Virus record (IMG/VR): IMGVR_UViG_3300020472_000125
Span: 1 to 28,698 of that record
Strand: one strand, 5' to 3'
From: a virus
DNA length: 28,698 nucleotides
Made by a program: the position numbers and the translations under genes. Below, piece after piece: positions 1 to 28,698 of this stretch (its first letter is position 1; each line of letters opens with the position of its first letter). The notes below the pieces were generated by a model, which made no database searches, was not told the DNA's origin, and saw only the letters and a program-made list of their open reading frames with translations.

Positions 1-1026
1 TTTAGAAACTGACAGGGATTGAGTACCTACCTTTTCATGGCCTAATAACAAAAAGTCGCTTAATAATGACATAGCAATTTTTTGGTCGTAGCGATTAACT
101 ATTTGGTTTGTATCAAATTGCCTACGACCGCCACTCGTCAGTAGCTGAATGTCGTAGGCTTTCTGTTTCGTCTCAGGGTCGTATGCGAGAGGGAACACCA
201 ACCCTTCCTGTTCATCTCGTCTAATGTTCCGCACTATCTTTTTAATCTCAGCTAATGCCGCTGATTCTTGAGATGTGGCATTATCCGAAAGTAGCTGAGG
301 TGGCACGAATGCAACAGGCAGTCCTGCAAGGTCACGTTCTATGCCTATCGCCTCAATAGTTTGGATTCTTTTCTGATAATACCAAGATGTGTATGCAGAT
401 CGCAAAATGCTTTTGCCTCTTGGGTTATTTAGTTTTGTTGTTGTTCTGAACAAGAGCGCTTTTTCAATCGGAATAAAGACAGGCCCGGTGCCTGCGATTG
501 GGTTCATTTGGGTCATGCCTTCAATACCGCCGCTATGGTCAAAATTCCATTCGTATACGGTGTCTTGTGATCGCATAGGTAATTTCCGCCACCCTATCCG
601 CCCATCATTAAACTGTGATGAGTTTCCATCGTCTTGTAATCCGCTGCGGCGTTTGTAGACAATTTCATGGTATGAAAACCCATAAACAAGCATTGATAGA
701 ATGTTGTTAATCGTATCTTGCCAGCTAATCGACATGTCGTTCATACACCCGGCGACAAACTCAGCTTCTTCAACTGCACGTTGGTCGTTTGGGTCTGAAG
801 GTGTAACAGTCCAATCAACTGATCTAAAAAGCATTTCAATAGCTGCAAGTATGCCGCCTACTACTGGGTGGTTTTCAGACATTTCCCGGAAGATGGCGTA
901 GCCACGCCTGCCTTGTAGCTGCCGTAAGAAATCTTCTTCTACTCGACCACCGTATTGCACCAGCCCCGATGAGCCGATTTCCATAAAGTCTGTACTTGTT
1001 GGGCGTTGCTTTGCGACATCACTCAT
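1..1026 (-). CDS. Phage portal protein (C-terminus beyond left edge)
   Basis: The portal forms the dodecameric ring at the capsid vertex through which DNA is pumped. The reading frame starts with ATG at 1026 and stays open for 342 codons to base 1, so the C-terminal part is missing. It begins MSDVAKQRPTSTDF. The segments NHPVVGGILAAIEMLFRSVDW, VAGCMNDM, MLVYGFSYHEIVYKRR and SAYTSWYYQKRI resemble Mu gp29/DUF935-type portals. The start shares one base with the terL stop (TGATG), so the two are probably translationally coupled. Gene order terS-terL-portal supports the call. The family assignment rests on motif memory, not a search. Confidence 0.85.
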   Translation of the reverse strand, partial: MSDVAKQRPTSTDFMEIGSSGLVQYGGRVEEDFLRQLQGRRGYAIFREMSENHPVVGGILAAIEMLFRSVDWTVTPSDPNDQRAVEEAEFVAGCMNDMSISWQDTINNILSMLVYGFSYHEIVYKRRSGLQDDGNSSQFNDGRIGWRKLPMRSQDTVYEWNFDHSGGIEGMTQMNPIAGTGPVFIPIEKALLFRTTTKLNNPRGKSILRSAYTSWYYQKRIQTIEAIGIERDLAGLPVAFVPPQLLSDNATSQESAALAEIKKIVRNIRRDEQEGLVFPLAYDPETKQKAYDIQLLTSGGRRQFDTNQIVNRYDQKIAMSLLSDFLLLGHEKVGTQSLSVSK

Positions 1027-2375
1027 CAATTAATCTCCCAAGGGCTAACCTGCGTAGAACCAAACGGTACTACCGCTGGTGGTAGTTTACTACCTACAAG
1101 CAGTTCTGTCACAGCCCATACTAATGCATCTAATCTGTCAGGTGAAGTATCATCAACAGTCCATGAACACATTTGATCTTCAAGCTGTGGAAAAGCCCCC
1201 ACATGTTTCACCCGGTTCTGTTCATAAAGAGCTGCGACTGGTTCAGCTCTTGTGCGTTTTCCTCTAGTTGCGTGAACTGCTTTTATCGGTATGTTTGACT
1301 CAACTGTTTGTAAAGTATGGCGCACCATGTCTCCACCCTGATTGGCTTCTACAATGATTCTATCTGCTGAAGATCGGTGATATAAGGCTATTGCGGCGTT
1401 AGCCCATTCCATTGGGGAACCTTTTAGCGACTTGTCATCCAATACATAAGCTGTTCCATTCGCATCAACCCCGGCAGAGATGATGCCAGTTTCGGCGCTA
1501 TCCTCATGGGAACTTATAGCAGGGTCAATTCCGACAACTATTCGAACTAACTCCGGGAGGGTCGTTGTTCTGCAATCTTCAATCATTTGTCTATTCCATA
1601 ACGCCCCTTCTACATCATCGAGTATTTCGGCATGCAACTCTTGCCTCCCCAACCGTGTCCCCTCATACCGGGAGAGGACTTCAGCTATAAAAGTCGGCGC
1701 TAAGTTAGCTGTGTTTTCATAAGTGCTTCCAGTAGTTACCACACAGTCATGGCGTTCTACTAGCGATTTAATCAGTCGAGTAGGCCGGGGAGTAGTTGTT
1801 GCCACAAGTCTAGGATTAGCTCCAATACGCAAACCAAAGATAAGCTGGTCCCAAGCATCAGGATAACGCCAAGCTGCTATTTCATCGCACCAAGCTAGAT
1901 CGTGGTTAGGTCCTCTAAGCCTGTCTGGCTCGTCTGCTGAATAGGCGGTAGCCATAGCATTGTTGTGGAAAGTAACACGGCGTTTAGATGGTTCATATCT
2001 TGGGCGTTCATGCTCTGGGAAGATTCTAAGCAATCCTGATTCGCCTTCTATCATCGTATCTCTCACATCTGCGGCAGTAGCGCCCACCAAAGCAATCCTG
2101 CTTGCGTGCCCGGTAATTACTTCATTGCGGACCCATTCTGCTCCGCTGCGAGTTTTACCAAAACCACGACCTGCAAGTATTAGCCAAATTCGCCAATCTC
2201 CCGGGGGGGCGATTTGTTTTGGTCTTGCCCACAATGACCAGTCCCACATTGCTTGTAATTTTTCTTCATCGGTCAATGATTCATACCAATTAGGGTCTAA
2301 TTTCATTAACCGCTGAATGACAGATATTTCGACACTGGTGTCGATTTCTTCTACAAGTGTCGAATTATCAGCCAT
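1026..2375 (-). CDS. terL: Terminase large subunit (packaging ATPase-nuclease)
   Basis: TerL is the motor that cuts concatemeric DNA and pumps it into the prohead through the portal. The 449-residue length is normal. The Walker A motif GRGFGKT lies near residues 69-75, followed by SGAEW. A Walker B-like LAWCDEIA lies near 160, and ATTTPRPT follows as a coupling-motif candidate. The C-terminal RNase H-like nuclease region begins at VGIDPAISS (about residue 282), with further acidic residues at IVEAN and DRLDALVWA. The gene starts 2 bp after the terS stop and overlaps the portal start by one base. Only the exact subfamily is uncertain. Confidence 0.95.
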   Translation of the reverse strand: MADNSTLVEEIDTSVEISVIQRLMKLDPNWYESLTDEEKLQAMWDWSLWARPKQIAPPGDWRIWLILAGRGFGKTRSGAEWVRNEVITGHASRIALVGATAADVRDTMIEGESGLLRIFPEHERPRYEPSKRRVTFHNNAMATAYSADEPDRLRGPNHDLAWCDEIAAWRYPDAWDQLIFGLRIGANPRLVATTTPRPTRLIKSLVERHDCVVTTGSTYENTANLAPTFIAEVLSRYEGTRLGRQELHAEILDDVEGALWNRQMIEDCRTTTLPELVRIVVGIDPAISSHEDSAETGIISAGVDANGTAYVLDDKSLKGSPMEWANAAIALYHRSSADRIIVEANQGGDMVRHTLQTVESNIPIKAVHATRGKRTRAEPVAALYEQNRVKHVGAFPQLEDQMCSWTVDDTSPDRLDALVWAVTELLVGSKLPPAVVPFGSTQVSPWEIN

Positions 2376-2377
2376 TG

Positions 2378-2848
2378 CTAACTTTGTAGAGCTGTCGTGC
2401 TTGCTTCCATACTCGCTAGCCGGGCCCTTAACATTTCGCCAACATCTGTCTGTATTGCTTCACCGTCTACTCCTGATATTTCATGCTTACGAGCTGGATC
2501 TAATCCGTTTAATGCTGCACGCCGCCTAGAAATGTTAATTGCGCTATTTACCAAAGTAGATACTTCTCCCGGCGATGTCTCATTATTTCTTGCTGCTTGT
2601 TCAATTTGGGTCATTATTGTTCTATGTAAATGGTCTAAACGTTCATTCTCAACAACTCTGAGTTCTTCAACTGCTTCTGAACCCCACAATTTTATAGCTT
2701 GCGAGTATGCTTCTCTTGCTCCTGACCTCCCGGCATACCCTAATCGTTCTGCTATTGCCTGAAAACTGAGACCTAATGCTCGTAGCCTGATTACTTCCTC
2801 ATATTTGGCGAGGACTTCAGGTGTTCTATTGGTCTGAACCTTAGGCAT
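2378..2848 (-). CDS. terS: Terminase small subunit
   Basis: This 156-residue protein probably recognises phage DNA and loads TerL. Near residues 20-50 is a helix-turn-helix (IRLRALGLSFQAIAERLGY), the usual TerS DNA-binding element. It is followed by long helices rich in Glu, Arg and Leu (VVENERLDHLHRTIMTQIEQ) suited to oligomerisation. The gene lies directly upstream of terL with a 2 bp gap and 9 bp after the Mom-like gene. Identification rests on the HTH, the size and the position. Confidence 0.85.
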   Translation of the reverse strand: MPKVQTNRTPEVLAKYEEVIRLRALGLSFQAIAERLGYAGRSGAREAYSQAIKLWGSEAVEELRVVENERLDHLHRTIMTQIEQAARNNETSPGEVSTLVNSAINISRRRAALNGLDPARKHEISGVDGEAIQTDVGEMLRARLASMEASTTALQS

Positions 2849-2857
2849 GTACAGAGC

Positions 2858-3592
2858 CTAATGGACAGAGTTATCTATTGCAATTTTTGAGCGGTGTGCA
2901 GGGATCGCACCTGCCCCTTCATCAAGGTTTGATGACGTATCGCTCGTTGATACTTCCACCGCATGTGGTTTGTTTGGGTCGTATTGTTCTTCTAGTATTT
3001 TTTTTCTTAGTTTTCTGTTGAAGGGGTATAGGTAACGGTGTTTGGGGAGGGGCATCCTTGATCTACCTGTTGCTTTTGCCCATTCATAAAAATCTGGTCT
3101 TAGGCTCCCGGCAATTACTTTTGAAACAACTGTTCTATGGTGTCGCCATTTTCCGTTTATATACCAGCTTGGGCTTACTTGCGTTACTCCTGCATAAATC
3201 CAATTTCCTGCTTGGTATATACCGCCGTGATGTCCCTGTTCAGGGTCAGCGTATGAAAAAACGAGTTGGATGCCTTTGGCTTCTTCTTTTAACATTTTGA
3301 GTGCTCGTGCGACTACATAAGTTACTGGTACTTTGTGGTCGGGCCTCATCGCTATCCGTGTTAATTCGCAAAGCTGGTTTTGTTCGAGATCGTATGGCTT
3401 TCCTAAATATGGGCTAGCGCCTCTACTGAATATGATCACTCCTATGAACTCTGATGGCGTTCCTTCCCATATTCCTATTTTTGTGCGCTTCCCGGAGGGT
3501 AAGCCTTCTGAGTAGTGCCAGTTTTCCACAGCGTATAATGCCGCCTCATGGCTGCATCCAGCTAATACGACATCATCGAACTGTTTGCTCAT
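2858..3592 (-). CDS. mom: Mom-like DNA base-modification protein
   Basis: Mu Mom and relatives are GNAT-fold enzymes that modify adenine in phage DNA and so protect it from host restriction. Conserved-looking blocks are ENWHYSEGLPSGK, FIGVIIFSRGASPYLG, LCELTRIAM, VTYVVARALKML, FSYADPEQGHHGGIYQAGNWIYAG and the late RYLYPF. I chose ATG 3592 because it overlaps the parB stop as ATGA; an upstream in-frame ATG at 3622 lies inside parB. That start gives 244 residues. The last ~35 residues are encoded by DNA that also folds as a tRNA-like cloverleaf (2890-2962). The gene sits between a ParB-like gene and terS. A Com-like zinc finger, the Mu regulator of mom, lies about 19 kb away at 22407-22580. Confidence 0.82.
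   Translation of the reverse strand: MSKQFDDVVLAGCSHEAALYAVENWHYSEGLPSGKRTKIGIWEGTPSEFIGVIIFSRGASPYLGKPYDLEQNQLCELTRIAMRPDHKVPVTYVVARALKMLKEEAKGIQLVFSYADPEQGHHGGIYQAGNWIYAGVTQVSPSWYINGKWRHHRTVVSKVIAGSLRPDFYEWAKATGRSRMPLPKHRYLYPFNRKLRKKILEEQYDPNKPHAVEVSTSDTSSNLDEGAGAIPAHRSKIAIDNSVH
2890..2962 (-). other. tRNA-like cloverleaf inside the 3' end of the Mom-like gene
   Basis: Read on the minus strand from 2962, 73 bases fold as a full cloverleaf. Acceptor: GCGGTGG with ACACCGC (six pairs, then a G-A mismatch). D stem: GTAT with ATAC. Anticodon stem: TCATC with GATGA around a 7-base loop. Variable loop: 4 bases. T stem: GCAGG with CCTGC around TGCGATC. Features of a working tRNA are missing: base 33 is A rather than T, the T loop starts TGC, the D loop lacks GG, and no CCA is encoded. 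It is either a decayed or domesticated tRNA, or a coincidence of the Mom C-terminal codons. Confidence 0.45.
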
Positions 3593-4110
3593 TTCTGGAA
3601 CGTTGCGCCGCAATGAGGGCATTCTATGTCGGTGTATTTATCAAGCCGGGGTTCGTCATTAAAGTCGCTTGGGTTAAAGCTGGTGGGGTCTACTAGGTCT
3701 GCTATTAGTGCATCAAGGTCGTCGCCGTCATATCCGCTTCCTAAAAGTGTTTCTTCTTTAGCCATTGTTTCTAACAATGCGGCTAATGCCTGTTCGTCAT
3801 AGCTGGCAAGGTCGCTAGTTCGATTATCGGCGATCATTATGCGTTTTGCTTCTTCGTCATTTACGTCTACCCAATAAACTGGAATTTCATCCATGTCCAA
3901 CTGAATAGCGGCTTGCAAACGATGGTTCCCTGCGAGCACTCGCCTAGTTTTTTTCTGGGCTACTACGGCTCCGTACCATCCATTGTTCTCTATAGATGTG
4001 ATAATCGCACCAATGTCGCCCAGTCTGGGATTGTCTGGATGGATTGCAAGCGTTTTTGGGTCAATCTGTTCAATAGATTCTGGTTTTTTGTTATTCCCAA
4101 TTAGCGCCAC
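3589..4110 (-). CDS. ParB/Srx-fold nuclease-like protein with C-terminal zinc ribbon half
   Basis: The 173 residues open with a ParB-like N-terminal domain: IDPKTLAIHPDNPR, then IITSIENNGWYGAVVAQ and the signature RVLAGNHRLQAA (about residues 60-70), followed by IPVYWVDVNDEEAKRIMIADN. Phage copies of this fold occur next to DNA methylases and terminases and may act as nucleases, CTPases or DNA binders. The C-terminus has CPHC, half a zinc ribbon. The start is GTG at 4110, exactly 6 bp after a TAACTT -10 box and without an obvious Shine-Dalgarno, so translation is probably leaderless. It heads the ParB-Mom-TerS-TerL-portal operon. Its role in DNA modification or packaging is inferred. Confidence 0.8.
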   Translation of the reverse strand: MALIGNNKKPESIEQIDPKTLAIHPDNPRLGDIGAIITSIENNGWYGAVVAQKKTRRVLAGNHRLQAAIQLDMDEIPVYWVDVNDEEAKRIMIADNRTSDLASYDEQALAALLETMAKEETLLGSGYDGDDLDALIADLVDPTSFNPSDFNDEPRLDKYTDIECPHCGATFQK

Positions 4111-4145
4111 ATAACAAAGTTACTTCATCTTATTTCTGATTACAA
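4111..4145 (-). promoter_or_regulatory. Promoter of the ParB-Mom-terminase-portal operon (leaderless type)
   Basis: On the minus strand: TTGTAA (-35, 4145-4140), 17 bp spacer, TAACTT (-10, 4122-4117), 6 bp, then GTG 4110. The geometry matches the repeated MEL-module promoters, placing +1 on or beside the start codon. Seen in sequence; activity is inferred. Confidence 0.6.
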
Positions 4146-4152
4146 GTATTTT

Positions 4153-4165
4153 GTCCCCCCGGGAT
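4153..4165. repeat. Intergenic copy of the CCGGGGGG dispersed motif
   Basis: The bases GTCCCCCCGGGAT form one of 13 copies of an 8-base G/C motif scattered on both strands of the window. This one lies between the parB promoter and a terminator, so it does not arise from protein coding. Confidence 0.6.
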
Positions 4166-4175
4166 GGTGGGCATT

Positions 4176-4211
4176 AAAAAATCCCCCTCCTGACTGGAAG
4201 GGGATTTTTTT
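4176..4211. terminator. Bidirectional hairpin terminator
   Basis: An A-run and TCCCC pair with GGGGA and a T-run around TCC-TGACT-GGA, with one mismatch. T-runs follow the stem on both strands. Its position suits ending the minus-strand transcript from the 4764 promoter just after the gene at 4220. Confidence 0.85.
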
Positions 4212-4219
4212 GTTAGCTG

Positions 4220-4474
4220 TTATGGGGTGCGGATATACACCTTTTTGAATGCTGCTGAGTGGTAACAGTGCCATTTGTTACTTAATACGATTTGATCGTT
4301 TCTATCAGCCGAAAATTGTACTTCAACCCATGCGGATTTTAAGGTGATTCTTACCCTTTCCAAACACGGTTGAACTCTGATGTTCTCTATGAACATTGGG
4401 ACTTGTTTGCCGTTATGATCTCGAACGGCAATGCGATCACCTTTGCGGAGATCATTGATAGTTGTTTTTTCCAT
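4220..4474 (-). CDS. Small protein with a GDRI-type beta-barrel start, unknown function
   Basis: An 84-residue protein, not recognised. It begins MEKTTINDLRKGDRIAVRDHNGK, and Leu-Lys-Gly-Asp-Arg-Ile followed by alternating hydrophobic residues suggests a small SH3-like or beta-barrel fold. The C-terminal half (WVEVQFSADRNDQIVLSNKWHCYH) is also strand-like. A clear AGGAGGGG Shine-Dalgarno precedes the ATG. It is the second gene of the minus-strand transcript from the promoter at 4765-4800 and ends just before the terminator at 4176-4211. Several other small cassette genes carry a similar 'GD+hydrophobic' start, so they may be distant relatives. Confidence 0.7.
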   Translation of the reverse strand: MEKTTINDLRKGDRIAVRDHNGKQVPMFIENIRVQPCLERVRITLKSAWVEVQFSADRNDQIVLSNKWHCYHSAAFKKVYIRTP

Positions 4475-4482
4475 TTCCCCTC

Positions 4483-4764
4483 CTAGTGGATTTCTACTAA
4501 ATCAAATAGGTTTAGTTTGAAGTCGTAATTGTTATAGCCTGAACGGCCTTTGATCCGCACCATATCTTCTATTGGGTCAGTTGTTTTTCTCCAACTTTTG
4601 TAATTTTGGACTGACCGAACAGTAAAGCAGGTTTCTTCTACTGTAATAACATCACCGACTTCGACGAAGCAGGCTTCAGTTTCGCCTATCCGCCAGTAGG
4701 GTGTTTCTTCTTTGCAACAGTTTTCCATGTTGTCCCTTTCTTGGTTTGTTTTGTATAACTCCAT
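4483..4764 (-). CDS. MEL-leader cassette protein (unknown function)
   Basis: No function is recognised. The chosen start, ATG 4764, begins MELYKTNQERDNM and lies 7 bp after a TAGAGT -10 box, so it should be at or next to the mRNA 5' end. A second in-frame ATG at residue 13 (MENCCKEE) follows a GAAAGGG Shine-Dalgarno and could give a shorter form. An apparent upstream ATG at 4806 lies in promoter DNA and is rejected. The body has a Cys-Cys pair, then VGDVITVEETCFTVRSVQNYKSW, a small beta-barrel pattern seen in other cassette proteins. It is divergent from the gene at 4874. Confidence 0.7.
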   Translation of the reverse strand: MELYKTNQERDNMENCCKEETPYWRIGETEACFVEVGDVITVEETCFTVRSVQNYKSWRKTTDPIEDMVRIKGRSGYNNYDFKLNLFDLVEIH

Positions 4765-4800
4765 GTTGGTTACTCTACGGCCTTTTTTCCTGTCTGTAAA
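4765..4800 (-). promoter_or_regulatory. MEL-module leaderless promoter (copy 1)
   Basis: Minus strand: TTTACA (4800-4795), 17 bp spacer starting GACAGGA, TAGAGT (4777-4772), 7 bp, ATGGAGTT. GGGG precedes the -35 box. It is divergent from the copy at 4839-4873. Confidence 0.82.
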
Positions 4801-4838
4801 CCCCATTTAGTATTTATTCAGTAGAAATAACAATGGGG

Positions 4839-4873
4839 TTTACATACCGGGAATGGTCTTATAGAGTCAAAAT
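4839..4873 (+). promoter_or_regulatory. MEL-module leaderless promoter (copy 2), early operon
   Basis: TTTACA (4839-4844), 17 bp spacer starting TACCGGG, TAGAGT (4862-4867), 6 bp, ATGGAGTT at 4874. TGGGG precedes the -35 box. It is the only strong promoter seen upstream of the long plus-strand operon. Confidence 0.82.
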
Positions 4874-5209
4874 ATGGAGTTAAACAACCAAGAAGGAGAA
4901 ACAATGATTACTACAGATCATTCGTTGGAGTCGTTTCTGCTCGAACATAAAAGTGATGAATGGCATCACGGTGAGGTGCAGGAATTGCTACTCATCTTAA
5001 TCAGGGAAGATAAAAAATTTCACCTTGATGATTCACCATTTGATATTTACGACTATGACGAGAAGAAACCAGTATTCACACCCATAGAAGCATTGATGCT
5101 AAATCAGGCGTTAGGCGAAATTATAGAATGCGGTATAGATATTTGGCTTCAGTTTGATATCAACCACGACCTGTCCAAACACTGGTTTGGTCCCCCCGGT
5201 ATCAATTAA
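4874..5209 (+). CDS. MEL-leader protein, first gene of the early operon (unknown function)
   Basis: An acidic 111-residue protein, not recognised. The MELNNQEGETM leader begins 6 bp after the -10 box. A second in-frame ATG at residue 11 (MITTDHS) follows AGAAGGAGAAA, a good Shine-Dalgarno. The body is mostly helical with an Asp/Glu-rich middle (DDSPFDIYDYDEKKP). It ends FGPPGIN, where the Pro-Pro-Gly codons coincide with a copy of the CCGGGGGG motif (complement strand). It leads the plus-strand operon and could be an early host-directed protein, but that is only inferred from its position. Confidence 0.7.
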   Translation: MELNNQEGETMITTDHSLESFLLEHKSDEWHHGEVQELLLILIREDKKFHLDDSPFDIYDYDEKKPVFTPIEALMLNQALGEIIECGIDIWLQFDINHDLSKHWFGPPGIN

Positions 5210-5247
5210 AAAAACGCTATTAACAACAACTAAATAAAGGAGGACCT

Positions 5248-5697
5248 ATGGGCGATAGGAACAATATTGTGGTTTGGCAACCGCAACTAATAGAAGGTGA
5301 GGAGGAAAAGCCGCCGTTGTATCTTTACAGTCATTGGCATGGTCAAGAGCTGGCTAAATGTCTTGCAGACGCAATACGGCATCATCCTTCAGACAGAATT
5401 AATGATCCTACTTATTTTACTAGGATTGTGTTTTGCGAAATGGTGAAAGACGACATTTCCGGGAGCACTGGTTTTGGCATTTCTGTTCAGACACCAATGG
5501 ACCACGACACCTACAACGACAAATTACATGTCTACTGGGTTAAGAAATACAATAAACGGAATTGGATTGAATTTGAACTACAAGTTCGCTTTAAAGGCGA
5601 AATGTTAGATGCTAATGAGTTTCTATCCGTTGTGGATCATTACGATTTGGATGTGGATAAGTTTGTGAAAGTTAGGGATGCTGATGGAGAATCATAA
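5248..5697 (+). CDS. Phage protein of the MGDRxNIxV type (unknown function)
   Basis: The 149 residues begin MGDRNNIVVWQP, followed by LYLYSHWHGQELAKCLADAI. This combination recurs in small phage early proteins of unknown function, where 'MGDR-NI' is followed by a 'LYxHW-G-L' strand-helix. An AGGAGGA Shine-Dalgarno precedes the ATG closely. The C-terminal part (FEVQVRFKGE-like, then FLSVVDHYDLDVDKFV) is mixed strand and helix. It overlaps the next gene by 20 bp. No catalytic motif is visible. Confidence 0.7.
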   Translation: MGDRNNIVVWQPQLIEGEEEKPPLYLYSHWHGQELAKCLADAIRHHPSDRINDPTYFTRIVFCEMVKDDISGSTGFGISVQTPMDHDTYNDKLHVYWVKKYNKRNWIEFELQVRFKGEMLDANEFLSVVDHYDLDVDKFVKVRDADGES

Positions 5698-6088
5698 TTT
5701 GAAACACTGTCCTACATGCAAACGACCTTTCAAAAAGCTGGCAAACCATGAACGTGCTAGAAGCAATTTTGGTACCGGGCATGAAAATGAGGTTGCTCGT
5801 TCGCTCGGCGATATGGGTAACGCCTGCAAAAAGGTACATGGGCTGCTCAAGTTCAGAAAAGCCACGATTGCAGGTGATGGTTGGGTTAGTCGAGATCGAT
5901 TATCAAGAGAATTGAACGGCGGTGACGGTGCTAGACGAGCAAGGCAACTGCGAGATGAATTTGGGATACCCATTGAAGTTAAAATGGAAACAAATGAGAA
6001 TGGGGCCCGGCAGGCATACTACAGAATAGGCGAGCCTTTCCCCATGTACTTCAACATCAATGAAGATGATTCAAAACTTTTTAATTAA
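5678..6088 (+). CDS. Zinc-knuckle plus winged-helix-like protein
   Basis: The 136 residues begin MLMENHNLKHCPTCKRPF; a second ATG at 5684 is equally possible. CPTC near the start, with His and Cys further on, suggests a zinc-binding knuckle, although a complete four-ligand site is not obvious. The middle (GWVSRDRLSRELNGGDGARRARQLRDEFGIPIE) reads like a winged-helix domain in which a helix pair recognises DNA, and the C-terminus (GARQAYYRIGE) would form the wing strand. A role in early transcription or replication control is plausible but inferred. It overlaps the preceding gene, which suggests coupling. Confidence 0.6.
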   Translation: MLMENHNLKHCPTCKRPFKKLANHERARSNFGTGHENEVARSLGDMGNACKKVHGLLKFRKATIAGDGWVSRDRLSRELNGGDGARRARQLRDEFGIPIEVKMETNENGARQAYYRIGEPFPMYFNINEDDSKLFN

Positions 6089-6145
6089 CATTGGGGTTTT
6101 GATAAACCCTATTTACAATCAACAAAAACCAAGAAAGGAGGGTCA

Positions 6146-6445
6146 ATGATCCCTAATAATGAATCAGCTATTCGCTGCTACAACACGGCACGATTTGCGT
6201 TCTTCCCGGGGGGACAGGAACCAGAAATTGAAATCACCGCAGATGTTAGTGATGAAAGTGAGAGTTTCAATATCTCTGTCATAACGAGAGGAAACGATGT
6301 ATTTTTTAATCGTTCGAGTTCAGAAACCAAAGTTACTTTTTGCAGTTATCCCCATGAAGATTTACCAACTGGGCATTTTATTACTGCGCTAGCAAATGCT
6401 TTAACTGAATTTGTAAACCAAACCGCCACTAATAAGGAGGGCTAA
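6146..6445 (+). CDS. Hypothetical 99-residue protein
   Basis: Not recognised. It begins MIPNNESAIRCYNTARFAFF and has alternating strand-like segments (EIEITADVSDES, FNISVITRG, TKVTFCSY), so it is probably a small beta protein. Its ATG follows ACCAAGAAAGGAGGGTCA, a leader resembling that of the MEL modules but without an ATGGAGTT start. The 57 bp gap from 6089 to 6145 has no clear -10 box. Its FPGG codons coincide with a copy of the CCGGGGGG motif (6204-6215). Confidence 0.65.
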   Translation: MIPNNESAIRCYNTARFAFFPGGQEPEIEITADVSDESESFNISVITRGNDVFFNRSSSETKVTFCSYPHEDLPTGHFITALANALTEFVNQTATNKEG

Positions 6446-6604
6446 ATGAGTTATTCAGTATGGCTAGAGGGCTTCGGTTGGGACATTGAAAACGTCACCA
6501 AGAACCGGGCCCAAGAAGTAGTAGAAGAACTTTTTACTGAAGGTTTTACTTTTCCAGAAGTAAGAATGTATAAATACAAACCACCAATAAGGAGGAACAA
6601 ATGA
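6446..6604 (+). CDS. Small 52-residue protein (unknown function)
   Basis: ATG 6446 follows the preceding stop directly (TAA-ATG) and has GGAGGG upstream. The product starts MSYSVWLEGFGWDIENV and ends KPPIRRNK. It overlaps the next start by the ATGA arrangement at 6601-6604. A Gly-Trp-Asp-Ile core followed by a Glu-rich helix (AQEVVEELFTEGF) suggests a small alpha/beta unit. Tight packing and a good Shine-Dalgarno support a real gene. The function is unknown. Confidence 0.65.
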   Translation: MSYSVWLEGFGWDIENVTKNRAQEVVEELFTEGFTFPEVRMYKYKPPIRRNK

Positions 6605-7293
6605 CAGAAATTGAGCAATTGCCGCAAAATGTGGCGTTGGTGCGACCTGCTGGGAGTACCCAAGATCTTGTCCAGACAATGTCGGATTATCAAGATCTTT
6701 GTGTTGCTTTGTTAAATGAAAGTGACTGGCAAGAAATTAAAGGTCGGCGCTTTCCTAAACGATCAGCTTGGCGCAAACTTGCGGTTGCTTATGGAGTTTC
6801 ATTCACCATTGTCGACAGACAGTTGTTTTGGGATGATGAAGGAAACTTAAAAGCAGCTGAGTTTGTTATTAGGGCAACAGCACCAAACGGCAGACATGCC
6901 GACGGTTGGGGTGCTTGTTCTGTAGCTGAAAGAAATGCAGGGAGAAAAGCAACGCACGACATCCCGGCAACCGCTGAAACAAGAGCAAAAAACAGAGCAG
7001 CAGCCGATTTGTTTGGGATGGGTGAAGTATCCGCTGAAGAAGTAGATAGAAACTCCATGTACATTTCCGAAGATCTACAAATCAAATTACGGCAACGCAT
7101 AAATGTTCTGAAACATGAACAACGTCAAATTTTAATGGGGCTTTGGAAAGATGCGAAATTGCCCAAATTGGAGTATCTGACAGATGAACAACTTGAACAG
7201 ATACACACCTATCTTGATCAAGTTGAACAATTCGATGCTGATGCTCCCGGGGATTCTGATACAAAGGAAGAAATAGAAGAAGAATCTTTCTAG
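6601..7293 (+). CDS. Candidate single-strand annealing / DNA-processing protein
   Basis: The 230 residues contain WQEIKGRRFPKRSAWRKLAVAYGVS, then VIRATAPNGRHADGWGACSVAERN and HDIPATAETRAKNRAAADLFGMGEVSAEE. These blocks recall a family of phage and archaeal proteins of uncertain function with a Rad52- or Erf-like flavour; I did not verify this by search. The C-terminal third is helical and ends in an acidic tail (DTKEEIEEESF) like those of single-stranded-DNA-associated proteins. It lies just upstream of a winged-helix replication protein in the early operon, which fits DNA replication or recombination. AGGAGGAAC precedes the start. Confidence 0.5.
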   Translation: MTEIEQLPQNVALVRPAGSTQDLVQTMSDYQDLCVALLNESDWQEIKGRRFPKRSAWRKLAVAYGVSFTIVDRQLFWDDEGNLKAAEFVIRATAPNGRHADGWGACSVAERNAGRKATHDIPATAETRAKNRAAADLFGMGEVSAEEVDRNSMYISEDLQIKLRQRINVLKHEQRQILMGLWKDAKLPKLEYLTDEQLEQIHTYLDQVEQFDADAPGDSDTKEEIEEESF

Positions 7294-7300
7294 GGGGATT

Positions 7301-7807
7301 ATGAAAAAAGAGCGGTGGCGTGCGAGGGATTACGTTGTGATCCCTCGTAGCCTACTTACCCAAAAAATCAGCCCATCAGCATTGCGGCTATGGATAGCGT
7401 TAGCATCATATTGTTTTGATACCGATTCATGCTTCCCTTCTAATAGGGCCATTATGGAACGGATGCCTCCCGGTACAGCTCTCAATACTTTGAAAGCTGC
7501 TAAACGTGAATTAGAACAAGCTGGACTGATTAAACGGCAACGGCGATTCGATAAGGGTAGGGAAACATCAAGTATGTACTTTTTGCTTTATCCAGAAGGA
7601 ACTACGCTTATCCCCAATGAGGGTAACGAAACAATTACCCCTATAGGGCAAGACACCAATACCCTCGGGGGTAATCAGAAGGTTCCACCATTAAGAGAAG
7701 AAGTAGTAAATAAACAAAAAGACGATTTATATCAAAAAACGACAGTAGATGGATGGGTTTTTGATTCAGACACAAAACAGTGGGTAGATGGTAATGAAAA
7801 AGATTAA
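7301..7807 (+). CDS. Winged-helix replication-type DNA-binding protein
   Basis: The 168 residues begin MKKERWRARDYVVIPRSLLTQKISPSALRLWIALASYC. CFPSNRAIMERMPPGTALNTLKAAKRELEQAGLIKRQRR follows, which is the standard helix-turn-helix and wing of phage and plasmid replication initiators (HTH_36-like). The C-terminal third is low in structure and ends VDGWVFDSDTKQWVDG. Its start is 8 bp after the preceding stop, with AGGGGG upstream. It probably binds the phage origin or recruits host helicase, but no origin repeats are obvious nearby. Confidence 0.7.
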   Translation: MKKERWRARDYVVIPRSLLTQKISPSALRLWIALASYCFDTDSCFPSNRAIMERMPPGTALNTLKAAKRELEQAGLIKRQRRFDKGRETSSMYFLLYPEGTTLIPNEGNETITPIGQDTNTLGGNQKVPPLREEVVNKQKDDLYQKTTVDGWVFDSDTKQWVDGNEKD

Positions 7808-8420
7808 ACAAATAATTATTGGATTTGCAATTTTAGTTTCTGCCATCTTCCCGGGGGGTTCTGCTTTTGCCGATCATAACAACTACCCCAACTACATAGA
7901 TTGGTGGTTACTCGAACGATGGACATACGCTTACGAATACCAACCGTATGAAAATTCTCCAATGGTCGAATGGCTCCAATATTGGATTTTTCAAAAACCA
8001 GACAGGGATGGAATATATGGACCTGAAACACATATTGCTCATAGGCAGAAAGCAATGGAGTTAAACATCCCGGTAGCTGTTTATTCATTTAGCATACAGG
8101 ATCAGGATTTTGGTGCTTCAGTGGAACAATGGCGGCAAACAGTCAGCGAAGCAATTGCAGCCTATGGCGGTCCTCAAAGTGATGTACCTAGATTTTTGAA
8201 AATTATGAGATGCGAAAGTAACGGTGACCCTACCGCCTATAACGCTAGTAGCGGTGCTTCTGGACTGATGCAACATTTAGAGAACTATTGGCCGTGGAGG
8301 GCAAAAATGGCAGGGTTTGAAGGCGTTAGCCCATTTGACCCAATTGCGAATATATATACATCAGCTTGGCTAATTTATGAACACAGAGCTGGAGGGTGGC
8401 AACATTGGGTCTGTCAATAA
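7788..8420 (+). CDS. Secreted lytic transglycosylase (SLT/Rpf-like)
   Basis: The 210 residues begin with a signal peptide: MKKIKQ, a hydrophobic core IIIGFAILVSAIF, then a likely cleavage after AFA (about residue 31). The start may be ATG 7788 or, better, 7794. The C-terminal domain reads IMRCESNGDPTAYNASSGASGLMQH...YWPWRA...FDPIANIYTSAWLIYEHRAGGWQHWVC. This is the goose-lysozyme-like fold, with Glu of RCESNGDP the expected catalytic acid. Such domains cleave glycan strands of peptidoglycan outside the membrane. Its place in the early operon rather than the lysis block is unusual. It overlaps both neighbours. Confidence 0.85.
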   Translation: MVMKKIKQIIIGFAILVSAIFPGGSAFADHNNYPNYIDWWLLERWTYAYEYQPYENSPMVEWLQYWIFQKPDRDGIYGPETHIAHRQKAMELNIPVAVYSFSIQDQDFGASVEQWRQTVSEAIAAYGGPQSDVPRFLKIMRCESNGDPTAYNASSGASGLMQHLENYWPWRAKMAGFEGVSPFDPIANIYTSAWLIYEHRAGGWQHWVCQ

Positions 8421-8647
8421 CTGTTCCAACTGAACCACTCATACGCTATATAGACCATTTCCTTACCGGGGATGATATTAGTAAAGCGAACGCATTAGGC
8501 CTTTCAATCCATACTTACCGCAAATATCGTTACCGTAAAAACATGTCGTGGGTAACTGCTGACAAGTGTGCAGTTAATTTAGGTTTGCACCCATCACACA
8601 TTTGGGGAGATTGGTACTTACTGACAGATAAAAGGAACTGTGCATGA
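8396..8647 (+). CDS. Small helix-turn-helix protein
   Basis: The product is at most 83 residues. GTG 8396 or TTG 8405 could be the start, both inside the end of the transglycosylase gene. The body has LTGDDISKANALGLSIHTYRKYRYRKNMSWVTADKCAVNLGLHPSHIWGDWYLL. The 'TAD-x-A-LGLHPS-IWGD-W' ending is typical of short phage HTH proteins that may bind DNA next to replication genes. The stop overlaps the start of the next gene. The role, probably transcriptional control, is inferred. Confidence 0.6.
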   Translation: MATLGLSITVPTEPLIRYIDHFLTGDDISKANALGLSIHTYRKYRYRKNMSWVTADKCAVNLGLHPSHIWGDWYLLTDKRNCA

Positions 8648-9195
8648 ACAAAAATCATTTTGATATCCACAGAGCAAATGAACCTAATAAAAAGAAATTG
8701 AAAATGAAATGGATAAGAACCCCAGTTGCTATTTGGGGGGATTTGTCAACAGAGTTTCAATTCACTGTCGATGCTTGTGCTTCAGACAAAAACCATTTGC
8801 TTCCCCGGTACTGGACCAAAGAAACAGATGCTTTGAAGCAATGTTGGGATAACGAAGTCATCTACTGCCACCCAATGTTTGATATCAACATTCCTAAATT
8901 TGTAGAAAAAGGTTGCACATCTAAAAATTCTACTTGCGTTTATTTATTACCTGCTTCAACTCAGTCTGTCTATTTCCACACATGGTTTTGGGATTCAGAA
9001 AAACACAGCTCCCGGAATAATGTTGAAGTTCGGTTCCTCCCTAAGAAAGACAAATCTAACCATGTCGGCTACAAATTTTTATCAGAAGATAAGGAAGAAC
9101 CCAAAATGGGTTATATACGCCCATTAATGATTGTGGTTGTAAACACCCACAACCGGGCCCAAGAAGAAAGAAAGCAATCTTTGTGGACAGACTAA
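8644..9195 (+). CDS. Dam-like phage DNA N6-adenine methyltransferase
   Basis: The 183 residues match the phage DNA N-6-adenine methyltransferase family: WIRTPVAIWGDLSTEFQFTVDACASDKNHLLPRYWTKETDALKQCW. The expected catalytic motif IV (usually Asn/Asp-Pro-Pro-Tyr/Phe) reads CHPMFD (about residues 78-83), so the first residue and the second proline are changed. Activity is therefore uncertain. The C-terminal part keeps VYLLPASTQSVYFHTWFWD and VEVRFLP. The gene heads a run of four methylase genes. The ATG overlaps the preceding stop region by 4 bp. Confidence 0.72.
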   Translation: MNKNHFDIHRANEPNKKKLKMKWIRTPVAIWGDLSTEFQFTVDACASDKNHLLPRYWTKETDALKQCWDNEVIYCHPMFDINIPKFVEKGCTSKNSTCVYLLPASTQSVYFHTWFWDSEKHSSRNNVEVRFLPKKDKSNHVGYKFLSEDKEEPKMGYIRPLMIVVVNTHNRAQEERKQSLWTD

Positions 9196-9222
9196 ATGGG
9201 GTTATGTTAGTGTCAAAAGAGT
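9184..9222 (+). promoter_or_regulatory. Degenerate MEL-module promoter before the C5 methylases
   Basis: TGGGGTT is followed directly by ATGTTAGTGTCAAAAGAGT and ATGGAGTT, as if about 17-20 bp of the usual spacer were lost. A replacement pair, TGGACA (9184-9189), 18 bp, TAGTGT (9208-9213), is possible but lies 9 bp before the ATG. Confidence 0.4.
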
Positions 9223-10101
9223 ATGGAGTTGAATAAAACCATGAAAGTAGGAGCGCTTTGCGCAGGATACGGCGGCATTGAACTTGGGCTTTCTCAAGTG
9301 CTTGATGTCGAGTTAGCTTGGCATAGCGAAATTGACAAACATGCAAACAAAGTTATGGACCATAGATTTGGCACGCCGAATCTTGGCGACTTAACTCAAA
9401 TAGATTCTCCAGAACAAGTAGACATAGTTACGGCTGGCTTTCCTTGTCAGCCATTTTCTATAGCAGGAAACAGGAAAGGAACAGAAGATGAAAGATGGCT
9501 CATTGATACCGTTTGCGAAATTGCAGCTAAAGCGAAAGCAAAATGGCTCATTCTTGAAAACGTCAAAGGACTGCTTACCGCTAACAACAGAATCGCTCTT
9601 GCCCGAGTTGCTGAAGCAATGGCGCTTAACGGTTTCACACGATGGGAGTGGACAACTTTACCAGCGAGCGACATCGGTGCGCCCCACCGTAGAGAACGAT
9701 GGTTTTGCGTTGCTGCCAACCCCAGTGAAAACGCAAGGGCGAAGCCTTACTTCAGGAATGGCAAAGGGTACCGGGAGGAAAAAAGGAAGCACTGGACAGC
9801 TAAAAACGACATTAAACGATTTAGTTTTTCTGGATCGTCTTTTGAACAATATCAACCAACAATCGACAGATGGGCAAACATTATCGGTAGACCAGCTCCA
9901 GACCCATATCAAAACTACAGGCTCAATAAGTGGTTTGTTGAATGGATGATGGGACTCCCGGAGGGACACGTTTGCGGTGACGATTTGGAAATTCCGACTA
10001 CTTACGCATTGAACCTTATGGGCAATGGGGTAGTTCCCCAACAGGCTTCCGCAGCTCTTAAATTCTTATTTGAAAATCTAATGAGGCAAACATGCAGGTA
10101 G
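9223..10101 (+). CDS. DNA cytosine-C5 methyltransferase 1
   Basis: The enzyme transfers a methyl group from S-adenosylmethionine to C5 of cytosine in a specific DNA site. Motif I is LCAGYGGIELGL, motif IV is GFPCQPFS with the catalytic Cys (about residue 75), motif VI is LILENV, motif VIII-like is GAPHRRERWF, and motifs IX-X are RWANIIGRPAP, VEWMMGLPEG and NLMGNGVVPQQ. Length 292 is short but complete, with a compact target-recognition region. The first codons (MELNKTM) are a shortened MEL leader; ATG 9241 is the alternative start. It is about as similar to the next gene as recent paralogues would be. Target sequence unknown. Confidence 0.92.
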   Translation: MELNKTMKVGALCAGYGGIELGLSQVLDVELAWHSEIDKHANKVMDHRFGTPNLGDLTQIDSPEQVDIVTAGFPCQPFSIAGNRKGTEDERWLIDTVCEIAAKAKAKWLILENVKGLLTANNRIALARVAEAMALNGFTRWEWTTLPASDIGAPHRRERWFCVAANPSENARAKPYFRNGKGYREEKRKHWTAKNDIKRFSFSGSSFEQYQPTIDRWANIIGRPAPDPYQNYRLNKWFVEWMMGLPEGHVCGDDLEIPTTYALNLMGNGVVPQQASAALKFLFENLMRQTCR

Positions 10102-11021
10102 GAGCGCTTTGCGCAGGTTATGGAGGGCTTGAACTAGGTTTATCTTCCCTCATTGATACTGACCTTAAATGGTTCAGTGAAATAGAAACGCATCCTATTA
10201 ATGTTATGCAAACCCATTTTGATGTACCGAATTTAGGCGATCTAACGCAAATAACAAACCCACCTGAAGTAGATATTGTTACCGCAGGGTTTCCTTGCCA
10301 ACCAGTATCAAATGCAGGTCAGAAAAAAGGAGTAGAAGATGAAAGATGGCTCATTGAGGATGTTTGCAGAGTTGCCCGGCTTGCAAACGCAAAATGGCTC
10401 ATCCTCGAAAACGTTTCAGCAATTCTTGCCACTGGCGATGGATACCCTATGGCCCGAGTGTGTGCGGAATTGGCCCGACACGGTTTCAGCAGATGGGAGT
10501 GGCAACTTGTACGAGCGAGTGATGTCGGAGCTTGCCACAGACGAGAGCGGTGGTTCTGCGTTGCTGCACACACCAGTAGCGAGAGAGGGAGCGATAGGCT
10601 ATCCCGAACGTTTCGACAACCGCAACAGCAACGGAGGGACCCGGTACCGTTTAGCGGATCAACTAGCGTCATTAGAGATGAAGTATCTTCCGACACCGCT
10701 GGCTTCAGATGCGAAACATCACGGACCGAACATGGATTGGGAGAAGCGGAAGAATCACATATCTTCGGTGAGTTCGGTCCTTATGAACTTGCAGTTAGAA
10801 GATGGGCGGACATCATCGGTAGACCACCACCAAGAGCAACAATCAACACTGGAGTGAACCCACCGTTTGTTGAATGGATGATGGGACTTCCGGGAGGGTG
10901 GGTATCTGACATTGTTCCATCAACTAGCGCTCAATTAAAAATGTATGGCAACGGTGTCGTTCCGCAGCAAGCTGCATACGCAATGAAAACGTTAATAGAA
11001 AGATTAGATGATGCTAACTGA
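10092..11021 (+). CDS. DNA cytosine-C5 methyltransferase 2 (tandem paralogue)
   Basis: The 309 residues share the motif order of gene 9223: LCAGYGGLELGL, GFPCQPVSNAG with the catalytic Cys, LILENV, ASDVGACHRRERWF, RRWADIIGRPPP, VEWMMGLPGGWV and KMYGNGVVPQQ. It starts inside the last codons of gene 9223 (10 bp overlap), so it probably arose by tandem duplication and the two are co-translated. The region between ERWF and the RRWAD block differs from gene 9223, as expected if target specificity diverged. In the +1 frame the same DNA reads TPVAREG and LPTPLASDAKHHGPN, sequence typical of this family's spacer; see findings. Confidence 0.92.
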   Translation: MQVGALCAGYGGLELGLSSLIDTDLKWFSEIETHPINVMQTHFDVPNLGDLTQITNPPEVDIVTAGFPCQPVSNAGQKKGVEDERWLIEDVCRVARLANAKWLILENVSAILATGDGYPMARVCAELARHGFSRWEWQLVRASDVGACHRRERWFCVAAHTSSERGSDRLSRTFRQPQQQRRDPVPFSGSTSVIRDEVSSDTAGFRCETSRTEHGLGEAEESHIFGEFGPYELAVRRWADIIGRPPPRATINTGVNPPFVEWMMGLPGGWVSDIVPSTSAQLKMYGNGVVPQQAAYAMKTLIERLDDAN

Positions 11022-11187
11022 ATTTGATGAATGGCTAAACCGGGGAATAGAAAAAGGTTGGGTAACTCCACCGTATTGCAATGCACATGAGTTTCATCAC
11101 CCAAACGACAGCGATGAATTCCAAGAATTGTATGCAGAATACGGAGGGATAGATTTTTGTTGGCGAGTGTTAAGGATATATGACTGA
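11011..11187 (+). CDS. Small 58-residue protein (unknown function)
   Basis: ATG 11011 lies just inside the end of the second C5 methylase and the TGA stop at 11185-11187 shares a base with the next ATG. The product is MLTEFDEWLNRGIEKGWVTP, then PYCNAHEF and ELYAEYGGIDFCWRVLRIYD. Small phage proteins with the pattern 'FD-WL--GI--GWVT-P-C--H' are common in actinophage early regions and have no known function. Perfect overlap with both neighbours supports the gene. Confidence 0.65.
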   Translation: MLTEFDEWLNRGIEKGWVTPPYCNAHEFHHPNDSDEFQELYAEYGGIDFCWRVLRIYD

Positions 11188-11900
11188 TGTTGCCGTTTTA
11201 TTCAGATGATAATTGCATAATATATAACGATGATTGCCTATCAATTATGCCGCTATTGTGGACAGGCGGCTACGAAGAATTTGATTTGCTGTTTTTAGAT
11301 GCACCCTTTCAGATATACAAAGACTTTCAAAAAGAGGATTTTCCAGAAACTAAAACCGTAGTAGCGTTTACTAATTCCTCAAATGTTCATTATTTGTATG
11401 AGCTGTTTGGCAAACCACGTTTTGAACTTATTTGGAAAATGGGGAACAGCAACGCCCGGTGGACAACCCATTACGGTCCGCTAACGGTACATGAAACTAT
11501 TTTAGTATGGGGTGAAACAGGTGAAGCCTATGTTGGTGAATATAATACTGACCGAACACCACGAAAAATAGGAAGCAACATTGGAAGCGGAGAAGGTCGT
11601 TTAAGCGGTCATAAAATATACACGCCTAGAGAAAGAAAAATGATTTACTCTGTTCTCGATTATCCCCAAGATGGCGGCAATGCTTCAAACGGCATGGGAA
11701 GGATGGGGAAGCCATTAAAACTAATGGAGATATTACTTGAATGGGTAAACCCAAAAACAATACTTGATCCGTTTATGGGTTCAGGAACCACTTTGGAAGC
11801 CTCCCGGAATCTAGGAATGCACACAATAGGTATAGAAAAAGAATTAGATTATTGTGAACTAGCAAAAACCAGATTAGCCCAACAAAGGTTAGAAATATGA
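11187..11900 (+). CDS. DNA N4/N6 (amino) methyltransferase with altered motif IV
   Basis: The 237 residues show a permuted beta-type amino-methyltransferase. Motif IV comes first (LLFLDAPFQIY, about residue 37), with Asp-Ala-Pro-Phe in place of the usual Asp-Pro-Pro-Phe/Tyr. Motif I follows near the C-terminus (ILDPFMGSGTTLEASRNLGMHTIGIE), where S-adenosylmethionine binds. SDDNCIIYNDDCLSIMPLL at the start is typical of the family. Pro to Ala in motif IV could lower or change activity. It follows the two C5 methylases in one operon and overlaps both neighbours by 1-4 bp. Confidence 0.88.
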   Translation: MLPFYSDDNCIIYNDDCLSIMPLLWTGGYEEFDLLFLDAPFQIYKDFQKEDFPETKTVVAFTNSSNVHYLYELFGKPRFELIWKMGNSNARWTTHYGPLTVHETILVWGETGEAYVGEYNTDRTPRKIGSNIGSGEGRLSGHKIYTPRERKMIYSVLDYPQDGGNASNGMGRMGKPLKLMEILLEWVNPKTILDPFMGSGTTLEASRNLGMHTIGIEKELDYCELAKTRLAQQRLEI

Positions 11901-12238
11901 AACGAACTCCACTGAAAAGGAAAACACCATTGAAACGGACAGGCTCGCTATCCCCGGTAAGTAAAAAACGAGCCAAAACTAATCGACAACGAGCAAAGTT
12001 TGTTAAAGAAGAATTAGACAAACGCCAATACTGTGAGGCTCATATCCCAAACATCTGTTCAAGGTGGGCTACTGAAATACATGAACCCATATTGCGCTCT
12101 GCTGGTGGTTCAATTTTGGATGCGGCTAATTCTGTTGCTATCTGTAGAATGTGCCATCGTTGGGTTCACGATAATGTAGCTGAAGCAAAAAAGATGGGAC
12201 TGATTAAAACAGCACCACCTTATAGGCGGTTCCCATGA
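11897..12238 (+). CDS. HNH/NinG-like nuclease-fold protein
   Basis: The 113 residues begin with a very basic stretch (MKRTPLKRKTPLKRTGSLSP). The second half reads QYCEAHIPNICSRWATEIHEPILRSAGGSILDAANSVAICRMCHRWVHDN. The pattern Cys, His-Glu-Pro, Asn-Ser-Val and Cys-x2-Cys-His-x3-His is that of HNH or NinG-type zinc-bound nucleases, with EIHEP the likely first catalytic block. These enzymes nick or cut DNA and often sit near RusA-like resolvases in phages, as here. The start overlaps the preceding stop as ATGA. Confidence 0.72.
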   Translation: MKRTPLKRKTPLKRTGSLSPVSKKRAKTNRQRAKFVKEELDKRQYCEAHIPNICSRWATEIHEPILRSAGGSILDAANSVAICRMCHRWVHDNVAEAKKMGLIKTAPPYRRFP

Positions 12239-12648
12239 ATGAACAAAAAGTCCTACCTAGATGGTATTTAGAAGATGACGAACGACCTTGGACCTTAAAT
12301 AGCGAACGAAGCTGGCATTGGAGCAAGCGTGCTTCTCGAACTAAGACAACAAGAGAAAAGTTTTTTTGGCTTGCAAAAATAGAAGGTGTCCCCAACCTTA
12401 ATTATGTAAGCATTGATGTGGTTCCATTAACTGCAAGCAATACCGGGCAACAAGCGGACCCTGCATCTCATTTTCCAGCGGCAAAAGCAGCGATAGATGG
12501 AATAGTAGACGCTAACGTAATTAAAGACGATAGCGGCGTATACATTCAAAAGATCACTTTTTGGTCGCCGATTAAACATAAGCATCATGGGCTTCGTTTA
12601 GTCATTACTGACAAGACGAAACAGTCCCCCCGGGAAGTACAATCGTAA
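12235..12648 (+). CDS. RusA-like Holliday-junction resolvase
   Basis: The 137 residues contain WHWSKRASRTKTTREKFFWLAK followed by the central block QADPASHFPAAKAAIDGIVDANVIKDDSGVYIQKITFWSP. In RusA relatives a similar 'D--N--KA--DGL---GV--DD' block supplies the acidic metal ligands, and the match Asp-Pro-Ala/Lys-Ala-Ile-Asp-Gly/Asp-Asp is reasonable. RusA cuts four-way DNA junctions before packaging. The gene follows an HNH gene with ATGA overlap, a common phage pairing. The last codons (QSPREVQS) overlap a copy of the CCGGGGGG motif. Confidence 0.62.
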   Translation: MNEQKVLPRWYLEDDERPWTLNSERSWHWSKRASRTKTTREKFFWLAKIEGVPNLNYVSIDVVPLTASNTGQQADPASHFPAAKAAIDGIVDANVIKDDSGVYIQKITFWSPIKHKHHGLRLVITDKTKQSPREVQS

Positions 12649-12665
12649 ACAATAAAGGAGAAAAA

Positions 12666-12917
12666 ATGGCATTAAGCATCGTAGAAGATAACCATGATCT
12701 AATCCCAGATTTAGATTTGGATAACGGTGAACATTTAACTAAAGCAATGGAGTTTTTACAAGATCAAATTGCTTCGTTTGGGAGAATACGCCGAGAGCTG
12801 TGGTACAAGAAATGGAAAGAAGAAGGCGTTACTCAGCAGCAATTAGCCGATGATAGCGGCGTGTCGAGACAAATCATTTATCTGGAACTAAAACGATATA
12901 GGGAAGAAACTAAATAG
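12666..12917 (+). CDS. Small HTH protein, last gene of the early operon
   Basis: The 83 residues end with a clear helix-turn-helix: WKEEGVTQQQLADDSGVSRQIIYLELKRYREE. The N-terminal half is acidic and helical (NGEHLTKAMEFLQDQIASFGRIRRELW). It could be a sigma-like region or a regulator; nothing else is recognised. AAAGGAGAAAAA precedes the ATG. It converges with the XkdF gene, and the two 3' ends overlap by 8 bp with no hairpin between them, so transcripts may collide. Confidence 0.6.
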   Translation: MALSIVEDNHDLIPDLDLDNGEHLTKAMEFLQDQIASFGRIRRELWYKKWKEEGVTQQQLADDSGVSRQIIYLELKRYREETK

Positions 12918-13815
12918 CTAATTCTTCAGGCAATTCAACTTCAACCCTTTTAGCCTGACCGCCAATTGAATAGCCACGAAGTTTGCCAGCTTTGACCAAA
13001 TCCCAAGCCCATTCTTCCCAGATGACACCCATAAAAGGTGTATCGGCAGGGAACGAGTATTTTGTAACACCTTCATTGGGAACAACTAACGATGTTTCAA
13101 TAGGGAATGGCATTGTTAATATCTCAACCATTTCCCCGGCTGGCTTTTCTGAATGCTGCAAATAGATAGTTCGATCTCCTTTGCGTACCCATTCCCAAAT
13201 CGATTCCTGTAGTTCGTGTGCGTCAATGGTTTCACCGTGGGCATCTTCTGCACCGGGGACATAAACAGGTCCAAGCGTGTAGCGTTGGTCGGCTTTAATT
13301 ACGGTTGTGTAACTATTTTCACTGGGCCCGGTAACCCCAAAATCATCATTAATTCGTTTAGTTAATTCTTCATCTATTATTTCATTAACTACAGCTAGCG
13401 TTTGTGAAGAAAGCTGCTTATTTGTTTCAATGTATGCAGCCATTAAGGCTTTGTCTGAAAACCCCATTGTTTCTTTGGCGAACTGTTCAATTTGTTCTAG
13501 CCGTTCTTCTGCTCGTTCTCTCGACATGTAACAGCCAAACGATCTGGACCTATCGGCGTTATATACGCAAAATTGCCCATCTTCCGCAACTATTTCTTTT
13601 TTGTAATCTTCCTCATCGTAACCGTAATCAATTACAACTGGTTCTCCCGGGGGGACTGTCACTAGCGATTCAAGAGCATGTATGACTTCCATAGTGGCAG
13701 CTCTTAATTCAATAGCCCCCTCAAAGGTGTATTCCATCATGGCTGAATATGCCATTAGTAAATGGTCCATTGCACGATGGGCTTTTTGGACTGGTTCATT
13801 TGCTGGTTCATCCAT
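12910..13815 (-). CDS. XkdF-type phage protease (prohead maturation)
   Basis: The 301-residue protein resembles Bacillus PBSX XkdF (Peptidase_S78_2). The C-terminal half reads RYTLGPVYVPGAEDAHGETIDAHELQESIWEW, then TIYLQHSEKPAGEMVEI, TPFMGVIWEEWAWDLVKAGKLRGYSIGGQAKR. These are the family's characteristic blocks, with the His-Ser of LQHS and the Ser of GYSIGG as candidate catalytic residues. The N-terminal half is helical and acidic. Such proteases process scaffold and capsid. Here the gene lies about 12 kb from scaffold and capsid with its own promoter. ATG 13815 is 6 bp after TAATAT, so it is probably leaderless. Confidence 0.8.
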   Translation of the reverse strand: MDEPANEPVQKAHRAMDHLLMAYSAMMEYTFEGAIELRAATMEVIHALESLVTVPPGEPVVIDYGYDEEDYKKEIVAEDGQFCVYNADRSRSFGCYMSRERAEERLEQIEQFAKETMGFSDKALMAAYIETNKQLSSQTLAVVNEIIDEELTKRINDDFGVTGPSENSYTTVIKADQRYTLGPVYVPGAEDAHGETIDAHELQESIWEWVRKGDRTIYLQHSEKPAGEMVEILTMPFPIETSLVVPNEGVTKYSFPADTPFMGVIWEEWAWDLVKAGKLRGYSIGGQAKRVEVELPEELAI

Positions 13816-13850
13816 GTCCGTATATTAGCGCAAAAAAAAAGCCTTATCCA
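13816..13850 (-). promoter_or_regulatory. Leaderless-type promoter of the XkdF gene
   Basis: Minus strand: TGGATA (13850-13845), 17 bp spacer containing a run of nine T, TAATAT (13827-13822), 6 bp, ATG 13815. No Shine-Dalgarno fits between the -10 box and the ATG. Confidence 0.6.
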
Positions 13851-13857
13851 CCACTAT

Positions 13858-13887
13858 AAAATCCCCACCCTTTTTAGGTGGGGATTT
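13858..13887. terminator. Bidirectional hairpin terminator
   Basis: AAATCCCCACC and GGTGGGGATTT pair around CTTTTTA, with T-rich sequence after the stem on the plus strand and A/T-rich on the other. It ends the minus-strand transcript of genes 14149 and 13904 and isolates the XkdF promoter. Confidence 0.85.
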
Positions 13888-13903
13888 GTTTGTGCGGTGT
13901 TTA

Positions 13904-14152
13904 TTAAATGTTGTTCATGATTTTCCTAACCTCTAAACTTTCTTCTATTTTTTCTTCGCCTACTGCATCCCTGAATGCTGAACAAAAGCGATTTTTGTCA
14001 AATCTGGGATTGTCTGCTTTTAATACTTTAGAAACGGAATGTAGGACAGGAATGATTGCAGCTAATTGTTGTGCTAATGCTCCTGCTCCGTAATCTTCAG
14101 TTGGTTCAGCTATCGCTTCTGCTAGAGCCTGATAATGTTTCCTAGTCATCAT
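13904..14152 (-). CDS. Small helical phage protein (unknown function)
   Basis: An 82-residue protein beginning MMTRKHYQALAEAIAE. 'MTRKHYxALAxAIAE' is a frequent opening of short actinophage proteins with no assigned role. The body is helical (AGALAQQLAAIIPVLHSVSKVLKADNPRFDKNRFCSAFRDAVGEE). The start overlaps the stop of the upstream gene (ATGATGA). It is the second gene from the promoter at 14419-14454 and ends just before the terminator at 13858. Confidence 0.68.
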   Translation of the reverse strand: MMTRKHYQALAEAIAEPTEDYGAGALAQQLAAIIPVLHSVSKVLKADNPRFDKNRFCSAFRDAVGEEKIEESLEVRKIMNNI

Positions 14153-14418
14153 TCTTGTTCTGTCCTTCCGTCTATTGCGGTTAGTGATATTTGCCAGTTT
14201 TTTTCAATACCGGGCACCATTCCGATTGTTTCGGTTGGTCGGCGGTAAGGCTCAAAAACTGTTCCTTGTGCTTCTATTAGTTCTGATACTGCTGATTCAG
14301 CGAGTGATCGGGCTTGGTCTGCATCTTCAGCTTCGACCTCTAAATCACCTTCAAATTCAACAGTAACGGTTACTGTGTATTTCATTTGGTTTCCCTTCTT
14401 GGTTTTTGTTAACTCCAT
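14149..14418 (-). CDS. MEL-leader cassette protein (unknown function)
   Basis: The leaderless start ATG 14418 gives MELTKTKKGNQM; the second ATG at residue 12 (MKYTVTVTVEFEGDLEVEAEDADQARSLAESAVSEL) follows AAGAAGGGAAACC. The body from MKYTV looks like a small ferredoxin-like alpha/beta domain: a strand, an acidic hairpin and an Ala-rich helix. 'KYTVTVTVEFEGDLEVEAEDADQA' resembles small phage proteins of unknown function. An upstream ATG at 14460 lies in promoter DNA. It is divergent from gene 14539. Confidence 0.7.
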   Translation of the reverse strand: MELTKTKKGNQMKYTVTVTVEFEGDLEVEAEDADQARSLAESAVSELIEAQGTVFEPYRRPTETIGMVPGIEKNWQISLTAIDGRTEQE

Positions 14419-14454
14419 ATTGATGACTTTACGGCCTTCTTCTTTATTTGTAAA
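14419..14454 (-). promoter_or_regulatory. MEL-module leaderless promoter (copy 3)
   Basis: Minus strand: TTTACA (14454-14449), 17 bp spacer, TAAAGT (14431-14426), 7 bp, ATGGAGTT at 14418. TGGGG precedes the -35 box. It is divergent from the copy at 14504-14538. Confidence 0.82.
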
Positions 14455-14477
14455 CCCCATTTAACATAAACTCTAGA

Positions 14478-14492
14478 TCTCCCGGGGGGACT
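14478..14492. repeat. CCGGGGGG motif between divergent promoters
   Basis: TCTCCCGGGGGGACT lies between two divergent -35 boxes, in DNA that codes for nothing visible. The same 15 bases recur at 26450-26464, and a near-identical copy lies inside the XkdF gene at 13643-13657. Confidence 0.65.
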
Positions 14493-14503
14493 GCTGAAAT
14501 ATG

Positions 14504-14538
14504 TTTACAAAGGTGGGTTATACTTGTAGAGTTAAATT
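14504..14538 (+). promoter_or_regulatory. MEL-module leaderless promoter (copy 4)
   Basis: TTTACA (14504-14509), 17 bp spacer starting AAGGTGG, TAGAGT (14527-14532), 6 bp, ATGGAGTT at 14539. The TGGGG block usually seen before the -35 box is absent here. Confidence 0.8.
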
Positions 14539-14760
14539 ATGGAGTTCAAACCAAGAAAGGACAACATGAGTTGTACTAAAGAAATAATAGAAGCACGCCA
14601 CCTAAAAAGTGGCGACTGCTTTACACACGATGGAGAAGTATTTTGGTTCATCAGCGCTCAAGGACATAATGATGTTTGGGTTGAAGATTACGAAGGGGAC
14701 AGAGTTTTTTTGTTTCTACCAAATACTGAAAAAGTTGAAGTAGAAAGAATCCAACGGTGA
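14539..14760 (+). CDS. MEL-leader small beta protein (unknown function)
   Basis: 73 residues starting MEFKPRKDNM; the second ATG at residue 10 (MSCTKEIIEA) follows AAGAAAGGACAAC. The body RHLKSGDCFTHDGEVFWFISAQGHNDVWVEDYEGDRVFLFLPNTEKVEVERI is strand after strand, with a Lys-Ser-Gly-Asp start like a small beta-barrel. It resembles in outline genes 4220, 4483 and 14757. The function is unknown. The stop overlaps the next GTG start by 4 bp. Confidence 0.7.
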   Translation: MEFKPRKDNMSCTKEIIEARHLKSGDCFTHDGEVFWFISAQGHNDVWVEDYEGDRVFLFLPNTEKVEVERIQR

Positions 14761-15002
14761 CATGGTTAAAATACTCGCTAATTGAAGAAGGCGACAGAAT
14801 CGAACTAATATACACAGCGGATTCTTACACAAACTTAAAATCTGGAGACAAGGGAACTGTTAAACGTGTTCAGTATTACGGATATGAAACCAGCAATTAC
14901 CCGGTAACTCAGATTGAATGTCTTTATATTAATTGGGACAGCGGATCAACATTGTCGCTAATTCCAGAAGCAGGAGACAAATGGAAGGCTATCTATGACT
15001 GA
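14757..15002 (+). CDS. DUF4314-like small protein
   Basis: The 81 residues start at GTG 14757, overlapping the preceding TGA (GTGA). The text IEEGDRIELIYTADSYTNLKSGDKGTVKRVQYYG...IECLYINWDSGSTLSLIPEAGDKWKAI matches the pattern of DUF4314: 'GDRIELI-M-D-Y--L--G--GTV' followed by 'V-WDNG--L-L-P--D'. The family is a small SH3-like beta-barrel found in phages and plasmids; no activity is known. Match by memory, not by search. Confidence 0.72.
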   Translation: MTWLKYSLIEEGDRIELIYTADSYTNLKSGDKGTVKRVQYYGYETSNYPVTQIECLYINWDSGSTLSLIPEAGDKWKAIYD

Positions 15003-15330
15003 ACAGACAGAAACAGCTACCGGGCCCATTGAAAAAATGGTCAAATATGCTAAATGGTGGGAAGCTGAACAGCAAATTTTTGTTACACCTGAAACTCAAA
15101 TCATTCGAGACAAAGCAATTCAAACTGCTTATATAAACCTTGAAATGCGATATCAAACCTACGCACGAGATTCTTGGGTTGCTGTAGTTTTGAAAGCAGT
15201 TAGTCAAACTAAGAGCTGTGACTGTGAAACTTGCCAACTTTGGTATATCAGAGAAAACCACATCATAGAAGAAATCCACAAACAACTGTGGATATATCAC
15301 AACAATGAAAATGAAAGGGAAAGATGCTAA
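14995..15330 (+). CDS. Hypothetical 111-residue helical protein
   Basis: Not recognised. It starts MTEQTETATGPIEKMVKYAKWWEAEQQIFVTPETQ inside the end of gene 14757 (8 bp overlap). The middle is helical (ETQIIRDKAIQTAYINLEMRYQTYARDSWVAVVLKAV). Near residue 80 is CDCETCQLWYI, where three cysteines may bind metal. It ends in a charged tail (HNNENERERC). It belongs to the small-gene operon from the promoter at 14504. Confidence 0.6.
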   Translation: MTEQTETATGPIEKMVKYAKWWEAEQQIFVTPETQIIRDKAIQTAYINLEMRYQTYARDSWVAVVLKAVSQTKSCDCETCQLWYIRENHIIEEIHKQLWIYHNNENERERC

Positions 15331-15464
15331 CTAAATTTTTAATAGATATATTTTTTACTGGTTGCATCATCGGAATGCCGTTGGCAGTCTGGTGTGTTTG
15401 GAAATTTGGACCAGTTGAAGTAATGAGATACTTAGGATTGCATTCGGAGGAAGATGATGGCTAA
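15324..15464 (+). CDS. Small membrane protein, 46 residues
   Basis: ATG 15324 overlaps the preceding TAA and has GGGAAAG upstream. The product is MLTKFLIDIFFTGCIIGMPL, then AVWCVWKFG and a charged tail PVEVMRYLGLHSEEDDG. Residues 4-27 form one transmembrane helix, with the acidic tail probably in the cytoplasm. Position inside an operon, correct spacing and the overlap with gene 15457 support it. The function is unknown. Confidence 0.6.
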   Translation: MLTKFLIDIFFTGCIIGMPLAVWCVWKFGPVEVMRYLGLHSEEDDG

Positions 15465-15612
15465 CCGGGAGTGTCCAGCGCACGAAACCAGAGATTGCGA
15501 AAAATGGATCACCATAGGGCAATATGAAGAATACGGTATGTGTGAACCTTGCGAACGCCATCAATGGCTGGAAGAACGCAAAGACATGGAATGGACCTAC
15601 AACCATAGTTAA
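15457..15612 (+). CDS. Small Cys-rich protein, 51 residues
   Basis: ATG 15457 overlaps the end of gene 15324, with GGAGGAAG upstream. The product MANRECPAHETRDCEKWITI continues YEEYGMCEPCERHQWLEERK. Cys6, His9, Cys14 and the pair CEPC (residues 29-32) look like a zinc ribbon. Trp and Glu-rich helices follow. Such short Cys4 proteins are common in phage early operons. No function is assigned. Confidence 0.6.
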   Translation: MANRECPAHETRDCEKWITIGQYEEYGMCEPCERHQWLEERKDMEWTYNHS

Positions 15613-15623
15613 AGGAGATAATT

Positions 15624-15914
15624 ATGAATGACAAACCAATAAATAGAGAAAAGCAAAAGCAGGCGCACCAGCTCTGTACAAACCTTGCACCCTATTCGTG
15701 GAATGAATTTGCTAAATCGCTAGTTGAATTTTTCAACGAACGAGGGTTTTTAACTGATAAGCAAATGGATGCCGGGGAAAGAATGTTGCGAAAAGCAAAA
15801 GAAAACAAATGGAGTGAAGGCAATCCACCATTAGCAGTCATTCCCATTGTTGGTCAGGATTTAGAAGAAACAACTTCTGAACCCATATCAATCGAAGTTG
15901 AAGATCCTTTTTAG
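15624..15914 (+). CDS. Hypothetical phage protein, 96 residues
   Basis: It starts MNDKPINREKQKQAHQLCTN and contains WNEFAKSLVEFFNERGFLTDKQMDAGERMLRKAKENK, a helical block ('W--F--SL--F---G-LTDKQ---A-RM') common in phage proteins near recombination or DNA-binding genes. The acidic C-terminus (EETTSEPISIEVEDPF) is similar in style to single-strand-binding partners. AAAGGAGATAATT precedes the ATG. It is the last gene of the operon and converges on whiB with a 4 bp overlap of the ends. Confidence 0.62.
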   Translation: MNDKPINREKQKQAHQLCTNLAPYSWNEFAKSLVEFFNERGFLTDKQMDAGERMLRKAKENKWSEGNPPLAVIPIVGQDLEETTSEPISIEVEDPF

Positions 15915-16150
15915 ACCTTCCCGGAAGGACAGGAACTTAGTAACTTCATTCGTTCATGTTCACGCAAGCCGCCCCAAATACCAAATTCGATCCTGTTTGT
16001 TAATGAATACTCTAAACATTCATTTCTAACATTACATTTTCTGCAAATCTGCATCGGCTTAGAAAGCGTCGCATGGCTTCGATTCATCGGAAACCAAATA
16101 GATGTATCTGATCCCCGGCAGGCGGCATTGCTGAACCAATTTTGATCTAT
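15911..16150 (-). CDS. whiB: WhiB-family Fe-S transcription regulator with no canonical start
   Basis: WhiB proteins carry a [4Fe-4S] cluster and bind sigma factor; they are confined to actinobacteria and their phages. The minus-strand frame reads IDQNWFSNAACRGSDTSIWFP, then MQICRKCNVRNECLEYSL and FGIWGGLREHERMKLL. The four cluster cysteines (AACRG, CRKC, ECL) and the GIWGG turn are all present. No ATG, GTG, TTG or CTG exists in frame between an upstream TAA and the first Cys. The coordinate given is ATA 16150, which overlaps the preceding TAG (ATAG). Alternatively a -1 shift at the heptamer 16159-16153 fuses it to gene 16147. The first ATG would remove the first Cys. Confidence 0.8.
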   Translation of the reverse strand: MDQNWFSNAACRGSDTSIWFPMNRSHATLSKPMQICRKCNVRNECLEYSLTNRIEFGIWGGLREHERMKLLSSCPSGKV

Positions 16151-16470
16151 TTCTTTTTTGCTTTTGGGGCTGGCTTCTTTGCTGGCGCTTTTTTCGCTGC
16201 TGGTTTTTTCGCTGCTGGTTTTTTCGCAGGTGCTTTTTTCTTAGCTGCTGGTTTGGCGGCAAGCTTTTCCCACGTTGCTTCATCGACGTAACCCAAAATA
16301 TCTAATCCGTTGTCGCTCTGAAAACGTGCAACGGCACGGTCAGTACCGATAGCGTATCGGCCATCGATAAAAATAGAAGCGCCATGTTCGTTTAACAGTG
16401 CTTGCAAATGCCGTACTGCGTGGGTGTTTGAATTGTTAGTTATTGAAAGAGGTGGTTTTCCTATATCCAT
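16147..16470 (-). CDS. Peptidoglycan-binding-domain protein with Lys/Ala/Pro-rich tail
   Basis: The 107 residues start with a PG_binding_1-like domain: HAVRHLQALLNEHGASIFIDGRYAIGTDRAVARFQSDNGLDILGYVDEATWEKL (about residues 17-70), a three-helix module that binds cell-wall glycan peptides. The last 35 residues are almost only Lys, Ala and Pro in repeats such as AKKPAAKKPAAKKAPAKK, like histone H1 tails. There is no signal peptide and no catalytic domain. It follows the holin gene, so it probably helps lysis, perhaps by targeting the wall or polyanions. The reading frame ends AAA-AAG-AAA-TAG, where the slippery heptamer lies. Confidence 0.75.
   Translation of the reverse strand: MDIGKPPLSITNNSNTHAVRHLQALLNEHGASIFIDGRYAIGTDRAVARFQSDNGLDILGYVDEATWEKLAAKPAAKKKAPAKKPAAKKPAAKKAPAKKPAPKAKKK
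16153..16159 (-). other. Candidate -1 ribosomal frameshift heptamer A-AAA-AAG
   Basis: Minus-strand bases 16159-16153 read A AAA AAG in the frame of gene 16147, two codons before its TAG. Slipping back one base continues GAA ATA GAT CAA AAT TGG straight into the WhiB frame. A AAA AAG is the classic bacterial -1 slip site. No strong downstream stem was found by eye. Confidence 0.45.
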
Positions 16471-16478
16471 TTAATATC

Positions 16479-16754
16479 CTATTCGTAGAGTTGTTCGTCT
16501 GCATCTTCTGGGAGGTCTGGAAGTTGCTTTACGATTGATGCAGTAGCGTCGCCGATTGGTGCCATCGTACAAAACGCTCCTTTTAAGACACTTATAGCTG
16601 CCGGGAGTCCTCCGATAGCTGCCATTTTTAGTGTGCTAATTCCACCCATATCTACTCCCATTCCTGAAGCTGTCAGAAGCCCAAGAAAAGATTGAACGTA
16701 AGTGAAGATTGCTCGTTCTAAAATGTCTTTAATTTGATCTAAGTTAAGTCTCAT
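16479..16754 (-). CDS. Holin (r1t-like)
   Basis: The 91 residues start MRLNLDQIKDILERAIFTYVQSFLGLLTASGMGVDMGGISTLKMAAIGGLPAAISVLKGAF. One hydrophobic helix (about 15-30) and a second (about 44-60) are joined by a short Gly-rich loop. The 'ERA--TF-Q-F---L' opening and 'A---G-PAA-SVLK' second helix match r1t-type holins of actinophages. Holins form the membrane holes that release or activate endolysin. It lies between the endolysin and the peptidoglycan-binding gene, in one minus-strand operon. Confidence 0.8.
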   Translation of the reverse strand: MRLNLDQIKDILERAIFTYVQSFLGLLTASGMGVDMGGISTLKMAAIGGLPAAISVLKGAFCTMAPIGDATASIVKQLPDLPEDADEQLYE

Positions 16755-16763
16755 ATTTGTCTC

Positions 16764-17516
16764 CTATTTGAGTAGCATAGCCCAAGTGTTGCGACCTACT
16801 ACGCCGTCGATTACTAAACCGTTAGCACGCTGATAGGCTCTAACCGCTTTTTCGGTCTTTCTTCCCCAAATGCCATCTGGAAAACCGCACTTGTACCCTT
16901 TAGCAGCTAGACGTTCCTGAACAACTTTAACTGCTGAGTTGCGGCTACCTTTTCTTAACGGCCTCCGGGAGACTTGTTCTCCTAGTTGCGCTAAAGCTGC
17001 TGCTACTCCTTTAAGGTTTACTTTGGCTTTTTTAACGGTTTTGGATTCAGATTTCTCACCTTTCATTGCCGGGGCTTGAAAAATGCCTTTACTGTTTCGC
17101 CATTGATAATGCCATGCTTCATATTGTGGACTGAAAACGGTTTGGCAAACACCGTATTCTTTTGCTATCGGAACGAACTTCGCCCACGTTAAACCACCAG
17201 ACAAGCGTATATCTACGGCGTGCCCGTAGTTGTCGAACGGTTGCTGCATGTGCCACGAGCCTTGAAACAAGCCCCCTCCAAATTTGCGGTGAGGGTTAGC
17301 TGCAAGATTAAAATGCGAATAGCCTGCTTTTCCTTTGAGTTTGTTCTGGTAGCCGTCCCAAAAATACTTCTGGTCAGCAAAACTTCTTACCCCTGAGACG
17401 ATACGTGCTCGAGATGCGATCTCTGGTTCAGTATTTAACAATGCTTCTAAACGAGCCTTAAAGGTCGGATGTAAAAGATCTACACGGACATGCTTACTAG
17501 TCGTTGGCAAAACCAT
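16764..17516 (-). CDS. Endolysin: M15 D,L-peptidase plus peptidoglycan-binding domain
   Basis: The 250 residues have two parts. Residues ~1-150 are a VanY/M15-like zinc peptidase: VSGVRSFADQKYFWDGY, SWHMQQPFDNYGHAVDIRL and EAWHYQWRN, giving His, Asp and His as zinc ligands. Residues ~185-250 form a PG_binding_1 repeat: LRKGSRNSAVKVVQERLAAKG...FPDGIWGRKTEKAVRAYQRANGL. A Lys-rich linker (KSESKTVKKAKVNLK) joins them. It should cut peptide stems of host peptidoglycan. There is no signal peptide, so it needs the holin. ATG 17516 lies 6 bp after TAATGT, a likely leaderless start. Confidence 0.9.
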   Translation of the reverse strand: MVLPTTSKHVRVDLLHPTFKARLEALLNTEPEIASRARIVSGVRSFADQKYFWDGYQNKLKGKAGYSHFNLAANPHRKFGGGLFQGSWHMQQPFDNYGHAVDIRLSGGLTWAKFVPIAKEYGVCQTVFSPQYEAWHYQWRNSKGIFQAPAMKGEKSESKTVKKAKVNLKGVAAALAQLGEQVSRRPLRKGSRNSAVKVVQERLAAKGYKCGFPDGIWGRKTEKAVRAYQRANGLVIDGVVGRNTWAMLLK

Positions 17517-17551
17517 ACTTACACATTAGCCGAAATTCTTTCAATAATCAG
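17517..17551 (-). promoter_or_regulatory. Leaderless-type promoter of the endolysin operon
   Basis: Minus strand: CTGATT (17551-17546, weak -35), 17 bp spacer, TAATGT (17528-17523), 6 bp, ATG 17516. The -10 and start geometry match the other promoters; the -35 match is poor. Confidence 0.5.
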
Positions 17552-17560
17552 CTATTAGAC

Positions 17561-17605
17561 AAAAAGCGAAGGCGGAGGGAAACCAAGATGAAACCCTCCG
17601 CCTTC
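17561..17605 (-). terminator. Strong hairpin terminator of the 17658-18771 operon
   Basis: On the minus strand GAAGGCGGAGGG pairs with CCCTCCGCCTTC (12 bp) around a 14-base loop, followed by GCTTTTTG. It ends the transcript that comes from the promoter near 18772 and insulates the endolysin promoter. Confidence 0.88.
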
Positions 17606-17622
17606 TTCAGATAGCCAGAATT

Positions 17623-17700
17623 ATGGAGTTATGGCTATTTGTCCTTGTTATTATTGGTCATTGTATCCTAATGCTAGGTCTAACAGAAGTTGTCTCATAG
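17623..17700 (+). CDS. Possible 25-residue membrane micropeptide
   Basis: ATGGAGTT at 17623 opens a frame of 25 codons: MELWLFVLVIIGHCILMLG then LTEVVS and TAG at 17698. It would be one hydrophobic helix with a short tail. The eight-base start equals that of the MEL modules, but no good TAnnnT -10 box lies 6-7 bp upstream and there is no Shine-Dalgarno. It overlaps the 3' end of the minus-strand gene 17658. This may be chance. Confidence 0.25.
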   Translation: MELWLFVLVIIGHCILMLGLTEVVS

Positions 17701-18131
17701 TATTCATCAGGGTCTATACCGTATTTTTCTTCTAACGGTGTTGTTTTCCAATATGAAATGTAAGCGCATTCTTCTATAACCCTTCTGACTGCTGATGCTT
17801 CTCTCTCCAGCACTTCCCCGGTTTCTTTATCAATAAGCCTACTATCTAAAGCCCTTGCTATGAGAACATTCCACATTTCATCGTTGTCCCATTTTTTGTT
17901 TTTGTTATTCGACCTAGTAACAATGCCGAAACCTTTAATGCGCATTTGATACCGGGGCATTAGTTCATGTGTTCTTTGAACTACATCCCTCTCCCATTCT
18001 CGCAGCTCTTTAATTCGTGCTTTGCAATCTTGCAATTCTGCTAATGTTTTTAACAGATTCTTATATTGTTCAGGCTCAGCTGCTTTATACGTTTCCGTAT
18101 GCCTACAGTTTTCGCCTATGCCTTCATCCAT
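17658..18131 (-). CDS. Hypothetical protein with coiled coil (157 residues)
   Basis: No function is recognised. Residues ~20-55 (YKNLLKTLAELQDCKARIKELREWERDVVQRTHELM) form a likely coiled coil. A central block follows: MRIKGFGIVTRSNNKNKKWDNDEMWNVLIARALDSR, then GIDPDEYYETTSVRPSIRIQ. 'GFG-VTRS--KN-KWDNDE' with 'GID-DEY-----R--VRI' recalls proteins found in actinophage recombination regions. It is the third gene of the cassette from the promoter at 18772. Its start is 12 bp after the preceding stop with AGGAGGT upstream. Confidence 0.65.
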   Translation of the reverse strand: MDEGIGENCRHTETYKAAEPEQYKNLLKTLAELQDCKARIKELREWERDVVQRTHELMPRYQMRIKGFGIVTRSNNKNKKWDNDEMWNVLIARALDSRLIDKETGEVLEREASAVRRVIEECAYISYWKTTPLEEKYGIDPDEYYETTSVRPSIRIQ

Positions 18132-18143
18132 TAGTAATACCTC

Positions 18144-18542
18144 CTATTGTTTATAGTTTGATGGCAAGTCAGTTATTATCATGCGCTTTTGCCTTGCATA
18201 ATTTACATAAGCCGACAATTTTTCAGTAGATCTAAAATGAAGATCTCGTTCAAGTCTGTCCCCAAAATCTTTACTTAGACTTTGTAGGTCTACATAGCCT
18301 AATTCCGGGAAGCCTTGACCTAAATCGCAAAGCCCAAAGGCTATACCTTGTTCATCTATTTCAGTCAGTAGCCATGTGGCATTACCGCCAACGGTAATCA
18401 GCAACTTAACTACTGGCTTAAAATCAATTGAGCCCGGTTCTGGTTCAGATGACATGTTGAGTTTGTGGTTTCTTTCCATCTGTTCATATAGCGAACGTGG
18501 TATCAACTTTTCCAACTCGACACTACTACCGTCATGTGACAT
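18144..18542 (-). CDS. DUF2958-like protein
   Basis: The 132 residues contain LIPRSLYEQM, FKPVVKLLITVGGNATWLLTEIDEQGIAFGLCDLGQGFPELGYVDLQSLSKDFGDRLERDLHF. This is the DUF2958 pattern: 'P-vKLF-p---aTWL-tE-d-----FGLCDLG-G-PELGyv-L-El-------iERD--F'. The family is widespread in plasmids and phages, often near single-strand DNA and conjugation genes, but its function is unknown. It is the middle gene of the 18771 cassette. An AAAGGGGATT leader precedes the ATG. Confidence 0.75.
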   Translation of the reverse strand: MSHDGSSVELEKLIPRSLYEQMERNHKLNMSSEPEPGSIDFKPVVKLLITVGGNATWLLTEIDEQGIAFGLCDLGQGFPELGYVDLQSLSKDFGDRLERDLHFRSTEKLSAYVNYARQKRMIITDLPSNYKQ

Positions 18543-18564
18543 TTTTAATCCCCTTTCTTAGTAA

Positions 18565-18771
18565 TCAGTCATTCGACCAATTAGCGCCATCGCAAAATGG
18601 GCAAGTTGGGTATCTGTCAGCAATTTTTGTGCCTATCAAAGCACGACAGTCCAAACATTTAATAAACGTTCGTTTTTTTCGCCATTGCTTTTTTTCTTTG
18701 GGCTGCGTAAAATCAAAACCCTTATCATCTAATGCAGTCATAGATTGTCCTTTCTTGGTTATTAACTCCAT
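18565..18771 (-). CDS. MEL-leader zinc-ribbon protein
   Basis: 68 residues. The leader MELITKKGQSM starts 6 bp after a TATGAT -10 box; the second ATG at residue 11 (MTALDDKGFDF) follows AAGAAAGGACAAT. The body is very basic (KEKKQWRKKRTFIK) and then has CLDCRALIGTKIADRYPTCPFC. Two Cys-x2-Cys pairs 19 residues apart form a classic zinc ribbon. It could bind nucleic acid. It is the first gene of the minus half of the 18.8 kb divergent cassette. Confidence 0.72.
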   Translation of the reverse strand: MELITKKGQSMTALDDKGFDFTQPKEKKQWRKKRTFIKCLDCRALIGTKIADRYPTCPFCDGANWSND

Positions 18772-18806
18772 CTAGCAATCATACGGCAATTAATAGAAGA
18801 TATAAA
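18772..18806 (-). promoter_or_regulatory. MEL-module leaderless promoter (copy 5)
   Basis: Minus strand: TTTATA (18806-18801), 17 bp spacer, TATGAT (18783-18778), 6 bp, ATGGAGTT at 18771. It is the most diverged -35 box of the set and has the best -10 box. Confidence 0.78.
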
Positions 18807-18834
18807 GCTGAAACAAACATTTTGTTAAATGGGC

Positions 18835-18869
18835 TTTACATACCGGGCCCCATACCGTATCTTGTCTCT
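18835..18869 (+). promoter_or_regulatory. MEL-module leaderless promoter (copy 6)
   Basis: TTTACA (18835-18840), 17 bp spacer starting TACCGGG, TATCTT (18858-18863), 6 bp, ATGGAGTT at 18870. It is divergent from the copy at 18772-18806. Confidence 0.82.
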
Positions 18870-19106
18870 ATGGAGTTAAACCAAACCAAGAAAGGAAACC
18901 AAATGTTAATCAATTGGCGTAAACAAGGCCTAAAAATTGGGCAAAGGGTGGGGAGTACAGATGAGTTTCAAAAAATCTGCATCAACCTTCAGTCAGCTTA
19001 CGGAGTTATCTTAGACGGAGCGAGTGATTACAGAAGCCAAGAAGGCACCGCATGTAATGCCTTCTGGTCTGGATTTCACGAAGGGCGCAACCTTACACAC
19101 CTTTAA
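18870..19106 (+). CDS. MEL-leader small protein (unknown function)
   Basis: 78 residues from the leaderless ATG 18870 (MELNQTKKGNQM). The second ATG (18903, MLINWRKQGLKIGQRVG) follows AAGAAAGGAAACC. The body is not recognised; it has FQKICINLQSAYGVILDGASDYRSQEGTACNAFWSGFHEGRN. An ATG at 18822 lies upstream of the promoter and is rejected. The gene stands alone between its promoter and a hairpin terminator, typical of a moron. Confidence 0.7.
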   Translation: MELNQTKKGNQMLINWRKQGLKIGQRVGSTDEFQKICINLQSAYGVILDGASDYRSQEGTACNAFWSGFHEGRNLTHL

Positions 19107-19114
19107 CCAAAAAC

Positions 19115-19152
19115 AAATATCCCTCATCCCGGGAGGATGAGGGATATTTTTT
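19115..19152. terminator. Bidirectional hairpin terminator with CCGGGA loop region
   Basis: AAATATCCCTCATCC pairs with GGATGAGGGATATTT around CGGGA, followed by T-runs on both strands. It ends the plus-strand gene 18870 and the minus-strand operon finishing at 19155. Confidence 0.9.
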
Positions 19153-19154
19153 TG

Positions 19155-19520
19155 TTACCGTTTCCCTCCGTCATAAGGGGTAGCGTGTCCTAACGACACC
19201 ATTTCTTCATTCAGGCAAGCACCATCAGCGTTTAACACATTGCCGAGTATCCGCCCAAATTTGCCCTTCTTGTCGAGTTGGGTCTGAATAATAATTGTTT
19301 CGCAGCCGTTTAACCAATCTTCGACAAATCGTTTTGATTCTAAACCCTTCTGCTTTTCAACTAAATCTTTGGTTCTCGACTCAGGAGCGTTAATGCCAAC
19401 GAATCGGATGCGTGCTTGCATTCGTAAATCAAAACCAAGATCTAGTACTACATCTATGGTGTCCCCATCAACTACTCTGTCGAGCGATGCCCGGTAGTGA
19501 TATAAATTTCCTTTACTCAT
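19155..19520 (-). CDS. Staphylococcal-nuclease-like (SNase) protein
   Basis: The 121 residues read YHYRASLDRVVDGDTIDVVLDLGFDLRMQARIRFVGINAPESR...FVEDWLNGCE...KKGKFGRILGNVL...LNEEMVSLGHATPYDGGKR. VVDGDT carries the calcium-binding Asp, IRFVGINAPE the first catalytic Arg and the Glu, and GKFGRILG the second Arg. In the motif GIDAPE the Asp is Asn here, a change I have seen in phage members. The enzyme hydrolyses DNA or RNA. There is no signal peptide. It starts inside the end of the holin gene (8 bp overlap), so it is expressed late and may degrade host nucleic acid during lysis. Confidence 0.87.
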   Translation of the reverse strand: MSKGNLYHYRASLDRVVDGDTIDVVLDLGFDLRMQARIRFVGINAPESRTKDLVEKQKGLESKRFVEDWLNGCETIIIQTQLDKKGKFGRILGNVLNADGACLNEEMVSLGHATPYDGGKR

Positions 19521-19782
19521 AATTCTCCTTTGAAGAAGGCGCAGAATTCATTGAGAAAGCTGCGTCTAATTCCTCTAGTGTTATTTTCCCATCGTCTGCA
19601 TAAGCTGCTGCTAGTTTACTCACAACATTAGCTACTGCGGTAAACCCGGCAAGCAAACAAGCCTTAAAAGGTTCAATGCCTCCGATAATGCTCGCACCTC
19701 CTACTACCGCCATGCTTTGATATACAAAGGTGGCGAGGATTCTCATACAGACGCTTCTAATTGTAGCCACTGTATTATTCAT
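19513..19782 (-). CDS. Second holin-like membrane protein
   Basis: The start is ATG 19782 ([29 protein letters not shown]), giving 89 residues. This ATG overlaps the end of gene 19775 as CATGAA. The sequence has a hydrophobic helix (ILATFVYQSMAVVGGASIIGG), a second (FKACLLAGFTAVANVVSKLAAAYA) and an acidic turn DDGKITLEELDAAF, a pattern seen in actinophage holins and like a half EF-hand. A longer form from 19815 is possible but begins inside gene 19775. With gene 16479 the phage would have two holins or a holin/antiholin pair. Confidence 0.72.
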   Translation of the reverse strand: MNNTVATIRSVCMRILATFVYQSMAVVGGASIIGGIEPFKACLLAGFTAVANVVSKLAAAYADDGKITLEELDAAFSMNSAPSSKENYE

Positions 19783-19954
19783 GCCGCTCTTGCCAATCTT
19801 CAATCGCCACCCCAAGCAAGTGAGACGCTAAGGCGACAATAGATATGTATATTCCTTTTTTTAATGTGCTACCGCTCAAAGTGATAAGAACTAATAAAGT
19901 TCCTCCAATCGTGAGCGATAGAAACAGTATTTCTTTGCTTAATCTTTTAATCAT
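19775..19954 (-). CDS. Small two-helix membrane protein (lysis accessory candidate)
   Basis: The 59 residues [20 protein letters not shown] continue [14 protein letters not shown] and [25 protein letters not shown]. Two hydrophobic helices (about 10-27 and 35-51) with a Lys-rich turn make a hairpin membrane protein. The ATG overlaps the stop of the large secreted-protein gene by 8 bp, and its own stop overlaps the second holin start. Position suggests an antiholin or holin partner; the function is inferred. Confidence 0.68.
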
Positions 19955-21665
19955 TCATTTTCCTTCCTCGCCGACTTTGCGATGGTCCACCTGAAGCATC
20001 TGTGCTACCTCCGGGAGACGCAGTTGCGCTAGGTCCGCTAGTCCGTGTTGGTTGTATTGGTCCTGTTGCCGGGGATGGCGGTGCTGGTCTGACAGCTATA
20101 GCCGTTGCTGAAACTACAGCGGTTGCCGCCACGACGGTACGCCTTTCTTCTATGGTTATTGTTTGCCCATCTGCTTGGTAATCTTCAAAGCCACCAGCAA
20201 AGACATTTACAGTTTCTTCAAATGTGCTTTTAGTTTCTGAATCAGCTTCATTAAATATCTCGGCGTTTTCTTCAAACAATTCTTCAAGTTGCTCATCGCT
20301 TGCCTGTTCAAAAAATTCCTCATTATCTTCAAGGATTTCTTCTAACACATCATCAGCTTCTAAATCTTCAATAAGCTGCTCAAGCTGTTCCTCATCTTCC
20401 AGCAAATCTTCTATATCAACTTCTTCCAATTCAAGGTCTGGGTCATCTTCCCATTCCCCGGTTTCTTCATCGAAATAGATATCTTCTTCGTTCGGCGGTC
20501 CTTCTTCCCAGTCGTCTATGAATTCTTCATCAAGCCCTTCAGGAATTTCATCAATCGAACCCCCCGGGAAGTTCTCAAATTCTTCTTCTTCTGTCTCAAC
20601 CGTTTCTTCAAATTCTTCTTCGCTACCTTCTGTGTCGAAAGCGGAGTTGTCTGTTTCCTCATATTGCTCAAATTCATCAAAATCATCCTCATTTATCTCT
20701 GGCAAATCATCTTCAATAACTACGATAGGTTCGCCGTCATTTATATCTGCATCTAAATCCCAATCAAAGTCATCCCAGTCAATATCATCTACTTCTCCCC
20801 AGTCAATATCATCAATAATGATAGGCTCTGGAGATGGTATGGGTTCAGGTGTCGGTATTAATAGTGGCGGTGGTGTTGGGTCTGGCGGTTGCGGTGTCGG
20901 AGTTGGAGGAATAGGTGAAGGTGTTGGCAACGGTTCAGGTGAAGGTGTTGGACTCGGTGTCGGTGACGGTGTTGGTGTTGGATTTGGGGGAGGCACTTCG
21001 TCAGGAGTTGGTGTCGGCTCTGGTTCAGGAGTTGGGGTTGGGACCGGGGTTGGAGTCGGTTGAGGTGTCGGTGACGGAGTTGGTTCTGGCGTAGGTGTAG
21101 GAGGGACAGGCGTTGGGGTTGGTTCAGGAGTAGGAGTAGGAGTAGGAGTAGGTTCTTCTGGTACTGTCCAAGCCCCTCCAGAAACTTCTAATGTATATGT
21201 GCCTATGTAGTCAGTGTCGAAAGCATCAGCTCTTAATTGGTAGACTCCCGGAGATAGAACTGTGTCTATTTCTGAATCCCAACACATATTAGAACCATCA
21301 TTGTGGCTAGCTGAATCGTCATCATCTGTTATTAAAGTTAAAACTTCTTCACCGTCTACTTCTGTTACTGAATAAAGCCAAATGTGCGGATCTGCTGCAT
21401 AGGCGTGAGGGGCATCATCCCAATCATCGCAGGTCATGGAGGTGAAGGTGATGGCGTTTACTGGGGTTTGTTCTTCGGTAATTTCAAATGTAAATGAGGG
21501 CCCGGCACCAAAGGTATTCACCCAAATAGTACATCTATAACCATCAACTATTGTTTCGCAAGTTGTTTCAGTAGCATAGGCAGGCGGAGCAATCCAAGCA
21601 ACAAGCAGTACAAGCACTAAACATGAACGGCTTAATATCTTCAGTAAACGAGTGGCAGCTCTCAT
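19947..21665 (-). CDS. Large secreted protein with Thr-Pro and acidic low-complexity regions
   Basis: The 572 residues begin with a signal peptide (basic [13 protein letters not shown], hydrophobic [16 protein letters not shown]). Residues ~32-163 are a beta-rich domain with four Cys, ending [27 protein letters not shown], similar to PPC-type secreted domains. Residues ~165-280 are Thr-Pro/Glu-Pro/Ser-Pro repeats like a mucin stalk. Residues ~280-505 are extremely Asp/Glu-rich. A hydrophobic stretch ([17 protein letters not shown]) near 520 may anchor it, followed by a Ser/Gly/Pro/Arg tail. No catalytic motif is seen. It heads the operon of holins and SNase with a leaderless-type promoter. 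Confidence 0.8.
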
Positions 21666-21701
21666 GCTGCTAATTTTAGAAGATTATCAGTAGTTTGTCT
21701 T
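21666..21701 (-). promoter_or_regulatory. Leaderless-type promoter of the secreted protein-holin-SNase operon
   Basis: Minus strand: AAGACA (21701-21696), 17 bp spacer, TAAAAT (21678-21673), 7 bp, ATG 21665. There is no Shine-Dalgarno before the ATG. Confidence 0.6.
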
Positions 21702-21717
21702 TAGCGTATGGGGCATA

Positions 21718-21747
21718 AAGAAACCCCCACCGAAGTGGGGGCTTCTT
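21718..21747 (-). terminator. Hairpin terminator of gene 21757
   Basis: On the minus strand CCCCCAC pairs with GTGGGGG around TTCG, with flanking AAGAAG and TTTCTTT. It separates the MEL cassette at 21757 from the lysis operon promoter. Confidence 0.85.
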
Positions 21748-21756
21748 CCTCCTTTA

Positions 21757-22026
21757 TTATTTTTGAATAGTTTGACCTATATTTTTGAACCGATAGATTT
21801 TGTCTCGGTGAGATCTGATTACTGTTGGAAGTATGTCTGAGCCGCCTATTCGGATTACCCACCCTTCTCCAGTTGATGTTTTTTCATATCTGCTAACAGT
21901 ACCCTCAACTAATTTAATGTTTTTTGGGTCTGTATGATCTTCAACTAATACAGCTTGACCTATGTAGAGGTCTTTGTCGTCAGTCATGTTTTGCCTTTCT
22001 TGGTTTGGTTTATTGGTTAACTCCAT
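21757..22026 (-). CDS. MEL-leader small beta protein (unknown function)
   Basis: The 89 residues begin MELTNKPNQERQNM, 7 bp after a TAGAGT -10 box. The second ATG at residue 14 (MTDDKDLYIGQAVLVEDH) follows AAGAAAGGCAAAAC. The body (LYIGQAVLVEDHTDPKNIKLVEGTVSRYEKTSTGEGWVIRIGG) is strand-rich like a KOW or SH3-type barrel. The leader peptide is nearly identical to that of gene 26595, although the bodies are unrelated, so the leader is conserved as a unit. It is the minus half of the 22.0 kb cassette. Confidence 0.72.
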   Translation of the reverse strand: MELTNKPNQERQNMTDDKDLYIGQAVLVEDHTDPKNIKLVEGTVSRYEKTSTGEGWVIRIGGSDILPTVIRSHRDKIYRFKNIGQTIQK

Positions 22027-22062
22027 ATTGATTACTCTACAAGTTGTTCATCTGTCTGTAAA
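22027..22062 (-). promoter_or_regulatory. MEL-module leaderless promoter (copy 7)
   Basis: Minus strand: TTTACA (22062-22057), 17 bp spacer starting GACAGAT, TAGAGT (22039-22034), 7 bp, ATGGAGTT at 22026. GGGG precedes the -35 box. Confidence 0.82.
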
Positions 22063-22090
22063 CCCCACTTATATAAATATCTGAATAAGG

Positions 22091-22125
22091 TTTACATACC
22101 GGGCATGAACTTGTATCTTCAAAAT
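22091..22125 (+). promoter_or_regulatory. MEL-module leaderless promoter (copy 8)
   Basis: TTTACA (22091-22096), 17 bp spacer starting TACCGGG, TATCTT (22114-22119), 6 bp, ATGGAGTT at 22126. It is divergent from copy 7. Confidence 0.82.
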
Positions 22126-22365
22126 ATGGAGTTACATAAAAAACCAAAAGGAGATAAATCCATGAAAGTGACAAGTATAAGATATTTTGAGACTTCCCGG
22201 GGGGTTGGCTACGAAGCCAAAACCAAAGAAGGGAGTATCTGGAACGATGGAGATGGTGGTCCAACCTACTTCAGGGGCAACACACCAGAAACTCACAGAG
22301 AATTTTGTCGAGTAGACGAATTTGAACTGGAAGCGTTTATAGATACTTTTGAAAACGTAAAATAA
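22126..22365 (+). CDS. MEL-leader small protein (unknown function)
   Basis: 79 residues from ATG 22126 (MELHKKPKGDKSM). The second in-frame ATG at 22162 (MKVTSIRYFETSRGVGYEAKT) follows AAAGGAGATAAATCC. The body reads FETSRGVGYEAKTKEGSIWNDGDGGPTYF, strands with a Gly/Asp turn, then a helical acidic end (EFELEAFIDTFENVK). Not recognised. Its TSRGVG codons coincide with a copy of the CCGGGGGG motif, read in a different frame from other copies. It stands alone between promoter and terminator. Confidence 0.7.
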   Translation: MELHKKPKGDKSMKVTSIRYFETSRGVGYEAKTKEGSIWNDGDGGPTYFRGNTPETHREFCRVDEFELEAFIDTFENVK

Positions 22366-22381
22366 ACACCCCCTCAAAAAG

Positions 22382-22408
22382 CCCTCTACTTCGGTAGGGG
22401 GTTTTTTT
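22382..22408 (+). terminator. UUCG-loop terminator after gene 22126
   Basis: CCCTCTAC and GTAGGGGG pair (one T-G) around TTCG, followed by seven T. The T-run overlaps the stop codon of the minus-strand Com-like gene. Confidence 0.88.
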
Positions 22409-22580
22409 AGTGTTCAGTATATTCTTTGCAGTACCTACAGCGAAGCCTAAAGGGCGTTGTTACCATTTCGGCTAATAGTTTACTACAAGTGCCGCAAAGT
22501 ACGTTAGAAAGCGTTTTAGAGCCATTAGAAGGCTTTTCAGCGTAAAGGTCTATAGGGTTTTCACTACGTTGTAGTTGCAT
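22407..22580 (-). CDS. com: Com-like zinc-finger protein
   Basis: The 57 residues start MQLQRSENPIDLYAEKPSNG and end NVLCGTCSKLLAEMVTTPFR then LRCRYCKEYTEH. Two Cys-x2-Cys pairs flanking a KLLA block match the zinc finger of Mu Com ('C--C-KLL------IRCPRCK'), which binds mom mRNA and opens its start for translation. The gene overlaps the end of the tail-terminator gene by 31 bp. A Mom-like gene lies at 2858-3592, so the regulator and target would be far apart. Without a search I cannot exclude an unrelated zinc ribbon. Confidence 0.62.
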   Translation of the reverse strand: MQLQRSENPIDLYAEKPSNGSKTLSNVLCGTCSKLLAEMVTTPFRLRCRYCKEYTEH

Positions 22581-22954
22581 GAGACTACTAGGCGCTCCTG
22601 TCCATCCCTTTCGAGAGGAAACGGTGATTGGTTTCCTTCTATTTTCAAATAAAGAGTTGAAGTTAATGTTTCGTTTTCTACTGACTGTAAAGATTTGAAG
22701 ATATCCACAGCTAATGCTTCAGCGGTTGCGTATGAAGCCGCACGAACTAATGTTTGTAGTCCTTGAGTTTCTAAAGGTGGGTAGGAAGCCCCAAAAGTAT
22801 CTGTTGGTGCTGTCCCCCCGGTTTGTATTAATCCAACGCAAGTATCGGGTGAATCAGGTAATCGACCAAGAAACAAATTAGTGCCTAATGTTAAATCCTG
22901 CGTTGAAATGCTTGCGGCTGCAAGGTACGTTCCGACATCGGTTAACATGCTCAT
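22550..22954 (-). CDS. Tail terminator / minor capsid-type protein
   Basis: The 134 residues begin MSMLTDVGTYLAAASISTQDLTLGTNLFLGRLPDSPDTCVGLIQTGG and continue FGASYPPLETQGLQTLVRAASYATAEALAVDIFKSLQ. The 'LG-----LP--PD-CV-L--TGG' and 'E-P-LQ--VRA-SY--A-----I---L' pattern matches the tail terminator family of siphophages, which caps the tail tube and joins it to the head. It follows the gp10-like gene with a 4 bp overlap, as in the usual head-tail order. Contains a copy of the CCGGGGGG motif. Confidence 0.75.
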   Translation of the reverse strand: MSMLTDVGTYLAAASISTQDLTLGTNLFLGRLPDSPDTCVGLIQTGGTAPTDTFGASYPPLETQGLQTLVRAASYATAEALAVDIFKSLQSVENETLTSTLYLKIEGNQSPFPLERDGQERLVVSCNYNVVKTL

Positions 22955-23415
22955 GCGTATAGTTTAATGTATTTGTTAATTAGTTCAAGGAGCTTATTCT
23001 CAAAACCTACACCGCCAATATTTTTTAATGGTTCTTCTAAGTATTTAGGACCGCCTTTTGGTCTTTTAGTACCGGGCGCTGTCGGGCCGCTTCCAGATTT
23101 TTTGCTAACTTTCCTTCTTCCGGGAGGTTTCGGCGGATGCCAATAGTTAGGCATTTCATGCTGCATAACTGCGTAGGGAGCAGCTGTGCCTCCGTACCCA
23201 ATTTTGCCCTCTGGTTTATCTTTCAGAACTTTAGGCAGATCTAAAGTCATTGACCTTGCAAGCGCTCCGGTATCAAAAGGGACAACTTCTTGTGATTTTT
23301 TAGATACTTCAATGGTGATGTCTTTAACAGCTTCTCTAGCTGCTTCTAAAACAACAAGGTTCGCTTCAGCCATTTTTTTTTGGAGATCTGCCATACCTGT
23401 AACTACGATTGCCAT
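22951..23415 (-). CDS. HK97 gp10-like head-tail / minor tail protein
   Basis: The 154 residues fit the gp10 family: a helical N-terminus (MADLQKKMAEANLVVLEAAREAVKDITIEVSKKSQEVVPFDTGALARSM), then GYGGTAAPYAVMQHEMPNYWHPPKPPGRRK and YLEEPLKNIG. 'VP-DTG-L--S' and 'YA---H' are the family's signature. There is a basic Pro/Gly/Lys segment (KSGSGPTAPGTKRPKGGPK), longer than usual. It sits between head-closure and tail-terminator genes, which agrees with a role in the head-tail joint. Confidence 0.85.
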   Translation of the reverse strand: MAIVVTGMADLQKKMAEANLVVLEAAREAVKDITIEVSKKSQEVVPFDTGALARSMTLDLPKVLKDKPEGKIGYGGTAAPYAVMQHEMPNYWHPPKPPGRRKVSKKSGSGPTAPGTKRPKGGPKYLEEPLKNIGGVGFENKLLELINKYIKLYA

Positions 23416-23795
23416 TATGACTTTGTGCTCCTACCGCAATAGGCGATTACTGCTACTTGCCCAAGCGCATTGCTTTTCAAATCCACTCGAACTATTGGGC
23501 GTGTACCTGAAATCGGTGCCGGGAGGGTTATCTCATCATCTATTTCCAATGTTAGTGACTGGTCAGGGATATATGCGATGAAATCACATTGAGCCGTTTC
23601 ACTTGAAACATCGCGATCAGCTTGTGTGCTTTTCCGTACATAAGCGGCGTAGCTGGTAGTGCTCCCGGAGTATGAAATTTCTCCGTAATTGTTCCGAGTT
23701 GGGTTAGTTCTGACACTTACCGTAGTTGGTGTCATTTCATTTTTAAGAGCTGTAGCAAAAACCGCAGCAGGTGAAGCCCCAGTCACGATTTCCAC
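23415..23795 (-). CDS. Head-closure / head-tail joining protein
   Basis: The 126 residues start MEIVTGASPAAVFATALKNEMTPTTVSVRT and are mainly beta strands: EISYSGSTTSYAAYVRKST, TAQCDFIAYIPDQSLTLEIDDEITLPAPIS, RPIVRVDLKSNALGQVAVIAYCG. 'D-ITLP----RPIVRVD' resembles small head-closure (stopper) proteins. It is placed by order: connector, this gene, gp10-like, tail terminator. The start overlaps the connector gene by 13 bp and the stop abuts the gp10-like start. Confidence 0.65.
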   Translation of the reverse strand: MEIVTGASPAAVFATALKNEMTPTTVSVRTNPTRNNYGEISYSGSTTSYAAYVRKSTQADRDVSSETAQCDFIAYIPDQSLTLEIDDEITLPAPISGTRPIVRVDLKSNALGQVAVIAYCGRSTKS

Positions 23796-24271
23796 CCTGC
23801 ATCATCATTGGATGGCGCAACCGGGGACCCTGCCCCCCAATCGGTTGTATTAGCAAATTGTCCTTGCCTAAAAGATGGTTTAACTAAATTAGAATTATCT
23901 TGATCTATTTCTTTATCAGAAACGGTTATGCCGCCAGCGTAAGGGGTTGGCGTGCCGCCTTCTGATTGTGCGAGGACTTTGAGTTCTTTTGCTTGCAGTC
24001 GTGCGTTTTCAGCTTTCTGGAACATGTCGACTTTCATGTCACCAATCGACTGGTCAGCTAAACGAGAGAATTTGGAAGCAATCGTTATCATGCAACGGTG
24101 AGCAACAGTGTAGAGCGAATCTGTTGATGTGGTACTTCCGGTAACTTGGCTATTTGTCCACGAAATTTCTTCGTTGGCCAAAAGCTGATCGTTGGTGTCG
24201 GTGTCACCAATAAGGAATCGGATTGCGTCTAAAGCGCTTGAGTCTGGATCTCCTGAATAACTCCAAGCCAT
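23783..24271 (-). CDS. Head-tail connector (adaptor) protein
   Basis: The 162 residues open MAWSYSGDPDSSALDAIRFLIGDTDTNDQLLANEEISW, the typical start of gp6/gp15-like adaptors in actinophages. YTVAHRCMITIASKFSRLADQSIGDMKVDMFQKAENARLQAKELKVLAQ, a long helix that contacts the portal, follows. The last third is loop-rich (GGTPTPYAGGITVSDKEIDQ). AAGGAGATC precedes the ATG, so this gene is leadered. A strong hairpin lies upstream at 24292-24324. Confidence 0.82.
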   Translation of the reverse strand: MAWSYSGDPDSSALDAIRFLIGDTDTNDQLLANEEISWTNSQVTGSTTSTDSLYTVAHRCMITIASKFSRLADQSIGDMKVDMFQKAENARLQAKELKVLAQSEGGTPTPYAGGITVSDKEIDQDNSNLVKPSFRQGQFANTTDWGAGSPVAPSNDDAGWKS

Positions 24272-24291
24272 GTGATCTCCTTAAAAGTTTT

Positions 24292-24324
24292 GTAGGGAGG
24301 GAGGTTTGCACCTACCCTCCCTAC
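24292..24324 (-). promoter_or_regulatory. Strong intercistronic hairpin with GCAA tetraloop between MCP and connector
   Basis: On the minus strand GTAGGGAGGG pairs with CCCTCCCTAC, then after a one-base bulge AGGT pairs with ACCT around GCAA. AAAACTTTT follows, with no real T-run. It begins about 50 bp after the capsid stop and ends about 20 bp before the connector start. Likely a leaky attenuator or mRNA-stability element. Confidence 0.7.
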
Positions 24325-24373
24325 AGGTTTAACGGTTTAGCGGTGGCAGCCCATAGGGCTTACTAAATCGTGA

Positions 24374-25333
24374 TTAGGCTGCTACTGGATTGCTGAAGAA
24401 GTAACCGAGAGCGCTTGAAATGACTTTAAAGTCCCATGCGCTTTCAATTTCTATTCTGTCAGCACGGTTAGCATCCATACGGAATCGGCTGATAGCGGTG
24501 TTGGTTCCAATTCCACCAGACTGGGCGAGCCCGGTCCATGAGAAGTTGTAGCCAGCGCTTGGTGCCATAATTCCAGCATTAGGAGCTGTGTAGCAAAGCA
24601 ACGCATCTCGATCACCGATTTGAGCGTAAGAAGCGGATGCTCCTTCAGCAGCGGTGTTCTTAATGCCTGCCATTACGAGTACACGGTCAACACCAAGCAC
24701 AGATGCGAGGAGTTCCTCGGTGATGCTTGAGCTGCTTGTGTACTTGTATCGGTCAATGATGTCAGCGTGGTTCTTGAGAATGCTGAATACTTTGTAGCTC
24801 ATAACTAAAGTATTTGGCTTGTAGCCTGTATTCGTTAGAACGGTGTTGATACCTGTTTGAACATCTGCGATTGGGGTACTCCCGGAAGATGCGCTCCACA
24901 AAGTGGAAGGCGTGCTATCGGTTCCCCAGACTGAAGTTGCAAAGTAGTTTGTTGCCCAATCAATTTCTTGACGGATCAACATTTGCTGTGAAAGGAAACG
25001 AGTTGCATCCATATCTGGTGATAGTGGAGCATCTGAGTTTGCCCTTACTTGATCGCCGATGTCCTTATGGAGAGCGTAGACCATTGCGCTATAGCTGTCA
25101 GTGGAAAGACCGTAGCCTGTTCCTGCTGATTCAGTACCATCGGCACGCAGTTCTACTTGATCTCGAAAGAAATCAGCTTGTGTATAAGTAAAGAACTTAT
25201 CGCTTTGTTTCTGCACTGGAACAGTCGGAAAGACCTTCCCGGCAACGAAAGCATATTGTTCTTGCATATAGGCGATAGACATGTTCGTCAGAATTGCGTC
25301 TACATGTACGTCACCTGTGGTTGGTTGTGGCAT
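24374..25333 (-). CDS. Major capsid protein (HK97-fold, gpE-like)
   Basis: The 319 residues are typical of major capsid proteins: MPQPTTGDVHVDAILTNMSIAYMQEQYAFVAGKVFPTVPVQKQSDKFFTYTQADFFRDQVELRADGTES, EIDWATNYFATSVWG, NTLVMSYKVFSILKNHADIIDRYKYT and a C-terminal FRMDANRADRIEIESAWDFKVIS. The 'A---FP-VPV-KQSDKYF-Y' opening and 'R-D----DRIE-----D-KV' ending recall gpE-type capsids. It follows decoration and scaffold genes. It makes the icosahedral shell and is expected to be the most abundant virion protein. Confidence 0.9.
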   Translation of the reverse strand: MPQPTTGDVHVDAILTNMSIAYMQEQYAFVAGKVFPTVPVQKQSDKFFTYTQADFFRDQVELRADGTESAGTGYGLSTDSYSAMVYALHKDIGDQVRANSDAPLSPDMDATRFLSQQMLIRQEIDWATNYFATSVWGTDSTPSTLWSASSGSTPIADVQTGINTVLTNTGYKPNTLVMSYKVFSILKNHADIIDRYKYTSSSSITEELLASVLGVDRVLVMAGIKNTAAEGASASYAQIGDRDALLCYTAPNAGIMAPSAGYNFSWTGLAQSGGIGTNTAISRFRMDANRADRIEIESAWDFKVISSALGYFFSNPVAA

Positions 25334-25345
25334 CGTTCAGTCTCC

Positions 25346-25732
25346 TTACGCTGCTCGGCTGTTTGATATTGTTACCAATACTGATTGTAAGGTTCCTGCT
25401 GCCCCAGCGGTTAAGGCTTGACCACAGTTGTACACTGTCGTTTCTGTGCCTGCTACGACTGGCTGACATTGACCATCAGCGGATGTTCCCACAACATCTC
25501 CGGCTGCAAGTGTTGCATCGGCAGACACTTTGGAAACACCAAAGACTCTTACGATTGCTTGCTCACCTGAAGCTGGTTTGTTCTGCAATACTCCGATTGG
25601 TTTATCGGTGACTGCTGCGCAAACTGTTACGGTACCTTCGGCTGACATTTTTACAAAATAGTATTGGGATGAAGATAGATCAGCGGAAGCCGTAAAGGTT
25701 CCGATGTCTATTCCTATTGTTTCGTATGCCAT
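25346..25732 (-). CDS. Capsid decoration / head-fibre protein (DUF2190-like)
   Basis: The 128 residues are a small beta protein rich in Ala, Val, Thr and Gly: MAYETIGIDIGTFTASADLSSSQYYFVKMSAEGTVTVCAAVTDKPIGVLQNKPASGEQAIVRVFGVSKVSADATLAAGDVVGTSADGQ. 'DLS--QY--VK----G-V--C-A-TD-PIGVLQNKP-AG--A-V' is the DUF2190-type decoration pattern. It lies 2 bp after the scaffold stop and just before the capsid gene. It probably binds the outer shell to stabilise it. Confidence 0.8.
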   Translation of the reverse strand: MAYETIGIDIGTFTASADLSSSQYYFVKMSAEGTVTVCAAVTDKPIGVLQNKPASGEQAIVRVFGVSKVSADATLAAGDVVGTSADGQCQPVVAGTETTVYNCGQALTAGAAGTLQSVLVTISNSRAA

Positions 25733-25734
25733 TA

Positions 25735-26433
25735 TTAGGCTCCCATCTCAGCGACATAAGCGCTGTATAGTTCGGGGTTTTCTACGGCTACTTTGGCTAT
25801 TCCGTCAGATAGAGAACTAGCTGAACCATCATCAACCATAGCTTTTGCCATAGCCTCGATTTGTCCGTAGCTGTCCTCATGCTCTGGGGAGCCGTCTGAG
25901 CCGATTTCTTTGAGTATGCCAGCTTCGCCAAGAGCGACTGCAACAGCGTCAAAGATTTCTTCTACTTTTTGAGAAGCATCAGGAACAGTAGAACGCATTG
26001 AACGGAGGACTGGAGCAAACTCAACCGGGTCCAACTGAGGAACGATAGCCCAGCGTTGGGCATCTCTTACAGCTTTCTCCAATGCAGAGTTTTCTTCAAT
26101 ATCAACTAACTTTGCTTTTGTGTCTGAAAGTTCTTTGCGAACATCATTCAGCTCTTTTGCAAGTTCAGTCGATTCAACCTCAACAATTTCTTCTACTTGT
26201 GTTTCCTGCACCGCTTCTTCTTCTTCTTGCATTACATCTGTATCCACATTTGTCTCCAAAGAGTCGGGGTTAGGTTCTATAATTTCAGCTAACGCTACAT
26301 TTAATTCATTATCACTATTTTTAATCACTGCCCAACCTTCATGTAATGATGCCGGGTGATCAACTCCTGAAATTTCTTTAAGGCGTAAATCCGTGAGTTT
26401 TTTGATTTTGCGTTTGAATGCATTGTTAGCCAT
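25735..26433 (-). CDS. Scaffold-like protein with protease-like VDHPA motif at the N-terminus
   Basis: The 232 residues begin MANNAFKRKIKKLTDLRLKEISGVDHPASLHEGWAVIKN. The 'KEISGVDHPA----GW-VIK' block is normally near the end of prohead proteases. A long acidic coiled coil then runs (about 60-125: MQEEEEAVQETQVEEIVEVESTELAKELNDVRKELSDTKAKLVDIEE), and a helical C-terminus ends DGIAKVAVENPELYSAYVAEMGA. This is the make-up of a scaffold that gathers capsid subunits. The protease itself appears to be the XkdF-like gene at 12910. ATG 26433 lies 7 bp after TAACCT with no Shine-Dalgarno, so it is probably leaderless. Confidence 0.75.
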   Translation of the reverse strand: MANNAFKRKIKKLTDLRLKEISGVDHPASLHEGWAVIKNSDNELNVALAEIIEPNPDSLETNVDTDVMQEEEEAVQETQVEEIVEVESTELAKELNDVRKELSDTKAKLVDIEENSALEKAVRDAQRWAIVPQLDPVEFAPVLRSMRSTVPDASQKVEEIFDAVAVALGEAGILKEIGSDGSPEHEDSYGQIEAMAKAMVDDGSASSLSDGIAKVAVENPELYSAYVAEMGA

Positions 26434-26470
26434 ATTTGTGAGGTTAGCATCTCCCGGGGGGACTTGTCAG
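26434..26470 (-). promoter_or_regulatory. Leaderless-type promoter of the scaffold-capsid operon, with CCGGGGGG motif in its spacer
   Basis: Minus strand: CTGACA (26470-26465), 18 bp spacer containing GTCCCCCCGGGAGA, TAACCT (26446-26441), 7 bp, ATG 26433. The motif copy is intergenic (26450-26464) and could be a protein-binding site that governs capsid genes. Confidence 0.62.
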
Positions 26471-26490
26471 TAGTGTCTACAAATATGCAC

Positions 26491-26530
26491 AAAAAATATC
26501 CCCAACCTATTTCTAAGCTGGGGATATTTT
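26491..26530. terminator. Bidirectional hairpin between divergent genes
   Basis: AAAATATCCCCA pairs with TGGGGATATTTT around a 14-base loop. It lies between the divergent scaffold and 26595 promoters, where no gene ends, so it may be an insulator or mark the edge of the inserted cassette. Confidence 0.75.
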
Positions 26531-26558
26531 GATGGTTAAAACAAACTACTAAGTGGAG

Positions 26559-26594
26559 TTTACATACCGGGCACCAACTTGTATTGTCTTAAAT
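26559..26594 (+). promoter_or_regulatory. MEL-module leaderless promoter (copy 9)
   Basis: TTTACA (26559-26564), 17 bp spacer starting TACCGGG, TATTGT (26582-26587), 7 bp, ATGGAGTT at 26595. TGGAG precedes the -35 box in place of TGGGG. Confidence 0.82.
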
Positions 26595-26987
26595 ATGGAG
26601 TTAACAAAAAAACCAAACCAAGAAAGGCATAACATGTCAGACCAAGATAAAAGCTGGGCTTACTCCGATGTCCTAATCGACCTAGATGAAGCATCTGCGG
26701 TTTACGGCGACCAAGTAATGAAATCCGTAGAAGCAAAGTTTCAAGGGGCTCGAGTTCAGCATATAGCAGTAGAACATATCCGAACTGAAACAATAGACGG
26801 ACTTACTCAGGTGGTAGGAGATATCGTCGGTACTCAATACTTTGAAACTGGAAGCGATACTGCATTTATAGTAGCTGAATCATTCACATTTACACCAAAC
26901 AAAAATTACAAAGGCATTCCCGGTCAGGTCGCCCAATACCAAGAGCGATACTGGGCAAAGGTAGATCCTTCACTCGTCTGGGGATAA
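26595..26987 (+). CDS. MEL-leader protein (unknown function), moron within the structural block
   Basis: 130 residues from ATG 26595 (MELTKKPNQERHNM); the second ATG at residue 14 (MSDQDKSWAYSDVLID) follows AAGAAAGGCATAAC. The body is not recognised: DEASAVYGDQVMKSVEAKFQGARVQHIAVEHIRTETIDGLTQVVGDIVGTQYFETGSDTAFIVAESFTFTP. It has mixed helix and strand, with no signal or membrane helix. It is the only plus-strand gene in the structural block and is bounded by hairpins at 26491 and 26997. Its leader is nearly the same as that of gene 21757. Confidence 0.72.
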   Translation: MELTKKPNQERHNMSDQDKSWAYSDVLIDLDEASAVYGDQVMKSVEAKFQGARVQHIAVEHIRTETIDGLTQVVGDIVGTQYFETGSDTAFIVAESFTFTPNKNYKGIPGQVAQYQERYWAKVDPSLVWG

Positions 26988-26996
26988 GGGAACCTA

Positions 26997-27024
26997 AAAG
27001 CCCCCACTTCGGTGGGGGTTTTTT
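26997..27024 (+). terminator. UUCG-loop terminator after gene 26595
   Basis: AGCCCCCAC pairs with GTGGGGGTT (seven strong pairs plus two) around TTCG, followed by a T-run. It lies just before the end of the minus-strand gene 27030. Confidence 0.9.
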
Positions 27025-27029
27025 AGTGC

Positions 27030-27200
27030 CTAAACTGCTTTCACCGCACCTGTTTTCAATACATCTGATACTTGAGAGCTGTTGGCTTCAAACCGATCAC
27101 CAAACTGTAGTTGGGAATCACCAAGCAGCAGACCAACCTCAAATGTGTTTAATGTTTGATTAAAATACAAATGATTGCAATTAACTAGATAAGTCGGCAT
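27030..27200 (-). CDS. Small protein downstream of the tail-fibre genes (56 residues)
   Basis: ATG 27200 lies inside the end of gene 27181 and TAG is at 27032-27030. The product is MPTYLVNCNHLYFNQTLNTF, then EVGLLLGDSQLQFGDRFEANSSQVSDVLKTGAVKAV. It is beta-like and soluble. The 20 bp overlap with gene 27181 fits a translationally coupled operon. The function is unknown; it could be a small virion or fibre-assembly protein. Confidence 0.55.
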   Translation of the reverse strand: MPTYLVNCNHLYFNQTLNTFEVGLLLGDSQLQFGDRFEANSSQVSDVLKTGAVKAV

Positions 27201-27384
27201 TCTCGACAACTTCTAAATTTACTTCTTCACCTTCAGATTCACCCAATAGGCTTCCCGGGGGGACAGTTTCTAATAGTTCAGCCATCTTTCTTATTTGTAC
27301 CGCTTGAATGCATATCCTGAGATGGTTAGGGAATCGGTTTTGTATTTCTTCTAACAGCTCGTCTTGCCTAATTTCAATCTCCAT
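27181..27384 (-). CDS. Small acidic protein (67 residues)
   Basis: MEIEIRQDELLEEIQNRFPNHLRICIQAVQIRKMAELL forms a helical first half; the rest is acidic (GESEGEEVNLEVVENADLSS). Its TVPPGSLL codons coincide with a copy of the CCGGGGGG motif. It starts one base after the stop of gene 27385. 'ELLEEIQNRFPNHLRICIQA--IRKM' resembles small helper proteins after tail fibres in marine phages, but no function is known. Confidence 0.6.
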   Translation of the reverse strand: MEIEIRQDELLEEIQNRFPNHLRICIQAVQIRKMAELLETVPPGSLLGESEGEEVNLEVVENADLSS

Positions 27385-27648
27385 CTATACCGGGCTTCCT
27401 GCTTCGTCTGCTCTCTGTTTCGCTGTTTTAACGTTCGCATCGTTTACCACTTTGTCCTTATCGGCAGGAATTGATGTAATGCTTTCGTCATCGGTCATGC
27501 GTTTAACTTCTTCCGCATGTAAACGATCTTTCGCTTTGCGGCATTTTTCTTTAACAGCGTTCTGCACCCAAGCATCTGGGTCTACTGTGTCCCATGCAAA
27601 CGCTTTTTCTTCTGCGTCTGTGATATTTACTGTAAATGTTTTAGCCAT
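27385..27648 (-). CDS. Small helical protein after the tail fibre (87 residues)
   Basis: It begins MAKTFTVNITDAEEKAFAWDTVDPDAWVQNAVKEKCRKAKDRLHAEEVKRM. 'F--NITDAEEKAF-----D---WVQNAV--K-R-A-D' is a pattern I associate with short proteins that follow tail-fibre genes in uncultured phages. It is mostly helix with many charged residues. It starts 10 bp after the tail-fibre stop. It may aid fibre assembly; this is inferred from position. Confidence 0.65.
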   Translation of the reverse strand: MAKTFTVNITDAEEKAFAWDTVDPDAWVQNAVKEKCRKAKDRLHAEEVKRMTDDESITSIPADKDKVVNDANVKTAKQRADEAGSPV

Positions 27649-27658
27649 AGTATATTTC

Positions 27659-28698
27659 CTATCCTATTAGTATTCCTTGAAAGCTGTTGTAAGTTTGCCC
27701 TGAGAAAGAAGTTATGTCTAATCCAGAACTGACGACATAAGGGTAAGCGCTGTCACTTGCATCTAAATAGAAAATGCCAGCGACACATTGCCCACCGTCT
27801 ACTCCTTTGTCGCCGTGGTTAGTGTAAAGAGAGCCATTTGAGGAGTAAATACCAAAGTAGCAGTCAGTATCATTGTCGTAACTCGTGTGTAGGAATAAGC
27901 TCCAACTGAAGAAATAATATCCATCTACTGGAGCAGTAAAAATTCCGGTAGTTGTGTTGAAGTTATTTCCATTGTCAAATAACCCGGTTCCAGAATCGGA
28001 ATTGCAAACAAAGACTGCGGTCCCCTGCTGGCCTTCAGTTCCTGAACCTGTCTTAGAAGCTCTAAACGCTGGAACATAAGGTGTGGTCATAATTCCGGTT
28101 CCGTCATCGATCTTTACTCGCATCGTTTCATTAGTAGCGAGATAAAGATGGCGAGCGGAGGAGTTATGCCCTACCCACATGGCAGTTGCGTCAAAAGCCA
28201 TACCACCTTGATAGCCGTCTCCTTGAATAGATAGCTGACCGTCCCAATTAGCATCGGGAGTAACATCTGCGCCACTGTTTATCATAAATTCTGGCGTGTA
28301 AAACTCCGCTTTTCTATTTGGGTGAATTGTTAGAGCCGTGACTGGACTTTCTGAACCGCCATCTGGGGTAACTTGAAAGGTTAAAGAACTTGGCATATCT
28401 CCATCGGCTGGAGTTCCATCAACCTGCGCGTAAATCTGTGCGCCTGCCGCATAAGAATTTCCGTCATATCCGTAAAAGACTATTTTCCCCAGCATTGCGT
28501 CATCATCAACTAGCGCTGGAGATGCAGCGGAACCGTCAGCTTTCGTAAATTGAATAACTCCAGTTGTTGCTTCCGTATCGTGGAAAGCCTCTATTGACAC
28601 AATAGGAGCAGCGCTATCTTTCTGAATTGTAACTTTGGAATTTTTGGCGATTAAATTATCTGCTGATTCGTCCCACTCTAAATAAGCTCCAGCAGTAG
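27659..28698 (-). CDS. Tail fibre with C1q-like C-terminal domain (N-terminus beyond right edge)
   Basis: The frame is open from the right edge (LEWDESADNLIAKNSKVTIQ...) for about 346 codons to TAA at 27659. A GTG at 28600 is an internal codon, not the start. The C-terminal ~130 residues look like a C1q/TNF-type jelly-roll: AFRASKTGSGTEGQQGTAVF, NNFNTTTGIFTAPVDGYYFFSWSLFLHT, and a strand-rich end VVSSGLDITSFSGQTYNSFQGILIG. Such trimeric heads bind the cell surface. The upstream half has the repeating 'L-I------F' strands of fibre shafts. It probably sets host range. The position at the start of the minus-strand run fits a tail module to the right. Confidence 0.8.
   Translation of the reverse strand, partial: TAGAYLEWDESADNLIAKNSKVTIQKDSAAPIVSIEAFHDTEATTGVIQFTKADGSAASPALVDDDAMLGKIVFYGYDGNSYAAGAQIYAQVDGTPADGDMPSSLTFQVTPDGGSESPVTALTIHPNRKAEFYTPEFMINSGADVTPDANWDGQLSIQGDGYQGGMAFDATAMWVGHNSSARHLYLATNETMRVKIDDGTGIMTTPYVPAFRASKTGSGTEGQQGTAVFVCNSDSGTGLFDNGNNFNTTTGIFTAPVDGYYFFSWSLFLHTSYDNDTDCYFGIYSSNGSLYTNHGDKGVDGGQCVAGIFYLDASDSAYPYVVSSGLDITSFSGQTYNSFQGILIG

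Follow-up and report, generated by a model that had tools for sequence, protein, structure and literature searches.

A phage whiB gene without a start codon, probably read by −1 ribosomal frameshifting from a peptidoglycan-binding gene of the lysis cassette

The whiB gene of the viral DNA analysed here is very likely expressed solely through programmed −1 ribosomal frameshifting, as the C-terminal portion of a fusion with the protein encoded directly upstream, a peptidoglycan-binding domain (PGBD) followed by a Lys/Ala/Pro-rich (KAP) tail. A −1 slip producing this three-part chain had been put forward in the original prediction. Comparison with related viruses strongly supports it, because ten lineages share a WhiB frame in constant −1 phase with no usable start, the class of slippery heptamer is conserved, and purifying selection acts on the WhiB protein. 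The window, i.e. the whole stretch of DNA that was analysed, is a 28.7-kb virus record from IMG/VR in which the lysis cassette and the WhiB frame are located on the minus strand (Table 1).

In a Pfam search the WhiB frame of the window matched the Whib family (PF02467) across the entire domain (profile positions 1-65 of 65) with 74-75 bits, the cut-off being 23.6. The four cysteines and the GxWGG turn were conserved in every lineage included in an alignment of WhiB homologs. Wbl proteins characteristically bind region 4 of the main σ factor as well as a 4Fe-4S cluster. The frame is in −1 phase relative to the preceding PGBD gene. Translation of positions 15911-16291 of the minus strand revealed an in-frame TAA which closes the WhiB frame upstream, and a productive slip must therefore fall downstream of it. 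As neither ATG, GTG, TTG nor CTG occurs between this TAA and the first cluster cysteine, the claim that a complete WhiB frame lacks a normal start codon was borne out. The mechanical ORF call for the window WhiB comprises only 58 amino acids and begins after the first cysteine. An internal ATG at 16087 was rejected as start since it is located downstream of the first cysteine and is not conserved. When same-strand neighbor pairs of the window in −1 phase were inspected at minimal lengths of at least 70 and at least 50 codons, the PGBD/whiB pair was the sole one that combined a missing start with a strict heptamer.

Table 1. Positions of the features discussed (window coordinates unless a contig is named).
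Feature	Location	Strand	Remarks
Endolysin with C-terminal PG_binding_1, first gene of the cassette	16764..17516	−	PF01471, 64.8 bits
Holin-like protein	16479..16754	−	Weak Phage_r1t_holin match, 22.6 bits, below Pfam cut-off (26.9)
Zero-frame PGBD-KAP gene, 107 aa	16147..16470	−	PF01471, 42.2 bits (cut-off 23)
PG_binding_1 domain of PGBD-KAP gene	about 16261-16419	−	
KAP tail of PGBD-KAP gene	about 16150-16260	−	
In-frame TAA, upstream limit of WhiB frame	16241-16243	−	Translation of 15911-16291
Proposed slip heptamer C_CCA_AAA	16162..16168	−	In phase (GCC CCA AAA GCA), 12 nt before zero-frame stop
Heptamer A_AAA_AAG, possible secondary slip site	16153..16159	−	In phase, 3 nt before stop; window and L002 only
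Zero-frame stop TAG of PGBD-KAP gene	16147-16149	−	End reads ...GCC CCA AAA GCA AAA AAG AAA TAG
ATA overlapping TAG, alternative start of the original prediction	16148..16150	−	Homologous codon ATA in 4/10, GTA in 6/10 lineages
WhiB part after the proposed slip, SKKEIDQNW...WhiB...SGKV	15911..16162	−	83 aa, stop 15911-15913; translation and Pfam
Pfam Whib domain	15941-16138	−	Within −1-frame part of predicted fusion
Tail-chaperone pair, G_GGA_AAA	L165:13683-14233	+	−1 overlap, 16 nt
Tail-chaperone pair, G_GGA_AAA	L169:290-879	+	−1 overlap, 16 nt
Tail-chaperone pair, G_GGA_AAA	L166, offset 10318 of reverse complement	−	−1 overlap
Dispersed repeat copies	4832-4887, 14497-14552, 18828-18883, 22084-22139, 26552-26607	+	
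Dispersed repeat copies	4745-4809, 14399-14463, 22007-22071	other strand	

The product of the zero-frame gene scored above the Pfam cut-off for PG_binding_1 (PF01471), and its homologs share 54-94% identity in the PGBD domain. This gene is kept in all nine lineages for which upstream sequence is available; the contig of L002 ends too early. Homologs of the endolysin (40-92% identity) are encoded upstream of the PGBD gene in L003, L005, L006, L015, L070, L072, L090 and L101, and the order endolysin, holin, PGBD-KAP, whiB is common to eight lineages (the window and seven others). In L101 the lysin and PGBD genes are kept but no match to this holin was detectable. A single origin of the cassette was not resolved by a tree. 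On the same strand, upstream of the lysis cassette (19947-21665), the window encodes a 572-aa protein whose N-terminus is signal-like and which contains acidic stretches besides a long PTPTP(E)-repeat; ORFs resembling it in size and N-terminus are present in L164, L167 and L169.

Among further features of the window, copies of a repeat (GTTTACATACCGGG...ATATGGAGTTAA; about 56-65 nt) are dispersed over both strands, where they directly precede many small genes and, at the beginning of small ORFs starting with MEL, resemble a common promoter or leader. Two similar cytosine-DNA-methyltransferase-like genes are arranged in tandem (9223-10101 and 10092-11021), with DNA repeats of 70-97% identity at a spacing of 851-932 nt, and are followed by another methyltransferase-like ORF (11187-11900). 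A strong, terminator-like hairpin (CCCCCACCGAAGTGGGGG) is present in two near-identical copies of opposite orientation (21712-21744 and 26998-27030).

Relatives of the cassette were sought in viral contigs with WhiB, the PGBD and alignments of both as queries. Ten lineages were obtained: (i) the window; (ii) L002; (iii) L003; (iv) L005/L022; (v) L006/L020; (vi) L015; (vii) L063/L090; (viii) L070/L071; (ix) L072/L073; (x) L101. As they share ancestry, counts of lineages are not independent. In all ten, the KAP tail is followed by an overlapping WhiB frame in −1 phase that has no usable start of its own. TTG codons in the WhiB frame of L015 lie only deep within the region coding for PGBD and tail, and an ATG in that of L072/L073 only deep within the PGBD coding region, in both cases upstream of the slip site. 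The comparison with related phages that had been suggested as a check of the original prediction thus gave the same phase throughout and a normal ATG in none. In a survey of 111 distinct phage WhiB proteins, a start was missing within 45 codons of the first cysteine in ten KAP-tailed WhiBs and in two others, namely L042, where the contig ends within the gene, and L041, whose WhiB has a long N-terminus; the two remaining KAP-tailed WhiBs are those of L072/L073 with the ATG mentioned above. Stand-alone phage WhiBs begin at ATG, GTG or TTG.

Between lineages, pS of the WhiB frame ranged from 0.82 to 0.93 (synonymous sites saturated) and pN from 0.22 to 0.37; in two close pairs, each differing by few changes, omega was 0.28 and 0.11. 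These values show purifying selection on the WhiB frame. All these records, some of which are fragments, contain a single WhiB, and hence no second whiB in them could do the work. A scan of genome_contigs for cellular or prophage copies with the PGBD alignment returned only weak, partial peptidoglycan-binding matches in unrelated taxa. In a collection of cultured phages, WhiB and PGBD relatives were less than 60% identical, and the PGBD matches listed were mostly endolysins.

A −1 slip is productive between the last stop in the −1 frame and the zero-frame stop, an overlap of only 28-49 nt in L002, L003, L063 and L101. Within this overlap all ten lineages have a strict X_XXY_YYZ heptamer in zero-frame phase: C_CCA_AAA in four (window, L002, L005, L015), G_GGA_AAA in five (L003, L006, L063, L070, L072), and A_AAA_AAA, in a run of seven A, in L101 only. 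C_CCA_AAA or G_GGA_AAA is thus located at a Pro-Lys/Gly-Lys site in nine of the ten. Although the PGBD domains of L003 and the window share 94% identity, G_GGA_AAA replaces C_CCA_AAA in L003 and the slippery pattern is kept. The zero-frame stop follows 9-18 nt past the heptamer in most lineages, and 69 nt past it in L015. The chance of finding any strict heptamer in a Lys-rich tail, multiplied over lineages, is about 0.03 and hence weak evidence, and improbability was therefore not claimed for strict heptamers in general. Only a non-A heptamer is improbable, with a product of chances of about 4e-8 upon synonymous redraw, a value which exaggerates the significance, as the lineages are related.

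C_CCA_AAA is a second in-phase heptamer of the window that had been missing from the original prediction, which placed the slip at A_AAA_AAG near the stop of the preceding gene. The latter heptamer is indeed present in phase and is strict; it is that of Escherichia coli dnaX (PMC5009743). Use of A_AAA_AAG in the window by the same −1 mechanism, alone or additionally, is a variant which overlaps with the best explanation and predicts the fusion peptide ...PAPKAKKEIDQNW. It is rather unlikely, since A_AAA_AAG recurs only in L002 and is missing in eight of ten lineages whereas nine have C_CCA_AAA or G_GGA_AAA; it is probably not the main slip site, and as a general one it did not hold. Slipping on the upstream C_CCA_AAA would yield the peptide ...PAPKSKKEIDQNW.

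Tail-assembly chaperones, the best-known case of conserved −1 frameshifting in tailed phages, served as a positive control. In three phages (larger contigs of L063, L006 and L002), G_GGA_AAA is present at the −1 overlap of the gene pair directly preceding the tape-measure gene (Table 1), which suggests that this slip site is used in the same hosts. For TM4, GGGAAAA is cited as the site of frameshifting (PMC4626039), and a report on Microbacterium phage Bush gives it for the tail chaperones (PMC11749239). On the basis of sequence comparison, we interpret the whiB case as another programmed frameshift of these phages, beside that of the tail chaperones.

Pseudoknot-free folding did not reveal a conserved 3' stem or other common structure across lineages. 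The z values of 3' folding ranged from +1.1 to −4.3, with strong stems only in L063 (−4.3) and L101 (−3.5) and nothing significant in the window (0.4 to −1.6). With regard to an upstream Shine-Dalgarno-like stimulator, a purine-rich AAGAAGG just before the heptamer is present in five lineages and absent from the window. The nearby zero-frame stop or the upstream AAGAAGG may, as a conjecture, play a part in slipping.

Alternatively, ribosomes finishing at TAG or TAA might restart on the overlapping ATA (window) or GTA (other lineages) and produce free WhiB. In each lineage four to seven codons separate the stop from the conserved Trp downstream, so that the stop falls roughly at the position expected for a WhiB start. 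An ordinary ATGA overlap would likewise give −1 phase, and most other −1 neighbors in the window start normally, overlapping or nearby. Such reinitiation is nevertheless improbable: the codon is not conserved (ATA in four, GTA in six lineages) and is simply what a TAR stop yields in the −1 frame; TAA lineages are one A-to-G change away from GTGA, a combined stop and start, which was never observed; and the shared heptamer is left unexplained. GTA is not known to act as an effective start codon. Initiation at ATA, the second option of the original prediction, is accordingly not supported; its overlap with TAG was correct, and its distance to the Trp is four codons instead of five.

Still less probable is slippage of RNA polymerase on A-runs, by which bases would be inserted or deleted in some mRNA and the fusion made without a ribosomal slip. 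The tail is A-rich, with seven consecutive A in L101 and six in the window and L002, but in five lineages there is only GGGAAAAG, whose three G and four A form runs too short for ordinary polymerase slippage, and strict heptamers in codon phase are a ribosomal signature. A sequencing or assembly error in the A-run, named in the original prediction as what could overturn it, or a decaying whiB pseudogene would fit metagenomic contigs with an A-rich site but has next to no probability, because ten diverged viruses keep the arrangement in the same phase and without a start, L006/L020 and L070/L071 are identical across different samples, and WhiB is under purifying selection.

According to the proposed frameshift mechanism, most ribosomes translating the late PGBD-KAP gene would stop at TAG and release the 107-aa protein, while a fraction, on C_CCA_AAA or on the G_GGA_AAA of relatives, would slip back by one base and read on into whiB. 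The predicted fusion of the window comprises about 186 amino acids with PG-binding domain, basic KAP tail and WhiB Fe-S domain. We infer the ribosome rather than the polymerase as slipping agent, and likewise the efficiency of the slip and its role. The major product would combine a PG-binding domain with a basic tail, the minor one would carry WhiB in addition, and a fixed low ratio of the two would provide a small amount of late regulator per translation of the lysis operon.

The C-terminus following WGG is shorter in WhiBs of this group than in others (median 12.5 versus 32 aa; p=2e-5) and contains four instead of eight Lys and Arg residues; in many stand-alone WhiBs this segment is basic. 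Because of the shortened C-terminus, the Lys-rich tail is proposed as a substitute DNA contact. It is conceivable, as a tentative reading of the sequences, that the recoded lysis protein is also a regulator which combines PG-binding, a histone-like basic tail replacing the C-terminal DNA-binding segment of WhiB, and Fe-S WhiB, and whose dose, and perhaps place, is set by translation of the lysis-operon mRNA. Phage WhiB, namely that of TM4, is reported to block superinfection and septation, as cited in PMC10202952. A late, low and fixed dose of WhiB might be one way in which such effects are used.

Phages with this cassette infect actinobacteria. Programmed −1 frameshifting is already known as a class of mechanism. 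As far as literature searches show, a frameshift that makes WhiB fused to a PG-binding protein of the lysis cassette is undescribed; no paper combining WhiB, a fusion protein and ribosomal frameshifting was found. If the proposal is true, (i) a second conserved frameshift of the same phages, located in the lysis cassette, delivers a transcription regulator; (ii) in phages of actinobacteria, a WhiB-type Fe-S regulator is coupled to the late translation of lysis genes; and (iii) it is explained why the WhiB gene is dropped or truncated by ordinary gene callers.

PGBD-KAP genes without whiB (L049, L074, L007, L011) likewise encode PG_binding_1 with a KAP tail beside a holin-like gene. Their −1 neighbor, however, is a holin-like gene with its own start and not WhiB, and no Pro-Lys/Gly-Lys slip site was found near the end of the tail. 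In L049 (3001-3614) and L074 (3001-3557), where the holin-like neighbor has a normal ATG, the ordinary counterpart of the whiB arrangement is seen. E. coli dnaX resembles the proposed case in −1 frameshifting on a heptamer, and A_AAA_AAG is the same sequence; yet this heptamer is not conserved in the whiB group, and the predicted product is a longer fusion whereas that of dnaX is a truncation. With phage WhiB-like proteins such as that of mycobacteriophage TM4, the group shares a phage-encoded, complete Wbl domain with four Cys and GxWGG. Unlike stand-alone phage WhiBs, it has no start of its own, a short C-terminus and, as proposed, a recoded N-terminal PGBD with Lys-rich tail. The closest parallel in mechanism is provided by the tail chaperones of dsDNA phages (lambda G/GT, TM4), where a short upstream gene has an X_XXA_AAR site for the −1 slip close to its end, from which a longer fusion is made. 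The G_GGA_AAA of TM4, also present at the tail-chaperone overlap of three of the phages studied here, is identical to that of whiB cassette lineages. In contrast to the tail chaperones, the whiB case is located in the lysis cassette and would join a peptidoglycan-binding protein to a transcription regulator instead of two tail-assembly parts.
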